Shown: in pieces, positions 1-64,000 of the stretch
How positions within the stretch are numbered: position 1 is the stretch's first letter
Layout: the number at the start of each line of letters is the position of its first letter
NCBI RefSeq assembly: GCF_014652635.1
Contig: NZ_BMZE01000001.1
Span: forward strand, 1,002,051-1,066,050
Source: Devosia pacifica
GTDB taxonomy: Bacteria; Pseudomonadota; Alphaproteobacteria; Rhizobiales; Devosiaceae
Direction of reading: 5' to 3'
Length of the DNA: 64,000 bases
Notes under the pieces: generated by a model
The model's input: the letters and a program-made list of their open reading frames with translations, nothing else
Told to the model about the DNA's origin: nothing
Databases searched by the model: none
Program-made: the position numbers and the translations under genes

Positions 1-375
1 ATTGCCGAGCGCACCGGCTGCGGCCTCTTGCTCGACGTCAACAATGTCATGGTCTCCTCGGTCAATCACGGCTGGGACCCCGTCGCCTATATCGATCGCT
101 TCCCCGTCGACCGCGTCGGCGAACTGCACCTCGCCGGCTACGACGAAACTCAGGACAGCGCCGGCGCCCGCCTGTTGATCGATGCCCACGGCTCCGCCGT
201 CCGCCCTGATGTGTTCCGCCTGTTCGAGCACACCCTGGCCCGCACCGGCCCGCGTCCGACGCTGGTCGAGTGGGACAACGACATTCCCGATTTCCCCACC
301 CTGCTCAACGAAGCCCGCCTCGCCCAGCAGGTCGTTGATCGCGTCGCCGACGCCACGCCGAAGGCCGCCGAATGA
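1..375 (+). CDS. bufB: MNIO family (DUF692) protein, BufB-like, C-terminal part
   Basis: The reading frame is open from the first base, so the gene starts upstream of the window and only its last 124 residues are visible. The segment LLDVNNVMVSSVNHGWDP followed by GELHLAGYDE is typical of DUF692, the multinuclear iron-dependent oxidase family that modifies cysteines in ribosomally made, metal-binding peptides. Asp, Asn and His residues in these motifs are expected iron ligands. It overlaps the DUF2063 gene by ATGA, and that gene overlaps a DoxX gene in the same way, which is the order of bufferin (BufABCD) operons. The BufA precursor should lie just upstream, outside the window. The family call is firm; the role in metal buffering is inferred from gene order. 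Confidence 0.85.
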   Translation: MAERTGCGLLLDVNNVMVSSVNHGWDPVAYIDRFPVDRVGELHLAGYDETQDSAGARLLIDAHGSAVRPDVFRLFEHTLARTGPRPTLVEWDNDIPDFPTLLNEARLAQQVVDRVADATPKAAE

Positions 376-1121
376 GCACCTTTGAAAGCTTCGCGGCCGC
401 CATCGCCAATCCCGATCTGCCGCCGCCCCGCGGCCTGTCGAGCGTCGCCGGTGCCAATGATCCGCTGCGCTTCGCGGTCTATCGCAACAATGTCCATGTC
501 AGCCTCGTTTCGGCGCTCCTCAAAGGGTTTCCGGTGGTCGCCGCCCTTGTCGGTGAGCCATTCTTCAAGGCCATGGCGCGCGCTTACGTCGCCGAAAACC
601 GCCCCCGCTCGCCGGTCCTCCTCCACTATGGCGATGGCTTCGCGGCCTTCATCGCCAGCTTCCCGCCGGCGCAAAAACTCGCCTACCTGCCGGATGTGGC
701 GCGCCTCGAATACGCCTGGCGCCAGGCCTACCACGCCGCCGATCGTCCCCCGCTGACCCTCGCGCATCTCTCCGGCATCCCGTCCGAAACCCTGCCCGAA
801 CAGTCCTTCGCGCCGCACCCCGCGGCCGCGTTGATCGCGTCATCCTCGCCCATCGGCGCCATCTGGTCAGCGCATCAGCAAACACCGCCTGCGCCGCTCG
901 ATACGGGCGCGGCTCAATCCGTCCTCGTCACCCGCCCGCATCACGAAGTCCGGCTCACCGTCCTGCCGCCTCACGATTACGCCTTCGCCCGCGCCCTTCT
1001 CGATGGTGCCAGCATCGGCGATGCGGCGGCCCGCAACGAAGCGCCGGAGTTCGATCCCGGTACCGCACTGGTCGGCCTCATCGGCGCCGGTGCGTTCGCA
1101 TCCCCGGAGACAGCCCAATGA
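372..1121 (+). CDS. bufC: DUF2063 family protein, BufC-like partner of MNIO enzyme
   Basis: This 249-residue protein has a DUF2063 (putative DNA-binding domain) N-terminus: a PRGLSSV..ANDPLRFAVYRNNVHVSLVSALLKGFPVVAALVGEPFF segment near residues 19-66, then AYVAENRPRSPVLLHYGDGFAAF. Proteins of this family accompany DUF692 enzymes and are thought to act as peptide-recognition partners during modification of the precursor. The start overlaps the bufB stop by ATGA and its own stop overlaps the next gene by ATGA, so the three genes are almost certainly one transcript and translationally coupled. Despite the domain name, a DNA-binding role is not supported by this context. Confidence 0.85.
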   Translation: MSTFESFAAAIANPDLPPPRGLSSVAGANDPLRFAVYRNNVHVSLVSALLKGFPVVAALVGEPFFKAMARAYVAENRPRSPVLLHYGDGFAAFIASFPPAQKLAYLPDVARLEYAWRQAYHAADRPPLTLAHLSGIPSETLPEQSFAPHPAAALIASSSPIGAIWSAHQQTPPAPLDTGAAQSVLVTRPHHEVRLTVLPPHDYAFARALLDGASIGDAAARNEAPEFDPGTALVGLIGAGAFASPETAQ

Positions 1122-1606
1122 TCCCGCGCCTTATCGCCCGCGCCGAAAAAACCCTCGCACTCGTACCAGCAGCCCTTGCGCTGTTCGCCCTGCGCGTCGC
1201 GCTCGCCGTACCGTTCTTTCGCTCGGGCCTCACCAAATGGGACGGGTTCCTCACCCTCGCCCCCAGCCAGGCCTATCTGTTCGCCAACGAGTTCAAGCTG
1301 CACATTCTCGGCACCGCCTATGATTACCCGGCGCCGACCGCCGCCGCATTTCTCGCCGGCCTCGGCGAAATCATCCTGCCGATCCTTCTGGTCCTCGGCC
1401 TCGGCACCCGCTTCGCCGCCCTCGGCATTCTGGTGATGACCGCCATCATCCAGCTCACCATCCCCTCCGGCTGGGCCAATTTCCACCTCCCCTGGGCCGC
1501 CATGGCCCTCGTCCTCATGCATAGCGGCCCCGGCGCGTTCAGTATCGATCGGATGCTGTTCGCGCGCCGAGACCGCCTGAGGTCACCGCAAGGTGTCAGC
1601 GCCTAG
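1118..1606 (+). CDS. DoxX family membrane protein, BufD-like
   Basis: This 162-residue protein has about four hydrophobic segments, including ALALFALRVALAVPFF, a segment around FLAGLGEIILPILLVLGLG, and LGILVMTAIIQL, which is the usual DoxX layout. DoxX proteins are small inner-membrane proteins that often end DUF692-DUF2063 operons, where they are proposed to support redox chemistry or export of the modified peptide. The gene overlaps bufC by ATGA. Its TAG stop shares three bases with the stop of the convergent AztD-like gene. Family assignment is good; the molecular function is not established. Confidence 0.8.
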   Translation: MIPRLIARAEKTLALVPAALALFALRVALAVPFFRSGLTKWDGFLTLAPSQAYLFANEFKLHILGTAYDYPAPTAAAFLAGLGEIILPILLVLGLGTRFAALGILVMTAIIQLTIPSGWANFHLPWAAMALVLMHSGPGAFSIDRMLFARRDRLRSPQGVSA

Positions 1607-2811
1607 TGCGTCAGTCCGCTGCCGCCGACCACCGCGATGTTGTAGGGAAGCCCCTCAACCTCGATGCTGCGGCTGACCGCCAGAGTCTCAGCATCGATCA
1701 CTTTGACAGCATTATTGAGCGGGTCGGTCATCAGCACGTCACCACCGGCAATCGCCAGCCGCGGGCGCGGATCGCGCCAGTGTCCGTCCATCGAGTATGG
1801 CTCGCTCACGCCGGCAGAGTCTTCGATGGAGGCCGTCAGCAGATTGATCCGGTGCAGCGTGCCGTCTTCTGTCAGCACATAGCCGAACTGCGGCTTGGCC
1901 GGATCAAGAATGAAATCCACCGAGCGGTATGGCAGTGCGATATGGCGCAGATGCGGCTCCTCAGCGGGGTCAATGACAACCAGCGCATCCGCACCGTAAT
2001 TGCCTAGGAACACCTGCATCGCCTTGGATCCCAATAGCGTCCCGGTCTTCGCCGCCGGCAGGTCATCCGGATAGGCCAGCATCTGCATGACCGGTTCGGA
2101 TCCACTGGTGTCGAGTGCTGCAATGCCTTCGGCGCATCCGGCAACAAGATAACTGCCCGAGAACGCCTCGCCGTGCAGGTCCGTGCAGGTGTGAAGATCG
2201 CCAATCATCTCACCATCCGGCGAGAAGGCCGCAAGCCCGACCCTTGGCGGCAACACCTCGGCATCGTCTTCCGGCTCGGCCGCGACGGAACTGATCACAT
2301 AGTCCTTGATGGGAACTGCAAAACCGTGATGCGCGGTGTTCTGCTCAAAACTCGTCCCATCGAGACGCCCCTCAAGCAGATCGCTTTCCTCAAGCGTCAG
2401 CACGTAGCCGCCAGCATCGAAATTGATGGACATCTCCGGCCCGTGCGACACCACATGGAACGGGCGAGCGCCTTCCAGCGCCCCGTCGATCTGCTCGGGT
2501 TCTGAAACCGCGATATCGGCATGGTCCCCGTGGCTGTCGAGGCTGATGCCGGAATTGAACACGCTCACCTGGTCGTTGTCGGATTGCACCGCAAGCAAGG
2601 CGGCACCGCTCTGCGACGGGTAAAGCCGCGCCGGCCCTGCCAGTTCGAACTGCCACCGGTTCTCCGGCGCATCGAGGTCGAGCGCCGTGACGCCCCCATC
2701 TGCCTGATCGGCAACAAACACACGCCAATGCGTTTCCGAGTCATCCGCCAGACTAGGCACAGCCATCAGCAGCACACTCGCCGACAAAGCCCTCAGCGCA
2801 CACAATCTCAT
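1603..2811 (-). CDS. aztD: AztD-like periplasmic zinc metallochaperone
   Basis: This 402-residue protein starts with a signal peptide (MRLCALRALSASVLLMAVPSLA). An upstream in-frame start at 2895 was rejected because it would bury that signal. The mature part reads as a beta-propeller (repeated VTALDLD, VSVFNSG, LVVIDPAEEP, VKVIDAE strands). Likely zinc-ligand sites are SHGDHADI, FHVVSHGPEM, TAHHGF, CTDLHGEAFSG and AGCAEG, which match the AztD family, the chaperone that loads the AztC solute-binding protein of the Paracoccus aztABCD importer. No aztABC genes are adjacent, so its partner must be encoded elsewhere or differ. A Zur-type palindrome lies about 60 bp upstream. The family call is strong; the partner is unknown. 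Confidence 0.8.
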   Translation of the reverse strand: MRLCALRALSASVLLMAVPSLADDSETHWRVFVADQADGGVTALDLDAPENRWQFELAGPARLYPSQSGAALLAVQSDNDQVSVFNSGISLDSHGDHADIAVSEPEQIDGALEGARPFHVVSHGPEMSINFDAGGYVLTLEESDLLEGRLDGTSFEQNTAHHGFAVPIKDYVISSVAAEPEDDAEVLPPRVGLAAFSPDGEMIGDLHTCTDLHGEAFSGSYLVAGCAEGIAALDTSGSEPVMQMLAYPDDLPAAKTGTLLGSKAMQVFLGNYGADALVVIDPAEEPHLRHIALPYRSVDFILDPAKPQFGYVLTEDGTLHRINLLTASIEDSAGVSEPYSMDGHWRDPRPRLAIAGGDVLMTDPLNNAVKVIDAETLAVSRSIEVEGLPYNIAVVGGSGLTH

Positions 2812-2869
2812 AAGCAAGCTCCGCTTTCTCTCGTTGGCGCAGCACCATCGCCACGCCGACCGCGTCGCT

Positions 2870-2893
2870 CTATATGTAATCTTATAACATATC
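2870..2893 (-). promoter_or_regulatory. Zur-type zinc-repressor box upstream of aztD
   Basis: A 23-bp dyad centred near 2882 has arms ATATGTnAT and ATnACATAT, with 16 of 22 non-central positions symmetric. It matches the alphaproteobacterial Zur box pattern (ATGTTATA...TATAACAT type). It sits about 60 bp upstream of the aztD start, where a repressor would cover the promoter. Binding is inferred from sequence similarity and from the zinc-related gene downstream. Confidence 0.75.
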
Positions 2894-3067
2894 AACGCAT
2901 CGGATAGATCTTTTTATAGCGAGCGATGGACGTGCGACCGCGACAAGCAGACGTCAGCCAGCCCGTTGCCGAGTACCGATCAATGTGTTGAAGGGCCGAT
3001 CAGGGGCAGCTCAAACCGAGCATCGCGACCTCTAACGGCGCACTTTTTCAGCCAGTGGGAAAAAAGC

Positions 3068-3472
3068 TCACCCCGGCAAGCCATCCAGTTTCGGCAAAGC
3101 CTCCAGATCACCGTCCCACTCTGCCCGGCTTGCGAAACACACATGCGCATTGGGCCGGATAGCGATCGCGCTATCGAGGCTGCCGGCAGGCACCACCACC
3201 ATCGCGCCTTCGGCTTGGATACTCGGCAGCGCAGACCCGCATATGTTGCAAAAGCTTTTGGCGTGTCGGCTGTCCGGCACCCGGTAGGTCTTGACGCTTG
3301 CCTGACCGGAAACCCAGTTCAGCGTTGCAGCCGGCGCGAACAGGTTTGCCGCATGGGCAGACCCGGTGTCCTTTCGGCAGCGCGAGCAGTGGCACAGAAA
3401 AAAGCTCTGAAACGCCCCGGAGATTTCAAATCTCACCGCGCCGCACAAACAGGAGCCAGTGGTTTCAGACAT
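3068..3472 (-). CDS. GFA family zinc-binding protein
   Basis: This 134-residue protein has the complete GFA (glutathione-dependent formaldehyde-activating enzyme/CENP-V) zinc pattern: SCLCGAVRFEISG near the N-terminus, CHCSRCRKDTGS around residue 30, and CNICGSALP around residue 75. These cysteines bind two zinc ions in the family. Most bacterial GFA proteins have no proven substrate, and formaldehyde chemistry should not be assumed. It stands alone on the minus strand; the next operon upstream ends 130 bp away and carries a second, GFA-like protein. Length and start are normal for the family. Confidence 0.85.
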   Translation of the reverse strand: MSETTGSCLCGAVRFEISGAFQSFFLCHCSRCRKDTGSAHAANLFAPAATLNWVSGQASVKTYRVPDSRHAKSFCNICGSALPSIQAEGAMVVVPAGSLDSAIAIRPNAHVCFASRAEWDGDLEALPKLDGLPG

Positions 3473-3604
3473 GACGATACGCTCCAGTTGGTTTGCCGCA
3501 GGTTTTCATCGGCACTCGGCCTGCCGATGCACCTAGCCGGGAGGTCTCATCATGGCAGCGGACGAATGTCACCCCTTGATCGTTCTGCCGAACGCCCTAG
3601 CTCC

Positions 3605-3904
3605 CTACCCCCGCCCCGTCCGGAACAATCGCACCGGCCCCGTGCGCCGCTCGATCACCCCCTTGGCTTCAAGGTCGAGCTGCACCGCTTTCAGCCACCA
3701 GCCCGCGGTGTCACCGCCCGGAAACAGCGCCTCGGACAGATGCGGCAGCAGCGCCGCTTTTGCGTCTGCCACTGTCATGCCCGGCGGCTCGCTTGGCAGC
3801 ACCGGCAAAAGTGCCTCGCGCATCGCCACGTATTTGGCGCGATTGACCCGCTTGGTCCCCGGCGTCGTAATGCTCTCGACCTCAATTGTTTCGGCCTCAG
3901 ACAT
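3605..3904 (-). CDS. Small conserved protein, probable DUF6958
   Basis: This 99-residue protein has no catalytic motif I recognise. It has a conserved-looking core MREALLPVLPSEPPGMTVADAKAALLPHLSEALFPGG followed by AGWWLKAVQLDLEAKGVI, which resembles the small DUF6958 family; the helix-rich body ends in a winged-helix-like segment. The start at 3904 overlaps the stop of the DUF6151 gene by 8 bp, so it is translationally coupled as the last gene of the tetR operon. An upstream ATG at 3976 lies inside the neighbouring gene and was not used. Function is unknown. Confidence 0.7.
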   Translation of the reverse strand: MSEAETIEVESITTPGTKRVNRAKYVAMREALLPVLPSEPPGMTVADAKAALLPHLSEALFPGGDTAGWWLKAVQLDLEAKGVIERRTGPVRLFRTGRG

Positions 3905-4433
3905 TGATCTCCTCCGTCTTCGGCATTTTCGGGCTCCGAAAACCCATCGCCGCCCATGCGCCAAGCAGCCTGGCAAAGAACCCGAAATTCTGTGTCTTTG
4001 CGTTGGGAATGTAGTCGGGAAGCGTCATGCCATCCGGCAGGTCGGATGCCATCGTGCGCATTTGCGGCGGCGGCAGTGTGCCCTCCGGCCACAGCGCGCC
4101 ATAAAGGCTCAGCCAGTGCCCGCCCTTGAACTCGAGATAGACCGGCGTGTTGCAGCAGCCGGCAATCACGCGTTGCGTCGAAGCGTCGGGCTTCAATCGA
4201 AATGCCTGCAGCCCCTCGGCGCCTGCAATAAACCGCACCCGGTCCTTGCGGTACATCACAAATGGCGTTGCGCCATAGTCAGTCAGCACATCAGGCGCAC
4301 CCTCGAGGCGGTGCAGTCTTTGCCCCGCCTCCCGGCAAGACGAGCAGCAACACTCGACACTGGCAATTGGCGCGCCCTCGACCGCCAGTTTCGTTCTGCC
4401 GCAACGGCAGGCGAGTTGCGTGGTCTCAGCCAT
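3897..4433 (-). CDS. DUF6151 family, GFA-like cysteine-rich protein
   Basis: This 178-residue protein begins LACRCGRTKLAVEG and continues VECCCSSCREAGQRLH, a CxC...CxxC zinc-site arrangement like GFA proteins. A mid-protein segment RVIAGCCNTPVYLEF resembles the third metal site. I read it as DUF6151, a GFA-related family of unknown substrate. The start at 4433 overlaps the VOC gene by 8 bp, and its stop overlaps the DUF6958 gene by 8 bp. This is the second GFA-type protein within 1.4 kb, so a shared small electrophilic substrate for the operon is possible, but this is inference. Confidence 0.75.
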   Translation of the reverse strand: MAETTQLACRCGRTKLAVEGAPIASVECCCSSCREAGQRLHRLEGAPDVLTDYGATPFVMYRKDRVRFIAGAEGLQAFRLKPDASTQRVIAGCCNTPVYLEFKGGHWLSLYGALWPEGTLPPPQMRTMASDLPDGMTLPDYIPNAKTQNFGFFARLLGAWAAMGFRSPKMPKTEEINV

Positions 4434-4908
4434 CCGCCATTTCCTTGGCTGCTGCCGCGTCGAGCGCCGCGATATCAATCTTGTGCATCTGCATCATCGC
4501 CTGGCTCACGCGCTGCACTACGCCCGGATCGGGATCGGCCAACAGGTCTGGCAGGCGCTTCGGCACGATCTGCCAGGAGACGCCGAACCGGTCCTCCAGC
4601 CATCCGCACATGCTCTCCTTGCCGCCATTCTCGGTCAGCGCGCTCCATAGCCGGTCGGTTTCCGCCTGGTCTTCGGTCAGGACGCTGATCGACGCGGCGG
4701 GTGTAAGCTTTTGGTACGGCCCTGCAGTCAGGATCATCATTGGCGCAGCCGCCAGTCGGAACTCGACAATCATCGGGTCCTCGGGGTGCCCGCTATCGCG
4801 GACCGCCTCGATCTCGCTGTCGGGGATCAACGCCACATATTCGCGCGCAGCCTCCACCCCGCCCTTTTCGAACCACAGGCACGTCCGTACCTTTGCCGAA
4901 TGCTCCAT
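4426..4908 (-). CDS. VOC family protein (PhnB-like)
   Basis: This 160-residue protein belongs to the vicinal oxygen chelate superfamily, PhnB-like or 3-demethylubiquinone-methyltransferase-like branch. Signs are the N-terminal KVRTCLWFEKGGVEAAREYVALIPDSEI, the strand pair PMIVEFRLAAAPMMILTAGP, and the C-terminal CGWLEDRFGVSWQIVPKRLPDLL. Proteins of this branch often lack a clear enzymatic role. The gene starts 18 bp after tetR ends and overlaps the DUF6151 gene, so it is the second gene of a four-gene operon. Its ligand or substrate cannot be told from the sequence. Confidence 0.85.
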   Translation of the reverse strand: MEHSAKVRTCLWFEKGGVEAAREYVALIPDSEIEAVRDSGHPEDPMIVEFRLAAAPMMILTAGPYQKLTPAASISVLTEDQAETDRLWSALTENGGKESMCGWLEDRFGVSWQIVPKRLPDLLADPDPGVVQRVSQAMMQMHKIDIAALDAAAAKEMADG

Positions 4909-4926
4909 TCTTCAGTCCCTCCTGGA

Positions 4927-5574
4927 TTATGGTGATGATGAATTTCCTGCCGTACCCTCGACACCGAACAGCAGGCGCACATAGCGGATCAGATGGTCGA
5001 CGCTCTCACGCGCGATCTCCGGATCGCCTGAAGCCTTGGCGAGAATGAACGCTCCCTGCAGCACCGCCTGGGTGTGGCGCGCCAGGCTCTCGACCGTCCA
5101 GTCGCCGGCAAGCCCCCGCTTTTCTGCGGCTGCGGCGATATCGAACTCGAGCGTCGCCGCGTGCCCGAAAATGCTCTCCGCGCACGCCTCGCGAATGTCT
5201 GGGGTCGTGGCGTGCACCTCCTGCGTCATCGTGCCGACGAGGCAGGTATATTCGTAGGTTTCGCCGCCGATGATCGACCGGCGGAATTCGAGATAGGCCA
5301 GCACCCGCTCCAGCGGGTCCTCATGCTCATGGAACGGCGCGCTGGCAAACAGCGCCCCGGTCGTTTCCGACCAGAACTGCGCCGCCGCAACGCCCAGCGC
5401 GTCCTTGCTCTTGAACTGGTGAAAGAACGCGCCCTTCGTCACCTCTGCCGCCCGGCAGAGATCATCGACGGATGTCGCGGCAAACCCCTTCTGGCGAATA
5501 ACGTCCCGCGCCGCCTCCAGCAGCCGCTGTCGGGCGTCTCCGCGTTCTGGCGATGTCTTGGTCGGTCTTGGCAT
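4927..5574 (-). CDS. TetR/AcrR family transcriptional repressor
   Basis: This 215-residue protein has a TetR N-terminal helix-turn-helix: RQRLLEAARDVIRQKGFAATSVDDLCRAAEVTKGAFFHQFKSKDALG, residues about 14-60. The C-terminal part is a helical ligand-binding domain. The start at 5574 was chosen because the longer frame runs back through the operator into the uvrB promoter region. A perfect inverted repeat begins 5 bp upstream of the start codon, which points to autoregulation of this gene and the three coupled genes downstream (VOC, DUF6151, DUF6958). The inducer is unknown. Confidence 0.92.
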   Translation of the reverse strand: MPRPTKTSPERGDARQRLLEAARDVIRQKGFAATSVDDLCRAAEVTKGAFFHQFKSKDALGVAAAQFWSETTGALFASAPFHEHEDPLERVLAYLEFRRSIIGGETYEYTCLVGTMTQEVHATTPDIREACAESIFGHAATLEFDIAAAAEKRGLAGDWTVESLARHTQAVLQGAFILAKASGDPEIARESVDHLIRYVRLLFGVEGTAGNSSSP

Positions 5575-5579
5575 AAGCG

Positions 5580-5605
5580 ATACATACCGTACGATTGGTA
5601 TGTAT
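5580..5605. promoter_or_regulatory. TetR operator, perfect inverted repeat
   Basis: ATACATACC at 5580-5588 and GGTATGTAT at 5597-5605 form perfect 9-bp arms around an 8-bp spacer. The site lies immediately upstream of the tetR start. Placement and symmetry fit binding of two TetR-family dimers or one extended dimer and repression of the tetR-VOC-DUF6151-DUF6958 operon. Confidence 0.8.
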
Positions 5606-5703
5606 GCAAGGCGGCATATTGCCAGCTCTCGCCCGAAACTCCGACGACCTCGCTGCGCCTTCCCCCCGCGCATGCCATGCTGACATCCTCTGTCAGTGGC
5701 CCC

Positions 5704-5718
5704 GTTCACACTGTGTTC
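5704..5718 (+). promoter_or_regulatory. LexA (SOS) box upstream of uvrB
   Basis: GTTC at 5704-5707 and GTTC at 5715-5718 are separated by exactly seven bases. GTTC-N7-GTTC is the established LexA-binding direct repeat of Alphaproteobacteria. It lies 84 bp upstream of the uvrB start, so uvrB is probably induced by DNA damage. No other perfect copy was noticed near a gene start in this window. Confidence 0.8.
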
Positions 5719-5801
5719 CGATGCTGATAGGCTGCCGGCAACGTTGCATCGCCAGTCGACGTTCCCCACATACCGATCTCTCACAAACCAGTGGTGCGCT
5801 C

Positions 5802-8390
5802 ATGGCTTCTTCGCGTCCCGGCAAGGCGGACTTCTCCATCGACGACTTCATCGGCGAGATCGAAAAGGCCGAAGATGAACAGCTCAACAAGCGGCTGCCG
5901 CAGGAGCGCCTGAAGAACAAGCGCGCCCTCGATCGCCAGGCTGCAGCCGAGGCAGACAAAGTCGCCCGCGACACAGCCGAGAAAAAAGCCGAGCGCGAGG
6001 CTGCCGAACGCGTCGCCGATGCCGAGTCGCGCAAGCAGAAGACGCCGCTCGAAAAGCGCCGCACCACCAAGTCGAGCCACGACACCGTCACCGGCATGTC
6101 GAAAAAGGCGCCGAAATCCAAGGCCAACTCCGTCGAGCGCCCGGATTTCGAGGGCCTCGGCGAAGCGCCGCAGGCCGGCTTCGGCCACGTCCCCTCACGC
6201 GGCAAGTCCAAGGTCACCGGCGGCGACGGCAAGTCGATCGCGGGCGCCCAGGGCGTCGGCATCTCCGCCACCGTCAAGGCGCTCGAAGACATCATCCTCA
6301 ATGGCCGCAAGGAGGTCGAAGGCTCCTCGCCCTGGGTCCCGCACCGCCCCGAGCGTCCGAAAAAGACCGAGGGCGGCCGCGCCTTCAAGCTCAACACCCA
6401 GTATGAGCCGCAGGGCGACCAGCCCACCGCCATCGCCGAGCTGGTCGAGGGAATCGACAACGGCGAGACTGACCAGGTTCTGCTCGGCGTCACCGGCTCC
6501 GGCAAGACCTACACCGTCGCCCAGACCATCCAGCGCACCCAGCGCCCGGCGCTCGTCCTCGCCCCCAACAAGACCCTCGCCGCCCAGCTCTACGGCGAGT
6601 TCAAGAACTTCTTCCCCGAAAACGCCGTCGAATACTTCGTATCCTACTACGATTACTACCAGCCGGAAGCGTATGTGCCGCGCACCGACACCTATATCGA
6701 GAAGGAGTCGACCATCAACGAGCAGATCGACCGCATGCGCCACTCGGCGACGCGCGCCCTGCTGGAACGCGACGACGTCATCATCGTCGCCTCCGTCTCG
6801 TGCATCTACGGTATCGGCTCGGTCGAGGGCTACTCGGCGATGATCATCGATATCGCCCAGGGCCAGAAGATCGACCAGCGCCAGCTCCTCGCCGAGTTCG
6901 TCGCCCTGCAATACAAGCGCAACGAATCCGCCTTCACCCGCGGCACCTTCCGCGTGCGTGGCGACACCATCGAGCTGTTCCCCGCGCACTATGATTCCGC
7001 CGCCTGGCGCATCACCATGTTCGGCAACGAGATCGAAAAGATCGTCGAGTTCGATCCGCTCACCGGCAAGACCGTCGGCGATCGCAAGTTCATCCGCGTC
7101 TACGCCAATTCGCACTATGTCACGCCGCGCCCCACCATCGTTCAGGCGATCAAGTCGATCCGCCACGAGCTCGATGCGCGCCTGCAGGAGCTCAATGGCG
7201 CCGGACGCTTTCTCGAGGCCCAGCGCCTCGAACAGCGCACCCTGTTCGATCTCGAGATGATGGAAGCCACCGGCTCCTGCGCCGGCATCGAGAACTATTC
7301 GCGCTACTTCTCCGGCCGCAAGCCGGGCGAGCCGCCGCCCACCCTGTTCGAATACCTGCCCGATGACGCGCTAGTCTTCGTCGACGAATCCCACGTCACC
7401 GTCGGCCAGCTCGGCGCCATGTATCGCGGCGACTTGCGCCGCAAGGCCACCCTCGCCGAATACGGCTTCCGCCTGCCCTCCGCCATGGATAACCGCCCCC
7501 TCCGCTTCGAGGAGTGGAACGCCATGCGCCCGCAATCGGTCTATGTCTCGGCCACCCCCGGCTCGTGGGAAATGGAGCAGACCGGCGGCGTCTTCGCCGA
7601 ACAGGTCATCCGCCCCACCGGCCTCATCGATCCGCCGGTCGAAATCCGCCCCGCCGGCACCCAGGTCGATGACGTGGTCGACGAGATCCGCCAGGTCAAC
7701 AAGGCCGGCTACCGCACCCTCGTCACCACCCTCACCAAGAAGATGGCCGAGGACCTCACCGAATACCTGCACGAACAGGGCATTCGGGTGCGCTACATGC
7801 ACTCCGATATCGATACCATCGAGCGCATCGAGATCATTCGCGATCTCCGCCTCGGCGCCTTCGATGTGCTGGTCGGCATCAACCTTTTGCGCGAGGGTCT
7901 CGATATCCCCGAATGCGGCCTCGTTGCCATTCTCGATGCCGACAAGGAAGGCTTTTTGCGCAGCGAAACCTCGCTCATCCAGACCATTGGCCGCGCCGCC
8001 CGTAACGTCGATGGCCGGGTGATCCTTTATGCCGATAAAACCACCGGCTCGATGGAGCGGGCGCTGGCCGAAACCAATCGCCGCCGCGAAAAGCAGCTCG
8101 CCTATAACGAGCGGCACAACATCACGCCCCAGTCCGTGCGCTCCAACATTCTCGATATCGCCGACAGCGTCTACGAACGCGATCACGTCACGGTATCGGC
8201 GGGCAAAACCAGGGACGGCAAGGAAGCCGCCCATGTCGGCGCCAACCTCGCAGCGGTCATCAAGGATCTCGAAAGCCAGATGCGCGAAGCCGCGACAAAC
8301 CTCGAGTTTGAAAAGGCCGCACGGCTTAGGGATGAGGTCAAGCGGCTCAAGGAGATGGAGCTGGATACGCTCGAGGGCGAGGTGAGCTAG
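5802..8390 (+). CDS. uvrB: Excinuclease ABC subunit UvrB
   Basis: UvrB of the UvrABC nucleotide-excision repair system, a damage-verifying DNA helicase-like protein. Seen are the Walker A site [13 protein letters not shown], the family motif [25 protein letters not shown] (beta-hairpin region), [10 protein letters not shown], the helicase motif [14 protein letters not shown], and a C-terminal UVR domain [24 protein letters not shown] that contacts UvrC. At 862 residues it is about 190 longer than typical UvrB. The extra part is an N-terminal, charged, low-complexity region rich in Lys, Glu and Ala. The start at 5802 ([12 protein letters not shown]) was chosen; the frame stays open further upstream across the LexA box, which rules the longer form out. 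Confidence 0.97.
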
Positions 8391-8437
8391 GCGCGAAATC
8401 CAAGCAAGCCGCCACTCGCGCTCACCTCTCCGTCGTC

Positions 8438-8460
8438 ATTGCCGGGCCCGTCCCGGCAAT
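8438..8460. repeat. REP-like palindrome, first copy
   Basis: ATTGCCGGG at 8438-8446 and CCCGGCAAT at 8452-8460 form a perfect 9-bp stem with a 5-base loop. It is followed by ATCCACCGCGCAT and preceded by CGTCGTC, the usual context of this alphaproteobacterial palindrome. It is a single copy 73 bp before the tandem array and may also work as a transcript-end hairpin for uvrB. Confidence 0.8.
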
Positions 8461-8501
8461 CCACCGCGCATCCGCACAGCCTCCCGGGCTGCCCCTCCAC
8501 C

Positions 8502-8990
8502 CGCGTCGTCATTGCCGGGTTTATCCCGGCAACCCACCCCTCAGCTCCCGCCGAAGCCGCGCATGGATCACCGGGACAGGCCCGGTGATGACGACCGAGG
8601 ATGCAATGCCATCAGCGGCTGATCCCAGCGATCCTCCGCTCAGCCCCGGCCTACCCCTCCACCCGCGTCGTTATTGCCGGGTTTATCCCGGCAACCCACC
8701 CTTCAGCGCTCGCCGAAGCCACATATGGATCACCGGGACAGGCCCGGTGATGACGACCGAGGATGCAGTGGCATCAGCAGCTGAGCCCAGCGATCCTCCG
8801 CGCGACCTCCTGTTCTACCCCCCACACCCCCGTCATTGCCGGGTTTTATCCCGGCAACCCACCCTTTAGCGCCCGCCGAAGCCACGTATGGATCACCGGG
8901 ACAGGCTCGGTGAAGACGACTGAGGATGCAGTGCCATCAGCAGCCGATCCTACCGCGCCTCCGCTCAGCCTCCCGTTCTACCCCCACACG
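8502..8990. repeat. Three tandem 162-bp copies of a two-hairpin REP module
   Basis: The palindrome ATTGCCGGG..CCCGGCAA recurs with starts at 8511, 8673 and 8835, exactly 162 bp apart, with a fourth partial copy at 9001. Each unit carries a second hairpin ATCACCGGG-N5-CCCGGTGAT (8567-8589, 8729-8751, and an imperfect one at 8892-8913), followed by a conserved GATGACGACCGAGGATGCAgTG(c/g)CATCAGC stretch. The copies differ by scattered substitutions, so the duplication is not brand new. The stretch from 8391 to 9056 holds no convincing gene. Confidence 0.85.
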
Positions 8991-9000
8991 CACCGTCGTC

Positions 9001-9023
9001 ATTGCCGGCTTCATGCCAGCAAT
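9001..9023. repeat. REP-like palindrome, diverged copy beside GIY-YIG gene
   Basis: ATTGCCGGC at 9001-9009 and GCCAGCAAT at 9015-9023 form a stem with one mismatch, preceded by the same CGTCGTC flank and followed by CCACCT. It is the truncated fourth unit of the array and lies 33 bp beyond the stop of the GIY-YIG gene. Confidence 0.75.
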
Positions 9024-9056
9024 CCACCTCTCCCCGCAGAGTGCCGCCGCACACCC

Positions 9057-9347
9057 TCACATGTCCATCAGCCAGTCGCTCAAATCCCGCCATTCGGGAT
9101 TCATCCCCTCGATCAGGTTGATCTTCCACTGGCGCGGATACTTCTTGATGTTTTTCTCCCGCTGAATGGCATCCGCCACCCATGCGTGCTCCTCGATCCA
9201 CACCAGACGCTTAACCCCGTAGCGCGCGGTAAACCCCGGCACCAAACCTTGCGTGTGCTCATACATCCGACGCGACGGATTGCTGGTTACGCCGACATAC
9301 AGCGTACCATTCCGCTTCGACGCCAGAATGTAGACATACCCCCGCAT
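9057..9347 (-). CDS. GIY-YIG nuclease family protein
   Basis: This 96-residue protein is a stand-alone GIY-YIG domain: GYVYILASKRNGTLYVGVTSNPSRRMYEH contains the GIY-equivalent (YVYIL) and YIG-equivalent (LYVGV) strands and the catalytic arginine, followed by KRLVWIEEHAWVADAIQREKNIKKYPRQWKINLIE with the metal-binding glutamate in the REKNIK helix. This is the short UPF0213-like form common in bacteria, with no established role. It is flanked on both sides by copies of the same REP-like palindrome (9001 and 9482), which raises the possibility of a link with repeat mobility, discussed as a finding. Confidence 0.9.
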   Translation of the reverse strand: MRGYVYILASKRNGTLYVGVTSNPSRRMYEHTQGLVPGFTARYGVKRLVWIEEHAWVADAIQREKNIKKYPRQWKINLIEGMNPEWRDLSDWLMDM

Positions 9348-9761
9348 AACGACGCCCCCATCGCCGGCATCTTCGGGCTCTCAAAAGAAACAGGCAAGCA
9401 GTTTGGCCCCAATCCAGTTGCAGGCGGCCCACTTCAGTTTCAGCGCCACAATGCCAGGTCTCACGAGAATCTCTCGTCGTCATTGCCGGGCATGTCCCGG
9501 CAATCCACCCCCCCTAATCGCAGAAGTAGAAGCACTTGTCGCTGCACGGATTACGGTCATTAAATGTATGCGCAGCTTCACCAGCCCCCCGCACTCTTCA
9601 CGAAGGTACAGTCGTTGCGGAACCCTAAATGGCATTCCACCGCAAGGAAGTAAGGCACTCGCCATGCCGTGAATCCTCGCGAGTTTCAAGAAGCCAGAAC
9701 TTCGTAGACAGTCCTTCGGAAGTGAAACCTTCAATAAAAACGACGGTGCTTTGATTTCTGT
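9348..9761. other. Gene-free stretch of 414 bp with one REP copy
   Basis: I see no supported gene here. It holds the palindrome at 9482-9504 and marks the passage from GC-rich backbone to the AT-rich gene downstream. Short open frames in it (for example 9403-9672 on the plus strand) run through the repeat and lack family features. Confidence 0.6.
9482..9504. repeat. REP-like palindrome upstream of GIY-YIG gene
   Basis: ATTGCCGGG at 9482-9490 and CCCGGCAAT at 9496-9504 form a perfect 9-bp stem with the same CGTCGTC left flank and CCACCC right flank as the copies at 8.4-9.0 kb. It has the same orientation as the copy at 9001, so the GIY-YIG gene is bracketed by direct copies about 480 bp apart. 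Confidence 0.8.
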
Positions 9762-10931
9762 TTAATCGAAATTATCGCGCAGGGTACATTCGTCAATATC
9801 TACGTACCCAGTTATAAGTGAACTTAGGTTCCAGCCATCCATATGGAATACTCTCGCAAATTCCTTATCGCCGTCAAACCCAGGAACTACCTCGGCAACA
9901 TCATACTCTCGATTCTTATATACATAACCAATAATGTCAGACAAAAGATCTGCTTTCTGCCGTACTGCGACTTTTTCTGAATTTATTAGCACCCGAAACT
10001 TGCTGTTATTTCCTGTATAGCGCGAGACTTGCTGATGCCTCTGCTTACGTACAAGAATATTGATACCGGTATCGACACAATAGTTAACGTTCTCTCGATT
10101 GAGGGCGTAATTAATTTTTTGGGCGGATCGCTCAATACACCAAGCCTTAGTATCCTCATCTTGGTAAACATGGGGAGTAAGCCGCCTTAAATTCCAGAAA
10201 TCCTCCGTATTCACACTCCACTGAAGAAGACTTGAATTCACCTCACTATAGTCAATCTGTACGTACTCAAAAACATTCCTTACATTCTCTGAGATCCAAG
10301 AACTGCTTCTTGCAAAGTAAGGGGCTTTCCAGCCGCGACTGACCAACCCGAATGCTCTTTTACTCTTAGGATCTGCAAATTTCTTGACGTCATAATCTAC
10401 TTCAATCTCAATAAAAATCGCCTTCCGAATTTCACAAATACAATCCCATAGGTTGCTCGAATTTAGATATTCAAGCGCTTTTTCTACATGATTCCGGGCA
10501 GGTCCCTCTCTCAGATATTCGCTCTGGTTGATTTCCTGAAGGGTCTTTCCAAAAACGTCTTTAAGAATCGAGTCGACAGAACGAGAGCAGCTTTGGAAGT
10601 ACTGAAAAGCAGATAAATCCTCTGACGGTTGGCCGTAATGCTTTATTATGACACGCTGCCGATTCATTGCTTTCAGCGTCCCGCTTGAAGGAACTTTGAT
10701 TCCAGCTTGCCTCAATTCACCAATTAGCTGATCGAAAGAATGCTTTTCGATGCTAACCTTCTCATCAATACCCAACTCTATCAACACTGCCATAAATACC
10801 AATTCCACGGCGTCCTGTAGAATTACTATAGATGCGGACGAAGAAAATTTGTCCCTGCCAATACTAAGAAGCCGAGACTGATCAATCAACGTCTTTGCTA
10901 TCTGCAAGGTTGTCAATGACTGATGTTTCAA
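9762..10931 (-). CDS. AT-rich orphan gene with HEPN-like RX4H motif and SH3-like C-terminus
   Basis: I do not recognise a named family for this 389-residue protein. Residues 1-110 are helical, with SASIVILQDAVELVFMAVLIELGI and then LKAMNRQRVIIKHYGQPSEDL. R93-x4-H98 fits the HEPN ribonuclease signature and the local pattern found in HEPN-like domains. Residues about 313-381 ([29 protein letters not shown] ... ITGYVDID) look like a bacterial SH3 strand pattern. It starts with TTG at 10931, with AGG-rich Shine-Dalgarno sequence just upstream. Base composition is visibly poorer in GC than every neighbour, and it lies beside a REP cluster, so recent acquisition is likely. A defence or toxin role is only a hypothesis. 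Confidence 0.7.
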   Translation of the reverse strand: MKHQSLTTLQIAKTLIDQSRLLSIGRDKFSSSASIVILQDAVELVFMAVLIELGIDEKVSIEKHSFDQLIGELRQAGIKVPSSGTLKAMNRQRVIIKHYGQPSEDLSAFQYFQSCSRSVDSILKDVFGKTLQEINQSEYLREGPARNHVEKALEYLNSSNLWDCICEIRKAIFIEIEVDYDVKKFADPKSKRAFGLVSRGWKAPYFARSSSWISENVRNVFEYVQIDYSEVNSSLLQWSVNTEDFWNLRRLTPHVYQDEDTKAWCIERSAQKINYALNRENVNYCVDTGINILVRKQRHQQVSRYTGNNSKFRVLINSEKVAVRQKADLLSDIIGYVYKNREYDVAEVVPGFDGDKEFARVFHMDGWNLSSLITGYVDIDECTLRDNFD

Positions 10932-11047
10932 CCTAACCTCGTTCCGCTTCCAGCTTGGCGATAGGGATGCATTCTAAATGCCAGTACAAACTTTGCATGG
11001 GGGGGTGCATAGTGATTTTAGGTATTATCGTACAATCGGGTAGTCGC

Positions 11048-11422
11048 ATGTATCGAGTACTTTTCCCTATCCTCCTCCTCGCCACCCCCGCGATGGCGCA
11101 AGCCCCCACCGCCACCGTCACCGGCGGCAATATCCCCGTCTATACCGGCCCCGACACCGGCTACCGCATCATCGGCCGCATTCCTGATGGCACGGCGGTG
11201 ACGCTCGACTATTGCGCGCGAGACCGACGCGATTATGGCCGCGGGCGTGGGCCGGTTGAGTGGTGCTTGGTCACCGATACCGGCTGGGTGCAGGCGAGCT
11301 ATCTGGTGGGCGAGAGCGCCAAGATCCGCGTAACCCCGCCCGATTTCCTCGTCGATCCGCCGATCTTCCGCCCGCGCGGGCCGTTTGGCGACGACGATGA
11401 CTCCACGGGCTGGCCCTTCTAG
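11048..11422 (+). CDS. Secreted SH3 domain-containing protein
   Basis: This 124-residue protein starts with a signal peptide (MYRVLFPILLLATPAMAQ). The start at 11048 was chosen over an upstream in-frame ATG at 10955 because the signal peptide would otherwise be internal. The mature part has a bacterial SH3 pattern: TVTGGNIPVYTGPDTGYRIIGRIPDGTAVTLDYCARD...GPVEWCLVTDTGWVQASYL, with two cysteines likely to form a disulfide. The C-terminal tail is Pro/Asp-rich. Such periplasmic SH3 proteins are thought to bind cell-wall peptides. Base composition returns to GC-rich here, so it does not belong to the AT-rich island. Confidence 0.8.
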   Translation: MYRVLFPILLLATPAMAQAPTATVTGGNIPVYTGPDTGYRIIGRIPDGTAVTLDYCARDRRDYGRGRGPVEWCLVTDTGWVQASYLVGESAKIRVTPPDFLVDPPIFRPRGPFGDDDDSTGWPF

Positions 11423-11477
11423 GCCATAGGACCTGGACTGCGCGCCGCCGCGCCTGAGGCCCACCGCCCCCGCCGCG

Positions 11478-11500
11478 TTCACCGGGCGTGTCCGGGTGAT
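11478..11500. repeat. REP-like hairpin, diverged outlier copy
   Basis: TTCACCGGG-N5-CCGGGTGAT followed by CCAGCGCGC resembles the second hairpin type of the 162-bp module (ATCACCGGG..CCCGGTGAT), with a bulge. It lies between the SH3 gene and the next open frame. Confidence 0.5.
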
Positions 11501-11612
11501 CCAGCGCGCTGCGTCCCGTGCTGGCCCGTGACCGCCGGCAAAACGCCCGCAATCACTCCCCGGCCCGCGCCGCAGCGTTAGACTTGCGCCTCCACACGCT
11601 CTGGAGCCCGCA

Positions 11613-11954
11613 ATGTCCCGCGCCTATGCCTCAACGCCCTATGTGCAGCTTCTGGCGTGCCTGCGCCTCAGGCCGCGTGTCGATGCGGCACGCCTCGCGC
11701 TCCTCCGGCGGCGCGAGGTCGAGCCGGCCCTGCCGGCGGGGCCGGTGCATGCCGCCATTGTCATCGAGCTGGTGCACGATGCGCGCCGCGTCTTCTCGCG
11801 CGAGCGTTATGGCAACGCGCTGCTGCCGCCTCAGCGCAGCGCCACCGCCACGCAGCTGCTGGCGAGCCTTGCCGAAATCGAGATCGCTCTTGATGCCTTC
11901 GAAACCCGCCATGCCCCGACGGATGATGATATCGATGCCGGCGATCCGTTCTGA
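11613..11954 (+). CDS. Small hypothetical protein
   Basis: This 113-residue open frame begins at an ATG and encodes a mostly helical protein: MSRAYASTPYVQLLACLRL, then a Val/Leu/Arg-rich middle and an acidic end TDDDIDAGDPF. I recognise no domain. Support for it being real is its even composition, the third-position GC bias shared with the neighbours, and the absence of a better frame on either strand. There is no strong Shine-Dalgarno sequence. It lies between a REP-like hairpin and a gene-free stretch, so it could also be a degraded or spurious frame. Confidence 0.45.
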   Translation: MSRAYASTPYVQLLACLRLRPRVDAARLALLRRREVEPALPAGPVHAAIVIELVHDARRVFSRERYGNALLPPQRSATATQLLASLAEIEIALDAFETRHAPTDDDIDAGDPF

Positions 11955-12385
11955 GCGCCATTCATCTCCTGCCGTTTCTCCGCGCCCAGTTGCACCCTGC
12001 TAGTCTTCGGCCATCTCCTGTCGCTGCACGCGGCGCTGACGAGGCGCCGGGCGGGGGAGCGGGAAGGTGGAGGTCGCTCCGCCTCGCGGCGTGTGGCGGT
12101 GCACCGGCCCTGTCTCTGCCACCCGGCAAGACGGCGCCCTGCCCGTTCCGCCGAAAAACCCTTGTCGTGCGGGGCGGGCTGTTGCCTGTTCTTTTTTGCA
12201 CCATTGAGGCGACTACCCGCCCCGTGCCGTGCATTTCCAGCCACCGGGCGCCTCTGGCGTGCCGGCGCCTTGGCGCGCCTGCTCTTCCGAAGATCACGCC
12301 TCATCACGTTTGCGCTGTGGGGCAACCCCGCATGTCCGGGCCTCGTTGGGTCAGCAAATCCCGAACACTTTAAGGAGTTTGCACC
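11955..12385. other. Gene-free stretch of about 430 bp
   Basis: No supported gene. The longer frames here on both strands are Arg/Pro-rich translations of GC-rich DNA without family features. AAGGAG about 8 bases before 12386 is the ribosome site of the next gene. The last 80 bases may hold its promoter, but no clear promoter boxes are visible. Confidence 0.55.
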
Positions 12386-12856
12386 ATGAGTAATCCCGAC
12401 AAGGTCTGGAGCCTCGCCGACGATATCGGCATCTGCATGTACATCACCCATGATGGCGATCGCCACCGCGCCCGCCCGATGTCCGCCGCCGTGCGCCGCG
12501 ATGAGGATGCGATCTATTTCCTCACCGATGTCGCGAGCGCCAAGACCCACCAGACCGAGCATGACGCAACCGTCACCCTCGCCTTTATCGACAAGTCGAA
12601 GCACGATTACGTCTCGATCACCGGCCGCGCCGAGGTGTTGAACGATCGCGAAAAGATCCGCGAGCTGTTCAACCCCTTCGCCAAGGCTTGGTGGGAGAGC
12701 GCCGATGACCCGGAGATCCGCGTCATTCGCGTTACCCCGGAAGATGCCGAATATTGGGATGGCCCCGGCGGCCCCGTCGCGACCGTCAAGATGCTCGCCG
12801 CCGCCGCAACCGGTGGCCGCCCCGACATGGGCGACAACGAGAAGGTCAGCATGTAG
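12386..12856 (+). CDS. Pyridoxamine 5'-phosphate oxidase family protein (general stress protein 26-like)
   Basis: This 156-residue protein has a split-barrel flavin-binding fold signature: KVWSLADDIGICMYITHDGDRHRARPMSAAVRRDEDAIYFLTDVASAKTHQTEHDATVTLAFIDKSKHDYVSITGRAEVLNDREKIRELFNPFAKAWW. This is the layout of the general stress protein 26 group of the PNPOx-like family, which bind FMN, FAD or a deazaflavin. These are not vitamin B6 biosynthetic enzymes; the usual role is stress-related, and the substrate is unknown. A good AAGGAG precedes the start. It is monocistronic and convergent with hemH. Confidence 0.88.
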   Translation: MSNPDKVWSLADDIGICMYITHDGDRHRARPMSAAVRRDEDAIYFLTDVASAKTHQTEHDATVTLAFIDKSKHDYVSITGRAEVLNDREKIRELFNPFAKAWWESADDPEIRVIRVTPEDAEYWDGPGGPVATVKMLAAAATGGRPDMGDNEKVSM

Positions 12857-12943
12857 CGCTGATCTGCTAGAGCCTGGGACCGTCAGGCTTCACATAAGGG
12901 AGAGCCGTAAACTCTGGCCTCCCTGGCCTGAAGAGTGGCGGTG

Positions 12944-13972
12944 CTAGACCCAGCCGGAGAGTTCGCGGCGCACCAGCGCCTCGATCATCTCCATCCCCGG
13001 CTCGGAGGCGTTGAGGCAATCGATATAGCCGAACTGCTCGCCTCCGGCCTCAAGGAAGGTCTCGCGCCCGCCGATATTGATCTCCTCAAGCGTTTCGATG
13101 CAGTCCGCCGAGAATGCCGGCGCCAGGATCGCCACCCGCTTGATGCCGCGTTTCGGCAGCGCCTCGAGCGTCCGGTCGGTGTAGGGCTGCAGCCATTCCG
13201 TCGGCCCGAACCGGCTCTGGAACGTCACCATCAGCCTCTCCTCCGGCCAGCCGAGATATTCCCGCACCAGCCGCGTCGTCTTATAACACTGGCAGTGATA
13301 CGGATCGCCGCGCTTCAGGTATTCCACCGGCATGCCGTGGTAGCTGGTGATCACCAGTTGCGGGTCGAAGTCGAGCTTTTCGACCCCCGTGCGAATGCTC
13401 TCCGCCAGCGCGCGGACATATTCGGGCGTTTCGAAATAGGCCGGCATGGTGCGCACCGCCGGTTGCCAGCGCATGTCGCGCAGCGCCTTGAACGCCTGGT
13501 CGTTCGCCGTCGCCGTGGTGGTGGCGGAATATTGCGGGTAGAGCGGCACCAGCAGGATTTTCTGGCAACCTTGTTTCTGCAGTTTTTCGAGCACGCTCGC
13601 CGTCGACGGATTCCCATACCGCATCGCCCAGTCAACGACAACATCGTCGCCGGAAAGCCGCTTCGCGAGGCTCTCGCTCTGGTCCCGCGTGATCGTCCGT
13701 AGCGGGCTCTCGTCGCGCTCCTTGTCCCAGATCTGTTCGTACGCGTGCCCGCTCTTCTGCGGCCGCACCGACAAGATCACCAGGTTGAGGATCGGCCACC
13801 ACAGGAACTTGTTGGTCTCGATCACCCGTGGGTCCGACAGGAATTCCTTGAGGTAGCGCCGGACACTCCAGTAATCCGTCGCATCGGGCGTCCCGAGGTT
13901 TAGCAGCAGCACCCCCACCTTCTGCTTCGGCACAGGCGGATGGTCCGGCGGCAAGTGGCTTTGGTCTGTCAT
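12944..13972 (-). CDS. hemH: Ferrochelatase
   Basis: This 342-residue enzyme inserts Fe(II) into protoporphyrin IX as the last step of haem synthesis. Seen are VGVLLLNLGTPDATDYWSVRRYLKEFLSDPRVIE, ESLAKRL, WAMRYGNPS, VLLVPLYPQYSATTTAT, the catalytic VITSYHGMPVEYLKRGDPYHCQCYKT (His in SYHGMP), and the C-terminal VAILAPAFSADCIETLEEI, all in family order. The start at 13972 (MTDQSHLPPDHPPVPK) gives the usual alphaproteobacterial length; the frame is open for 24 more codons upstream without a signal. It is on its own between a stress protein gene and a metal-exporter gene. No Irr or Fur box was noticed upstream. Confidence 0.96.
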   Translation of the reverse strand: MTDQSHLPPDHPPVPKQKVGVLLLNLGTPDATDYWSVRRYLKEFLSDPRVIETNKFLWWPILNLVILSVRPQKSGHAYEQIWDKERDESPLRTITRDQSESLAKRLSGDDVVVDWAMRYGNPSTASVLEKLQKQGCQKILLVPLYPQYSATTTATANDQAFKALRDMRWQPAVRTMPAYFETPEYVRALAESIRTGVEKLDFDPQLVITSYHGMPVEYLKRGDPYHCQCYKTTRLVREYLGWPEERLMVTFQSRFGPTEWLQPYTDRTLEALPKRGIKRVAILAPAFSADCIETLEEINIGGRETFLEAGGEQFGYIDCLNASEPGMEMIEALVRRELSGWV

Positions 13973-14051
13973 GTGTCTCGGTCTGCAGCTTTTCTCAACC
14001 GCCGCACCATATCTTTCACGCCCGCGCGCGCAAGGCGGCGACACGTCGCGC

Positions 14052-15689
14052 TTAAACGCTCGCCACCAGCAGCGCCGCTCCGAGGCCGAACACCATCAGC
14101 GCACCCACCAGTTCCAGCCACCACACCAGTCGCGCTGCTGTTTTGCTGCCGCTGGCTCCGGCGAACCGTGCCGCCAGCCCTTTGGCGCTCACGGCAAGCA
14201 CCGCCAACACCGCGACGGTGATGCCGGTGCCGAGCCCCATCAGCAGTGTCGCCGCAATGCCTGCAGCCAGCAGCCCCTGACTCAATGCGAAGACGAGAAC
14301 AACCAGCGCTCCTGAACAGGGGCGCAACCCAACGGCCAGCACCAGGCCCAGTTGCTCACGCCACGACTTGTCCGCTGCATCCGGCGGCACGATATGATGA
14401 TGGTCGTGGTGGTGCCCGTGATGATCATGGTCGTGGTGATGATCGTGGGGTTTCTGCTCTTCTTGGTCGTGCAGATGCGCATGCGCTTTTGCAGCAAGGT
14501 CGGTTTCTTCGGAATGCCGGTGCCCCCACCCCATCACATGCCGTATGACCAACCATGCACCAAGCAGCGCGACCAGTAGATAGGACCCCGTGATCATCAG
14601 CCCCGAGGCATCGCCCAGTGCCGTGCCAGTCAGGCCCAACACCGCCACCGCAATCAGCACAAAAGCGATCGCGACAAGCGCCTGTACCAGCGCCGAGACA
14701 AAGCTGAGCAGAATTCCGCGCCTCACCCTGTTGGTGCTTGCGAGCGCGTAGGAAGAGATCACCAGCTTTCCGTGCCCTGGTCCCGCCGCATGCACCACGC
14801 CGTAAAGAAAACTCAGTCCGCCAAGGAGCCAGAACGCACCAGGGTCCGCCCGCAAACTGCCAAGCGCTGAGGTCATGGCGGCGTAAAAGTCACGCTGCGC
14901 CTCCCGCAACCACGGCAAAGCGCCGGCGGTCGGACCTAACGAAGGCTCAACTGGAGGACCGCCGAATGGAGCGGGCCGACGCTCAGCCACCTCGGTTGCC
15001 GCCTCCAATGCCGTCGAAGCCGCTGGTACGTTTCCGCAGAAAACCAGAACCGTTCCCTGGGTGCCGCGTACTGCAGCTGCGAGTTCCGGCGGCAATTCGC
15101 GCACATCGGCACCAAGCGAGAACAGTTGCTGCTCGATTTCGGAAGAAAGCGGCTGCGGTGGTCGCAGTCTCGCTTCACAGGAGGCGGGCGCGTCCTCGAG
15201 CGTTATTGAATCCTCGTCCTCAAAGGTTATGGCCACGTAGTATTCGTCGTCACTGATGGCCAGCTCGACAGGTCCATCTGCCATGGCCACTGGCGTATCG
15301 GGCACGACAGAAAACCGAAGCGTTACCTGATCGGAGTCGTATCGCATGCCGGCTTCGCCAGCAGCGGAGAACTCAATCTGCCGATCATCGACAGTCGCAA
15401 AGGTATAGAACCCATATTCCGCCAATCCGACGAGGTTCTCGTTCGCCAGAGGCTGTAGCTCGTCGGGGCTGGTAACCCCATCGCCATTGGCATCAAGGCC
15501 CTGCACGATCCATGAGGAAAAATAAGGATCAAAAGTCCAAGCGTGGTCGAGGCGGCTCACCCGCCCGGCCTCGTCAAACTTAACGTTCAGTGTGGCGTCG
15601 ATGAAAATGTGTGGATGCGCCGCCGCTCGACCACATGCGAACAGACAAAACAGCCCGCACAGGAAAAGCGCCTTGAGACTCCGCGACAT
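14052..15689 (-). CDS. DUF1007 domain fused to NicO-type nickel/cobalt transporter
   Basis: This 545-residue protein has a signal peptide, then a DUF1007 domain: AHPHIFIDATLNVKFDEAGRVSRLDHAWTFDPYFSSW, an EF-like DANGDGVTSPDEL, and CEARLRP. The second half is a NicO/RcnA-like transporter with six or so membrane segments (FLYGVVHAAGPGHGKLVISSYALAS, GLRPCSGALVVLVFALSQGLL) and a cytoplasmic loop extremely rich in His and Asp (around residues 355-390, HDHHHDHDHHGHHHDHHH). NicO proteins move Ni2+ or Co2+. DUF1007 and NicO are often separate genes; here they are fused. It starts 8 bp after the LysR gene ends, so they are probably co-transcribed. An alternative start at 15725 overlaps the LysR gene. 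Confidence 0.88.
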   Translation of the reverse strand: MSRSLKALFLCGLFCLFACGRAAAHPHIFIDATLNVKFDEAGRVSRLDHAWTFDPYFSSWIVQGLDANGDGVTSPDELQPLANENLVGLAEYGFYTFATVDDRQIEFSAAGEAGMRYDSDQVTLRFSVVPDTPVAMADGPVELAISDDEYYVAITFEDEDSITLEDAPASCEARLRPPQPLSSEIEQQLFSLGADVRELPPELAAAVRGTQGTVLVFCGNVPAASTALEAATEVAERRPAPFGGPPVEPSLGPTAGALPWLREAQRDFYAAMTSALGSLRADPGAFWLLGGLSFLYGVVHAAGPGHGKLVISSYALASTNRVRRGILLSFVSALVQALVAIAFVLIAVAVLGLTGTALGDASGLMITGSYLLVALLGAWLVIRHVMGWGHRHSEETDLAAKAHAHLHDQEEQKPHDHHHDHDHHGHHHDHHHIVPPDAADKSWREQLGLVLAVGLRPCSGALVVLVFALSQGLLAAGIAATLLMGLGTGITVAVLAVLAVSAKGLAARFAGASGSKTAARLVWWLELVGALMVFGLGAALLVASV

Positions 15690-15697
15690 TGACGTGT

Positions 15698-16597
15698 TCA
15701 AGAGATCGGGTTTCTTACGAACCATGCCACCAGATGATCGATCAACGCCCGCACCTTGCCTGCAAGGTGCCGGCGGTGGGGATAAACGGCCTGCAGGGTT
15801 TGTCCGGTCAGCATGTAGGGCCCAAGAATCGATTTCAGTGTCCCGCGCGATATGGCGGCATCAGCGAGATATGACGGCAAGGTGGCAATTCCGAGTCCGG
15901 CTTCAGCAGCTTGCGCCGCCGCCAACGGCGAGTTGACCCGCACGCGACCATTGACCGGAATCGAGAGCGTCTTGCCCTCAACAAGGAACCGCCAGTTTGC
16001 CTGCGTCTGCAGATTCACATCGACGATGCAGTCTAGGTTGCGCAGCGCTTCGGGATGCTCAGGCACCCCATGCCTGTCGAGAAAGCCGGGCGACGCCACC
16101 ATCAGCGCCTGCATGTCAGCAATCTTGCGGGCAATGAGTGAGGAATCGGCAAGTGTGCTGATCCGCAGGGCCAGATCGATACCCTCATCGACGAGGTCGA
16201 CATACCGGTCCTCGAGACGCAGATCGATGCTGACTTCCGGGTTGAGCGAAAGGAACTCGAATATGGCGGGCGCGAGCGTGCTTTCGCCGAAATTTCTTGG
16301 CGCCGAGACCCGTAGCAGACCACGCGGCGCCGATGTCTGGTCGGCGATCGAGGCATCGAGTTCGTCGAGCTGCTGAAGCAAAGCGCTGGCCTCGCGGTAA
16401 TAGGCTTCGCCCGCTTCTGTCAGGCTGAGCTTTCGCGTGGTGCGGTTCATCAAGCGCACCCCGAGATAATCCTCGAGATCGGTCACATACTTGCTGAGAA
16501 GCGCCTTCGAGCGGCCATGGGCTCGCGCAGCAGAGGAGAAACCTCCTGAATCGAAGACCTGCACGAACGCCCTGATGCGGCCCAGATCCTGACTCAT
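15698..16597 (-). CDS. LysR family transcriptional regulator
   Basis: This 299-residue protein has a LysR helix-turn-helix at residues 1-60 (LGRIRAFVQVFDSGGFSSAARAHGRSKALLSKYVTDLEDYLGVRLMNRTTRKLSLTEAG), followed by a substrate-binding domain with RGLLRVSAPRNFG and VRVNSPLAAAQAAEAGLGIATLPSYL, typical of the CrgA/AaeR-like group. It lies between a creatininase-family gene, whose end it overlaps by ATGA, and the metal-exporter fusion. Co-direction with both suggests one transcript. LysR proteins usually act on a divergent promoter, which is absent here, so the target is uncertain. Confidence 0.92.
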   Translation of the reverse strand: MSQDLGRIRAFVQVFDSGGFSSAARAHGRSKALLSKYVTDLEDYLGVRLMNRTTRKLSLTEAGEAYYREASALLQQLDELDASIADQTSAPRGLLRVSAPRNFGESTLAPAIFEFLSLNPEVSIDLRLEDRYVDLVDEGIDLALRISTLADSSLIARKIADMQALMVASPGFLDRHGVPEHPEALRNLDCIVDVNLQTQANWRFLVEGKTLSIPVNGRVRVNSPLAAAQAAEAGLGIATLPSYLADAAISRGTLKSILGPYMLTGQTLQAVYPHRRHLAGKVRALIDHLVAWFVRNPIS

Positions 16598-17406
16598 CCG
16601 TCTGTCTCCATCCGCGTTTGCGCCAATCTGCGGATATCGAACCGATCGAGATCGACGATCAACTCGGCCAAGCCGCGCAAAGCGCGTTCAGCGCTCAAAG
16701 CGCCTTTGTCAGCGCTTGCTGCCGCGGCGTCGCCCAGGGCGCCAGAGACATTGAGGTCAGCTGTCAGCCAACCAGGCCGAAACTGGCCGTGCACCGTCAT
16801 GTGCGAAGATTCGCTGTCCCACTGTTCTGCCTCCGAGCGAAAAGAAGCCAGCTGATCGCGCCGTACCGCTTCTGGCCAGTAATGCAGCATCAACGAGGTT
16901 TCGATGTCTCCTCCATGCAGACCATAGGCCAGTTCCGTCTCAGCAAACACGCCATCTGGCTGCCCGAATCGCAGCCAAGAGGCGCCTACTGCTATCATTT
17001 CGAAACTTACACGCAGCCGTCTGGTCAGCAGCCCGACCACCTCGGCATTGCCGTCATGGCTCGAAATCACCACGAGCTTACGGCCGCCAGCTGCGGCAAA
17101 CGGTGCAACGATATCGAACCAAACGGACAGCAGCGTCTCGGCGCTGTGGGTGAAAAGACCCGGCTGGCCTGCATGCTCAAGGCTGTGGCCAGTCGTCTGC
17201 ATGGGCAGGACGAGCACGTCGACGTTATGGTCAACATGCTCTTCAATCTGCATCAGGTGGCCCCGAGCGATATCGCAGTCCGTCGACAAAGGCAGGTGCG
17301 GACCGTGCGGTTCAATAGCGGCAACCGGCAGAACACCGATGGTTTCCGCTGTCACGAATTCCGCGAATTCGGGGGCAGTGAGCTCTTCAGCGAAGAAGGT
17401 GGTCAA
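16594..17406 (-). CDS. Creatininase family protein
   Basis: This is a metal-dependent amidohydrolase of the creatininase/MftE family. Metal-site motifs are VLPVAAIEPHGPHLPLSTDCDIA, TGHSLEHAGQPGLFTHSAETLL, LVVISSHDGNAEVV and LAYGLHGGDIETSLMLHY, which supply the Glu, His and Asp ligands. Substrate is unknown; the family includes creatinine amidohydrolase and FAPy deformylase. The start is uncertain. TTG at 17406 has GGAG upstream and gives 270 residues of normal length; ATG at 17481 adds 25 residues of unusual composition. It overlaps the LysR gene by ATGA and diverges from a MarR gene. Confidence 0.88.
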   Translation of the reverse strand: MTTFFAEELTAPEFAEFVTAETIGVLPVAAIEPHGPHLPLSTDCDIARGHLMQIEEHVDHNVDVLVLPMQTTGHSLEHAGQPGLFTHSAETLLSVWFDIVAPFAAAGGRKLVVISSHDGNAEVVGLLTRRLRVSFEMIAVGASWLRFGQPDGVFAETELAYGLHGGDIETSLMLHYWPEAVRRDQLASFRSEAEQWDSESSHMTVHGQFRPGWLTADLNVSGALGDAAAASADKGALSAERALRGLAELIVDLDRFDIRRLAQTRMETDG

Positions 17407-17572
17407 CACACACTCCACGCGATACCGGAGGCGGCCTTTGACGACCACGATGAGCTCGATCGATACCGCATTCGCCAGCAACGAACAATAACGTGGCTTG
17501 GCCGTTCAGTGATTAACGATAGGATAACGGCGCAATCGACTATCAGACGGAGTTCGGACTATTTTCCCGCCC

Positions 17573-17995
17573 ATGGCCAAGCCCTCCTCCCACTCCACGC
17601 TCTACCGGCTGATCGAGGCCGGTCAGTTAGCCCATCGCGCCCTTGTCGTTCCTGTGCGTGAGCGCGGCCTTGAGCCCGGTGACGATGCGATCCTGTTTGC
17701 TCTCGGGCGGGCCGGAATGAGCGAGCTTCAGCTTTGCGAAGAACTCGGATTGCCGCTTGAGCATATGGAGCCTCGAATACAGCGTCTACTTGAACGTGAG
17801 CTTGTCAGACGCCAGGCTGTCGGGCCCGAGCTTCTGCCCGGACTTGCATTGACAGAGCGGGGCATCCGCATACGGAACGTTCTGGCGGAGCATTGGGCGG
17901 AACTGGAAGAAGCGCTTCTCGGCGACCTGAAGAAAAAACAACGCAAGAGACTGTCAGAGCTTCTAGAGCGCTTCACTGCTCTTTTGCGCCTCTGA
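17573..17995 (+). CDS. MarR-like winged-helix regulator
   Basis: This 140-residue protein has a winged-helix core: GLEPGDDAILFALGRAGMSELQLCEELGLPLEHMEPRIQRLLERELVRRQAVGPELLPGLALTERGIRIRNVLAEHWAELEEALL, the layout of MarR-type regulators with flanking dimerisation helices. The wing lacks the usual DxRxR signature (reads VGPELLPGLALTERG), so it is a divergent member. It diverges from the creatininase gene. The intervening DNA holds an AT-rich segment around 17512-17530 that may be the promoter. Confidence 0.75.
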   Translation: MAKPSSHSTLYRLIEAGQLAHRALVVPVRERGLEPGDDAILFALGRAGMSELQLCEELGLPLEHMEPRIQRLLERELVRRQAVGPELLPGLALTERGIRIRNVLAEHWAELEEALLGDLKKKQRKRLSELLERFTALLRL

Positions 17996-18003
17996 ACCAG
18001 CCA

Positions 18004-18036
18004 TTCAGGCACCGTTCAGCCGTACCGGCCTTATCT
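18004..18036 (+). promoter_or_regulatory. Promoter with tandem TTCAG half-sites upstream of SH3 gene
   Basis: TTCAG at 18004-18008 and again at 18015-18019 lie 11 bp apart (one helical turn). They are followed 12 bp later by TTATCT at 18031-18036, a fair -10 box. No good -35 box is present where the repeat lies, which is the pattern of a promoter driven by an OmpR-type response regulator. The regulator is not identified. Confidence 0.4.
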
Positions 18037-18082
18037 GTCAGGCATCGGCCACGAGCGCCGAAGCTGAACACGGAGCCAAGCC

Positions 18083-18517
18083 ATGCCAATCACCCGCAAA
18101 TTAGTCGCTGGCGCCCTAGCCGCGCTGGCCCTCACAGTCACTACCGCCGGAGCCTATGCAGCCCCCGCCTTTGCAACCACGCATCTCAACGTCCGCTCAG
18201 GCCCGGGGACACATTACCGCGTAGTCGATACCCTTCAGCGCGGCGAACGCGTCGACGTCGAATACTGCCGCGGCAGTTGGTGCTTCATCAATAAGGCCGG
18301 TCGCGATGGCTGGGCATCCGCCAGCTATCTGGATCGTGGACGCCCCGGACGTTGGGAACGTCCGGCGCCGCGCCCGCGCTGGGACAGGCATGATCGCCAT
18401 GATAGATGGGATCGGCACGATCGTTGGGACCGCTGGGATCGTGACTACCCGCGTCACCGTGGTGGCGCCCAGGTCTGCATCGATGGGCGCAACAGCTATT
18501 TCTGCATCGGCAACTAG
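18083..18517 (+). CDS. Secreted SH3 domain protein with WDRHDR repeats
   Basis: This 144-residue protein has a signal peptide (MPITRKLVAGALAALALTVTTAGAYA) and an SH3 domain: ATTHLNVRSGPGTHYRVVDTLQRGERVDVEYCRGSWCFINKAGRDGWASASYL. A tail of degenerate tandem repeats follows (DRHDRHDRWDRHDRWDRWD, residues about 102-124), then a Cys-containing end QVCIDGRNSYFCIGN. This build is common in rhizobial envelope proteins, which may interact with peptidoglycan. A GGAG motif precedes the start. It is monocistronic, and its promoter carries tandem TTCAG sites. The exact function is unknown. Confidence 0.85.
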   Translation: MPITRKLVAGALAALALTVTTAGAYAAPAFATTHLNVRSGPGTHYRVVDTLQRGERVDVEYCRGSWCFINKAGRDGWASASYLDRGRPGRWERPAPRPRWDRHDRHDRWDRHDRWDRWDRDYPRHRGGAQVCIDGRNSYFCIGN

Positions 18518-18554
18518 TTATGAGTGTCCCGGTCGCCCACCTGCGGCCGGGATT

Positions 18555-18995
18555 TTATTCAATGCGAAGGCGCTCGACATCAATACCGTAGCGCTCTAGT
18601 GGCGCGCGGGCTTTTCGCGCCAGATAGGTATTGAGGCCATAGACGGCCAAAGCGCCGAGGGCGACCACGAGCGCAAACGCCGTCCAGCCCTGCTCGGAGC
18701 CCGCGAACGACGCGGCAATCAAGGTGATAGCGCCACCGGCAGTTATTACCATGCCCCGGCGTTGCCTTGCCGCTCTCATGTTAAGAGCACCTGAATGCAG
18801 CAAATCACGTAGTTCGGAATCGCCCATTGCTGAAAGCTCCGGGTTGTCCCGCTCCCGCCGGATCGTATCGATATAGGCATCCACCCGACGCCGCATCAGC
18901 GAATCCCATTGCCGATTGCGCGCCTTGCTTTGAAAGCCTGTCAGCACCGCCCCGATCGCCAGAAGCACGATTGCGATCTGGATTAGAATGCCCAT
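18555..18995 (-). CDS. Small membrane protein of unknown function
   Basis: This 146-residue protein has an N-terminal membrane helix (MGILIQIAIVLLAIGAVLTGFQ), a charged helical middle (RQWDSLMRRRVDAYIDTIRRERDNPELSAMGDSELRDLLHSG), and two closely spaced membrane segments near residues 80-125 (MVITAGGAITLIAASFAG, WTAFALVVALGALAVYGL). The start at 18995 is backed by a strong AAGGAGG 7 bases upstream; an earlier in-frame ATG at 19031 lacks this. It diverges from the DUF2177 gene. I do not recognise the family. Confidence 0.7.
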   Translation of the reverse strand: MGILIQIAIVLLAIGAVLTGFQSKARNRQWDSLMRRRVDAYIDTIRRERDNPELSAMGDSELRDLLHSGALNMRAARQRRGMVITAGGAITLIAASFAGSEQGWTAFALVVALGALAVYGLNTYLARKARAPLERYGIDVERLRIE

Positions 18996-19132
18996 GAAAG
19001 CCTCCTTCGGCTGCTTCGTAAATGCCGACATGCAGATCGCGCTTCAAGCCCTTTCCGAAAATCGACGATCGCGGCATGATCGTTTGTCCCCCTTTCAGCG
19101 TACAACCAAGAACGCTGCCATCGGAGACCACC

Positions 19133-19528
19133 ATGACCCGCCACATCATCCTTTATCTTGCTTGCGCTGCGGTATTCTTCCCCCTGGACTACATCTGGCT
19201 CAGCACCGTCGCCAGGACCTTTTACCAGCGCGAGCTGGGCAGCTTGCTGCTGGACAATCCGAACCTGGTGATTGCAGGCCTGTTCTATGCTGCCTATGTT
19301 GCCGGTCTTGTCATACTCGTAGCCGGCCCGGCCGAAGGCAACATCCTTAAAGCCCTGGGCCTCGGCGCGGTGCTTGGGTTTGTGGCATACGGCACATATG
19401 ACCTGACCAATCTGTCAACAGTTCGCGGCTTCAGTCCAACGGTTGCGATGGTCGACATTGCCTGGGGAACAGCCCTGACGGCCATCAGCGCCGCCGGCGG
19501 CGTCTGGATAGCGAGCTTTTTCGACTGA
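19133..19528 (+). CDS. DUF2177 family membrane protein
   Basis: This 131-residue protein has four membrane helices. Motifs are FFPLDYIWLSTVARTFYQRELGSLL, LFYAAYVAGLVILV and LGAVLGFVAYGTYDLTNLSTVRGFSPTVAMVDIAWGTALTAISA, which define DUF2177. Function is unknown. The start at 19133 was chosen because the open frame to 19022 adds a basic, non-hydrophobic segment ahead of the first helix. It lies 20 bp before the uracil-DNA glycosylase gene and is probably co-transcribed with it. Confidence 0.88.
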   Translation: MTRHIILYLACAAVFFPLDYIWLSTVARTFYQRELGSLLLDNPNLVIAGLFYAAYVAGLVILVAGPAEGNILKALGLGAVLGFVAYGTYDLTNLSTVRGFSPTVAMVDIAWGTALTAISAAGGVWIASFFD

Positions 19529-19548
19529 CCGATACACTTGAAGAAGTA

Positions 19549-20115
19549 ATGAGTGAGGCGCGCGCCTGCACCCTGTGCGCGCCTATGCTGCCCCTGGGCC
19601 CGCGACCGGTCCTGCGTGCTGAATCCAGCGCACGCGTGCTGATCATCGGGCAGGCACCCGGCACAAAGGTCCACGAGACCGGTATCCCCTGGAACGATAG
19701 AAGCGGCGACAGATTGCGCGACTGGCTGCAGGTCGATCGCGACACCTTTTACGATCCTTCCAAGATCGCCATCATCCCGATGGGATTTTGTTATCCGGGA
19801 CGCGACGCGAAAGGCGGCGATCTGCCGCCACGTCCCGAATGCGCGCCGCTATGGCACCCCCGGCTCATGCCGCTATTGCCAGAGTTGAAGCTGACGCTGC
19901 TGATCGGCAGCTATTCGCAGCGCCGGTATCTACCAGAGACCAAACGCCAGACCATGACAGAACGCGTCGCCGCGTTCCGCCGGCTCTTGCCCGAGATCCT
20001 GCCACTTCCGCACCCCAGCTGGCGAACCACCGGCTGGCAAAAAAAGCATCCCTGGTTCGATGACGAGCTCTTGCCCCTTCTGCGGGAGAGCTTTCAGAGC
20101 GCGCTCACGAGCTGA
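19549..20115 (+). CDS. Uracil-DNA glycosylase family protein
   Basis: This 188-residue protein belongs to the uracil-DNA glycosylase superfamily. Motif 1 reads VLIIGQAPGTKVHETGIPWNDRSGDRLRDWL; the C-terminal motif reads PLPHPSWRTTGWQKKHPWF, with His in the HPS position. The cysteines in ARACTLCAP and the Cys in GFCYPG resemble the metal-cluster ligands of families 4 and 5 only partly, so it is best left as a family-level call. The true N-terminus may be a few residues longer (codons upstream read TDTLEEV), but no standard start is present there. It sits in a DNA-repair neighbourhood, 60 bp before an SDR-uvrC pair. Confidence 0.82.
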   Translation: MSEARACTLCAPMLPLGPRPVLRAESSARVLIIGQAPGTKVHETGIPWNDRSGDRLRDWLQVDRDTFYDPSKIAIIPMGFCYPGRDAKGGDLPPRPECAPLWHPRLMPLLPELKLTLLIGSYSQRRYLPETKRQTMTERVAAFRRLLPEILPLPHPSWRTTGWQKKHPWFDDELLPLLRESFQSALTS

Positions 20116-20176
20116 CGCCACATTGCGGGTAGCCATCCTCCCACCTAAATTGTCGATGCAGACGGATGTGAGTCCC

Positions 20177-20959
20177 ATGAATTCTAGCCAACCAGACTCG
20201 ATAGGAAACAAGGTGGCGCTGGTAACCGGCGCCGGTCAAAGAGTCGGCGCCAGACTGTGCAAGCGGCTGGCGGAGTCCGGCTATGCGGTCGTCATCCACT
20301 ACCGCTCGAATGCTGAGGGCGCCGAAGCCCTACGCGAACACATTGTAGCGCATGGTGGTCGCGCAGCCACGGTGCAAGCCGATCTTGCGGACCGCATCGA
20401 GCGATCGGGGCTGATGTCGCGCGCGGCTCAACAGTTCGGGCCGATTACTGTTCTGGTGAACAATGCCTCTATCTTCAGCGCCGACAGCGCTGGCGACCTT
20501 GATGAAGGTCTGTGGGACGCCCATTTTGCCGTTCACGTCGAAGCCCCGTCATTTCTGGGCCGCGACTTTGCCGCGCAATTACCGGACGGATGTGTTGGAA
20601 ACATCGTCAATATGATTGATGAGCGGGTACTGCACCCGGCGCCTGCGTATTTCAGTTACTCCCTGTCGAAGTCCGCACTTCACACTGCCACCACATTGCT
20701 GGCCCAGACATTTGCGCCTCGTATCCGCGTCAACGCCATAGGGCCTGGCCCCGTGCTGCCGCACACCGGGCAAAGCGAAGACGCGTTTGCAGCGGGCGTC
20801 GAAAAGCTGCCGCTCAAAACGCATGCGGGACCCGATGAGATTGCTGACGCACTGATGTTCTTGCTATCGGCTCAGTCGATGACCGGCCAGATGCTGGCCC
20901 TCGATGGCGGTAGCCATATCGATTACCTGCCGCGACGCGGCCCAACGCCACGCCAATGA
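20177..20959 (+). CDS. SDR family oxidoreductase, pteridine-reductase (FolM)-like
   Basis: This 260-residue short-chain dehydrogenase has an NADP-binding [33 protein letters not shown] (the TGxxxRxG variant seen in FolM and pteridine reductases), LVNNAS, and the catalytic YFSYSLSK (Tyr-x3-Lys) before [12 protein letters not shown] and [15 protein letters not shown] FolM-like dihydromonapterin or dihydrofolate reductase role is plausible but not proven. The start at 20177 fits family length; an earlier ATG at 20156 is possible. Its stop overlaps the uvrC start by ATGA, an arrangement common in Rhizobiales. Confidence 0.85.
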
Positions 20960-22863
20960 CAGACGACAGCTTCACCACCATTCAACCCGGCGCCGAAAAA
21001 GCTGGCGGACCGGAAACCATCCGCACCTTCGTCAAGACGCTGCCGTCCGCCCCCGGCGTCTATCGGATGATCGATGCCAAGGGTGACGTGATTTATGTGG
21101 GTAAGGCGCGCAGCCTGAAGTCGCGGGTCACCAACTATACACGCCCTGAGGGGCTTCCGGTCCGGATCCAACGTATGATCGCGGCTACGCACTCAATGGA
21201 GTTCGTACGCACGGAAACCGAGAGCGAAGCGCTGCTGCTCGAGGCGAACCTTATCAAGCGGCTCAAGCCGCGCTTCAACGTGCTGCTGCGCGATGACAAG
21301 AGCTTTCCCTACATTCTCGTTGCGACCGACCATGAAGCACCGGAACTGATGAAGCACCGGGGCTCACGCAGGCGTCAGGGCCATTATTTCGGTCCGTTCG
21401 CCTCGGTATCTGCGGTCAATCGCACCATCGCCTCGCTGCAAAAGGCATTCCTGCTGCGCAACTGCTCCGACAGCTTCTACGCCGCCCGTACGCGCCCCTG
21501 TCTGCAATTCCAGATCAAGCGCTGCGCAGCCCCCTGCACCGGAGAAATTGCTCTCGATGACTACGCAGGGTTGGTCGACTCGGCCCGGCAGTTCCTCTCG
21601 GGAAAATCACGCACCGTGCGCGAAAAGCTGCAGGGTGAAATGAATCAAGCGTCCGCCGATCTTGATTTCGAGCGCGCAGCGCTGCTGCGTGATCGGCTGT
21701 CTGCGCTTGCCCTTATCCAGAGCCAAGGTGACGCCACCGCGCGCTCAGTCGAGGAAGCGGACGTCTTCGCCATTCATCATGAAGGCGGACAGTTTTGCGT
21801 ACAGGTGTTCTTTTTCCGCGCCTATCAGAACTGGGGCAACCACGCCTATCGACCGCGCGCCGATGCCTCGCTCGATGACGTGGAAGTGCTCGAGGCGTTT
21901 ATCAGCCAGTTCTATGAGAACCGGACTCCGCCGCGTCTGGTGCTCTTGAGCCATGACTTGGCCGAACCTGAGGTTCTTGAAGAAGCACTCAGTTCGAGCG
22001 CCGGCCGCAAGGTCAGGCTTGAAACACCAAAGCGCGGCGAAAAGCGTGATCTCGTCCAACATGCACTCGACAATGCGCGCGAGGCGCTTGGCCGCCAGCT
22101 CGCAGAAGGTGCTTCACAACGCCAGCTGCTCGAAGGCGTCGCTGAGCGGTTCGGCCTAGAGGTCGTCCCGCGCCGCATCGAAGTCTATGACAACTCGCAT
22201 ATATCCGGCACCAACGCCGTTGGCGGCATGATTGTCGCGGGTACTGAGGGCCTTTCGAAGAAGCACTATCGGACGTTCAATATCAAGTCCGAAACTCTGA
22301 CGCCGGGCGACGATTTCGGCATGATGCGCGAGGTGCTGACGCGCCGCTTTACGCGCCTGGCCGCCGAAACCGCAGACACAGCCGAGGATGATCCGGATGC
22401 TATGCCGGAATGGCCCGATGTGGTCTTCATCGATGGTGGCGCGGGCCAACTAAACGCAGTGCGGCAAGTGCTGGCAGAATTGCAATTGCCCAGAGACGTG
22501 GCGCTGATCGGCATTGCCAAGGGCGAGGAGCGCGATGCCGGCCGCGAAAAATTCTTCATTGAGGGTCGCGAGCCCTTCATGCTGCCGCACCGGGACCCGG
22601 TGCTATATTACGTCCAGAGATTGCGTGACGAGGCCCACCGCTTCGCAATCGGGACGCACAGGGCGCGTCGCAAAAAGGACATTGCAAAAAATCCCCTCGA
22701 CGAGATCGAGGGGATCGGTCCGACCCGAAAGCGTGCTCTGCTGAATCATTTCGGATCAGCCAAGGCTGTCTCGCGGGCTTCGTTTGATGATCTTGCCAAC
22801 GTTCCGGGTATTTCCGACCAGATAGCGCAGACTGTCTATGATCACTTCAATCGGACCGACTGA
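20956..22863 (+). CDS. uvrC: Excinuclease ABC subunit UvrC
   Basis: This 635-residue endonuclease makes both incisions in nucleotide-excision repair. In order are a GIY-YIG domain ([29 protein letters not shown]), a cysteine region ([29 protein letters not shown]), a UVR domain ([27 protein letters not shown]) that meets UvrB, an RNase H-like nuclease core ([21 protein letters not shown] and [14 protein letters not shown]), and C-terminal helix-hairpin-helix motifs ([35 protein letters not shown]). It is complete and of usual length. The uvrB gene is 12.5 kb away on the same strand. Translation is coupled to the SDR gene by ATGA. Confidence 0.98.
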
Positions 22864-22880
22864 CGCCGTCAGCCGGTCCG
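22852..22880. terminator. Hairpin between convergent uvrC and msrA
   Basis: CGGACCG (22852-22858) pairs with CGGTCCG (22874-22880), and CTGAC (22860-22864) pairs with GTCAG (22868-22872), giving 12 base pairs with one A/C mismatch and a 3-base loop. It spans the uvrC stop codon. There is no long T tract, so it may act as a two-way transcript end rather than a classic terminator. Confidence 0.65.
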
Positions 22881-22887
22881 ATCATGG

Positions 22888-23607
22888 TTAGTTGGAGGCG
22901 AGGACGAGCTCCGGCTCCTGGCGATAATACTCGGGGAACACGGCCTCGAGGTTCTCGAGCTTCGGCATGTCGAAGCGCACGATGTATGGATAGTTCGGAT
23001 TCCTCACGAGGAAGTCCTGGTGGTACTCTTCTGCCGGATAGAAGGTGTCCGCTGACTCGATCGTCGTCACGATATCATCGGAATACACACCTGTCTGATC
23101 GAGCTGCTCGATATAGGCACGGGCAATCTGCTCCTGCTCCTCACTCATCGGGAAAATGGCTGAGCGATACTGTGTGCCGTAGTCAGGGCCCTGGTAATTT
23201 AGTTGCGTTGGATCGTGCACGACCGAGAACAAAATGTGCAGCAGCTCGCCGTAGCTGACAACGTCCGGATCATACGTAATCTCAACAGCCTCGGCGTGCT
23301 CGGTGCGACCGCTGCTGACTGTCTCATAGTCGGCGGTGTCAGCAGTGCCGCCGGCATAACCTGAAACCGCTGCCGTCACCCCATCAACATGCTGGAAAAC
23401 AGCCTGTACGCCCCAGAAACAACCTGCCGCAAACAACGCGGTCGCCTGATCCTGATCTGTCTCGGAGGTTGCATCCACCGATGGTGCCGGAATGATGAAC
23501 GGCTCCTCCTCGCCGAATGCCGGAAGTGTATAGGCCGAGGCCAACAGCAAGGCAGAAAGGCCGGCAACGCCGAGCGTCGCACCCGCTCCAATGGTCTTGG
23601 TGAACAT
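22888..23607 (-). CDS. msrA: Peptide-methionine (S)-S-oxide reductase, exported form
   Basis: This 239-residue MsrA repairs methionine S-sulfoxide. The catalytic motif ALFAAGCFWGVQAVFQ is at about residues 60-75, followed by SGYAGG, YETVSSGRTEHAEAVEITYDP and FWSVHDPT-like FSVVHDPTQLNYQGPDYGTQYRSAIF. An N-terminal hydrophobic segment (MFTKTIGAGATLGVAGLSALLLASAYTLPAFG) indicates export to the periplasm, unlike the cytosolic MsrA. There is a late EYHQDF motif. The start at 23607 follows AAGGAG by 7 bases; an earlier ATG at 23628 lies before that site. It is monocistronic. Confidence 0.93.
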   Translation of the reverse strand: MFTKTIGAGATLGVAGLSALLLASAYTLPAFGEEEPFIIPAPSVDATSETDQDQATALFAAGCFWGVQAVFQHVDGVTAAVSGYAGGTADTADYETVSSGRTEHAEAVEITYDPDVVSYGELLHILFSVVHDPTQLNYQGPDYGTQYRSAIFPMSEEQEQIARAYIEQLDQTGVYSDDIVTTIESADTFYPAEEYHQDFLVRNPNYPYIVRFDMPKLENLEAVFPEYYRQEPELVLASN

Positions 23608-23694
23608 GTCATGGCTCCTTTGGCTCATTCGCTACTATAGATACGAAGCCAGCAGCCAAAATGTATCACCTGCTTGAGACATCGTGATCGTGGG

Positions 23695-23723
23695 GTGACA
23701 AAGTTCTGGTTGGCAGCTATAGC
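23695..23723 (+). promoter_or_regulatory. Promoter of the aroG leader
   Basis: GTGACA at 23695-23700 and TATAGC at 23718-23723 are separated by exactly 17 bp, a good sigma-70 type match. Transcription should begin about 7 bases after the -10 box, at 23730-23731, which is the A of the leader-peptide ATG. This predicts a leaderless message. Confidence 0.6.
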
Positions 23724-23730
23724 TTCCGGC

Positions 23731-23805
23731 ATGATCAAGTCTTTCGCCACCTTTTCGTTTTGGTACTTTAGCTATCCGCACCGGCGGAGGCTTGCGCGCG
23801 CTTGA
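23731..23805 (+). CDS. Aromatic-amino-acid leader peptide of aroG
   Basis: A 24-codon open frame begins MIKSFATFSFWYFSY and ends PHRRRLARA before TGA. It has four Phe codons, one Trp and two Tyr within 11 codons (residues 5-15), exactly the amino acids made by the pathway whose first enzyme lies downstream. No Shine-Dalgarno sequence is visible, and the ATG coincides with the predicted transcription start, as in the leaderless trp leader known from Sinorhizobium. It should act as a sensor of charged aromatic tRNAs. It is too short for ordinary gene calling and would be missed by standard annotation. Confidence 0.85.
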   Translation: MIKSFATFSFWYFSYPHRRRLARA

Positions 23806-23865
23806 TCTGAACCAGAACAGACCAACCCCCGAAGCAGCCGCCGGACCTCGCCAGGCGGCTTTTTT
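23781..23865 (+). terminator. aroG transcription attenuator (antiterminator and terminator stems)
   Basis: The terminator stem is AGCCGCC (23836-23842) with GGCGGCT (23854-23860), followed by six T. The competing antiterminator is CCGGCGG (23781-23787), fully complementary to CCGCCGG (23838-23844), so the two structures exclude each other. A ribosome stalled on the Phe/Trp codons leaves 23781-23787 free and allows read-through. A ribosome that reaches the TGA at 23803 covers that segment and lets the terminator form. This logic is read directly from the sequence; activity is inferred. Confidence 0.82.
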
Positions 23866-23904
23866 GTTGGCCGCCGCCCGAGCTACCGGCACCGAGGAGC
23901 CAAC

Positions 23905-24978
23905 ATGTTGAAAGCCACTGACGATCTGCGCATCGCCGCAATACGGGAACTGATCTCGCCCATCGACGTCATGCGCGAATACCCGCGCACCGACACTGCC
24001 GCTCAGACGGTATTGAGCGCGCGGCACGCTTTTCACCAGATCCAGACAGGTGAGGATGATCGGCTGGCAGTGGTGGTAGGACCATGCTCGGTGCACGATC
24101 CTGATGCGGCCCTCGATTACGCACGCCGGCTGGCCGAGATAAAGGATCAGCTCTCCGACTCGCTCCAGATCATCATGCGTGTCTACTTTGAAAAGCCACG
24201 CACTACGGTTGGCTGGAAAGGGCTGATCAACGACCCGAACCTCGATGGAAGCTTCGAAATCGACACCGGATTGCGCACCGCCCGCTCGCTGCTGCTCGAG
24301 ATCGGCAATCTGGGCCTTCCGGCTGCGTGCGAATTTCTCGACATGACGACGCCGCAATACATCGCCGATCTTGTCAGTTGGGCCGCCATTGGTGCGCGGA
24401 CCACCGAGAGCCAGATTCACCGCGAGCTGGCATCCGGCCTCTCCTGCCCGGTCGGCTTCAAGAATGGCACCGACGGCAATGTACGCATTGCGCTGGATGC
24501 AGTGAAATCGGCAAGCAAGCCGCACCATTTCATGGCGGTCACAAAAACGGGGCAGTCAGCAATTGCCGAGACCACCGGCAACCAGGATTGTCACATCATT
24601 CTGCGCGGCGGAAAGACCCCCAACTACGATGCACAAAGCGTTGAAGCCGCTTGCATGGAAGCGGAAAAGCATGGTCTGCCGAAGGCTGTGATGATCGACG
24701 CCAGCCACGCGAACAGCGCCAAGAAGCCGGAAAATCAACCGTCCGTCTGCGCTGACGTTGCGCGACAGGTGGCGGGAGGCGATCAGCGCATCATCGGGCT
24801 GATGATCGAGTCCAATCTCGTAGCGGGCCGACAAGATCTCGAGCCGGGCAAGCCTCTCACCTATGGCCAGTCGATTACCGATGGCTGTATTGACTGGCAG
24901 ACTACCGTAGAGGTTCTCAACGAACTGGCTGCCGCTGTGAGCGAGCGACGCAAGGTTCGGAACCGTCGGGTTGCGTGA
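23905..24978 (+). CDS. aroG: 3-deoxy-7-phosphoheptulonate synthase, class I
   Basis: This 357-residue DAHP synthase catalyses the first step of aromatic amino-acid synthesis (phosphoenolpyruvate plus erythrose 4-phosphate). Class I motifs are VVVGPCSVHDPDAALDYARRL, MRVYFEKPRTTVGWKGLINDP, EFLDMTTPQYIADLVSWAAIGARTTESQIHRELASGLSCPVGFKNGTDG, ILRGGKTPNYD, MIDASHANSAKKPENQ and GLMIESNLVAGRQD. This is the AroF/AroG/AroH type with an N-terminal regulatory segment (ISPIDVMREYP). Feedback specificity cannot be read. It follows the attenuator by 40 bp, so its expression should respond to Phe/Trp/Tyr supply at the level of transcription. Confidence 0.96.
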   Translation: MLKATDDLRIAAIRELISPIDVMREYPRTDTAAQTVLSARHAFHQIQTGEDDRLAVVVGPCSVHDPDAALDYARRLAEIKDQLSDSLQIIMRVYFEKPRTTVGWKGLINDPNLDGSFEIDTGLRTARSLLLEIGNLGLPAACEFLDMTTPQYIADLVSWAAIGARTTESQIHRELASGLSCPVGFKNGTDGNVRIALDAVKSASKPHHFMAVTKTGQSAIAETTGNQDCHIILRGGKTPNYDAQSVEAACMEAEKHGLPKAVMIDASHANSAKKPENQPSVCADVARQVAGGDQRIIGLMIESNLVAGRQDLEPGKPLTYGQSITDGCIDWQTTVEVLNELAAAVSERRKVRNRRVA

Positions 24979-24989
24979 GACAGATGGAG

Positions 24990-25012
24990 GGGCGGCTGGT
25001 CCTCGGCCGCCC
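24990..25012. terminator. Hairpin after aroG
   Basis: GGGCGGC (24990-24996) pairs with GCCGCCC (25006-25012) around a 9-base loop, 12 bp after the aroG stop. No T tract follows, so termination is likely but not certain. Confidence 0.5.
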
Positions 25013-25042
25013 TGTAGTGGAAAACCGCGCAAAACCTTCCGA

Positions 25043-25279
25043 TTAGGCTGGCTTGGTTAATGCCCTGTTAATCCCCTTGGTTGGATCATCCACAAGAGAA
25101 TCCAGCGACTTGCAAGCCAGTGGCGGCATAAGCCAGCCGCAACGTGTACGGTGAGCAGGATCGAACGATTCGTAAGTTATTACGCGTGCGGCAAGTTCAC
25201 GAAGTATTTGCGTAGGATCCGGACCTGATTCCGGCCGCTCCCAAACCAGAGTTGCCAAGGCGGAACCAATGTCACTCAT
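25043..25279 (-). CDS. Possible small hypothetical protein between aroG and ybjN
   Basis: A 78-codon frame runs against its neighbours and fills the gap between aroG and the YbjN gene. The translation (for example LRELAARVITYESFDPAHRTRC, LVDDPTKGINRAL) looks protein-like, but the start codon lies inside the ybjN coding region, no Shine-Dalgarno sequence is present, and third-position GC is lower than in neighbouring genes. It may be a real small gene with a later start or only an open frame. I recognise no family. Confidence 0.25.
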   Translation of the reverse strand: MSDIGSALATLVWERPESGPDPTQILRELAARVITYESFDPAHRTRCGWLMPPLACKSLDSLVDDPTKGINRALTKPA

Positions 25280-25769
25280 CCAGATCGAGCCAGACCGGAC
25301 AGTTCATCCGGTAGACATCATCGAACACATTGCATCCATCAATGACTGGACGTTCGAGCGTCAGGATGCCGACGAAATTTCAATCTCCGTTCGCGGTGGC
25401 TGGAGCGACTATCACGTCTCCTTCAACTGGATGGAGGATCTGGAATCCCTTCACATCGCTTGTGCATTCGATCTGAAAGTACCGGAGGCCCGACGCGCCG
25501 AGGTGCAGCGCCTGATAACTCTGGTCAACGAGCAGCTGTGGATTGGCCATTTCGACAGCTGGAACAAGGAAGGCGTCGTTCTGTTCCGGAACTCCCACCT
25601 CCTCACCGGCGGTGCAGAAGTTTCGCCGCAGCAGTGTGAAGCCCTTCTTCGCTCTGCGACGGATAGCTGCGATCTTTATTACCAGGCGTTCCAGTTCGTC
25701 GTCTGGGCCGGCAAGAGCGCTCAGGAAGCACTTAGCCATGTCATGTTCGAGACCGTGGGCGAAGCATGA
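25269..25769 (+). CDS. YbjN domain-containing protein
   Basis: This 166-residue protein has the YbjN fold signature: an N-terminal HPVDIIEHIASINDWTFERQDADEISISVRGGWSDYHVSFNWMEDLESLHIACAFDLKVPEARRAEVQRLITLVNEQLWIGHFDSW, then LLRSATDSCDLYYQAFQFVVW. YbjN proteins resemble type III secretion chaperones in fold and have a poorly defined role in stress responses and motility. AAGGCGG precedes the start. The stop overlaps the proC start by ATGA, and a YbjN-proC pairing is common in Rhizobiales, so the two are one operon. Confidence 0.9.
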   Translation: MSLIQIEPDRTVHPVDIIEHIASINDWTFERQDADEISISVRGGWSDYHVSFNWMEDLESLHIACAFDLKVPEARRAEVQRLITLVNEQLWIGHFDSWNKEGVVLFRNSHLLTGGAEVSPQQCEALLRSATDSCDLYYQAFQFVVWAGKSAQEALSHVMFETVGEA

Positions 25770-26593
25770 GCAGCACGCTCTCAGGTGTCGGTACGGTTGT
25801 TCTGGTCGGAGCCGGCAAGATGGGCATGGCCATGGCAGGCGGCTGGCTCGAGTCGGGGTTACAGGCTGAGAAGCTCGTCCTCGTTGACCCCACCCCCGGC
25901 GACGCCACACTGGCGTTTGCCAGCAAACACGGACTGCGCATTGCCGAACGCGTCGACATTGAACCGAGTGTACTGGTTCTTGCCGTAAAGCCGCAGATCA
26001 TCCAGTCGGTCTTCGAGCAGGTTAAGCCGGCCATCGGCGAAAAGACTTTAGTGGTTTCGGTTGTGGCGGCCATCTCGATCGAGCGGATGTCTGCCGGCCT
26101 CGGCACAAACCGCATAGTGCGCACCATGCCCAACACCCCTGCGCAGATTGGCAAGGGGGTTACGGGAGCCGTGCCCGGCCCTGCTGCGAATGCGGCCGAT
26201 CGAGACATCGCTGAGGCCCTGCTCATGGCGGCAGGCGATGTGAACTGGTTCAACACCGAAAGCGATCTCGACCTCGTCACTGCTGTCTCGGGGTGCGGCC
26301 CCGCCTATGTCTTTCATCTGGTCGAGGCCATGGCTGCAGCGGGTGAAAGGCTCGGGCTTCCCGAGGACGTTTCGATGCGGCTGGCACGTGGCACTGTCAT
26401 CGGCGCAGCGGCACTGATGGATGCCGACAGAGAGAGCAGCGCCGCTCTGTTGCGCCAGAATGTGACGTCGCCCAATGGTGTCACCGCAGAGGCACTGAAG
26501 GTCTTGATGCGTGATCCCGACGGCCTAACCGATCTGATGTTCGAAACGGCGCAAGCTGCGAAGGCGCGGAGCGAGGAACTTGGGCACGACTAA
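25766..26593 (+). CDS. proC: Pyrroline-5-carboxylate reductase
   Basis: This 275-residue NAD(P)H-dependent enzyme makes proline from 1-pyrroline-5-carboxylate. It has an N-terminal nucleotide-binding fold (VVLVGAGKMGMAMAGGWLESGLQAEKLVLVDPTP), VLAVKPQIIQSVFEQV, RIVRTMPNTPAQIGKGVTGAVPG, the substrate-binding helices DLVTAVSGCGPAYVFHLVEAMAAAGERLGLP, and the signature LLRQNVTSPNGVTAEALKVL. Length and order are typical. It overlaps ybjN by ATGA, and its stop overlaps that of the convergent TPR-like gene within CTAA. Confidence 0.96.
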   Translation: MSSTLSGVGTVVLVGAGKMGMAMAGGWLESGLQAEKLVLVDPTPGDATLAFASKHGLRIAERVDIEPSVLVLAVKPQIIQSVFEQVKPAIGEKTLVVSVVAAISIERMSAGLGTNRIVRTMPNTPAQIGKGVTGAVPGPAANAADRDIAEALLMAAGDVNWFNTESDLDLVTAVSGCGPAYVFHLVEAMAAAGERLGLPEDVSMRLARGTVIGAAALMDADRESSAALLRQNVTSPNGVTAEALKVLMRDPDGLTDLMFETAQAAKARSEELGHD

Positions 26594-27102
26594 GACCGCG
26601 CCTTTCCTGCTGAGAGCAGCTGGCGCCGCACGGCTTCGGCCCAGGTCTTTTCGTCCTCGAGCCCCATTTCGGCAAACATCGCGCGTGCCAAATCAACATC
26701 GACGCGCCCTGCCATGATGTCGATCTGATCTCCAACGAGCCTATATCGCTGCAAATGCGCCAGAGCGAGATTTGTCTTGGTGATCGCCCACTCGCGGGGC
26801 ACCACGCTCCGGGTACGGATTTGCAGGGCGCCCCCGAGACATCGCAATGCCGTCGCCAGAAGCTTCTTTTGTGTCGATTCGTTCGTCTCATGCTGTGACA
26901 GCATGACAAGCGCCGCACCCAGATTGTTCTGAACTTCGGCCCGAAGCAGCGCATCGTCGAGGACGTCCTTCTCCCCCAGCGCTTCCTCATTGGCACCGCA
27001 AAGCTCGACAAGCGCTTCGCGCGTGTCGAGGGAGCCGCGCGCCAGCTCGCTCGCCCGCTGCAAGGCGGTTCGCAGAGGTTGGCGAAGAAACTCCAGAACC
27101 AT
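26590..27102 (-). CDS. TPR-like helical protein downstream of MarR regulator
   Basis: This 170-residue protein has two segments resembling the tetratricopeptide repeats seen in CHAT-linked proteins: DALLRAEVQNNLGAALVMLSQHE and REWAITKTNLALAHLQRYRLVGDQ, separated by a helix LLATALRCLGGALQIRTRSVVP. No signal peptide or enzymatic motif is visible. It begins 3 bp after the stop of the MarR gene on the same strand and is surely co-transcribed. The stop overlaps that of proC. Function is unknown; it may be a partner for the regulator or for its target system. Confidence 0.7.
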   Translation of the reverse strand: MVLEFLRQPLRTALQRASELARGSLDTREALVELCGANEEALGEKDVLDDALLRAEVQNNLGAALVMLSQHETNESTQKKLLATALRCLGGALQIRTRSVVPREWAITKTNLALAHLQRYRLVGDQIDIMAGRVDVDLARAMFAEMGLEDEKTWAEAVRRQLLSAGKARS

Positions 27103-27105
27103 GAT

Positions 27106-27624
27106 CTAGAGGCGTTGTGTGAGGTTCAGATGATCGAGCATCGGACGGTCGCTCGATTCCACCATGTGCACGAAAAACTGCCTAACCTTGTCGGCTGTTT
27201 CAGGCGGAAGTGACGCAATGGCGGCATTAATCCGGCGCGCCTGCGATTCTGACAGTACCGCGAAGAACTCGCGCCCGAGCTGTGTGGCGTACAATAGCCG
27301 CTGGCGTCGATCGGCCGGGCCCGGTCGTTGCTCGATGTAGCCATTGTCGATGAGCTGGCGCAAGACGCGCGCCAGTGACTGCTTGGTGATCTTCAGGATA
27401 TCCAGCAAGTCGGCAACGGTCATGCCTGGCTTCAAGTTCACGAAATACAGCACTCGATGGTGCGCGCGCCCGAACCCCTGCCGTTCCAACAATGCATCGG
27501 CATCGCCCACGAAGTCGCGATACGCAAAAAAGAACAAGCCCATGATATCGAGCGGCATATCCGGATCATGCTGCGAGTCAGAATTTATGTCAGCCTTGTT
27601 GACATTTATTTCGCTAGCTGCCAT
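27106..27624 (-). CDS. MarR family transcriptional regulator
   Basis: This 172-residue protein has a winged helix (AHHRVLYFVNLKPGMTVADLLDILKITKQSLARVLRQLIDNGYIEQRPGPADRRQRLLYATQLGREFF) with the MarR wing signature DRRQR. Flanking helices form the dimer interface. The start at 27624 (MAASEIN) leaves a normal intergenic region; an earlier ATG at 27681 would lie in the presumed ilvE promoter. It diverges from ilvE, an arrangement common in Hyphomicrobiales, and may control ilvE and itself. A spaced inverted repeat ATTGC-N10-GCAAT at 27694-27713 lies in the shared region. Confidence 0.92.
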   Translation of the reverse strand: MAASEINVNKADINSDSQHDPDMPLDIMGLFFFAYRDFVGDADALLERQGFGRAHHRVLYFVNLKPGMTVADLLDILKITKQSLARVLRQLIDNGYIEQRPGPADRRQRLLYATQLGREFFAVLSESQARRINAAIASLPPETADKVRQFFVHMVESSDRPMLDHLNLTQRL

Positions 27625-27761
27625 TGTCCACTCATCAACACCGCTCTTGCGAGTTATCCCAAAGCCGTTCCGGTTTGCCAAGGCCCGGCGGCTATTGCAT
27701 CATCAGCGGCAATGATGTCCGGCGCACCGGACCACGCAACACTTCTGAGTGGGAGAGGACA

Positions 27762-28652
27762 ATGTCAGGCCTGCCGATGGACCAGCGCGAGGGCTGGATC
27801 TGGTTCGATGGCGAAATGGTGCCCTGGAAGGACGCCAAGATTCATGTGTTGACCCACGGTCTGCACTACGCCAGCTGCGTATTTGAAGGTCAACGCGCCT
27901 ATGGCGGCGAAGTCTTCAAGCTGCGAGAGCACACGGACCGCTTGATTGCCTCAGGCAAGACCCTGGATTTCACCATTCCGTGGTCAGCCGACGAGATTGA
28001 CGATGCTTGCCGGCAGGTGCTGTCGAAGAATGATCTGGTCGACGCCTATATGCGTCCGGTGGCATGGCGCGGTTCGGAAGAGCTAAGTGTGCCGGCACGC
28101 AACAACACCGTTCATCTGGCGATCGCCGCCTGGGTGTGGCCGAGCTACTTCTCGGTTGAAGAGAAACTCAAGGGCATTCGTCTTGAATGGTCGAAGTGGC
28201 GCCGCCCGGCTCCCGACACCATCCCGTGCAAGGCAAAGGCGGCAGGTCTCTACATGATCTGCACGCTGTCCAAGGACGCCGCAATGGCAAACGGCTATTC
28301 CGATGCCTTGATGCAGGACTATCGGGGCTATGTCGCTGAAGCGACTGGCGCCAACGTGTTCTTCGTCAAGGGCAAGGAAATCCATACGCCGCAGCCGGAT
28401 TGCTTCCTTGACGGCATTACCCGCCGCACGGTGATCGGGCTTGCGAAGGCTGCCGGCTATACCGTGATTGAACGGCACATCAATCCGGAAGAACTCGGCA
28501 AGTTCGACGAGTGCTTCCTGACTGGCACGGCTGCTGAGGTCACCCCGGTGTCGCTGATCGGCGACTACAAGTTCACGCCGGCCGAGGCATGCCGCACGCT
28601 GATCGATGCCTATGCCAAGGAAGTGCAGCCAAAGCAGGCAGCGGCGGAATAA
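27762..28652 (+). CDS. ilvE: Branched-chain amino-acid aminotransferase
   Basis: This 296-residue PLP enzyme of fold type IV performs the last step of leucine, isoleucine and valine synthesis and their first degradation step. Seen are WIWFDGEMVPWKDAKIHVLTHGLHYASCVFEGQRAY, the PLP-lysine region IPCKAKAAGLYMICTLSKDAAMANGYSDALMQD, the signature YVAEATGANVFFVKG, and FDECFLTGTAAEVTPVSLIG. The start at 27762 follows GAGAGG; the frame is open back to 27624 but runs through the divergent promoter region. A strong terminator follows. Confidence 0.95.
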   Translation: MSGLPMDQREGWIWFDGEMVPWKDAKIHVLTHGLHYASCVFEGQRAYGGEVFKLREHTDRLIASGKTLDFTIPWSADEIDDACRQVLSKNDLVDAYMRPVAWRGSEELSVPARNNTVHLAIAAWVWPSYFSVEEKLKGIRLEWSKWRRPAPDTIPCKAKAAGLYMICTLSKDAAMANGYSDALMQDYRGYVAEATGANVFFVKGKEIHTPQPDCFLDGITRRTVIGLAKAAGYTVIERHINPEELGKFDECFLTGTAAEVTPVSLIGDYKFTPAEACRTLIDAYAKEVQPKQAAAE

Positions 28653-28678
28653 GCGCCAACGGCGTAATACGAGTTCAA

Positions 28679-28702
28679 AAGGCGGTCGCGGGGCCGCCTT
28701 TT
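28679..28702 (+). terminator. Terminator after ilvE
   Basis: AAGGCGG (28679-28685) pairs with CCGCCTT (28694-28700) around an 8-base loop and is followed by TTCT. It sits 27 bp after the ilvE stop, abuts the convergent moaE stop, and may serve both directions because the upstream flank is A-rich. Confidence 0.75.
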
Positions 28703-29155
28703 CTACGTTTGCTCCCAGCGCAAGCGCGCCACCGCGTCAGCCGCTACTGGCTCGACCCACTTAGATCCGTCGGCGGTCTCTTCTTTCTTCCAGAACGGTG
28801 CGTCCGTCTTGAGGTAGTCCATCAGGTACTGCGCTCCATCGAAGGCGGCGCCACGATGTTCGGCAAGGGTCATGACCTGCATGATCGGCTCACCCGGTAG
28901 CAGGCGACCGTGGCGATGGATGATGTGCGCCTCAGCGAGCGCAAACCGATCGACCGCACTTCGGCGAATGGCCTCGATCTCGTTGGTGGCCAGTTCCACA
29001 TAGCACTCGAGAATCAACGCGGTGATGGGCCGTTCGTGTGTGGAGCGCACGACGCCGGTGAACACCACTCCGGCCCCAATGCCGCGTGCGCCGGCAAGAA
29101 ACTCGGAGTAAGCGGCACCTGGATCGAACGACCCGGTTATCACCTCAACGCTCAC
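28703..29155 (-). CDS. moaE: Molybdopterin synthase catalytic subunit MoaE
   Basis: This 150-residue large subunit of molybdopterin synthase adds dithiolene sulfurs to precursor Z (cyclic pyranopterin). Seen are GAGVVFTGVVRSTHERPITALILECYVELA, HRHGRLLPGEPIMQVMTLAEHRGAAFDG, and the catalytic lysine region APFWKKEETADGSKWVEP. It follows moaD by 6 bp, and moaD overlaps pgsA, so pgsA-moaD-moaE form one transcript, as in many rhizobia. No other molybdenum-cofactor genes are in the window. Confidence 0.95.
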   Translation of the reverse strand: MSVEVITGSFDPGAAYSEFLAGARGIGAGVVFTGVVRSTHERPITALILECYVELATNEIEAIRRSAVDRFALAEAHIIHRHGRLLPGEPIMQVMTLAEHRGAAFDGAQYLMDYLKTDAPFWKKEETADGSKWVEPVAADAVARLRWEQT

Positions 29156-29161
29156 GGCGTC

Positions 29162-29413
29162 TCATCCCGCGGTCATAGGTGGCAAGATCGCGACGGAGTC
29201 CGCCCCGGCCAATGGTGTCTGCGGCGGCACAATCCTCGCATCTACGGCGAACTTGAAGATGCTGCGCTTCTCAAGAGCCGCGGCCAATACTTCGTCGCGT
29301 TGTGCAAGCCAATCGACCAGATCGGTAACGGTCTCGACCTCAGCAGGTGGAGCGACCTCGTCCTCTGACCGATCGAGACGCTCTCGCAGCCATGCAAAAT
29401 AGAGAACCTTCAT
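29162..29413 (-). CDS. moaD: Molybdopterin synthase sulfur carrier subunit MoaD
   Basis: This 83-residue ubiquitin-fold protein carries the sulfur as a C-terminal thiocarboxylate for molybdopterin synthase. It has the typical start MKVLYFAWLRERLDRSEDEVAPP and the strand ADSVAILPPMTAG. The family normally ends Gly-Gly; here the last two residues are Ala-Gly. The terminal glycine that is adenylated and thiolated is present, so activity is possible, but the substitution deserves checking. The start overlaps the pgsA stop by ATGA. Confidence 0.9.
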   Translation of the reverse strand: MKVLYFAWLRERLDRSEDEVAPPAEVETVTDLVDWLAQRDEVLAAALEKRSIFKFAVDARIVPPQTPLAGADSVAILPPMTAG

Positions 29414-29973
29414 TCTGGCTGCTCATCCGAGAATGCCGGCATCGCGCTGTTGAAGTACTGAATGCCCGTCCACACGGTGATGATCCCTGCAATCCACAGC
29501 ACAACATCGCTGAGAAGCGTCAGCACCGGAAGCGCCGGCTCCAGCAAGATCAGTGTCACTGCAACCAGCTGCAGCGTCGTTTTCCATTTGGCGAGCTTTG
29601 AGACGTGAAGCACAACCTGCGAATTGCCGAGATACTCGCGCAGGCCCGAAATGAAGAATTCGCGAAACATGATCGCAAGGACCGGCACCAGATCCAGCGC
29701 CGACAGGCTCCCATCCCACGCCAATGCAACGAGCAAGAGCCCGACGAGCAACTTGTCAGCGATCGGGTCGAGCATGCGACCAAACGCCGACACCTCGTTG
29801 CGGCTCCTTGCAAGGTAGCCGTCCACCCAGTCGCTGCCCGCGGCGATGGCGAATAATACCGCCGAAGCTACACGCAATGCCCCATCGTCTGCTGACATCA
29901 GCAATATGATCACCGGGATCGTGGCGATGCGAGCGATCGTGATAATATTGGGCAGATTGAGGATGCTGGACAT
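29410..29973 (-). CDS. pgsA: CDP-diacylglycerol-glycerol-3-phosphate 3-phosphatidyltransferase
   Basis: This 187-residue membrane enzyme makes phosphatidylglycerol phosphate. The CDP-alcohol phosphatidyltransferase motif is complete: SDWVDGYLARSRNEVSAFGRMLDPIADK contains DG-x2-AR-x8-G-x3-D-x3-D. Several membrane helices follow (LLVGLLLVALAW, LVAVTLILLEP). The start at 29973 (MSSILNLPN) fits the family; an ATG six codons upstream is less typical. It is the first gene of the pgsA-moaD-moaE transcript. Confidence 0.94.
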   Translation of the reverse strand: MSSILNLPNIITIARIATIPVIILLMSADDGALRVASAVLFAIAAGSDWVDGYLARSRNEVSAFGRMLDPIADKLLVGLLLVALAWDGSLSALDLVPVLAIMFREFFISGLREYLGNSQVVLHVSKLAKWKTTLQLVAVTLILLEPALPVLTLLSDVVLWIAGIITVWTGIQYFNSAMPAFSDEQPE

Positions 29974-30064
29974 GGACGGAGACAATAGCATGCCGGGTCC
30001 GAGGTCAAGCTACGGCAGATCACGGTTGGAGCTCGTGCCGCTTACGTGCTGGCAGGTCTCCAGC

Positions 30065-30310
30065 CTAGTCAGCCTTGCCCTTCAGCTTTGCCAGTTCGTC
30101 CTTCAACTGGTCAATTTCTTCGCTCTGCACCTGAACGAGCTCGCGCAGGGCATCGAAATCCTCGCGCTTGACCAGATCCATATCGGCGATAATGCGGTTG
30201 GCTTGCGCGCGCATGACTGTTTCCGCTTCCCGGCGGACCCCGTCCGCAACGCCGGCCGCCTCGTTCATCAGGCGTCCGAGATCGTCGAAAATCCTGTTGT
30301 TCTGATTCAT
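30065..30310 (-). CDS. ubiK: Accessory factor UbiK family protein
   Basis: This 81-residue protein matches the UbiK/YqiC (BMFP) family: MNQNNRIFDDLGRLMNEAAGVADGVRREAETVMRAQ followed by a C-terminal coiled coil VQVQSEEIDQLKDELAKLKGK. UbiK helps ubiquinone synthesis, in E. coli through UbiJ; in alphaproteobacteria, a related protein binds lipids. The start at 30310 was chosen because the frame extended upstream (TTG at 30412) crosses the divergent lgt promoter. A Lys/Asp-rich tail ends the protein. Confidence 0.85.
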   Translation of the reverse strand: MNQNNRIFDDLGRLMNEAAGVADGVRREAETVMRAQANRIIADMDLVKREDFDALRELVQVQSEEIDQLKDELAKLKGKAD

Positions 30311-30417
30311 GGCCGTATTCCTGAAGCTGGTGTGGTCAGTTCGCCTATAGCGCCTTTTTAGGGGTTTGTGGGCGGCTTGACCAGAGCGGGTGAAATGGCA
30401 ATGGTCCGCCAACCCTT

Positions 30418-31251
30418 ATGGAGCGACATCGCGTGCCCTTTCCCGAGATCGATCCCGTCGCCTTTTCGTTCGGCCCGTTCACAGTGCATTGGTATGCGCT
30501 GGCCTATCTGGCTGGGGTCGGTCTGGGCGCTGCATACGGCTACGCGCTGCTCGCAAGACGATCCCTTTGGGCACGTAATGCGCCGCCATTCCCGGCCCCC
30601 GATATCTGGGACTTCGCCTCCTGGGCCGTGCTGGGCATCGTCGTCGGAGGCCGTCTTGGCTACGTACTTTTCTACAACCTGCCCTATTACGTCTCGAACC
30701 CAGCGGAGATATTCGCCGTCTGGGATGGAGGCATGGCGTATCACGGAGGCATGCTGGGGCTTGTTGTCGCGGCATTGCTGTTCACGCGAAAACGTGAGGG
30801 CAATTTGTGGTCGGCAGTCGACCTTTTGGCCTGCGTCGCCACCATCGGGATCTTTCTTGGGCGCCTCGCGAATTTCGTCAACGCCGAACTCTACGGCGCC
30901 CCGACCGATGTGCCTTGGGGGGTCGTATTTCCAACAGACCCGTTCCAGGTTGCGCGCCATCCAAGCCAACTTTACGAAGCCGTGCTCGAAGGTTTGCTGT
31001 TGTTCGTCATTATTCGCATTGCAACGCACGTCTTCCACGGTCTGCGCAGACCTGGCCTCGTCACCGGGATATTCGGCATCGGCTACGGCCTGTCGCGGAT
31101 TGCGGTGGAGTTCGTTCGTCTGCCGGACGCCCAGATTGGCTACATCTACGGCGGCTGGCTGACGATGGGCCAAGTTCTCAGCCTGCCAATGGTGCTCATC
31201 GGCATCGGCTTCGTCGTCTATTCTTCCCGGAGGTCCAATGTCAGAGCCTGA
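30418..31251 (+). CDS. lgt: Prolipoprotein diacylglyceryl transferase
   Basis: This 277-residue inner-membrane enzyme transfers diacylglycerol from phosphatidylglycerol to the lipobox cysteine. Seen are FSFGPFTVHWYALAYLAG, VGGRLGYVLFYNLPYY, YHGGMLGLVVAALLFTRK (HGG motif), the Lgt signature LGRLANFVNAELYGAPTDVPWGVVFP, RHPSQLYEAVLEG and RIAVEFVRLPDAQIGY. Seven membrane helices are expected. The start may be the GTG at 30433, which has GGAG 9 bases upstream, rather than the ATG at 30418. The stop overlaps the midA start by 14 bp. Confidence 0.96.
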   Translation: MERHRVPFPEIDPVAFSFGPFTVHWYALAYLAGVGLGAAYGYALLARRSLWARNAPPFPAPDIWDFASWAVLGIVVGGRLGYVLFYNLPYYVSNPAEIFAVWDGGMAYHGGMLGLVVAALLFTRKREGNLWSAVDLLACVATIGIFLGRLANFVNAELYGAPTDVPWGVVFPTDPFQVARHPSQLYEAVLEGLLLFVIIRIATHVFHGLRRPGLVTGIFGIGYGLSRIAVEFVRLPDAQIGYIYGGWLTMGQVLSLPMVLIGIGFVVYSSRRSNVRA

Positions 31252-32323
31252 ATCCCGAGAACTTTCGGACCTCATCGAGATGCAGATCCGCTCTCAGGGG
31301 CCGATGTCAATCGCCAGCTATATGGGCCTTTGCCTGACGCATCCCAAGCAAGGCTATTACCGCCGCGCTGACCCACTTGGGGCTGCTGGAGACTTCGTCA
31401 CCGCACCGGAAATCAGCCAGATGTTCGGTGAACTGGTCGGCTTCTTTCTTGTTAATCTGTGGCAACAGATGCAAGAGCCAAACCCCTTCAATCTGCTCGA
31501 ACTCGGCCCAGGACGCGGCACTCTGATGAGCGACATCATGCGCGTCGCCTGCCGCGCCGAAGGTTTCCGAGAAGCCGTGCGCATCAATCTGCTCGAAACC
31601 AACCCTGCACTGATCGAGCAGCAACGCCTGCAACTGAGCGAGTACCAGCCAAAATGGGTGGACGAGTTCGATGAACTGGAAGATGGGCCGCTACTGGTTG
31701 TTGCCAACGAGTTCTTTGACGCACTGCCGATCCGCCAGTTCGTGCGCGATGCGGATGGCTGGCGCGAGCGGTTGGTCGGGCTGATCGATGACAGGCTGGG
31801 CTTCGGGCTTGGGCCAACCGCGATACCGCCCACGGCAATGCCGGAAGCTGTGCAGAATGCGGAACCGGGCGAGGTGTTTGAGGTCGGCATCACCGCCGGA
31901 GAGGTGATGGGCCGCCTCGCGGTGCAGGTCGCACGACGCGGTGGCGCCATCCTCGCCATAGATTATGGCTACCCCGAAACCGGCGTGGGCGAGACCCTCC
32001 AGGCCGTGCGCCAGCATCGCTACGCTGATCCACTTGAGGCCCCGGGAGAAACTGACCTTTCGGCCCATGTCGACTTCAACGCGCTCAAGGCCGTTACCAG
32101 TCGCACCGGCCTCGAGGTTCATCCGCTGCTGGACCAGGGAACCTTCCTCTGGCGGATGGGGATTGGCGAACGCGCGGCTGCTCTCGTGAAAGCCAATCCT
32201 GATCATGCCGACGCGATTACCGTCGCGAGAGACAGGTTGATCGGTGAGAAAGGCATGGGCACGCTCTTCAAGGCATTTTGCGCGGCGAGCCCCGGCCTGA
32301 AACCGCACGGGTTCGTGGAGTGA
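31238..32323 (+). CDS. MidA/NDUFAF7-type SAM-dependent methyltransferase
   Basis: This 361-residue protein is the bacterial relative of MidA (NDUFAF7), an arginine methyltransferase needed for respiratory complex I assembly in mitochondria. Motifs are RRADPLGAAGDFVTAPEISQMFGELVGFFL, the SAM-binding NLLELGPGRGTLMSDIMR, LLETNPALIEQQ, VVANEFFDALPIRQFV and AILAIDYGYPE. The C-terminal half contains LSAHVDFNALKAV. It overlaps lgt by 14 bp and pgeF by GTGA, so lgt-midA-pgeF is one operon, an order seen widely in Alphaproteobacteria. The bacterial substrate is not established. Confidence 0.92.
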   Translation: MSEPESRELSDLIEMQIRSQGPMSIASYMGLCLTHPKQGYYRRADPLGAAGDFVTAPEISQMFGELVGFFLVNLWQQMQEPNPFNLLELGPGRGTLMSDIMRVACRAEGFREAVRINLLETNPALIEQQRLQLSEYQPKWVDEFDELEDGPLLVVANEFFDALPIRQFVRDADGWRERLVGLIDDRLGFGLGPTAIPPTAMPEAVQNAEPGEVFEVGITAGEVMGRLAVQVARRGGAILAIDYGYPETGVGETLQAVRQHRYADPLEAPGETDLSAHVDFNALKAVTSRTGLEVHPLLDQGTFLWRMGIGERAAALVKANPDHADAITVARDRLIGEKGMGTLFKAFCAASPGLKPHGFVE

Positions 32324-33084
32324 TTCCTTACGAGCAAAGCGCACTACTGAACGTGCCCGCCCTGCGGCACGGTTTTTTTGGTCGTCGCGGCGGCGTCTCT
32401 GCGGCTCCCTACGCTTCGCTGAACGCAGGTGCCAGCACCCAAGACTCGCCTGAGGATGTAACAACGAACCGGGCGAGAATCGCTGCAGAACTCGGCTTTC
32501 CCTCTGACAGTCTTGTTGTTCTCCGCCAGATCCACTCCGCCCGCGTGGAGGTTCTCGAAGCTGTTCCGTCAGGCACGATAGAAGCCGACGGCATGGTGAC
32601 GACCACCGTTGGTCTGGCACTTGGGATACTGACTGCCGACTGCACACCGATACTGCTGGCCGATCCCGCTTATGGCGTCATTGGCGCCGCTCACGCCGGC
32701 TGGCGCGGGGCCCGTGATGGTGTGCTCGAGGCGGTCATCGATGAAATGCTGGCACGCGGCGCGCGACACGAAACGATCGTGGCAGCGATCGGCCCTACAA
32801 TTTCGGCAGAGAATTATGAGGTGGGTGCCGAATTCATGGCTCAGTTTCTTGCGACCAGACCCGAAGCGGAACCGTATTTCACCAGGAACAATGGCGCACG
32901 TGAGCACTTCGACCTGCCGGGCTATGTGGGTTCACGGCTGCGCGCATCCGGCGTCAGTAAAATCGAACGGGTGGGCGGCTGCACCTATGCAAGCCCGGAA
33001 ACCTACTATTCGCATCGATACGCGACGCATCACCAGACGACGACCGGACGCCAGTTGGCGGTGATCGCTCGTCACAGGATATAG
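32320..33084 (+). CDS. pgeF: Peptidoglycan editing factor PgeF (laccase-domain protein)
   Basis: This 254-residue protein belongs to the YfiH/Cu-oxidase_4 family. Signature motifs are HGFFGRRGGVSAAPYASLNAG, LRQIHSARVEVLE, ADGMVTTTVGLALGILTADCTPILLADP, the metal-site AHAGWRGARDGVLEAVIDEM and AAIGPTISAENYEVG. PgeF removes misincorporated L-Ser from UDP-MurNAc in peptidoglycan synthesis. The start GTG at 32320 overlaps the midA TGA; an upstream TTG at 32278 is possible but adds residues that do not match the family. It is the last gene of the lgt operon. Confidence 0.93.
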   Translation: MIPYEQSALLNVPALRHGFFGRRGGVSAAPYASLNAGASTQDSPEDVTTNRARIAAELGFPSDSLVVLRQIHSARVEVLEAVPSGTIEADGMVTTTVGLALGILTADCTPILLADPAYGVIGAAHAGWRGARDGVLEAVIDEMLARGARHETIVAAIGPTISAENYEVGAEFMAQFLATRPEAEPYFTRNNGAREHFDLPGYVGSRLRASGVSKIERVGGCTYASPETYYSHRYATHHQTTTGRQLAVIARHRI

Positions 33085-33203
33085 ATTCATTCACCCAGGC
33101 GTCATCTGCTGCATTGCGCTGCTCGTTTCAGGCCGCTAAACGTGCCCCCGAAACTGGGGTGCGCCCACGGGTTTGCGGCGCATGTTGAAAACAGGATCGT
33201 GCG

Positions 33204-34136
33204 ATGAAACTGGTCACTGGCAATTCCAACCGCCCTCTGGCCGAAAGCGTCGCCAAATATCTTGAACTCCCCCTGACCGACTGCGAGGTCAAGCGGTTCG
33301 CCGACAACGAAATTTTTGTTGAGATCCAGGAAAATGTACGCGGCGAGGACGTCTTCGTCCTGCAGTCGACATCGTATCCTGCGAACGACAACCTGATGGA
33401 ACTGCTGATCATCTGCGACGCGCTGAAGCGCTCCTCAGCACGGCGCATCACGGCGGTGATCCCCTACTTTGGCTACGCCCGTCAGGACCGCAAATCGGCA
33501 TCGCGCACGCCGATTTCCGCCAAGCTGGTCGCCAACCTGATCACCGAGGCGGGCGCAAACCGGGTGTTGACGCTTGATCTGCACGCCGAACAGATCCAGG
33601 GCTTTTTCGATATACCCACAGACAATCTATTTTCCGCCCCCGTCATGGTGCGCGACATCCGCGACCGGCACGACCTCGAAAAGGTGATGATCGTTTCGCC
33701 CGACGTCGGCGGCGTGAAACGCGCACGAAACGTTGCCAGCCGCATTGGCGCGAACCTTGCCATTGTTGACAAACGACGCCCCCGCGCCGGCGTTTCTGAA
33801 GTGATGAACATCATCGGTGATGTCGAAGGCCAGACCTGTATCCTTATTGACGACATCATTGATTCCGGGGGCACTTTGATCAATGCCGCCGAGGCCCTGC
33901 TCAATGCCGGCGCCAAGGATGTATCCGCCTACATCACCCACGGAGTCTTGTCAGAGAATGCGTCGGCACGCATCGCGGCATCGAAGCTCAACGAACTCGT
34001 CGTGACCGATTCCATTCTTGCCACTCCGGAGGTGTCCTCAGCACCCAACATCCGCAAGCTATCGATCGCATCGCTTATTGGCGAGGCAGTCGCCCGCACC
34101 GCGAGTGAGCAAAGCGTCTCCAGCCTGCTCGACTAG
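33204..34136 (+). CDS. prs: Ribose-phosphate pyrophosphokinase
   Basis: This 310-residue enzyme makes PRPP from ribose 5-phosphate and ATP. The sequence has the N-terminal [109 protein letters not shown] and the PRPP-binding loop [21 protein letters not shown]. These are class I PRPP synthetase motifs with normal length. It is apparently monocistronic, with 119 bp before it and the rplY promoter after it. Confidence 0.97.
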
Positions 34137-34158
34137 GCTCGCCGTCCCGTCGGATTGC

Positions 34159-34187
34159 TTGCGCAACGCCAGCCAATGCTCTATATG
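34159..34187 (+). promoter_or_regulatory. Candidate promoter of rplY
   Basis: TTGCGC at 34159-34164 and TATATG at 34182-34187 are 17 bp apart, about 90 bp before the rplY start. An inverted repeat GCGCGC / GCGCGC flanks the following 40 bases (34187-34231) and could fold in the 5' leader; no known leader family was recognised. Confidence 0.45.
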
Positions 34188-34277
34188 CGCGCGCCATGAA
34201 GCGCTCGTCACCCCTGGAGGACGGGCGCGCATGCTTTCGTGGTGATTGCATGCACCAGCCCATGAAATGGATATACC

Positions 34278-34913
34278 ATGGCACAGACCGCAGAGCTTAA
34301 AGCTCAGGCGCGTGACCGGGTCGGCAAGGGGGCCGCTCGTGCACTGCGTCGTCAGGGACTCGTCCCTGCCGTCATCTACGGCGACAAGAAGCCTCCGATG
34401 AGCATCGCCCTCCCCTACAACGAGATCCACAAGGCGATCTATTCCGGCGGCTTTCTGTCGCACGTGATCAATCTGGATGTCGATGGCACCAAGCACCGCG
34501 TGATCCCGCGCGACTACCAGCTGGAAGTGGTGAAGGATTTCCCGATCCATGTCGACTTCCTGCGCGTTGCCAAGGGCGCGACGCTCGATGTTGAAGTGCA
34601 CGTGACGTTCATCAACGAGGATGCAAGCCCCGGCCTGAAGCGCGGCGGCACGCTGAACATCGTTCGCCACACGGTCTCCGTCACGGCCCCGGCCGAGTCG
34701 ATCCCGGAAGAGATCGTCGTCGATCTGACAGGCACCGAGATCAACGATTCGATCCACATCTCGTCTGTGACCCTTCCGCAGGGTGTGACGCCGACGATTA
34801 CCGACCGCGACTTCACCATCGCAACCGTTGTGGCTCCGTCCAGCCTCCGGTCCGCTGAGTCCGAAGACGGAGAGTCTGAGGCCGACGAAAGCGACGATTC
34901 TGAAGAGGAATAG
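34278..34913 (+). CDS. rplY: 50S ribosomal protein L25/general stress protein Ctc
   Basis: This 211-residue protein has an L25 N-terminal domain (LKAQARDRVGKGAARALRRQGLVPAVIYGDKKPPMSIALPYNEIHKAIYSGGF ... HRVIPRDYQLEVVKDFPIHVDFLRV), which binds 5S rRNA, and the C-terminal TL5 domain (VEVHVTFINEDASPGLKRGGTLNIVRHTVSVTAPAESIPEEIVVDLTGTEINDSIHISSVTLPQG). An acidic tail rich in Ser, Asp and Glu ends the protein, usual for the long alphaproteobacterial form. Pth follows 75 bp later, after a hairpin, and the rplY-pth pairing is conserved. Confidence 0.96.
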   Translation: MAQTAELKAQARDRVGKGAARALRRQGLVPAVIYGDKKPPMSIALPYNEIHKAIYSGGFLSHVINLDVDGTKHRVIPRDYQLEVVKDFPIHVDFLRVAKGATLDVEVHVTFINEDASPGLKRGGTLNIVRHTVSVTAPAESIPEEIVVDLTGTEINDSIHISSVTLPQGVTPTITDRDFTIATVVAPSSLRSAESEDGESEADESDDSEEE

Positions 34914-34942
34914 TCCTCGAACGCTCTTGCGTGTTAGTAATG

Positions 34943-34964
34943 GAGGCGGCCTTCTGGCCGCCTC
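34943..34964 (+). terminator. Hairpin between rplY and pth
   Basis: GAGGCGGCC (34943-34951) pairs perfectly with GGCCGCCTC (34956-34964) around a TTCT loop and is followed by TTTC. It could end part of the rplY message while letting some transcription into pth. Confidence 0.7.
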
Positions 34965-34987
34965 TTTCATTTGTGCAGGCACAACAC

Positions 34988-35728
34988 ATGAAACTGCTCG
35001 TCGGCCTCGGAAATCCGGGCGCACAATACGAAAACAACCGTCATAATATCGGCTTCATGGCGGTGGACGAGATTGCACGCGCGCACAATTTCGGCCCGTA
35101 CCGCCAAAAGTTTGCCGGTCTGCTGGCCGAGGGCACTTTGAGTGGCGAGAAGGTGCTTTTGCTCAAGCCGCAGACGTTCATGAACCGCTCCGGCGACAGC
35201 GTTCAGCAGGCGGCTCAATTCTATAAGCTATCCCCTGCCGACATAACCGTCCTATATGACGAGCTCGACCTGGCCCCCGGCAAGGTGCGGATAAAGGCCG
35301 GTGGCGGTAATGGCGGCCATAACGGCCTTCGCTCCATCGATCCTCAACTTGGGCGTGACTATCGCCGCGTCCGGCTGGGAATTGGGCATCCCGGAAGCAA
35401 GGAACTGGTGACCCCGCACGTCCTCGGCGACTTTTCGAAAGCCGATCGTGAGTGGCTTGTCCCCCTGCTGGAAACGCTTGGCGCCAATGCGGACCTGCTG
35501 GTGAGCGGCGAGGACGGCAGCCTGATGAACAAGATTTCCCTCGCGGTCGCCGGCCCCGAGTCGACCGCTCCACAGAAAAAGCGTGCAACTCCACCCGAAC
35601 CAGCCGCCGCTCCCGCTGCAAAGGGCCGAAGCCATGTCCGCCAGGCCCGGCAGCCGCGTACGCAGGCCGAATTGCCAAAATCCGGGCCGATGGCCGACAT
35701 GCTCAAGAAGCTCTTCAACAAGGATTGA
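34988..35728 (+). CDS. pth: Peptidyl-tRNA hydrolase with C-terminal extension
   Basis: This 246-residue enzyme frees tRNA from peptidyl-tRNA dropped from ribosomes. Motifs are MKLLVGLGNPGAQYENNRHNIGFMAVDEIA (catalytic His in RHNIGF), LLLKPQTFMNRSGDSVQQAAQFYKL, VLYDELDLAPGKVRIKAGGGNGGHNGLRSID and RVRLGIGHPG. Beyond about residue 190 there is a Pro/Lys/Arg/Ala-rich extension (KKRATPPEPAAAPAAKGRS) ending MADMLKKLFNKD, a feature of many alphaproteobacterial Pth proteins. The start at 34988 gives the standard N-terminus. Confidence 0.96.
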   Translation: MKLLVGLGNPGAQYENNRHNIGFMAVDEIARAHNFGPYRQKFAGLLAEGTLSGEKVLLLKPQTFMNRSGDSVQQAAQFYKLSPADITVLYDELDLAPGKVRIKAGGGNGGHNGLRSIDPQLGRDYRRVRLGIGHPGSKELVTPHVLGDFSKADREWLVPLLETLGANADLLVSGEDGSLMNKISLAVAGPESTAPQKKRATPPEPAAAPAAKGRSHVRQARQPRTQAELPKSGPMADMLKKLFNKD

Positions 35729-35732
35729 TCCG

Positions 35733-36359
35733 TCAAGCCGGCTTCCTAGCAATCACAAACACCGCCTTTTCTGCGCTCGGTTGCCAGTCCTCCAGAATCT
35801 CGAACCCGGCTTTGCGATGGCAGTCCAGCAAGGCTTCATGGGTCATCACATCGAGGAACGGCAGCAGGCCGATGGCGCGCCCGAGCGGGGCGACATACCT
35901 GAGAAATCCTAGACGGGTATCAGCCACACACGCAGTGCTAGAAACAAACACGCCGCCAGGTTTAAGCATCGTATAGACCGTGTTCACCACGGCCTGCTTG
36001 TCTCGCACCAGATGCAACACGCTAAGGCCTAGCACCGCATCAAAGCTGGCGCGCCCAACGTCATAGGCTTCGATCCCGGCAACTTCGAAGTGAACGTTAT
36101 CGATGCCGGCCCCTCGTGCCTTTTCGCGCGCGATCGAAATCATTTCCTTCGAAAAATCGATAGCGACGATGTTGGCGACATAAGGCGCGTGCAGCAAAGC
36201 CGTGGATCCTGTGCCGCAGCCGAACTCCAGAACTTGCGATTCGCTCGAAAGATATCGGCGCGTTCTGTGCAGCTTCTCCTCATAAACAGCCTGATCAGCC
36301 ACAGGCTGTGCCGCATAGCGGCGCGCCATGCGGTTCCAAAACCGTGCGTCTTCTGCCAT
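35733..36359 (-). CDS. Class I SAM-dependent methyltransferase
   Basis: This 208-residue methyltransferase has the SAM-binding segment QVLEFGCGTGSTALLHAPYVANIVAIDFSKEMISIAREKA, then FDAVLGLSVLHLVRDKQAVVNTVYTMLKPGGVFVSSTACV, the order of class I enzymes. The N-terminus AEDARFWNRMARRYAAQPVADQAVYEEKLHRTRRYL resembles small-molecule methyltransferases of the UbiE-like group. The start at 36359 follows GGGGAAG; the frame open to 36524 lacks family features. The substrate is unknown. It is convergent with pth, with only 4 bp between. Confidence 0.88.
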   Translation of the reverse strand: MAEDARFWNRMARRYAAQPVADQAVYEEKLHRTRRYLSSESQVLEFGCGTGSTALLHAPYVANIVAIDFSKEMISIAREKARGAGIDNVHFEVAGIEAYDVGRASFDAVLGLSVLHLVRDKQAVVNTVYTMLKPGGVFVSSTACVADTRLGFLRYVAPLGRAIGLLPFLDVMTHEALLDCHRKAGFEILEDWQPSAEKAVFVIARKPA

Positions 36360-36467
36360 CACTTCCCCTGAAAAGTGGGCATTTGCCCATTGAAATAGCG
36401 CATGCTCGCGCCCGGAGCTAATTCTCGACCGAGTTGCTTTACAAATAGGCAGCCCCACACACTTGCT

Positions 36468-36503
36468 TATAATCGCACCGTAACCACTTGACGGCTTCGT
36501 CAA
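36468..36503 (+). promoter_or_regulatory. Candidate -10 box and palindrome upstream of aapJ
   Basis: TATAAT at 36468-36473 is a consensus -10 box without a clear -35 at the usual spacing. Fifteen bases on, TTGACG-GCTT-CGTCAA (36488-36503) is a perfect 16-bp palindrome at the expected start of the transcript. It could be an operator or a 5' mRNA hairpin for the amino-acid transporter operon. Confidence 0.4.
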
Positions 36504-36617
36504 AACGAGGCTCGATGTCGACAAGTGAGTGCAGAAGAAAAATTAGCACCACGACGGAACTGTTTCAGCAGCAACTGCTGGCACAGAACCAGGTCAGGTT
36601 AGGAAACAAAGGCAACA

Positions 36618-37640
36618 ATGATGAAAAAGCATATTGTGATGCTCGCCGCGGCCGCCACTCTGGCGACGACCGCCTCGACGTCGATGGCGCAAACTCTCGA
36701 TGCTGTGGAAGAAAACGGCTACATCCAATGCGGCGTGACTGAAGGCGTTCCCGGCTTCTCATTCCCGGATGAGAACAACAACTGGACTGGGCTCGAAGTG
36801 GATTTCTGCAAGGCCATGGCCGCAGCCATCTTCGATGACCCGGAGGCAGTCCGCTACACGCCGCTGACCTCGCAGGTCCGCTTTGAAAGCCTTGCGAACG
36901 GCAATATCGACGTTTTGTCTCGCACCACCACTTGGACGATGAGCCGCGATACGGATCTTGGTATCTCGTTCACAGGAACAATGTTCTACGATGGCCAGGG
37001 CTTCATGGTTCGTGAAGATTCCGGCGTCACATCTGCGCTCGAGCTTTCCGGCGCAGCAGTCTGCATCGAATCCGGCACCACAACCGAGCTGAACGCTGCG
37101 GACTACTTCGCTGCCAACGATATGGATCTGTCGAACGCCGTCGTGTTCGTCAACCAGGACGAAGTGGTTCAGGCCTATCTCGACGGCCGCTGCGACGTGT
37201 TCACCACGGACTCGTCTGCTCTTGCTGCAGAACGCTCGACCTTCTCCGATCCGGACGCTCACGTTATTCTGCCGCAGATCATCTCCAAAGAGCCGCTTGG
37301 CCCATCCGTGCGCTCTGATGACTGGCAGTGGTTTGACATCGCCAAATGGACACTGTTTGCGATGATCAACGCCGAAGAGCTGGGCGTGACGTCGGAAAAC
37401 GTCGACGAGATGCTCGAGTCCGATAATCCGGCGATCCGTCGTCTGCTCGGTGTTGAGGGCGAATTCGGCGAGCCAATCGGCCTTCCGACCGATTGGGCCT
37501 ATCGGATCATCAAGCACGTCGGCAATTACGGCGAGTCCTATGAGCGCCATGTCGGTGCCGACACGGATATCAACATCCCGCGCGGTGTGAACCAGCTCTG
37601 GACCAATGGCGGCATCATGTACGCGCCGCCGATCCGCTAA
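36618..37640 (+). CDS. aapJ: General L-amino-acid ABC transporter, substrate-binding protein
   Basis: This 340-residue periplasmic binding protein has a signal peptide (MMKKHIVMLAAAATLATTASTSMAQ) and the family-3 solute-binding pattern: LDAVEENGYIQCGVTEGVPGFSFPDENNNWTGLEVDFCKAMAAAIF, VRYTPLTSQVRFESLANGNIDVLSRTTTWTMSRDTDLGISFTGTMFYDGQGFMV and VQAYLDGRCDVFTTDSSALAAERSTF. It is AapJ/BztA-like and should bind a broad range of L-amino acids, including glutamate and glutamine. It is first in aapJQMP. A hairpin after it probably raises its level over the membrane parts. Confidence 0.95.
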   Translation: MMKKHIVMLAAAATLATTASTSMAQTLDAVEENGYIQCGVTEGVPGFSFPDENNNWTGLEVDFCKAMAAAIFDDPEAVRYTPLTSQVRFESLANGNIDVLSRTTTWTMSRDTDLGISFTGTMFYDGQGFMVREDSGVTSALELSGAAVCIESGTTTELNAADYFAANDMDLSNAVVFVNQDEVVQAYLDGRCDVFTTDSSALAAERSTFSDPDAHVILPQIISKEPLGPSVRSDDWQWFDIAKWTLFAMINAEELGVTSENVDEMLESDNPAIRRLLGVEGEFGEPIGLPTDWAYRIIKHVGNYGESYERHVGADTDINIPRGVNQLWTNGGIMYAPPIR

Positions 37641-37656
37641 ACTAACTTGTCTCTTG

Positions 37657-37682
37657 CGCCCGGACACTTTCGTGCCCGGGCG
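37657..37682 (+). terminator. Intercistronic hairpin aapJ-aapQ
   Basis: CGCCCGG (37657-37663) pairs with CCGGGCG (37676-37682), with an inner CAC/GTG stem and TTTC loop. It lies 17 bp after the aapJ stop. Such hairpins between binding-protein and permease genes usually stabilise the upstream mRNA or attenuate read-through. Confidence 0.7.
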
Positions 37683-37748
37683 TATTGTCTAACGGTCACG
37701 CGCGATACCGTGTCCGTTCCGACAACGGCAGGTTGAGGAACCCGACAC

Positions 37749-38969
37749 ATGGCAGACGTCTCGGAGAAGCGATCGGGCAAAACTGCCCGTTCATCGATCG
37801 ACCCTTCTCTTTTTTATAATCCGACGGCTCGCGGTATTGCGTACCAGGCCCTTCTTCTTATCGGCGTGGCCCTGCTGTTCTGGTGGCTGCAAAGCAATGC
37901 CGCCGCCAACATGGCAGCCCAAGGGCGCAATACCGGCTTTGGCTTTCTGAATTCCACAGCTGGCTTCAACATCAGCTTTACTCTTTTCCCGTTCGACAGA
38001 AACTCAACCTACGGCGAAGTCTATCTTGCCGGCATACTGAACACGCTGCTCGTTGCGGCGGTCGGTATCGTGCTCGCAACCATTGTCGGCTTCATCCTCG
38101 GCGTCGCCCGCCTGTCGCCGAACTTCCTGATCCGCAAGCTGGCGATGGTTTATGTCGAAGTAGCGCGCAACGTGCCGCTTCTGCTGCAATTGCTCTGCTG
38201 GTACTTTGTGCTGCTCAACGCGATGCCGCCAGTCGCTCAGAGTTATGGTGGTGTCGAAGTCGGCGAGGCCGGTCTCGTCGTTCTTAATCAGCGCGGGCTC
38301 TATATGCCCAGGCTGATGACGGACGGCCGGTTCATCGCTTTGCTGATCTCGATCGTTGTGGCAGTTGTCATAGCCGTTTGGTTTCGTCGCCGGCAGGTAA
38401 AGGCGATGATGGCGGAAGGCACACGTAAGCCGGTGCTTCTGCCAATGCTGGGAATAATCCTGATCATTCCGATCGTCGCCTACTTTGTCTTCCAGGTGCC
38501 GGTCGCGTTCAACCTGCCCGTACGTCAGGGCTTCAATTACGCCGGCGGATTCGTCGTACCGCCTGAATTTACTGCGCTCGTCGCCGGCCTCGTTTTCTAC
38601 ACTGCGGCCTTTATCGGCGAGATTGTTCGAGCAGGCATTCAGGCCGTCAACTACGGCCAGGTGGAAGCCGCTGCAGCACTCGGGCTCAAGGATGGCGACA
38701 GGCTGCGGCTCGTCATCATCCCGCAGGCGATGCGCATCATCGTGCCGCCTCTTACCAGCCAGTACCTCAATCTGACGAAGAATTCGTCGCTTGGTGCGGC
38801 CATCGCCTTCCCCGAACTGGTCAACGTTTTCATGGGCACCGCAATCAATCAGAGCGGTCGTGCTGTTGAAATTGTAGCGCTCACCATGGCGGTCTATCTC
38901 ACCTTCTCGTTGGTCACGTCGCTATTCATGAACTGGTACAATTCGCGCGTCGCGCTGGTGGAGCGTTGA
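37749..38969 (+). CDS. aapQ: General L-amino-acid ABC transporter, permease AapQ
   Basis: This 406-residue inner-membrane permease has a His/Glu/Gln/Arg/opine-type fold. A long N-terminal part with a periplasmic loop is followed by a transporter domain containing GEVYLAGILNTLLVAAVGIVLATIVGFILGVARLS, LAMVYVEVARNVPLLLQLLCWYF, and the ATPase-contact motif GQVEAAAALGLKDGDRLRLVIIPQAMRIIVPPLTSQYLNLTKNSSLGAAI. The extra segment around residues 170-250 is typical of AapQ/BztB. It is encoded 3 bp before aapM and together they should form the membrane channel. Confidence 0.95.
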   Translation: MADVSEKRSGKTARSSIDPSLFYNPTARGIAYQALLLIGVALLFWWLQSNAAANMAAQGRNTGFGFLNSTAGFNISFTLFPFDRNSTYGEVYLAGILNTLLVAAVGIVLATIVGFILGVARLSPNFLIRKLAMVYVEVARNVPLLLQLLCWYFVLLNAMPPVAQSYGGVEVGEAGLVVLNQRGLYMPRLMTDGRFIALLISIVVAVVIAVWFRRRQVKAMMAEGTRKPVLLPMLGIILIIPIVAYFVFQVPVAFNLPVRQGFNYAGGFVVPPEFTALVAGLVFYTAAFIGEIVRAGIQAVNYGQVEAAAALGLKDGDRLRLVIIPQAMRIIVPPLTSQYLNLTKNSSLGAAIAFPELVNVFMGTAINQSGRAVEIVALTMAVYLTFSLVTSLFMNWYNSRVALVER

Positions 38970-38972
38970 GTC

Positions 38973-40112
38973 ATGGCTGATAGATCATTGACCTATGTTC
39001 GTACCGAAATGGCCGAGGCTTTGCCGCCGCCAAAGAGTACGACCGGCATCTCCGCCTGGATGCGCGAGAACCTGTTTTCATCGCCAGCCAACTCTTTGCT
39101 GACGATTGTCGGCCTCGCGTTGATCATCTGGCTTGCCATTCCGATATGGAACTTCCTCGTTGCCGATGCCGTCTTTTCCGATCCCGAGGGACTGCGCGGC
39201 GAGGCGTGCCGTTTCGAAGGCGTCGGCGCCTGCTGGATCTTCATCCAGGCACGGTTCAGCTTCTTCATTTACGGCTTCTATCCGCCCGAGGAAATCTGGC
39301 GCATCAACCTGATGTTCCTCATCGGCGTGATCCTGATGATCCCGCTTCTGGCGCCGCGCGCCCCGTTCACGCGCACAGCTGCGGTGTTGTTTTTCCTGGT
39401 GTTCCCGTTCGTTGCCTTCTTCCTTATGGCAGGCGGGATCCTGAGTCTTGAAAGCGTTCCAACCAATCGCTGGGGCGGCCTGACGCTGACGCTGATCATC
39501 TCGCTGATCGGGATCATCGTCTCCATGCCGGTCGGCATCCTGCTGGCTCTTGGCCGTCAGTCTCGCCTGCCGGTCATCAAGGGGTTCTGCATCGCCTTCA
39601 TTGAGCTTTGGCGTGCGGTACCACTGATCACCGTGCTGTTTATGGCATCGGTGATGTTCCCTCTGTTTACACCACAGGGCATGCAGCCCGACGTGCTGCT
39701 ACGCGCCATTATCGGCATTTGCCTGTTTGAATCCGCCTATATGGCCGAGGTGGTGCGTGGCGGGCTTCAGGCAATTCCACGCGGACAGAGCGAAGCCTCC
39801 TTTGCCCTTGGCCTCAGCAAGCCTAAGACCGTCGCTCTCATCACCCTGCCCCAGGCGTTGAAACACGTCATACCAGGCATCGTGAACACGTTCATTGCCC
39901 TGTTCAAGGACACTTCGCTCGTGTCGATTATCGGCATTTTCGAGTTGCTCAACACGGTGCGCGCGGCAAGTTCAGACATCGCCTGGCAGTTTCCGACAGA
40001 TGCGGTGACCGGCTACATCTTTGCCGGCTTCGTCTTCTGGCTGTTCTGCTTTGGCATGTCCCGCTATTCGATCTACATGGAAAACCGGCTCCATACCGGT
40101 CACAGGAGATAA
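38973..40112 (+). CDS. aapM: General L-amino-acid ABC transporter, permease AapM
   Basis: This 379-residue permease is the partner of AapQ. It has an N-terminal membrane helix ([24 protein letters not shown]), a periplasmic part with [33 protein letters not shown] typical of AapM/BztC, and a transporter domain with [53 protein letters not shown] and [52 protein letters not shown]. It is 3 bp after aapQ and 2 bp before aapP, so the three are translationally linked. Confidence 0.95.
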
Positions 40113-40114
40113 TC

Positions 40115-40906
40115 ATGACAACAGCCATGGAGGCTCCGCAGGCCGACCGCTCCCGCATGGCGGTATCCGAAACGGATGTCGCCGTCGAAATCATCGGCAT
40201 GAACAAGTGGTTCGCCGATTTTCACGTACTTCGTGACATCAATCTGAAAGTTATGAACGGCGAGCGCATCGTTATCGCTGGCCCTTCAGGGTCCGGCAAA
40301 TCGACGCTGATCCGCTGCATAAATCGTCTTGAGGAGCACCAGGACGGGCAGATCATTGTCGATGGTGTTGAACTCACTAACGATCTCAAGCGCATCGACG
40401 AGGTGCGGCGCGAGGTTGGCATGGTGTTCCAGCATTTCAATCTGTTCCCGCACCTGACGATCCTGCAGAATCTGACGCTGGCGCCGATCTGGGTCCGTGG
40501 CACGCCGAAGGCAGAGGCGGAGGAATCCGCCATGAAGTATCTTGAGCGGGTGAAGATTCCCGAGCAGGCGAACAAATACCCAGGTCAGCTTTCTGGCGGA
40601 CAGCAGCAGCGTGTGGCTATCGCCCGGTCTCTGTGCATGAACCCTAAAATCATGCTCTTCGACGAGCCGACCTCAGCCCTCGATCCCGAAATGATCAAGG
40701 AAGTGCTGGATGTGATGGTCAAGCTGGCGGAGGACGGGATGACGATGATCTGCGTCACCCACGAAATGGGCTTCGCCCGGCAGGTGGCCAATCGCGTCAT
40801 CTTCATGGACCAAGGTCAGATCATCGAGCAGAACGAGCCGGAAGAGTTCTTCTCGAATCCGCAGCACGAGCGGACCAAATTGTTCCTAAGCCAGATCCTG
40901 CACTAG
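40115..40906 (+). CDS. aapP: General L-amino-acid ABC transporter, ATPase AapP
   Basis: This 263-residue ABC ATPase powers the AapQM channel. It has Walker [26 protein letters not shown]-loop region [27 protein letters not shown], signature [21 protein letters not shown], Walker [25 protein letters not shown] and the switch His in [28 protein letters not shown]. This is the polar amino-acid subgroup. A 12-bp perfect hairpin follows the operon. Start and length are normal, with an N-terminal extension of about 20 residues before the core. Confidence 0.96.
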
Positions 40907-40920
40907 AGGCCCAAACCAAA

Positions 40921-40950
40921 AGGCTCGGCAAGCCAAAGCTTGCCGAGCCT
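40921..40950. terminator. Perfect 12-bp hairpin after aapP
   Basis: AGGCTCGGCAAG (40921-40932) pairs perfectly with CTTGCCGAGCCT (40939-40950) around CCAAAG. It is between the convergent aapP and DUF4394 genes. A-rich sequence lies on its left and only CATC on its right, so it is most terminator-like for the minus-strand gene and a likely transcript end for both. Confidence 0.75.
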
Positions 40951-40974
40951 CATCCGTCAGGAAGGAACGACGGA

Positions 40975-41763
40975 TCAGGGAAGTAGCGCCACGTCGCGGA
41001 CCATCCCCATGTCTTCGAGCCCCTCGATCATGCCGAGTTCGGTCGCTTCTCCACTTTCAAGATCGACCGTATAGAGCACGTTTGCGGCAACGAGGTAGGC
41101 AGTGTTCTCGAGCGCCTCGTTGGACATGATGTCGAAGGCATAGTGGTCCGCGCCGTCAATGCCCAGCTTTCCAATAGCAGCCAGTGTGCCGTCGTTCGGT
41201 GCGATCTGCTGGATCAACGCCACGATGGTTGCATCGATATCGTACATGGCGGTTGATTCAGGCTGGCCGTAGGAATTGGTGTAGGCCGCAGCAACAATGT
41301 CCGGGGTTTCTCCCGCGTGCATGTCCGCGCTCTCGAAAGCCAGTGAGCCATCGACAGTCACCGATCCATCGTCGACATTGGCGCGCAGGTTCGTACCATC
41401 GGTCCCCATGAAGCGAAGGCGGTCGGCCATTGGATTGAAGTCAACGATCGCATCGACACCTTCGGGAAGAGTCTCTGACAAAGTAGAGGCTTCAGTTGTC
41501 TCGCCGGTGTCGAGATCAATGGTTACGACGCTCGTGCCATCGGCGACGCCATAGAGCATGTCGTTGGCGGGGCGGACGTCGATGCCGTGCAGCATCTCGA
41601 CGCCTGCGGCTTCCATGGTGCCGCTGACTTCGAGCGTTTCCGTATCGAACATGACGAGCGTGCGGTCGCCTATCAGACCGATCGCAGGTGCGGCCTGTGC
41701 AACGGTGGTAAGTGCGACAAGTGCGCTGCCGGTGAGAAGGCCAAGCGATAGAGTACGGGTCAT
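40975..41763 (-). CDS. DUF4394 domain-containing secreted protein
   Basis: This 262-residue protein has a signal peptide (MTRTLSLGLLTGSALVALTTVAQA) and a beta-propeller-like DUF4394 body: GLIGDRTLVMFDTETLEVSGTM, LHGIDVRPANDMLYGVADGTSVVTIDLDTGETTEAS, VDFNPMADRLRFMGTDGTNLRANVDDGSVTVDGSL, and ILTVDLESGEATELG-like strands near the end. Function is unknown. It diverges from an ECF sigma factor gene, and DUF4394 genes are often found with such sigma/anti-sigma pairs, so it is probably under their control. Confidence 0.9.
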   Translation of the reverse strand: MTRTLSLGLLTGSALVALTTVAQAAPAIGLIGDRTLVMFDTETLEVSGTMEAAGVEMLHGIDVRPANDMLYGVADGTSVVTIDLDTGETTEASTLSETLPEGVDAIVDFNPMADRLRFMGTDGTNLRANVDDGSVTVDGSLAFESADMHAGETPDIVAAAYTNSYGQPESTAMYDIDATIVALIQQIAPNDGTLAAIGKLGIDGADHYAFDIMSNEALENTAYLVAANVLYTVDLESGEATELGMIEGLEDMGMVRDVALLP

Positions 41764-41923
41764 AGACGTCTCCTGATACTGGTTTCAGTGAAGGGTTCGT
41801 TCCCGTCACACTCGCTGTACACACGAGAACCGTCCGCTGGATGCAGGCAGAAAAAATATTTGTGGGTTGGTAGGCTAACCCCGGTTCGATGTGTATCGAT
41901 AAGCCTCGCGCAGGAGGAATTGC

Positions 41924-42478
41924 ATGCTCGCTGGGGCCCCGAACACAGATGACGCCGATGGCCTGATCCTGCGGATCGCGAAAGGCGAACGTGCCGCTCT
42001 CGCCAGCCTTTTCGATGCCGAAGGCGCCCGGCTCGTCGCTGTGGCACAACGCATCGTGCGGCGGCGGGATCTTGCCGAAGAAGTTGTTCAGGAGAGCTTC
42101 CTCGCCATCTGGCGAAGCGCAACCCAATTTGATAGCAGCCGCGGCTCTGCGCGTGCTTGGATCACGAGAATCGTTCGCAACCGCGCACTCAATTTACTGA
42201 GAGACGGCCACCGTATGGACTATCACGATACAGAGACGCTGACGGATCTCGGCGATCGTGCTGCTGACGCTATGGCCGCGTTCGATGCGCTGGAGGAACG
42301 CGATTCTTTGAAGCTGTGCCTGTCACGTCTGGATGAACCGAAGCGCCGGGCGATCCTGCTCTGCTATGTCACCGGCCTGAGCCACGGGGAGGTGGCAGCG
42401 ACACTCAAGGCACCCCTAGGGACTGTGAAGGCCTGGATACGGCGAGGCACCATTGCCTTGCAGGACTGCCTGTCATGA
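41924..42478 (+). CDS. ECF-type RNA polymerase sigma factor
   Basis: This 184-residue sigma factor has region 2 (LASLFDAEGARLVAVAQRIVRRRDLAEEVVQESFLAIWRSATQFDSSRGSARAWITRIVRNRALNLLRD) and region 4 (LSRLDEPKRRAILLCYVTGLSHGEVAATLKAPLGTVKAWIRRGTIALQDCL), and lacks regions 1 and 3, as ECF (SigK-like) factors do. A good AGGAGG precedes the start. Its stop overlaps the anti-sigma gene by ATGA. It is divergent from the DUF4394 gene, its likely target; GCATCC at 41837-41842 on the minus strand is a possible -35 element, but I cannot define a -10 element. Confidence 0.93.
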   Translation: MLAGAPNTDDADGLILRIAKGERAALASLFDAEGARLVAVAQRIVRRRDLAEEVVQESFLAIWRSATQFDSSRGSARAWITRIVRNRALNLLRDGHRMDYHDTETLTDLGDRAADAMAAFDALEERDSLKLCLSRLDEPKRRAILLCYVTGLSHGEVAATLKAPLGTVKAWIRRGTIALQDCLS

Positions 42479-43188
42479 CCAGGGAAGGGAAACAGGCCGC
42501 CGCCGGCGACTATGTCCTCGGCACGATGAATGGGCCCGAACTGCGTGCCTTCGAACAGGAGTTGGCAAGCGATCCGGAACTGGCGCACCTCGTTGCCGAT
42601 CTGTCGGACCGTATGCTCTCGCTGGACAATGTCTCCGAAACCGAGGCGCCGGCAGCGCTTTGGGCGCGTATTGAAGCCGCGTTGGATAATCCGGCTACGG
42701 ACGAGCCACAAACGACTGTGGTCCCAATCTCTAAGAAGACCTCGCAGCAGGCGCCCGGCACTCCTTGGATGGCGCTGGCAGCCTGCGCGGTGGTAGCGCT
42801 GGGCTTTGGGTACATACTCGGCGCGACGACGCTGGCTCCGCCGGAACCAAGGGTCATCGCCGTGTTGCTTGATGAGACCAGTGCAAGCCCTGCAGTAATC
42901 GTCGAAGCTTTCGGCGATGACAGCGTGCACCTCGTCCCCCTAGAAACCTTCGAAGTACCGCAAGGGCAGGTCCTTGAGGTCTGGACCTTGCCTGATGCAG
43001 AAACCGGCCCTGTTTCGCTTGGTACACTGGATGAGACCCGTGAGGCGATGCTGACCGGGCCCGACCTGCCGGAGCCGCAACCCGGGCAGCTCTATGAGAT
43101 AACGCTGGAACAGGCTCCAGGGTCTCCCACCGGTCGCCCGACTGGCCCGATCCTGGTCAAGGGTTTCGCCCGAAATCCCGTCCTTTAG
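42475..43188 (+). CDS. RskA-type anti-sigma factor
   Basis: This 237-residue membrane protein is a RskA-family anti-sigma factor. The N-terminal part (AAGDYVLGTMNGPELRAFEQELASDPELAHLVADLSDRMLSLD) is the sigma-binding helical region, one membrane helix follows (PWMALAACAVVALGFGYILGATTL, about residues 96-119), and the periplasmic RskA domain has VLLDETSASPAVIVEAFGDDSVHLVPLETFEVPQGQVLEVWTLPDAETGPVSLGTLDE. It should hold the upstream sigma factor inactive until a periplasmic signal appears. It overlaps the sigma gene by ATGA. Confidence 0.92.
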   Translation: MTREGKQAAAGDYVLGTMNGPELRAFEQELASDPELAHLVADLSDRMLSLDNVSETEAPAALWARIEAALDNPATDEPQTTVVPISKKTSQQAPGTPWMALAACAVVALGFGYILGATTLAPPEPRVIAVLLDETSASPAVIVEAFGDDSVHLVPLETFEVPQGQVLEVWTLPDAETGPVSLGTLDETREAMLTGPDLPEPQPGQLYEITLEQAPGSPTGRPTGPILVKGFARNPVL

Positions 43189-43263
43189 CAGCTTAAGCTG
43201 CCCGGCATTGACATCGAAGCTCATCCCGCCGAAGGAGAGGCCAACGAACGTTTGGAGGATCCG

Positions 43264-44361
43264 ATGGGATTCAAGATGGGCATTGTCGGGCTGCCCAATG
43301 TCGGCAAATCGACCCTGTTCAACGCTTTGACGCGTACTGCTGCCGCGCAGGCGGCCAACTTTCCATTTTGCACGATCGAGCCGAATGTTGGCGAGGTCGC
43401 CGTGCCGGATGAACGGCTCGGCAAGCTGGCCGAAATCGGCAAGTCCTCAAACGTCATTCCCGCAAGGATGAGTTTTGTCGACATTGCAGGGCTGGTGAAG
43501 GGCGCCAGCAAAGGCGAAGGCCTTGGCAATCAGTTCCTGGCCAATATCCGCGAATGCGATGCCATTGCCTATGTGCTGCGCTGCTTCGAGGATGACAACG
43601 TCCTGCACGTCAATAACCGGGTCGACCCGCTTGCTGACGCGGAGGTCGTGGAAACCGAACTGATGTTGGCCGACCTCGAAAGTCTCGAAAAGCGCCTCCC
43701 CGCACTCGAGAAGCGTGCCAAAGGCGGCGACAAGGAAGCCAAGGTTACCATCGACCTCATCCATCGTTCTCTGGCACTGCTTCGTGAAGGACAGTCGGCG
43801 CGCCTAGTAGAGCGCAGCGCCGAAGAGGAGAAGGCTTTCCGCGAACTGCAACTGCTGACCAGCAAGCCGATTCTTTATGTCTGCAATGTCGACGAAGGCT
43901 CGGCGGCAACCGGCAATGAGAACTCGCGCAAGGTCGAGCAATACGCGAAAGAGCGTGACGCTGGCGTGGTGGTGATCTCGGCCGAGATCGAAAGCCAGCT
44001 GGCACAGCTGCCAGATGAAGAGCAGGCTGAATATCTCGGAACGCTGGAACTCAAGGAACCGGGACTGAATCGGCTTATCCGCGAGGCCTACGACCTTTTG
44101 GGCCTGCAGACCTATTTCACGGTAGGACCGAAGGAGGCCCGCGCCTGGACGATCCACAAAGGTGATCGGGCACCTCAGGCCGCCGGCGTGATCCACACCG
44201 ATTTCGAGAAAGGCTTCATTCGCGCACAAACCATCGCCTTTCAGGATTTCGTCGAGCTTGGCGGCGAAGTGGCAGCCCGCGATGCCGGCAAGGCACGAGA
44301 CGAAGGCAAGGAATACGTCGTCAAGGATGGCGATGTGATGATGTTCAAGTTCAATAACTAG
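43264..44361 (+). CDS. ychF: Redox-regulated ATPase YchF (Obg-like)
   Basis: This 365-residue ATPase of the Obg superfamily has the YchF N-terminus MGFKMGIVGLPNVGKSTLFNALT (Walker A), G3 motif FVDIAGLVKGASKGEGLGNQFLANIRE, a coiled-coil region (ETELMLADLESLEKRLPALEKRA), LYVCNVDE, and the TGS domain at the C-terminus (YFTVGPKEARAWTIHKGDRAPQAAGVIHTDFEKGFIRAQTI). The usual guanine-specificity motif is altered in the family, so it prefers ATP. It binds ribosomes and dampens oxidative-stress responses. The start at 43264 matches the family; a frame at 43252 adds four residues. Confidence 0.96.
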   Translation: MGFKMGIVGLPNVGKSTLFNALTRTAAAQAANFPFCTIEPNVGEVAVPDERLGKLAEIGKSSNVIPARMSFVDIAGLVKGASKGEGLGNQFLANIRECDAIAYVLRCFEDDNVLHVNNRVDPLADAEVVETELMLADLESLEKRLPALEKRAKGGDKEAKVTIDLIHRSLALLREGQSARLVERSAEEEKAFRELQLLTSKPILYVCNVDEGSAATGNENSRKVEQYAKERDAGVVVISAEIESQLAQLPDEEQAEYLGTLELKEPGLNRLIREAYDLLGLQTYFTVGPKEARAWTIHKGDRAPQAAGVIHTDFEKGFIRAQTIAFQDFVELGGEVAARDAGKARDEGKEYVVKDGDVMMFKFNN

Positions 44362-44448
44362 CGATCTGTCGACGGCCCGCCTGTTGCGAGCCGTTCGGCA
44401 CAATGTGCGGTACTTGTCAGCCGCAGGCGGTCGGGCCAATCTCTGATC

Positions 44449-44799
44449 ATGCAGCGATTCGCCCTCATCACCGCCCTTCTTGCAGTTTCAGCGCTACCCG
44501 CCATGGCTCAATCCGCCAATGGCAGTTGGGGATGCAGGGACACGGACGCACGCGATGCAGGGATCCTGACGATATACGGCCCCGTCTATGGCTTCGCCTC
44601 GACCGCTTATGGCGATCCGGCCTCTGGCACGGGCACCATGACCGTTTATACCGATGGCGTAGCCTTTGAAGCCGGGCCGCTGATGGTGGAAAAGGGCATA
44701 GAGGCCGGACGTCTGGTGGCGGACCCATCCTACGGCACAGCAATCCAGCTTGAGACCAGTCAGGCAGTCGCCATGCTCTGCACCCCGATAGGGCCCTAA
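44449..44799 (+). CDS. Small secreted hypothetical protein
   Basis: This 116-residue protein has a clear signal peptide (MQRFALITALLAVSALPAMA) and a small mature part with two cysteines (GCRDTDARDAG and MLCTPIGP), which may pair in the periplasm. The middle is rich in Gly, Tyr, Thr and Ser (LTIYGPVYGFASTAYGDPASGTGTMTVYTDG), a beta-rich composition. I recognise no family. It is monocistronic, downstream of ychF and convergent with apt. Confidence 0.7.
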   Translation: MQRFALITALLAVSALPAMAQSANGSWGCRDTDARDAGILTIYGPVYGFASTAYGDPASGTGTMTVYTDGVAFEAGPLMVEKGIEAGRLVADPSYGTAIQLETSQAVAMLCTPIGP

Positions 44800-44856
44800 G
44801 AAGGTCTGCCAACGACTAAAGGTCGACGGACGCAATAATTGCTTAGCCGAGCCGAC

Positions 44857-45405
44857 CTAGTCCCCGGCGAATGTCAGCACTGCATGCACATCGACGCCGT
44901 TGTCACGCAGCTTCTCGGCTCCGCCGATATCTGGAAGATCGATGACGAAACTGGCCTTATCGATAGTGGCGCCAGTTCGCCGGATCAAATTGACGGCAGC
45001 AATTGCTGTTCCGCCTGTTGCGACAAGATCGTCAACAAGCAGAACATTATGGGAAGCATCGAGCACGTCGTCGTGGATCTCGATCGTATCAACCCCATAT
45101 TCCAGTGCGTAATTCTGGCCGATCGTCTGGCCCGGCAGCTTGCCCTTCTTGCGCACCGGAACAAAGCCCAAGCCCAAGGCCATTGCGACACCGGTGCCAA
45201 AGATGAACCCACGCGCCTCGATGCCAGCCACATGAGTGAAGCTGTGTTCCCGGACAGCCTCCGCCATGCGCTCTATCGTAACCCTCAGGCCCTGCGGATG
45301 TTCAATGAGGGTTGTAATGTCTCGGAAAAGGATACCGGGCTTTGGATAATTGGGAATGGCGCGCACAAGCGCCTCTAGGTCGAGCCTATCCTCGTAAAGC
45401 GTCAT
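44857..45405 (-). CDS. apt: Adenine phosphoribosyltransferase
   Basis: This 182-residue salvage enzyme makes AMP from adenine and PRPP. It has IPNYPKPGILFRDITTLI, VAGIEARGFIFGTGVAMALGLGFVPVRKKGKLPG, YALEYGVDTIEIHDD, and the PRPP-binding loop NVLLVDDLVATGGTAIAAVNLI. Length and motifs are standard. It is on the minus strand, followed upstream by a small hypothetical gene on the same strand with 21 bp between. Confidence 0.96.
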   Translation of the reverse strand: MTLYEDRLDLEALVRAIPNYPKPGILFRDITTLIEHPQGLRVTIERMAEAVREHSFTHVAGIEARGFIFGTGVAMALGLGFVPVRKKGKLPGQTIGQNYALEYGVDTIEIHDDVLDASHNVLLVDDLVATGGTAIAAVNLIRRTGATIDKASFVIDLPDIGGAEKLRDNGVDVHAVLTFAGD

Positions 45406-45426
45406 GATCAGCCTTGCCCAATTGTG

Positions 45427-45621
45427 TCAGCGCGCGCGCCGCCCGGTAATATGCCGGGCTAGAACGCCGGCATTGTAGGCAGCGCTGCGTGTCGCTGCAA
45501 TTGCTGCGTCACGTGTTTGAGGATTAGACAAGGCGGAACGAACCCCGGCTCGCACCAGGGGGTTGCGGCTCAAGGTGACCGCGGCCCCGGCAACGGCAAT
45601 AGCCAAACGCATGACCGGCAT
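45427..45621 (-). CDS. Small helical protein of unknown function
   Basis: This 64-residue protein (MPVMRLAIAVAGAAVTLSRNP, then an Ala/Arg-rich helix TRDAAIAATRSAAYNAGVLARHITGRR) has one weak hydrophobic segment and a basic end. The start at 45621 follows GGGAG by 8 bases; an earlier ATG at 45660 has no such site. It lies just upstream of the apt gene on the same strand, so co-transcription is possible. I recognise no family. Confidence 0.55.
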   Translation of the reverse strand: MPVMRLAIAVAGAAVTLSRNPLVRAGVRSALSNPQTRDAAIAATRSAAYNAGVLARHITGRRAR

Positions 45622-45716
45622 CGACTTTCTCCCTGCAATCAAGCCCCCAATAAATTGCAACCCCTCGCCGAGTTGGCAAGAGGTTGCATGATCACGTCAG
45701 CGCGTTAGAGCCGAAA

Positions 45717-46799
45717 TCAGTTGAGCCAGATGCCGTCATCGATTTCGGGCAGCACCTGCTGCCGGTTCTCTGGACTATCGGCGAACCGTGCCAGCACTTC
45801 CGCCCGGCTCATGCCATTGTCCATCTGCTGATTCCAGTAGTTGAGCCCCGACTGATCGGCGCCACGATCAAGCACATTGAAATAAAGCTCGTTGATGAAG
45901 GCATCGTCCGGCAAGTTAGTACCATAGAGCTCGCGAAACTCGGGCGAGTCGATGAAGATCGCCGCGCTGCGGATAAGCGACTGGCCGTTGTCCGTCGCCT
46001 CGACGTAAAAGCTCAGTCCGTCGATATCCGGGTCACGGCCAAAGGCAGCCTGATACAGGCGATACATGTATCCGGCGCTACCATTGATATCGAGCGCCAG
46101 CGTTCCGTTAGCAAAGTCGAGACGCTCAACATCGAACAAGGAAACGCCGTTCACAACCACGGTGTTTGTATTCTGAACGTCGATGCTGTAGCTGCCGGAT
46201 TGCTGCTGGAAATATACCGTATCCCGACCGCCCTCGCCGTCATAGTACTCGCCGACCTGGGCGAAATAGACGAAGTTGTTGCCGTTATCGCCCGATACGA
46301 TCCCGCCGCCTCCGCCGCCGCCGGACCCTTGGATGTCGGAGATCGCCACCGTGTAGCTTATTGGCTCAGCACTGCCGCCATAGAGCTGGCCAGCGTTATC
46401 ATAAAGGGCCCCGGCAATATCGACCGTCACTGTCTCGCCTGACCGCGGGGAGATACGCAATTCGAAGTCGGTCTCGTCGTCGTAGACGATGAAGCCGCGG
46501 TCGGCGTAATAGTCCGCGAGCTCATACGCGGCATCGCTGAAGCTGGCGTTCGTGAAGTCGACATATGCATATTCTTCGAAGAAGGATTGCCCGTAGACAC
46601 GCACGATCAAAGCCGACGCATAGTTCGCATCGTTATTCGCCAGCTGATCATCGTTGATGGTGAGGTTGAAGGAGCTTAGCCCCGAGGTGGGTATCACGAA
46701 CCGATCGTCCGTGTTGTTTCCGTAGCCGAGGTCTTCATAAAAAATCTGGTTCTGCGAACCCGGACGAACTGTCGAGAACTGACGTGTCTCGTATGCCAT
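45717..46799 (-). CDS. DUF4214 domain-containing acidic protein, possible type I secreted
   Basis: This 360-residue protein has no signal peptide. The N-terminal half has beta-rich acidic sequence (YGNNTDDRFVIPTSGLSSFNLTINDDQLANNDANYASALIVRVYGQ). A Gly-rich linker (GSGGGGGGGIVSGDNGNNFVYF, about residues 160-180) precedes a hemolysin-like repeat (GEGGRDTVYFQQQSGSYSIDVQ). The C-terminal DUF4214 region is GYMYRLYQAAFGRDPDIDGLSFYVEATDNGQSLIRSAAIFIDSPEFRELYG ... NELYFNVLDRGADQSGLNYWNQQMDNGMSRAEVLARFADSPE. Such proteins are often exported by type I systems, but no exporter is nearby. Function is unknown. Confidence 0.85.
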   Translation of the reverse strand: MAYETRQFSTVRPGSQNQIFYEDLGYGNNTDDRFVIPTSGLSSFNLTINDDQLANNDANYASALIVRVYGQSFFEEYAYVDFTNASFSDAAYELADYYADRGFIVYDDETDFELRISPRSGETVTVDIAGALYDNAGQLYGGSAEPISYTVAISDIQGSGGGGGGGIVSGDNGNNFVYFAQVGEYYDGEGGRDTVYFQQQSGSYSIDVQNTNTVVVNGVSLFDVERLDFANGTLALDINGSAGYMYRLYQAAFGRDPDIDGLSFYVEATDNGQSLIRSAAIFIDSPEFRELYGTNLPDDAFINELYFNVLDRGADQSGLNYWNQQMDNGMSRAEVLARFADSPENRQQVLPEIDDGIWLN

Positions 46800-46943
46800 G
46801 AAAAGCTCCTCAAATTACCCGTGGCCGCTGGGCCGTGATCGCGAGACTGTACCTGCTCGCCTGAACGGCGAATGAATGCATCATTGGCCGCTGCCCGCCC
46901 GCATTTGCCAAACAATCGCGCACGGTTCCGGTTCCCACCGCAC

Positions 46944-46966
46944 AAAAAAAGGGGGCCGAAGCCCCC
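46944..46966 (-). terminator. Intrinsic terminator of petABC
   Basis: On the minus strand, GGGGGC and GCCCCC form a perfect 6-bp stem around a TTCG tetraloop, followed by seven T (plus-strand A tract 46944-46950). It lies 27 bp after the petC stop and is a textbook rho-independent terminator. Confidence 0.92.
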
Positions 46967-46993
46967 TGTTCTCTCTTCTCAAAGAACACAAGA

Positions 46994-47848
46994 TCAGTGT
47001 TCGATACCCTTCCAGATCCGGCTCTTGGTCGCGTACATCAGGCCGGCGAACAGGACCAGGAACAGAATGACGCGGAAGCCGGCTGCCTTTCGCGAAGCGA
47101 GGTGCGGTTCGGCAAGCCACATCATGAAGGCAGAGACATCTCGAGAGTACTGCTCGACCGTTTCAGGCACCTCGGCACCACCGGCCTCGGCATCTGCATA
47201 GTCGACAACACCGTCAACGAGCGGCGGCGGCATCGAGATCGCGTGGCCCGGATACACCTCGTTGTAATACTGGCCCGGCTGCAGATCGAAGCCCTCGGGC
47301 GCTTCCTCGTAGCCCGTCAGCAAAGCGTGGATGTAGTCAACGCCGCCTTCCTGATAGGCAGTGAAGTAATTGAATGCCCATGTGGGAAACGGATCACTCA
47401 CACCGCGCGCTTTTGCCAAAACCGAAAAGTCGGGGGGAAGGGCCCCGCCGTTTGCGTCTCTCGCAGCCTGGTCGCTCGGGTAAGGCGACGGCCAGCGATC
47501 TGCCGGAATAGCAGCACGGGTCTCTCCATCAGCGCTGTCGTCCGGCACCTGGTATTCAGCCGCGAGGGCGCGAACCTGTGCCTCTGAGAAGCCAGGACCA
47601 CCCTCCTCTGAAAGATTGCGAAAGGCGAACAGACGCGCGCTGTGGCAGCTCGCGCAGACTTCACGGTATACCTGAAAGCCACGCTGCAACTGGTGCTCGT
47701 CATAGGTGCCGAAGATACCGGCGAAACTCCAGTCCACACGATCGATGTGCGGGGTCGAGTGCCCGCCACCTTCTTCCGCCGCCAGGGCTGGGCCTGCAAG
47801 CAAAGCCCCAGCCAGAGCGATAGCAGCGATTACGATACGATTTGACAT
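46994..47848 (-). CDS. petC: Cytochrome c1 of the bc1 complex
   Basis: This 284-residue haem protein of the cytochrome bc1 complex passes electrons from the Rieske protein to cytochrome c. It has a signal peptide (MSNRIVIAAIALAGALLAGPALA), the haem motif REVCASCHSARLFAFRNLSEEGGPGFSEAQVRALAAEY, an expected Met ligand region (PGHAISMPPPL), and a C-terminal anchor VILFLVLFAGLMYATKSRIWKGI. The start at 47848 is 4 bp after a weak AAAGAG. Third gene of petABC, 20 bp after petB, ending at the terminator. Confidence 0.96.
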   Translation of the reverse strand: MSNRIVIAAIALAGALLAGPALAAEEGGGHSTPHIDRVDWSFAGIFGTYDEHQLQRGFQVYREVCASCHSARLFAFRNLSEEGGPGFSEAQVRALAAEYQVPDDSADGETRAAIPADRWPSPYPSDQAARDANGGALPPDFSVLAKARGVSDPFPTWAFNYFTAYQEGGVDYIHALLTGYEEAPEGFDLQPGQYYNEVYPGHAISMPPPLVDGVVDYADAEAGGAEVPETVEQYSRDVSAFMMWLAEPHLASRKAAGFRVILFLVLFAGLMYATKSRIWKGIEH

Positions 47849-47868
47849 CATGCTCTTTTGCCCTGTCC

Positions 47869-49119
47869 TCACGCGTGCGCTTTCTTGAGCACGCTTTCGG
47901 AAATGCTGGTCGGCAGCGGCTTGGGTGTCTCAATGCGTGAGAGCAGCGGCAGGATGACCAGGAAGTAGATGAAGTAGTAGGCCACACAGATTTTGGCGAG
48001 CAGCGTGTAGATGCCTTCCGCCGGCTGCGCACCAAGATAGGTCAGGCCGATGAAGTTGATCACGAACAGCCAGTAGAACCAGCGGAACAACGGACGGAAA
48101 TTGCCCGAACGTACCGGCGACCGATCAAGCCACGGCAGCACCACCAGCAACAGCATCGAGCCGGCCATCGCGATGACACCACCGAGCTTGGAGTCGATGA
48201 ACAGCACGTTGAAATCGATAGCGCGCAGGATGGTGTAGAATGGCAGCAAGTACCACTCAGGCACGATGTGTTCCGGGGTAACCTGCGAGTTCGCCTGAAT
48301 GTAGTTGTCGGGGTGGCCGAGAATGTCGGGTGCAAAGAACACGAACCACGCAAATGGGATGAGGAACACCACCATCGCGAACATGTCCTTCATCGTATAG
48401 TACGGATGGAAGGGCACCGTATCGCGCTTCGACTTCACCTCGACGCCAATCGGGTTGTTGTTGCCCGGCACGTGCAGCGCCCAGATGTGCAACGCAACAA
48501 CTGCAGCGATGATGAACGGCAGCAGATAGTGCAGCGAGAAGAAGCGGTTGAGAGTCGGGTTACCCACCGCAAACCCGCCGCGCAGCAACACCTGCAGGCT
48601 CTCGCCAACGATCGGCACGGCCGAGAAGATGTTGGTGATAACGGTTGCGCCCCAAAAGCTCATCTGACCCCAAGGCAAAATGTAACCCATGAAGGCAGTT
48701 GCCATCGTCAGGATGAAGATGATGACGCCGAGGATCCACAAGATTTCGCGCGGGGCTTTATACGAGCCGAAATAAAGCCCGCGGAAGATGTGAATGTAGA
48801 GCGCCGCAAAGAACATCGAGGCGCCGACGGCGTGCACCGCCTGGATAATACGCCCACCGTTGACGTCGCGCCGAATGTGTTCGACCGAGTCGAAAGCCAT
48901 GGCGATGTTCGGCGTGTAGTGCATCGCAAGCACGATGCCAGTGATGATCTGGATGCCTAGGCACATCACCAGAATGGCACCAAAGGTCCAGAAATAGTTC
49001 AGGTTCTTCGGTGTCGGAAAGTCCATCAGGTGCTCTTTGGCAAACCTGACCACGGGAAGCCGATCATCAAGCCACTTCTCGGCACCGTTTGACGGCGAAT
49101 ATGTTGAATGCTCTGACAT
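47869..49119 (-). CDS. petB: Cytochrome b of the bc1 complex
   Basis: This 416-residue membrane protein holds the two b haems and both quinone sites. Motifs are [29 protein letters not shown], the helix with the first haem His in [28 protein letters not shown], the Qo-site [25 protein letters not shown], the second haem His pair in [24 protein letters not shown], and the PEWY loop [18 protein letters not shown]. Eight or so membrane helices are expected. It is second in petABC, with 10 bp after petA. Confidence 0.98.
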
Positions 49120-49129
49120 CGGAACCCCG

Positions 49130-49654
49130 TTAGCCGATCTCGATCATGGAGTCGGTGAGAAACTCATAAGGCGGCACGACCAGGTTAGTCGGAGCCGGAC
49201 CGCGCCGGATACGCCCGGATGTGTCGTACACAGAGCCGTGGCAAGGACAGAACCAGCCGTCATACTCACCGGACTCGCCGACAGGAATGCAGCCCAGATG
49301 CGTGCAGTTGGCGATCATCACCAGCCACTCTGCATGGCCTTCCTTGACACGCGCAGCGTCCGTCTGCGGATCCTTGAGTTCGCTCAGCGGGGTCTCGCGC
49401 GCCGTTTCGATCTCTTCTTCCGTGCGATGGCGCACGAATACCGGCAAGCCTCGCCAAAGAATGGTCACCGACTGCCCAACTTCGATGCCATCCAGGTTGA
49501 AGCGAATGGTCGCCAGCGCCAGCGTCGAGGCGTCGGGATTGAGCTGATTGATCAGGGGCCAGGCGACGGCCCCTACACCCACCGCCGCAACGGCGCCGGT
49601 TGCGACGTAAAGGAAATCCCGCCGCGTTGTTTGCGTTTCTGCTTGCGTAGCCAA
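49130..49654 (-). CDS. petA: Rieske iron-sulfur subunit of the bc1 complex
   Basis: This 174-residue protein carries the 2Fe-2S cluster: [51 protein letters not shown] holds both Cys-His pairs. The N-terminus has a twin-arginine signal and membrane anchor ([35 protein letters not shown]), and the product is usually Tat-exported. The start is taken as TTG at 49654 ([14 protein letters not shown]), preceded by GGGGA; the frame open to 49747 would run into the divergent trmL region. First gene of petABC. Confidence 0.93.
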
Positions 49655-49887
49655 AGTGCTTGGTCCCCGTACGATAATCAGCGACGGACCGGCGCCACGT
49701 GTGGTCGAATTCGTTGCGGGAACGGAATCGCCCACCGGCCGCCACAAAGCGGCCCGTCATTTGGCGACCCTTTTTGCACTACCGCTACGGCTTGTCCAGT
49801 ATGGCTAAGGGTGACAAGGGCCATATGCGACACTATACCCGCCCCTTTCGCGGCTTCTTGCACGAACTCGCCGGGATTTGGACGCAA

Positions 49888-50358
49888 ATGGCCATCGACC
49901 TCGTTCTTTATCAACCCGACATCGCCCAGAACACCGGCACATTACTGCGCTTCGGAGCCTGTTTCGGGGTCGCAGTCCATGTCATCCACCCCACCGGCTT
50001 TCCATTTTCGCGCGCAAGCCTGCGCAGAGCCGGCCTCGATTACCTCGATCTTGTCGAATTGTTCGAGCACAACAGTTTTGCAGCCTTCGAAGAATATCGG
50101 CAGCAAGCCGGAAGACGGCTGGTTCTCGGAACCACCAAGGCTGCAAATGGCGCCTATGACTTTGCCTATCGCGGCGATGACCTGATAATGGTGGGGCGCG
50201 AAAGTGCTGGCGTGCCCGACGAAGTGGCTGACCGTGCTGATGCGCGCGTCCGCCTGCCAATGCGCGAGAATTTGCGCTCGATCAATGTGGCGCTGGCCGG
50301 AGCCCTGCTAATCGGTGAGGCGAAACGTCAGACCGATCAGTTCAAGGACCTGAAATGA
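49888..50358 (+). CDS. trmL: tRNA (cytidine(34)-2'-O)-methyltransferase
   Basis: This 156-residue SPOUT methyltransferase modifies the wobble base of tRNA-Leu. Motifs are [99 protein letters not shown], which form the trefoil-knot SAM site. The start at 49888 gives the standard N-terminus; the frame is open to 49699 but the added sequence shows no family features. The stop overlaps the hemF start by ATGA. Confidence 0.94.
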
Positions 50359-51254
50359 CTGCCCTGCCCGTACTGGATGACCAGACTGAAACCCGCAAGG
50401 AACGCGCCAGCGCCTGGTTTCGCAATCTGCGCGACATGATCTGCGCCGAATTCGAGAAAATTGAAGATGAAGTCGTAGAGCCGAACTCCGAAATGGCGCC
50501 GGGCCGCTTCGAACGCACCCCTTGGGATCGCACGGATCACCGTGGCGAGCCCGGCGGCGGCGGTGAAATGTCGATGTTGAGCGGCAGGGTATTCGAGAAG
50601 GCGGGTGTCCATATCTCTACGGTCCACGGCGAATTTACCCCCGAATTTGCGCGCCAGATCCAGGGCACCGAGGCGGGCGCCAGCTTTTGGAGCTCGGGCA
50701 TCTCGCTGATCGTGCACCCCTGGAACCCGCACGTACCTGCGGTTCACATGAACACCCGCATGATCGTCACCGGCAAGCAATGGTTCGGCGGCGGTGCCGA
50801 CCTTACCCCGGTCCTTGACCGTCGCCGCACGCAGGACGATCCAGACTCTATAGAGTTTCACGAAGCGATGCGAATGGCATGTGAAGGCCATCCGGGCATC
50901 GACTATCAGCGCTTCAAGGATTGGTGCGACGAATACTTCTTCCTGCCGCACCGCAACGAACCGCGCGGTATTGGCGGTATTTTCTACGATCACCATAATT
51001 CCGGCGATTGGGAGAACGATTTCGCTTTCACGCAGGATGTCGGCAAGGCTTTCCTCGACATCTACCCCAAGCTCGTGCGGAGGAATTTTGAAACGCCCTG
51101 GAACGACGAGGAGCGCAACGAGCAACTGATCCGTCGCGGGCGCTATGTCGAGTTCAACCTGCTCTATGACCGCGGCACAACTTTCGGCTTGAAGACAGGC
51201 GGAAACGTCAATTCCATCCTCTCGTCCATGCCCCCGGCGGTTCGCTGGCCCTAG
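50355..51254 (+). CDS. hemF: Oxygen-dependent coproporphyrinogen-III oxidase
   Basis: This 299-residue enzyme converts coproporphyrinogen III to protoporphyrinogen IX with O2. Seen are [110 protein letters not shown], and [34 protein letters not shown]. It overlaps trmL by ATGA, and its stop overlaps that of the convergent DUF2062 gene within CTAG. With hemH, it is the second haem gene in the window, not in an operon with it. Confidence 0.97.
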
Positions 51255-51820
51255 GTTTCGGACTCGGCGCGGCGGGCGCGTTTCAACGCCAGACGCTTCT
51301 GCCGCGCTGTTCGGAACCTGATCACCAGCCAGCGCACAAGCACATAGAACAGCGCGAATACCAGCACCGCAATCGGAATCGCACCGATGAACATGGTCTG
51401 GAACGTTGGCCAGATGGCATCGAGCCCGCCTGCAAAAAGACCCTGGCTTAGTTGTTCGCCAGTGCTCTCAAACCGGGCCGATTCGGCGAGGCTTACATCG
51501 CCACCGCCGAGCAGACGGTGCCCAACTTCATAAGAGAGGGCAAAAAATAGCGGAAAGGTAAGCGGGTTACCCCATACGGTGCCGATCGCCGCGGCAACCA
51601 TATTTCCACGCACAAGGTATGCCAGAACGAACCCCAGCAGAAAGTGCAGCCCCACCAGCGGCAGCATCGATACAGCGGCCCCGGAAGCGACACCTGCCGC
51701 AATGGCATGTGGCGACGCTGAAAGCCGAAGCACGCGTTTGCTCAGATACGTGCCATAGCGTCGCCAGCCCATTTTGGGCCACAGCGTGTTTCTGAGCCTG
51801 CCAAGAAAACTTGACGCCAT
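51251..51820 (-). CDS. DUF2062 family membrane protein
   Basis: This 189-residue protein has the DUF2062 pattern: [85 protein letters not shown], with a conserved GNPLTFP motif, and a C-terminal membrane segment [30 protein letters not shown]-like. The tail is basic. Function is unknown; it may be a small membrane transporter. The start at 51820 (MASSFL) is preferred to 51853. It is convergent with hemF. Confidence 0.9.
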
Positions 51821-51958
51821 GCGTCCATTCCGTGCTGCTTTAGATCCGGGCAAAACTGGCCCTCAACGCCCATTGCCGGTCCAGTAAATTTCCGACAAGG
51901 CTGACCTAGCAAACTCGATGGCAAAGTGGAAAGCAAATCGGAGTGCGGGGCATAGATC

Positions 51959-53107
51959 ATGAGCCTTACCGTTATCGATATATGTGGTTATCGATCCGTC
52001 AAATCCCTGCGGTTTCCTGTACGTCGCGTGTCGGTATATGTCGGTGGCAACGCTGTGGGGAAAACCAATCTGTACCGGGCCTTGGAGCTCGTACACCACG
52101 CCGCCACCGGGGCTCTGGCGAGAGAAATCGGCAAGGAGGGCGGCCTCGCCTCAATCTTCTGGGCCGGGCCGCGTCGGCGCGACCAAATACCGCGTATTAC
52201 CTTGGAGGTTTTCCTCGAGTCCGTGCTCGGGCACGAAAACACACCATTCTCACCGCGTTACCGAATAGAAATCGGGTTCCCGGACGTCATTCAGCACGCA
52301 GCCTTTGATCAGGAAGCGCAGGTAAAGACTGAACAGCTGTCTATTGTCACTGCTGGCGGGCGCTCCGTCACGCTTCTGGAGCGCAAGGGGCGCAGCGTGT
52401 GGGCGCGCGATGCCGATGGCAGAAAAATTCTGCTCGAGCACGAACTGCTCGCAAGCGAGACAGCCTTATCGCAGATCCGCGGCGGCGGCGTTTTTGCAGA
52501 GATCGAGGCGGTCCGTCACACCCTTTCCAGCTGGCGCTTTTATCATCAGTTCCGGACGGATCCCGATGCTCCGATACGGCGGCCAGGCCTTCCCGTCACC
52601 TCTCCATTGCTGGACGCCGACGGATCGAACCTGGCATCGGTCCTGGCGACCCTCCGACACATCAGGGGCGACACGGTCGACCTTGATGACGCAATCGATG
52701 CAGCGTTTCCCGGCGCTCAACTGGTGATTGATCCGCCAACTGATAGAGCACAGTTCTCCATGCGCTTTCCGGACTTGCCGCATCGAATCTTTGCGGCGCG
52801 TGAGCTTTCGGAGGGCACGCTGCAGTTCCTGGCGTTGCTCGGCGCCCTCCTCTCATATCGCCTCCCACCGCTTATCGCGCTGAACGAACCCGAGGCGAGC
52901 CTGCATCCCGACCTGCTGCCTGCTCTGGCAAAGGCCATCGCCCAGGCCGCGAAACGCAGTCAGATCTGGGTGGTCACGCACTCGCGGCCGTTAGCAGATG
53001 CAATCGAACTCGAGACAGGAGCAGCCGCCCGCGAGGTCATTCGGGATGACGGAGCAACGACGCTGCGAGGTCTCGGCAAACTCGGGACCTTCGTTGATGA
53101 TATCTGA
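51959..53107 (+). CDS. AAA family ATPase (RecF/OLD-like)
   Basis: This 382-residue protein has a RecF/SMC-like head domain: IDICGYRSVKSLRFPVRRVSVYVGGNAVGKTNLYRALELVHHA has Walker A near residues 29-36, the signature-like region ARELSEGTLQFLALLGALLSY, Walker B LIALNEPEASLHPDLLPALAKAIAQAAKRSQIWVVTHSRPLADAI with the catalytic Glu after NEPE, and a D-loop-like end. It is in the AAA_21/OLD-type group, but no TOPRIM nuclease domain is present. Its role is unknown; DNA repair or defence is possible. A 62-residue gene of unknown function follows 65 bp later. Confidence 0.85.
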   Translation: MSLTVIDICGYRSVKSLRFPVRRVSVYVGGNAVGKTNLYRALELVHHAATGALAREIGKEGGLASIFWAGPRRRDQIPRITLEVFLESVLGHENTPFSPRYRIEIGFPDVIQHAAFDQEAQVKTEQLSIVTAGGRSVTLLERKGRSVWARDADGRKILLEHELLASETALSQIRGGGVFAEIEAVRHTLSSWRFYHQFRTDPDAPIRRPGLPVTSPLLDADGSNLASVLATLRHIRGDTVDLDDAIDAAFPGAQLVIDPPTDRAQFSMRFPDLPHRIFAARELSEGTLQFLALLGALLSYRLPPLIALNEPEASLHPDLLPALAKAIAQAAKRSQIWVVTHSRPLADAIELETGAAAREVIRDDGATTLRGLGKLGTFVDDI

Positions 53108-53172
53108 CGGAACTCGCGCGCATGGGAGACGTTTTTCTGGGCAAGCCAATCTGAATGTCACAGGAGGACATG

Positions 53173-53361
53173 ATGAAACGCTTTGATTCTGGAACTCTTA
53201 TTCCCGGTTCCACATGGCATACGGAAGCCGAGAGCGAAGCCGAAGTGGTTCGCCAAGCTGTAGAAAACCTTAAAACAAGGCATGGCGAAACCGACGTACG
53301 GCCTGAAATGGTGGCGCGGATCAAGGAGCGCATCGTCGACGTCGATGATACCAAGCACTGA
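53173..53361 (+). CDS. Small hypothetical protein downstream of AAA ATPase
   Basis: This 62-residue charged protein (MKRFDSGTLIPGSTWHTEAESEAEVVRQAVENLKTRHGETDVRPEMVARIKERI) has two helical segments and an acidic end VDVDDTKH. A strong AGGAGG 5 bases before 53173 sets the start. I recognise no family. It is adjacent and codirectional with the AAA ATPase; it abuts the convergent cca stop with no bases between. Confidence 0.7.
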   Translation: MKRFDSGTLIPGSTWHTEAESEAEVVRQAVENLKTRHGETDVRPEMVARIKERIVDVDDTKH

Positions 53362-54564
53362 TCACTCAGATGTCTTGGCGCTCTCAAGTAGTGTATCGCG
53401 TGACAGCTTAAGTCCGCTATCCAGCCAAAGCCGTTCGAGCCGCGACAGCTCTTGACCAAGAGCCGGCCCGGGCGGCAGCCCGCGCTCCAGTAGATCCCTC
53501 CCAGAGACCGGGAATTGTGCCGGCTCAATCGCCTCCAGTTGATCGCTCACCGCCTGCTTTCCAGCGGCGCTCCAACCTGCCGAAATGCTTGCCAGATCCA
53601 GTGCCAGGTGTGTTTCCCGCGGATACCGCACTATGGCTTCGTAGAGCTTCATGGCTTGGACGAGGCCGGCAGCCAAACCAATCCTGCGGCACCGATCGAT
53701 CTCGCTGTTCGGCAAGCGCCAAAGGCGCTGCAACTCTTCTATTGGTCGCGCCTTAGCAAGCAGGCAAAGCCTAACAAGAAACGAAGGCTCTGCAACTTGC
53801 CGCTCATAAGCGGTGAGTGCATCCATCACATCGGCGTCGACATCGACGAGACCGATCTGGCTCATTCGGCGCAACCCGACAGTTATACGCGGCAGCTCGA
53901 GGATTCTGCGCATCTCAACGCCAACCCGCTCGCCGGATAGATGTCCAAGCTTTCCGGCGGCCTCGGAACACGCAGCGAGACCCTCGGGATCAAACACGTC
54001 CTGGCCATGGCTGATCGTGAAACGGAAGAACCGGTAGACTCGCAAACCATCTTCTGCGATCCGCCGAGCGGCCTCGCCGATAAACCGCACACGCGCATTG
54101 AGGCAGTCCGACAAGCCCTCGATCGGATCAAAGAGCTGTCCCTCGATATCCGAATAGAGTGCGTTCAGTGTGAAATCGCGTCGTGATGCGTCGGCGTGCC
54201 AATCCTGACCGAACTGCACCACTGCGTGCCTACCGTCGGTCTTGACGTCTTCGCGCAATGTGGTCACCTCGAACAGGTCGTCATCGCGCTTCAGGGTAAT
54301 CGTGCCGTGCTCAATGCCAGTGGGGATGGCCTTGAAACCCCCGGCTTCGGCCCGCTCGATCACTGTGTCAGGCTCGAATTCGGTGGCGATATCGACATCG
54401 CGCCGTGTGCGCGGAACGTCGAGAATCGTATCGCGCACAAGTCCCCCCACGATCCGTGAACGGCCAGCGTCCCCATCAAGAAGCGCCAGCGCGCGCTGGA
54501 GATTGTCGTTCTTGCGCCAGGACGCTAGGCGCAAACGCGATTCAGCAGTCGCTGCCCCCGTCAT
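53362..54564 (-). CDS. cca: CCA tRNA nucleotidyltransferase
   Basis: This 400-residue enzyme adds or repairs the 3' CCA end of tRNAs. Class II motifs: RSRIVGGLVRDTILDVPRTRRDVDIATEFEPD (GG..RD..L and DxD), HGTITLKRDDDLFEVTTLRED, RRDFTLNALYSDIEGQLFDPIEGLSDCLNARVRFIGEAARRIAEDGLRVYRFFRF (the ERxxxE-like region). The C-terminal half is helical and Leu-rich. The start overlaps the upstream Nudix gene by ATGA, so the two form an operon. Confidence 0.95.
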   Translation of the reverse strand: MTGAATAESRLRLASWRKNDNLQRALALLDGDAGRSRIVGGLVRDTILDVPRTRRDVDIATEFEPDTVIERAEAGGFKAIPTGIEHGTITLKRDDDLFEVTTLREDVKTDGRHAVVQFGQDWHADASRRDFTLNALYSDIEGQLFDPIEGLSDCLNARVRFIGEAARRIAEDGLRVYRFFRFTISHGQDVFDPEGLAACSEAAGKLGHLSGERVGVEMRRILELPRITVGLRRMSQIGLVDVDADVMDALTAYERQVAEPSFLVRLCLLAKARPIEELQRLWRLPNSEIDRCRRIGLAAGLVQAMKLYEAIVRYPRETHLALDLASISAGWSAAGKQAVSDQLEAIEPAQFPVSGRDLLERGLPPGPALGQELSRLERLWLDSGLKLSRDTLLESAKTSE

Positions 54565-55214
54565 GAGGGGCCCTCACCCAGCACGAGATCACGGAACTGG
54601 CGCGTAAGATTGGCCGTGATGCCCCAGATAACGTGACCCTCGTGGTCGATCTGCCAGGTTCTGTGTTCCCGGCCATCACGACGAATACTGTAGGTCGAGT
54701 AGCTTTCCTTACGAATCACGCGCGCAAACGGAACCTCAAACACGGCCTGCACCTCATCCGGGTTGGGCACGAACGGCGCCGAGGGCGATACAACCGCCAC
54801 TACAGGCGTAATCAGGTAGTTCGTTCCGGTGAAGTAGGTGGGCATGAATCCTAACACTCTGGCTTCTGACCGCAGCAAGCCGACCTCTTCGCCGGCTTCA
54901 CGCAAAGCCGCATCGGCAGCATCAGCATCGCCCGGATCGAGCTTGCCGCCTGGGAATGCAATCTGACCGGAGTGCGAACGCAAACGCGAGGAGCGTTCCG
55001 TGTAAAGCACTGTGTACCCCTCAGGACGTTCGACAAGCGCCAATAGGACTGCGGCCGGCACCGGCGGGCGATCCGGCGGTGCCGATGGGCGCCAATCCGG
55101 CACCAGCTGCTCGCGCCCCGAAAGAACCGGCGGCCGGTCGAGAAGCCTGGTTACGATGCGATCAATACTGATGTCTTCGACAGCCACGAGGCGCCGTTCC
55201 GATTCCTGCCGCAC
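54561..55214 (-). CDS. Nudix hydrolase, CoA pyrophosphatase type
   Basis: This 217-residue Nudix protein has the NudL-like motif order AVLLALVERPEGYTVLYTERSSRLRSHSGQIAFPGGKLDPGDADAADAALREAGEEVGLLRSEARVLGFMPTYFTGTNYLITPVVAVV. The Nudix box uses Asp in place of the first Glu, as CoA pyrophosphatases do. It should cleave coenzyme A or related nucleotides to phosphopantetheine and ADP, though the substrate is inferred. It is coupled to cca by ATGA, an arrangement common in rhizobia. Confidence 0.88.
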   Translation of the reverse strand: MRQESERRLVAVEDISIDRIVTRLLDRPPVLSGREQLVPDWRPSAPPDRPPVPAAVLLALVERPEGYTVLYTERSSRLRSHSGQIAFPGGKLDPGDADAADAALREAGEEVGLLRSEARVLGFMPTYFTGTNYLITPVVAVVSPSAPFVPNPDEVQAVFEVPFARVIRKESYSTYSIRRDGREHRTWQIDHEGHVIWGITANLTRQFRDLVLGEGPS

Positions 55215-55304
55215 ACTTTATCGCAGTCTAGGCGAGCGCCTCGGCGCCCGCACCCTTTTTTGCGTCCTGTCGCGGACAACACTCAGAGAGCAGGGCCGCT
55301 AAAG

Positions 55305-55856
55305 TCAGTAGGCGATGAATGGCTGCAGAGGCCCGGCCAGTTGCAATGGCAGGGAGGTATCATACGAAAAAGCCAGCACACGGCTCTTGTCGACAGGACC
55401 GGGCCAGACGATTGCACCCGGCGCCGTGGGCTCCCAGCCCAGCGGGCAGTAATAGTCCCGATCCCCAACCAAGAGCACGAATTTGCCTTCACCGCGGGCG
55501 AGTGCCAGCCGCGTCACCTCGCGTGCCAGAAGCTTTCCGGCGCCGCGCTTGCGGTATGCAGGGTGTGTCGCCAGCGGGCCGAGCATGTATCCGTTGATCC
55601 CACCAACGCTGAGTGGCGTCATCCAGACCACGCCGCACAACGCGCCATCCACCTCCGCGATCAGGCTGAGGCTCGGATCGATCGAATACTGTTCGCGTAC
55701 ACGAAATGCCGTGCGGGCATACCGTCCGGGCCCGAACGCCAGGGCGTGCAAGTCAGCAACAAACTCGTCGTCGGTTTCGGTGGCCGGGCGCACATAAGGA
55801 ATGCCAGGCATGTGGGAAGGCAATGGCGCAGCCGGAGAGAGGCTTGAGGCTATCAT
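55305..55856 (-). CDS. GNAT family N-acetyltransferase
   Basis: This 183-residue acetyltransferase has a YhbS-like layout: YVRPATETDDEFVADLHALAFGPGRYARTAFRVRE, SLIAEVDGALCGVVWMTPLSVGGINGYMLGPLATHPAYRKRGAGKLLAREVTRLALARGEGKFVLLVGDRDYYCPLGWEP. The acetyl-CoA-binding RxxGxG/A loop is RKRGAGKLL. The substrate is unknown. It stands 90 bp upstream of the nudL gene on the same strand and may share its transcript. Confidence 0.9.
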   Translation of the reverse strand: MIASSLSPAAPLPSHMPGIPYVRPATETDDEFVADLHALAFGPGRYARTAFRVREQYSIDPSLSLIAEVDGALCGVVWMTPLSVGGINGYMLGPLATHPAYRKRGAGKLLAREVTRLALARGEGKFVLLVGDRDYYCPLGWEPTAPGAIVWPGPVDKSRVLAFSYDTSLPLQLAGPLQPFIAY

Positions 55857-56101
55857 GTCGCAAAGTCCAAGAATGAGCAGGCAGGCACGAGCGGAACCAC
55901 AAAAGGTCCCCGGATCAAGATCGTCGCGCGTAAACTATAGCCATGGTCATCCTGGGCGCCTCCACGCCTGTCTCGGCTTTTAGCATCCTCGATAAGGCTC
56001 CGCAACGCACTGGTAACGGACTGTCAAACGATTGCGCCCTGTCAGCGTTGCACCAGTGTGCATATGTGAGTGACACCAGACAAACCGCGAGAGGATAGCT
56101 G

Positions 56102-57070
56102 ATGGGACAACTGATCGATGGCGTGTGGTCGGACCAGTGGTACGACACCGACAAAACGGGCGGAAAGTTTGAACGCAGCAAGTCCGCATTCCGCAACTGG
56201 GTAACGCGTGACGGCAGCGCGGGCCCTTCGGGCGACGCCGGCTTCAAGGCTGAGGCCGATCGCTATCACCTTTATGTTTCGCTTGCCTGCCCATGGGCGC
56301 ACAGAACGCTGATCTTTCGCAAGCTGAAACAGCTCGAAGACCTAATCCCTGTCTCAATCGTTTCTCCGAAAATGCCGGACGAGACCGGCTGGAGTTTCAA
56401 GACCGATGAGGGCTCGACCGGCGACCCGCTGTTTGGCAAGGATTTTCTGCATCAGATTTATACCGAAGCCATGTCCGACTACACCGGACGCGTGACCGTC
56501 CCGGTTCTTTGGGACAAGCACAACGGCACGATCGTCTCAAACGAAAGCGCTGAAATCATTCGCATGTTCAACAGCGCGTTCAATGAACTGACGGGCAACT
56601 CCGAAGACTACTATCCCGCAGATCTGCGCGAGCGGATCGATGAGGTGAATGCACGCGTCTACGACAACATCAACAATGGCGTTTACAAATCCGGCTTTGC
56701 GACAACGCAGCAGGCCTATGAGGATGCAGCGACTTCATTGTTCGACGCGCTGGACTGGGTCGAGGATATTCTCGGCCAATCGCCATATCTTGCAGGTGAC
56801 CGGATCACTGAGGCCGATTGGCGATTGTTCACAACGCTTGTGCGGTTCGACGCGGTCTATTTCGGCCACTTCAAGTGCAACCGTCGGCGCATCGCCGATT
56901 ATCCCAACATCCTGCGGCTGACGCGCGAGCTCTATGCAATTGAGGGCGTTGCGGAAACCGTCGACCTGCAGCACATCCAGACGCACTATTACTGGAGCCA
57001 CACCACCATCAACCCGCACCGCATCGTGCCGATCGGGCCGTCACGCGAAGAGCTTGGCTTTATCGTTTAG
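56102..57070 (+). CDS. Glutathionyl-hydroquinone reductase
   Basis: This 322-residue glutathione-transferase relative (Xi class, YqjG/PcpF/ECM4 group) reduces glutathionyl-hydroquinones. The catalytic motif is ADRYHLYVSLACPWAHRTLIFRKLKQLEDLIPVSIVSP (Cys-Pro-Trp-Ala), with WDKHNGTIVSNESAEIIRMFN as the glutathione-binding SNESA loop, and a helical C-terminal part with LTEADWRLF-like ITEADWRLFTTLVRFDAVYFGHFKCNRRRIADYPNI. N-terminal SAFRNWVTRDG is typical. The stop overlaps that of the convergent Nudix gene within TTAG. Confidence 0.94.
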   Translation: MGQLIDGVWSDQWYDTDKTGGKFERSKSAFRNWVTRDGSAGPSGDAGFKAEADRYHLYVSLACPWAHRTLIFRKLKQLEDLIPVSIVSPKMPDETGWSFKTDEGSTGDPLFGKDFLHQIYTEAMSDYTGRVTVPVLWDKHNGTIVSNESAEIIRMFNSAFNELTGNSEDYYPADLRERIDEVNARVYDNINNGVYKSGFATTQQAYEDAATSLFDALDWVEDILGQSPYLAGDRITEADWRLFTTLVRFDAVYFGHFKCNRRRIADYPNILRLTRELYAIEGVAETVDLQHIQTHYYWSHTTINPHRIVPIGPSREELGFIV

Positions 57071-57543
57071 TAGCCCCAGAGGACCCGGCGATCGGCCAGG
57101 TCAAAGACCTCATCGACCCGTTGCGAGGTCGATGGGGTCACCTTTTCGGGCAGTGAGGATTTGTGAAACCAGCCGATCTCCGCGATCTCGAGGGTCGGCT
57201 TGAACTCGAAGCTCTTCTCGAAATCCTTGGTGACGAAGAATGCCACATGGTCGCGGTTCGAAACGGGGCTGTTGTTGTGATAGAGTCCGAATAGCTTCAT
57301 CGGCCCCAAGGGCTGATAGCCGGTCTCTTCCCTCACTTCGCGCACCGCGCTTTCTTCAGCGCTCTCGCCCGGCTCGACGCCGCCACCCGGGAATGACCAG
57401 CCGGGGACATAGGTGTGACGGATCAGAAGGACGCTATCGCCATCGATCACCATCACACGCGTGCCGAGCGTCATCCGGCGCCGCAAACCCACCAGCGTGA
57501 GATAGGCGCTGCTACGCCAGCGCTGCCATCGACTCATCTGCAT
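57067..57543 (-). CDS. Nudix hydrolase
   Basis: This 158-residue Nudix protein has the box GWSFPGGGVEPGESAEESAVREVREETGYQPLGPMKLFGLYHN, with the full G-x5-E-x7-REVREETG motif. The substrate cannot be read; the short build is seen in general nucleotide-sugar or oxidised nucleotide hydrolases. The N-terminus has a basic segment MSRWQRWRSSAYLTLVGLRRRMTLG that may associate with membranes. The start may be the ATG two codons in (57537). It diverges from the phosphoesterase gene. Confidence 0.92.
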   Translation of the reverse strand: MQMSRWQRWRSSAYLTLVGLRRRMTLGTRVMVIDGDSVLLIRHTYVPGWSFPGGGVEPGESAEESAVREVREETGYQPLGPMKLFGLYHNNSPVSNRDHVAFFVTKDFEKSFEFKPTLEIAEIGWFHKSSLPEKVTPSTSQRVDEVFDLADRRVLWGY

Positions 57544-57650
57544 GTGGCGCTCCTTTTGCTATCCACTAGCAGAGCGCGGGCCGCGACAAAATCGGCTGAA
57601 ATCGCACTTGGCCATTTTCTTGCACCAACGACCGTGGCAATACGCGCGTA

Positions 57651-58541
57651 ATGACCCTGCTCGCACACATCTCCGATATTCACATCGCGCCCTTGCCCAA
57701 GCTCCATCTCAAGGATCTTCTGAGCAAGCGGCTAACCGGCTACCTGAACTGGAAGCTGACACGGAGCGGCGCCCTTGGCGGCACTGGTTTGCAGGAACTG
57801 GTGGCACATCTGCGCCAGCAGGAGACGGACTTCATCGCCGTCACCGGAGACCTGACCAATCTTGCGCTCGACACAGAGATTTCCCGAGCCGGCGCCTGGC
57901 TTCAAAGCATTGGCGGCGCGGAAACCGTTTGCGTCTCGCCCGGCAATCATGACGCCTATGTCAAAGGCGCTCTTGAAACTGCCTATTCCGAATGGGGCAG
58001 CTATATCAGCGGTGAGACGATGGAGACGGGACGTTTCCCGTTCGTGCGCCGGATCGATGAAGTCGCCATCATCTCCTGTTCCAGCGCCATTCCTACCGCG
58101 CCCTTCATGGCCATCGGTGAATTTGACAAGCAACAGGCAGATAGACTCTCGCGCATTCTCTCGGTTCTCAAGAATGCAGGGTTTTTCCGTACGGTACTTA
58201 TTCATCACCCGCCCAATGTCGAGTTGCAGCATCCCTCGTTCGGCTTGCGCGGACATCGGTTGTTCCGAGACGTCATTGCCGAACACGGCGCGGAGCTCAT
58301 CCTGCACGGACACACACACCGCTCGTCAGTGCATTCCGTTGATGGACCGAATGGCGAGGTTCCGGTCATCGGTGTCGCTTCAGCCAGCGCAAATCAGGGC
58401 TCGCCCCTCGATGATCCAGCGCGCTACAATCTGTTCAGAATTGAACGAAATGGCACTGGCTGGTCGTGTACGATGCGGGAATACGGTTTCCAGCGTCTCG
58501 GCAGCGAGATCGTCATGCGCCTGCAGATGCGCATATACTGA
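57651..58541 (+). CDS. Metallophosphoesterase, calcineurin-like
   Basis: This 296-residue phosphoesterase has the metal-binding motifs LAHISDIHIAPLPK (DxH), FIAVTGDLTNLA (GDx2N-like), VCVSPGNHDAYVKG (GNHD), LIHHPPNVE, and LILHGHTHRSSVH (GHTH). These define the calcineurin-like two-metal site. The specific substrate (nucleotide, phospholipid or protein) is unknown. It is 56 bp before murL on the same strand, so it may be co-transcribed with murL-murD2, perhaps for an envelope-related phosphate. Confidence 0.92.
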   Translation: MTLLAHISDIHIAPLPKLHLKDLLSKRLTGYLNWKLTRSGALGGTGLQELVAHLRQQETDFIAVTGDLTNLALDTEISRAGAWLQSIGGAETVCVSPGNHDAYVKGALETAYSEWGSYISGETMETGRFPFVRRIDEVAIISCSSAIPTAPFMAIGEFDKQQADRLSRILSVLKNAGFFRTVLIHHPPNVELQHPSFGLRGHRLFRDVIAEHGAELILHGHTHRSSVHSVDGPNGEVPVIGVASASANQGSPLDDPARYNLFRIERNGTGWSCTMREYGFQRLGSEIVMRLQMRIY

Positions 58542-58597
58542 TCGGCCTGCGCACGGTAACACCTGAACAAGAAAACCGCGCCAATCGGAGTGCCTTT

Positions 58598-59929
58598 GTG
58601 AGCCAAGATTTCGAGATCCTGCCTCCTGTCATAGAGCCGGGCGCCACTGGTCTGCGGTTTGGCTATCGGCTAGGCGACTTGCAGTTCGAAGAACGCCTTG
58701 CGTTCCCCTCGACGTTCGACATTGAAGTGTTTCAGCAGCAAAGTGGGCAGCGCCTGCTGACACTTGCCGCCTTCGTACTCGGTGTGTCGTACTACAAGCT
58801 CCTCGCGCCACTGCGCCTAGCGGCGCCTCAACTGACACTCACCGAACTCGAGCGCGCGTTCGTTATCGACATCTATGAGAACGGTCTGGGCGAGTTCTAT
58901 GCCCGTAATGATTTGCGTCGCTACGGCAGGCTGGAGCTAGAGGTCAGTGTCGATGAGTCCGAGCTTGCCGAGAGACCGGACTTGCTCCGCCGCGCTCTCC
59001 TGCCGATAGGCGGCGGCAAAGACTCTCTGGTCAGCGCACAACTTCTGCAAGCTGCCGAGATCGCGTTCACCCCGTTCGCGGTCAATCCGAAAGGTCCGAT
59101 CGTCTCTTCTGTCGAGGCACTTGCACTGGAACCTGTATACGTGCGGCGTACTCTTGATCCGGAGATGATCAGGCTCTCAACGCAACCTGGCTACTACAAT
59201 GGGCACGTACCATCGACAGCAATCAACTCAATGATCGCTGCTCTGTGCGCCATCGCCTACGGATTCGATGAAATCGTCTTGTCCAACGAGCGATCCGCCA
59301 GCGAAGGCAATATCGAATTCGATGGTCGCGAAGCCAATCATCAGTATTCGAAGTCTCTCGCGTTTGAACGGCATATCGCGCAGGTGCTGGGTGCCGCCAC
59401 CGGGGGAGCACTACGGTATTATTCGCTGCTGAGGCCGTTCTCCGAGGCACAAATCGCCAATCTGTTCGCGAGAACACAGCGGTTCGATCATGCCTTTTCC
59501 AGTTGTAACCGCAACTTCCGGCTGGCCGGCCACGAAGGCGATCTGTGGTGCGGCAATTGCCCCAAATGCCACTTCGTTTTCCTGATCTTCGCCCCCGTGA
59601 TGGACCGAGAACGCCTGATAGGGATTTTTGGCCAGAACCTCTTCGACAAGCCGCAGAACATCGATGCCTACCGTGAACTGACAGGCCTTGCAGGACAAAA
59701 ACCCTGGGAGTGCGTCGGTGAAATTCTTGAAGCTGCTGCGTGCCTTTATCAACTGGTGAAGCGTCCGGAATGGTCGTCAGATGCCGTAGTTGCAGCACTG
59801 GGCGGCGAACTTCTGGCACAGTACGGAGCCGAGACGCTTGAGCGCGCCAGCAGCGAACTGATGACCGCAAGCCAAGACCATCACATCCCGGGGGACGTCT
59901 ATCGGAGGATCGCGCCTCATGCTGCCTGA
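58598..59929 (+). CDS. murL: MurL-like UDP-MurNAc-L-Ala-L-Glu epimerase
   Basis: This 443-residue protein matches the MurL family, which epimerises the terminal L-Glu of UDP-MurNAc-L-Ala-L-Glu to D-Glu. Seen are an N-terminal RFGYRLGDLQFEERLAFP, an ATP-loop-like LLPIGGGKDSLVSAQLL (residues about 135-150), IVLSNERSASEGNIEFDGREANHQYSKSLAFE, and a cysteine motif WCGNCPKCHFVFLIFAPVM (Cys 318, 321, 324). The start is GTG at 58598, preceded by CGGAG; the open frame from 58466 overlaps the phosphoesterase gene. It overlaps murD2 by 11 bp, the arrangement known from Xanthomonas. Identity is well supported by context; activity is not shown. Confidence 0.88.
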   Translation: MSQDFEILPPVIEPGATGLRFGYRLGDLQFEERLAFPSTFDIEVFQQQSGQRLLTLAAFVLGVSYYKLLAPLRLAAPQLTLTELERAFVIDIYENGLGEFYARNDLRRYGRLELEVSVDESELAERPDLLRRALLPIGGGKDSLVSAQLLQAAEIAFTPFAVNPKGPIVSSVEALALEPVYVRRTLDPEMIRLSTQPGYYNGHVPSTAINSMIAALCAIAYGFDEIVLSNERSASEGNIEFDGREANHQYSKSLAFERHIAQVLGAATGGALRYYSLLRPFSEAQIANLFARTQRFDHAFSSCNRNFRLAGHEGDLWCGNCPKCHFVFLIFAPVMDRERLIGIFGQNLFDKPQNIDAYRELTGLAGQKPWECVGEILEAAACLYQLVKRPEWSSDAVVAALGGELLAQYGAETLERASSELMTASQDHHIPGDVYRRIAPHAA

Positions 59930-61220
59930 GGGAGACATCCTGCTCTACGGCGCCGGACGCGAAGCCCGCTCTACGCTCGCTTTCCTTCAGCAGCGGGCTG
60001 GCAACAACAGGTTCTTTGTAACCGTCGATTCCGGACAGGCAGATCTTGAAGGCGCAGAAGAGATTGCCCCGGCAGCGCTTGCCGAAGCGATCTCGCAGCA
60101 CCGCTTTGCACTAATCGTCAAGAGCCCCGGTGTATCGCGCTACAAGCCTGTATTTACCCTCGCACGCGAGACAGGCATTCCGGTTACCTCGAATCTAAAC
60201 TTGTGGGGCGAGGCTTTCAGGCAAGGCCGCCAGGTCGTGGCGGTTACCGGCACAAAAGGCAAGTCGACCACCGCTACACTGACCCACCTGATGCTGAGGG
60301 CTAGCGGCAGCGATGCGGGCCTGGCGGGAAATGTTGGTGTTGCGCCTCTTGATATCGCCGATAAGCATCAGACAGTCGTGTTCGAATTATCGAGCTATCA
60401 GACGGCCGATATGGACTTCCTGCCGGACATCGCGGGCGTCACCAACCTCTACCCGGAGCACGTCGACTGGCACGAAGCCGTGGAAACCTATTATCGCGAC
60501 AAGCTCAATCTCATCAGCCGCCCTGGCAAGCTGCAAATCGCTCTTGGCAAAGCGGCCGAAGCAAACCCAACCGTACTTGAGGCAGTGGGGGACCGCTCGC
60601 GTCTGCTCTCCCCGATCAACGATCTCGTCGATCCCGAAACGCTCGACGAAGCGATCGGCCGGTCTCGTCTCAAGGGAACACACAATTGGGATAATGCCAG
60701 GCTTGCCGCGCGCTTGGCGCTCGCAGCCGGTGCATCCGTCGACGGCGTACTCGCAGGTATTGCTGAATTCCAGCCTCTGCCGCACCGGCTGGAAGAACAC
60801 CGGTTCGGGCGGTTCCGGGTAGTCAACGACTCGATTTCAACCACGCCGGAAGCCACTAAGGCCGCCCTTGCCGCGTACCGTGGTCAAAGACTTGCCCTCA
60901 TCGCTGGCGGGCATGAACGCCAGCAGAATTACGGCGAGCTTGTCACTCGCCTCGACGCGGAAGGCGTGACGACGCTGGTCTGTCTGCCCGTCACTGGCCG
61001 GCGCCTGGCCGAAGCTGCGGCCCGAGACTGCCCGCACGTCCTCGTGCTTGAAGCCGCTGATCTCGATGAGGCAATGCATTCGCTGGTTGAGCGTGCCGAT
61101 CGATTCGACACGCTCATCCTGTCACCCGGGGCGCCTTCGTATAACCAGTTCAGGAATTTCGAAGAGCGCGGAAAAGCCTTTCTCGAGCTGGCAAAGTTGC
61201 TAGGTCCAGAGACAGTTTAG
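59919..61220 (+). CDS. murD2: MurD2-like UDP-MurNAc-L-alanine-L-glutamate ligase
   Basis: This 433-residue Mur ligase has VVAVTGTKGKSTTATLTHLML (ATP loop), VFELSSYQTADMDFLPDIAGVTNLYPEHVDWHEAVETYYRDKLNLI (with a candidate carbamylated Lys), LKGTHNWDNARLAARLAL, PLPHRLEEHRFGRFRVVNDSISTTPEATKAAL, and LILSPGAPSYNQFRNFEERGKAF. The canonical MurD motif DSKATN here reads DSISTT, fitting the MurD2 branch that adds L-Glu rather than D-Glu. It is directly coupled to murL. L-Glu specificity is inferred from this pairing and motif change. Confidence 0.9.
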   Translation: MLPEGDILLYGAGREARSTLAFLQQRAGNNRFFVTVDSGQADLEGAEEIAPAALAEAISQHRFALIVKSPGVSRYKPVFTLARETGIPVTSNLNLWGEAFRQGRQVVAVTGTKGKSTTATLTHLMLRASGSDAGLAGNVGVAPLDIADKHQTVVFELSSYQTADMDFLPDIAGVTNLYPEHVDWHEAVETYYRDKLNLISRPGKLQIALGKAAEANPTVLEAVGDRSRLLSPINDLVDPETLDEAIGRSRLKGTHNWDNARLAARLALAAGASVDGVLAGIAEFQPLPHRLEEHRFGRFRVVNDSISTTPEATKAALAAYRGQRLALIAGGHERQQNYGELVTRLDAEGVTTLVCLPVTGRRLAEAAARDCPHVLVLEAADLDEAMHSLVERADRFDTLILSPGAPSYNQFRNFEERGKAFLELAKLLGPETV

Positions 61221-61711
61221 CGCTGGTCCATGTCTCGACGCCGCGGATCGACGACATGATGCGCAAAGAACCTGAGTGCGGCCAAAACGAGAATCGCAAA
61301 GAATGCAGTAAGGCCGGCAATGGCGTAGTAGCCGAGAGCCGATGTCATACCCACCGCACCCGCAAGCCACATGCCCGCCCCGGTGGTCAATCCTTGGACG
61401 CCCGCATTCCGCCTGAATATGGCGCCGGCCCCTAGAAAAGCAATGCCTGCCGTCACCGCTTCGACGGCACGAATGGGGTCGGCCTGAGTACTGCCCGAGT
61501 CGATGAGGTGGAAAATCTCAAAGGCGATGATGGTATAAAGGGCGGCAGCCAGTGCCACGAGAATATGAGTGCGCAGCCCAGCTTCGGCGGTATGGAACTC
61601 ACGTTCGAACCCTATGATGGCTCCGAGTATGCCCGCCACCGCCAGCCTGATGACGATCACCTGCAGGGGCAGATAAGTATCCACCAACCCAAAGCTGTTT
61701 CCGACTTCCAT
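61217..61711 (-). CDS. MgtC/SapB family membrane protein
   Basis: This 164-residue protein has the MgtC core: VIRLAVAGILGAIIGFEREFHTAEAGLRTHILVALAAALYTIIAFE, then AVTAGIAFLGAGAIFRRNAGVQGLTTGAGMWLAGAVGMTSALGYYAIAGLTAFFAILVLAAL, with four to five membrane helices. MgtC-type proteins affect membrane potential and low-magnesium survival; this short form lacks the C-terminal cytoplasmic domain of virulence MgtC. The stop overlaps that of murD2 within TTAG. It is codirectional with the dehydrogenase gene, with 58 bp between. Confidence 0.92.
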   Translation of the reverse strand: MEVGNSFGLVDTYLPLQVIVIRLAVAGILGAIIGFEREFHTAEAGLRTHILVALAAALYTIIAFEIFHLIDSGSTQADPIRAVEAVTAGIAFLGAGAIFRRNAGVQGLTTGAGMWLAGAVGMTSALGYYAIAGLTAFFAILVLAALRFFAHHVVDPRRRDMDQR

Positions 61712-61769
61712 TTCAGCCTCGACCTGATCATAAAAATGGACTGCGCTAGCAAGAGCGCAGTTCCTGGGG

Positions 61770-62819
61770 TCAGCGTTGTGGCATTCGTATCTGCAGCTTT
61801 ACATCGCTAGGCCGCGCTTCGACGGCTCGGTCGAAAGCCTTTATGGACTCTTCGAAATCGAACGTTTCCGTGATCAGCGGCTTTAAATCGACTTTGCCTG
61901 AGGCAATCAATGCAATTGCTCGCGCGTACTGATGCGCATAGCGAAACACCGTCTCGATGCGTATTTCACGTGTCGAAGCGGAGGCGATATCGATCACGGT
62001 TGGCTCAACCGGAAGCCCAACCACGACGATGCAACCGCCCGGACGCGGCAAGTCAATGACGGTCTCCCAGGCCTTGGGCGACCCGGAACATTCGAACACG
62101 ACGTCCGCGCCCCAGCCCTCAGTGAGCGCGTTCACCTCGGAAACGATGTTCTTTTCTCGGATATTGACGGGGATAATGCCCTGATACTGTGCGGCAATAT
62201 CGAGCTTCGGCTGGGCGAGATCCGCAATGATCACGCGCGCGCACCCTCCGGCCAACGCGGCAAGTGCGACCATCGTACCAATCGGGCCCGCTCCAAGCAC
62301 GACAGCAGTGTCTCCCGGCTTGATCCCGGCTTTTGTTGCGGCCTGCATGCCGACCGCAAACGGCTCGACCATTGCGCCCTCGGCAAAACTCACATTGTCG
62401 GGAAGCTTGAATGTGTAGTTCGCCGGATGCACGACCTCAGAGGTCAATACACCGTGGATGGGAGGCGTTGCCCAGAACTCCACCGCTGGGTCGATATTGT
62501 ACATGCCGAGGCGGCTCGCCTGCGAGTTGGGATCTGGAATGCCCGGCTCCATGCATACGCGGTCACCAACGGCGAGATGGGTAACGCCCTCGCCGACCTC
62601 CATGACAGTACCCGCCGCCTCGTGTCCGAGGACCATCGGCGCGTCGACGACGAACGGCCCGATGCGTCCGTGCGTATAGTAGTGAACATCCGAGCCGCAA
62701 ACCCCGACCGTATGCAGGCTGATGCGCACCATGCCAGGCGCTACCTCGAGCGGCAGGTCAATGTCTCGAAGAGCAAGCTCGTGTTGCTTTTCCAAAACAA
62801 GTGCACGCTGCATTGTCAT
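61770..62819 (-). CDS. NAD(P)-dependent alcohol dehydrogenase, xylitol/sorbitol type
   Basis: This 349-residue medium-chain dehydrogenase has the catalytic zinc pattern [58 protein letters not shown] (Cys-His-Glu), the nucleotide fold [29 protein letters not shown], and [29 protein letters not shown]. It belongs to the sorbitol/xylitol dehydrogenase group of rhizobia. The four structural-zinc cysteines found in many relatives are replaced ([18 protein letters not shown]), as in the one-zinc polyol dehydrogenases. The substrate is probably a pentitol or hexitol. It is not near a sugar transporter in this window. Confidence 0.9.
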
Positions 62820-62922
62820 ATCGGTTTCCTTCCGTATCGCCGGGCATTCGAAGCATTTCGTCCAGCTTGGTAATAAGTATTAAAGGTGCTTCTGGCTAGT
62901 TTTCCGAGCAGGGGAACAGTTT

Positions 62923-64000
62923 ATGAGCGAACCAAACAGGGGACAGGGCAGGTTGAGGTTCGCAGCACGCGTCGTGCTGCCCGTTGTCAGTGCTTTGCTG
63001 ATAACAGGCACGAGCGTAATTGCGTTCCTGTTCTGGACAGCTGCGGAAATTGACGACAGGGCACGCGAGCGCCAACTGGGTATTGTCCGGGAAGCGCTGA
63101 GCGACCGGATGGAAGAGACCGCACAGCAGCAGGAAAGCGTGGTTGTTTCCGACACTGCGGTCGGACACGTGGCCTTCGGTTTCGACCAGGTATGGATTTC
63201 CCGGACGCTCGGCCAGTGGATGCACCACTTCTTCGGGCACGATATGAACATGCTGGTCGCCCCGGATGGAACCGTGCGCTATGCGATGCAGGATGGCCGG
63301 ACCATCGACACGCCGCCAGAACTCGCCCCCCAGGTCGCGAGTCAGGTCGCGGCGGTAAGGCGAGAGATCGCGGGAGGCGCTCTGCATCATTACAGGCTGC
63401 TCAATAACGTCCCTTTGCCGCGTGCAGGTGGCTTCCTGAAGATAGATGGGGAGCCAGCGATAGTCAGCGCGGTACCCATCATCTCGGACAGTGGTCGCCT
63501 TTCTCAGACTGCAGGCAACGAGTACATCCATGTCAGCGTCGCCTTTCTGGATGACGCCGTAGCCGGAGAAATTGCACGCAAGTTCCGGCTGGAAGAGGTT
63601 TCATTTGATCTCACGCCCTCTGCCTCGTCGGATCGCGCCAATTATCCTGTTATGAGCCCGGATGGCCGGATCGTCGCCTTTGTCAGCTGGAAGGCTGAAC
63701 GGCCGGGGGCCATGCTGTTGCGGCAATCAGGTCCTGCCTTGGCAATGGCGTTCGCGGTAGCAACGCTATTGATGATCATCTTGCTGCGTTGGCTCAGGCA
63801 ATTCTCGACAACGGCAGAGGCTCGGCGGATTCACGCGGAATACATGGCCAGCCATGACCGACTGACCGGACTTTACAACCGCAATCAGTTCGATGACGAA
63901 CTTGAGACGGCCCGACGGCGCAACCACGCCGACAACGTGCTGATTCACATCATGCTGCTGGACCTTGACCGATTCAAGCAGGTCAATGACACGCTTGGCC
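62923..64000 (+). CDS. CHASE4-GGDEF diguanylate cyclase-type sensor, truncated at window end
   Basis: The frame is open from ATG at 62923 to the end of the window, so at least 359 residues are present and the C-terminus is missing. It has a membrane helix (VVLPVVSALLITGTSVIAFLFW), a periplasmic CHASE4-like domain (VSDTAVGHVAFGFDQVWISRTLGQWMHHFFGHDMNMLVAPDGTVRYAMQDGR), a second membrane helix (ALAMAFAVATLLMIILLRWL) and the start of a GGDEF domain (ASHDRLTGLYNRNQFDDEL, LLDLDRFKQVNDTLG). The catalytic GGDEF residues lie beyond the window, and an EAL domain may follow. It should turn a periplasmic signal into cyclic-di-GMP changes. GGGGAA precedes the start. Confidence 0.9.
   Translation, partial: MSEPNRGQGRLRFAARVVLPVVSALLITGTSVIAFLFWTAAEIDDRARERQLGIVREALSDRMEETAQQQESVVVSDTAVGHVAFGFDQVWISRTLGQWMHHFFGHDMNMLVAPDGTVRYAMQDGRTIDTPPELAPQVASQVAAVRREIAGGALHHYRLLNNVPLPRAGGFLKIDGEPAIVSAVPIISDSGRLSQTAGNEYIHVSVAFLDDAVAGEIARKFRLEEVSFDLTPSASSDRANYPVMSPDGRIVAFVSWKAERPGAMLLRQSGPALAMAFAVATLLMIILLRWLRQFSTTAEARRIHAEYMASHDRLTGLYNRNQFDDELETARRRNHADNVLIHIMLLDLDRFKQVNDTLG

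Follow-up and report, generated by a model that had tools for sequence, protein, structure and literature searches.

An attenuator-like leader precedes aroG in Devosia pacifica

Does the short intergenic stretch in front of aroG in Devosia pacifica hold a switch through which ribosomes adjust transcription of the gene to the supply of aromatic amino acids? Our data indicate, with a probability of about 0.92, that positions 23695 to 23904 of the window (the whole stretch of 64,000 nucleotides of D. pacifica DNA analysed here) constitute a ribosome-mediated transcription attenuator that controls aroG and that is leaderless, as rhizobial trpL is. The predicted controlled gene, aroG (23905 to 24978, + strand), encodes a class I 3-deoxy-7-phosphoheptulonate (DAHP) synthase according to TIGR00034 (533.5 bits, cut-off 173.2) and PF00793 (318.9 bits), and it is the sole class I match in the genome. 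The same genome contains one more DAHP synthase, of class II, and we found no comparable leader frame in the 420 nt upstream of its gene. The Shine-Dalgarno sequence of aroG, as read from the DNA, is GAGGAG (23894 to 23899, + strand). A divergent gene (22888 to 23628, − strand), which we take to be msrA-like, adjoins the intergenic region that holds the aroG promoter.

Reading the sequence and comparing 54 representative leaders, we located a −35 element, GTGACA (23695 to 23700), and, after 17 nt, a −10 element, TATAGC (23718 to 23723), which lies 7 nt before an ATG at 23731; these and all leader features below are on the + strand. This is the promoter arrangement that the initial annotation had described, and the frame that it placed at the ATG is likewise present: a leader-peptide gene, MIKSFATFSFWYFSYPHRRRLARA plus stop (23731 to 23805), composed of 24 codons (23731 to 23802) and a TGA (23803 to 23805); transcription is predicted to start at the A of its ATG. 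Seven of the 24 codons are aromatic, and all seven (F5, F8, F10, W11, Y12, F13 and Y15) fall among residues 5 to 15, a putative control region (23743 to 23775) that is drawn from the sequence and from the stall model presented below.

Downstream of these codons, segment 1 (23771 to 23779) can pair with segment 2 (23781 to 23793). Segment 2 lies within the leader frame, consists of CCGGCGG (23781 to 23787) and GCUU, and provides the 5' side of the predicted antiterminator, while segment 3 (23832 to 23844), with AAGC and CCGCCGG (23838 to 23844), provides the 3' side. Part of segment 3, AGCCGCC (23836 to 23842), is also the 5' arm of a predicted intrinsic terminator (23836 to 23865) with the 3' arm GGCGGCT (23854 to 23860) and a T-run (23860 to 23865). 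Since one strand is common to both stems, antiterminator and terminator are mutually exclusive, and the complementarity of CCGGCGG and CCGCCGG that had been proposed to exclude the AGCCGCC/GGCGGCT stem is confirmed. The initial annotation also counted six T after the stem; six T are present at 23860 to 23865, but the first belongs to GGCGGCT, and five follow if the A-T pair is counted. On the 3' side of the terminator, GGCCGCC (23869 to 23875) could pair with GGCGGC of the terminator 3' arm (23854 to 23875 region), and a similar arrangement occurs upstream of aroG in several Devosia; this pairing is possibly the 5' hairpin of the read-through mRNA.

We considered whether a GC-rich intergenic stretch could show such a frame and such stems by chance. 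Seven aromatic residues in 11 are unique to the leader among the 905 ATG frames of 12 to 60 codons in the window (423 on the + and 482 on the − strand), and six in 11 occur in two other window frames, one of which is nested in the other. Among 5000 dinucleotide shuffles of positions 23600 to 23904, six yielded a + strand frame with at least six aromatic codons, and eight yielded a perfect 7-bp GC-rich stem followed by T5. Two results lean toward chance: the whole leader has only a slight folding advantage over its shuffles (z −1.56; a fold as good is found in 13 of 200), and a generic scan of the window called neither a promoter nor a terminator at the aroG leader. The scan is empty there because its rules, T as the sixth −10 base and a loop of at most 8, exclude the leader's forms. 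Given the shuffle counts, together with a leader kept at every class I aroG of the order draw described below, we rejected a chance origin, which we regard as vanishingly improbable.

Searches of family databases returned no match for the leader. At the gathering score, the covariance models of Rfam release 15 found no family in the window and nothing over the leader in L001, L027, L104 and L280, and NCBIfam and Pfam gave no family for the leader peptide. At L104, a cobalamin riboswitch match (RF00174, L104:1-86, − strand, 47.1 bits, cut at the locus end) lies near the aroG leader.

The leader is conserved upstream of class I aroG

A search of 41 relatives with AroG as the query gave 26 loci, the window's included, and an aromatic frame containing FSYP is present upstream of aroG at all 26. 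We built a covariance model (R1) from these 26 leaders, which matched 75 of the 397 genomes of the order draw at E ≤ 0.1. An AroG search of the same draw found class I aroG in 59 genomes, and in 59 of 59 the gene has an R1 leader on its own strand that ends 32 to 64 nt upstream; six of these genomes had also given rows to R1. Aromatic codons upstream of aroG, to whose conservation the initial annotation had tied its reading, are thus kept throughout the class I aroG genes sampled from Hyphomicrobiales. The R1 matches examined that have no aroG behind them include trpL-like leaders (WWWAR), which are weak matches: L106, L107 and L110 stand before a frame that is presumably trpE(G)-like, and L103 and L105 were judged trpL-like on the peptide alone. 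Further matches examined were a Tyr/Phe-rich leader before a gene that we take to be tyrosyl-tRNA synthetase-like (L100) and unrelated stretches. One locus, L099 (G752:C48), has a second copy of the aroG leader, MITVATRRFWHFTHRNSLAAGGSC, that is decayed; a promoter and a terminator are present, and no class I aroG follows.

The class draw (385 genomes) contained 13 loci beyond the window's with a real class I AroG (L027 to L039) and four more with a weak match only. The leader is present at 11 of the 12 loci having upstream sequence (L027 and L029 to L039), L028 being cut by a contig end; since L027 is also in the order draw, this amounts to 10 of 11 further loci. L033 (G317) carries class I aroG without a recognisable aromatic leader, and L034, from the same genus, has an aberrant one. 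A DNA pattern scan of named genomes matched at least 118 stretches; among the 80 matches listed, 73 stand before aroG and seven, from other phyla by their titles, do not. Devosia, Bradyrhizobium, Mesorhizobium, Kaistia, Methylosinus, Inquilinus, Novosphingobium, Phenylobacterium, Rubellimicrobium and others are represented by aroG leaders among the matches listed. A permissive finder, which accepts whichever frame within 420 nt is most densely aromatic, placed a leader at 225 of 228 class I aroG loci (170 distinct leaders), a generous figure from loci that include genome repeats; the counts from the order and class draws are cleaner. From these leaders we took 54 representatives that are distinct at less than 90% identity, with L191 excluded for a terminator that misfits the search pattern. 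Thirteen of the 54 were supplied by the pattern scan, which requires TTT at one Phe as well as set neighbouring codons and GGCGG.

We ran a second model (R2) on 349 genomes of the phylum. At E ≤ 0.01 it matched 175 genomes; many of these matches were weak and confined to the terminator part, and some outside the class were strong. We examined 32 R2 loci, 28 of which are outside the class, and found that 24 stand before class I aroG, 22 of these outside the class. The class I aroG leaders outside the class belong to families f237, f257, f234, f262 and f268 and include MNAARASFYFWYYFPMPLAEEGLRSP, MSAKFYFYFFWHLRPLADREG and MQARSAFYFYFWFSVPGGREAIA; the remaining loci examined lie before pheS-like genes (two) or pheA-like genes (two) or are unrelated (four). 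In family f257, the 1.2-Mb genome G1007 (L291) has kept an aroG leader frame, MAAKLYFYFFANLKLAEGDGC. In a tree of 76 AroG proteins with leaders, a single branch (98/85) separates the 54 alphaproteobacterial rows (52 representatives plus L277 and L281) from the 22 others. Judged by sequence, the leader is widely conserved, and related aroG leaders occur beyond Hyphomicrobiales, both elsewhere in Alphaproteobacteria and outside the class.

Leader transcripts are predicted to begin at the AUG

Counting from the leader ATG, GAC[AT] is found at −37 to −30 in 49 of the 54 representatives and TA at −15 to −10 in 51. Both promoter elements stand at this fixed distance in 48 of 54 leaders versus 5 of the 987 + strand ATGs of the window. 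A Shine-Dalgarno-like motif is present at 1 of 54 leader starts versus 46 of 52 aroG starts. These data suggest that the leader transcript begins at the AUG of the frame, in agreement with the leaderless start first proposed for this locus. Upstream in-frame GTG and TTG starts occur, but it is the ATG to which the promoter keeps a constant distance, and the GTG at −36 in the window is the −35 box itself; we rejected both as alternative starts. With a fixed promoter distance and no Shine-Dalgarno sequence, the 54 diverse leaders form a natural set for studies of leaderless initiation.

The terminator covaries and the antiterminator core is kept

We tested covariation in a 54-row alignment against 500 shuffles; since related sequences may beat shuffles without any structure, the shuffle counts that follow are not probabilities. 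For the terminator, 92.6% of cells are paired and 15 cells are changed on both sides, and neither value is reached by any of the 500 shuffles, while the count of doubly changed pairs (three) is reached by 129. At alignment pair 149-171 of the terminator, for example, 44 rows have G-C, nine have A-U and one has G-U (n = 54). For the antiterminator, the share of paired cells is reached by 1 of 500 shuffles and the number of changed cells by 82, which is weak covariation. Of the two stems that had been expected to covary, the terminator thus does so and the antiterminator does so slightly. The conserved core of the antiterminator is GGCGG:CCGCC, whose five positions are each paired in 50 to 54 of 54 rows, and its extensions are lineage-specific. 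A diverged leader, MSITSVYASRFYWYRCSQRMRVRA, in L104 (genus g303, perhaps Rhizobium) has AGCGG/CCGCU in place of GGCGG/CCGCC, a compensated exchange of A-U for G-C; L112 and L113 share its altered segment 3.

Folding gives a consistent picture of the two stems. When segment 1 is masked and segment 4 is still absent, the minimum-energy fold pairs segments 2 and 3 over 5 bp or more in all 54 leaders (7 bp in the window's antiterminator), and the terminator forms in 53 of 54 once segment 2 is left out. A possible hairpin of segments 1 and 2 is predicted by RNAalifold in the 26 close relatives. We do not count it as a proven part of the leader, since we found no covariation that supports it in the 54-row set.

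Stalling at aromatic codons frees the antiterminator in a model of the leader

Our stall model lets the ribosome cover 13 nt, beginning with the first base of the A-site codon, at a time when segment 4 is still unmade. The antiterminator then has a mean probability of 0.89, 0.30 and 0.02 at 5, 4 and 3 codons before segment 2, and the aromatic codons cluster 5 to 12 codons upstream of segment 2. With segment 4 unmade, a stall at one or more aromatic codons yields the antiterminator in 50 of 54 leaders (the four without switching are L012, L070, L089 and L140), and a stall at the stop codon yields it in none of the 54. When no ribosome is present and segment 4 is unmade, 26 of 54 leaders, that of the window among them, still form the antiterminator. 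In the window, A-site codons up to 14 permit the antiterminator and those from 15 onward do not.

In the full-equilibrium calculation, which includes segment 4, the antiterminator prevails for 37 of 220 middle aromatic codons and for 8 of 54 first and 5 of 54 last ones. A stall at the middle aromatic codon disrupts the terminator in 12 of 54 cases versus 43 of 1080 with the intervening RNA shuffled. In the window, the antiterminator is favoured only by A-site codons 12 (Tyr), 13 (Phe) and 14 (Ser). We therefore rejected a pure equilibrium switch, which works in few leaders; since the equilibrium effect is weak, the co-transcriptional order of synthesis would be needed, as in the classical model.

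Phe and Tyr codons are constant and Phe codons favour TTT

Each of the 54 representative peptides contains 4 to 8 aromatic codons. Phe and Tyr are present in all 54 (mean 2.65 and 2.54 codons) and Trp in 48, being missing from six (mean 0.89 codons). The constant signal is thus predicted to be Phe plus Tyr, with Trp as the usual third. Of the mixed Phe, Trp and Tyr signal that the initial annotation envisaged, the Phe and Tyr parts hold in every peptide, while Trp is frequent rather than constant and Y15 lies too far downstream in the stall model of the window.

We found that Phe is encoded by TTT in 105 of 143 leader codons versus 18 of 323 aroG codons, and Tyr by TAT in 94 of 137 versus 125 of 262. 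The TTT excess is specific, because the third-position GC of non-aromatic codons is alike in leaders (0.82; 828 of 1013) and in aroG (0.84; 14479 of 17336). At one Phe position, TTT occurs in 49 of 49 rows, 13 of which were preselected for TTT; the other Phe codons, which are free of this selection, are TTT in 56 of 94. The TTT excess suggests selection for slow decoding.

Proposed mechanism and other readings

The start site in Devosia pacifica, the stall, the end of transcription and the effect of each amino acid are inferred, and we picture them as follows. RNA polymerase would start at the A of the AUG at 23731, and a ribosome would load on the leaderless 5' end. Under a shortage of charged Phe-, Tyr- or Trp-tRNA, the ribosome would stall at the aromatic codons, leaving segment 2 (CCGGCGG) free to pair with segment 3 (CCGCCGG) before segment 4 is synthesised; this pairing would block the terminator, and aroG would be transcribed. 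When aromatic amino acids are plentiful, the ribosome would reach the stop codon and cover segment 2, so that segment 3 could pair with segment 4 and transcription would end at the T-run.

The leader might sense chiefly Phe and Tyr, with its single Trp codon a passenger or a weak contributor. The constancy of Phe and Tyr beside a Trp that some peptides lack would fit this narrower range, as would the window's Trp11, where a stall scores 0.21 at full equilibrium. However, the same stall gives an antiterminator score of 1.0 with segment 4 unmade, a footprint error of one codon would shift the equilibrium result, and Trp is kept in most leaders, mostly at the same aligned place. We consider the restriction to Phe and Tyr rather unlikely. 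A wider reading of the attenuator, which we hold tentatively and at somewhat less than even odds, is that it represents an old gate for the shortage of any aromatic amino acid: Phe, Tyr and usually Trp charging would be read at once by one leaderless frame, tuned by rare TTT codons and inherited or moved with class I aroG across Alphaproteobacteria and other Pseudomonadota. The class I DAHP synthase family is otherwise known for allosteric feedback, and such a gate would add RNA-level control to it.

The leader could also act through its products rather than in cis alone. Its terminated RNA or its peptide might have a role in trans, like rnTrpL and peTrpL of Sinorhizobium meliloti, for which PMC7298713 describes trans roles; the leaderless anatomy is the same, and FSYP recurs in all 26 peptides of the relatives search. 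The peptide itself argues against this. Compared with other aligned Devosia, the window lacks one base after FSYP (CCGCACCGGCGG versus CCGCTCCCGGCGG), which turns LPAEA into HRRRL while the RNA GGCGGAGGC is unchanged. Devosia geojensis (L173) lacks the same base, and its AroG pairs with the window's in the tree (99/89). A frameshifted tail beside a kept GGCGGAGGC suggests that selection preserves the RNA rather than the peptide. Moreover, the peptide differs widely between families, and the conserved letters of FSYP double as segment 1 and as control codons; we thus find a function in trans improbable. A protein or ligand might instead bind the conserved leader RNA as in a riboswitch, with the short frame secondary, and the letters of UUUAGCUAUCCG and GGCGGAGGC are indeed invariant in the 26 close relatives. 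However, no Rfam family matches the leader, and the aromatic codons persist across families while the surrounding letters change, which makes a riboswitch-like element very improbable beside ribosome-mediated attenuation.

Relation to known attenuators

The leaders of ilvGMEDA and thrABC are each known to respond to more than one end product of a branched pathway; they differ from the aroG leader in pathway and sequence. The E. coli leaders of pheM-pheST and pheA resemble it as Phe-rich ribosome-mediated attenuators of aromatic metabolism, but they sense Phe only, have different target genes and sequence, and use a Shine-Dalgarno start. R2 found a 14-residue peptide, which we take to be that of E. 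coli pheM, before a gene named here as pheS-like (L296, L297), as well as Phe-rich leaders before genes that are presumably pheA-like (L298, L302). This recovery of known phe attenuators is a useful positive control.

The initial annotation had stated that rhizobial trp leaders are leaderless and work by the same logic, and PMC7298713 and PMC10117765 do describe rhizobial trpL as leaderless and attenuated. The trpL-trpE(G) system of S. meliloti and other rhizobia, as described there, shares with the aroG leader a frame at the 5' end of the transcript, consecutive control codons and a choice between antiterminator and terminator. Whereas trpL encodes 14 amino acids with Trp as the only control residue and precedes trpE(G), the aroG leader encodes 23 to 32 amino acids with Phe, Tyr and usually Trp, precedes class I aroG and has segment 2 inside its frame. 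It thus works like trpL but falls outside the trpL definition of Trp-only codons before trpE(G).

Two predictions in PMC8632094 are also related. uORFC-13-1, predicted in 2021 before aroF of Acholeplasma, is likewise an upstream Phe-coding frame with a terminator before a DAHP synthase gene. It differs in being confined to Acholeplasma and environmental sequences, in having a ribosome-binding site and in a U run that codes for at least one Phe, and the part of the article at hand describes no mixed Phe/Tyr/Trp frame for it; the same article cites a hypothesis of E. coli aroF attenuation. uORFC-8-2, before cysS in Rhodobacterales, is an alphaproteobacterial ribosome-mediated attenuator that was also predicted by comparison, but its control codons are Cys and its target is cysS (PMC8632094).

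We found no account of an aroG attenuator in Alphaproteobacteria in the literature searched, although an earlier description may exist; the word aroG is absent from the main texts of PMC2965389, PMC4842269 and PMC5082802. The aroG leader is therefore an attenuator of a known kind for which, in the case of aroG, we found no description in that literature. It offers a predicted means of controlling entry into aromatic synthesis for Devosia, Bradyrhizobium, Mesorhizobium, Kaistia and others, for which the literature searched gave none. Since one ribosome would read several pathway products, the integration of several amino acids by a single leader could be tested by codon swaps, and both the annotation of short frames and the engineering of aromatic production in these bacteria stand to benefit.

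We also observed a second leaderless attenuator-like frame (L100 and L307 to L336), mostly with the core VYFYY or VYYY, before a gene that is presumably tyrosyl-tRNA synthetase-like. We examined the 30 loci that scored best among 61 genomes and found the aromatic frame in all of them. Many of these loci have TTGACA at the −35 distance, and in many f213 genomes the frame precedes one of two copies of the gene.
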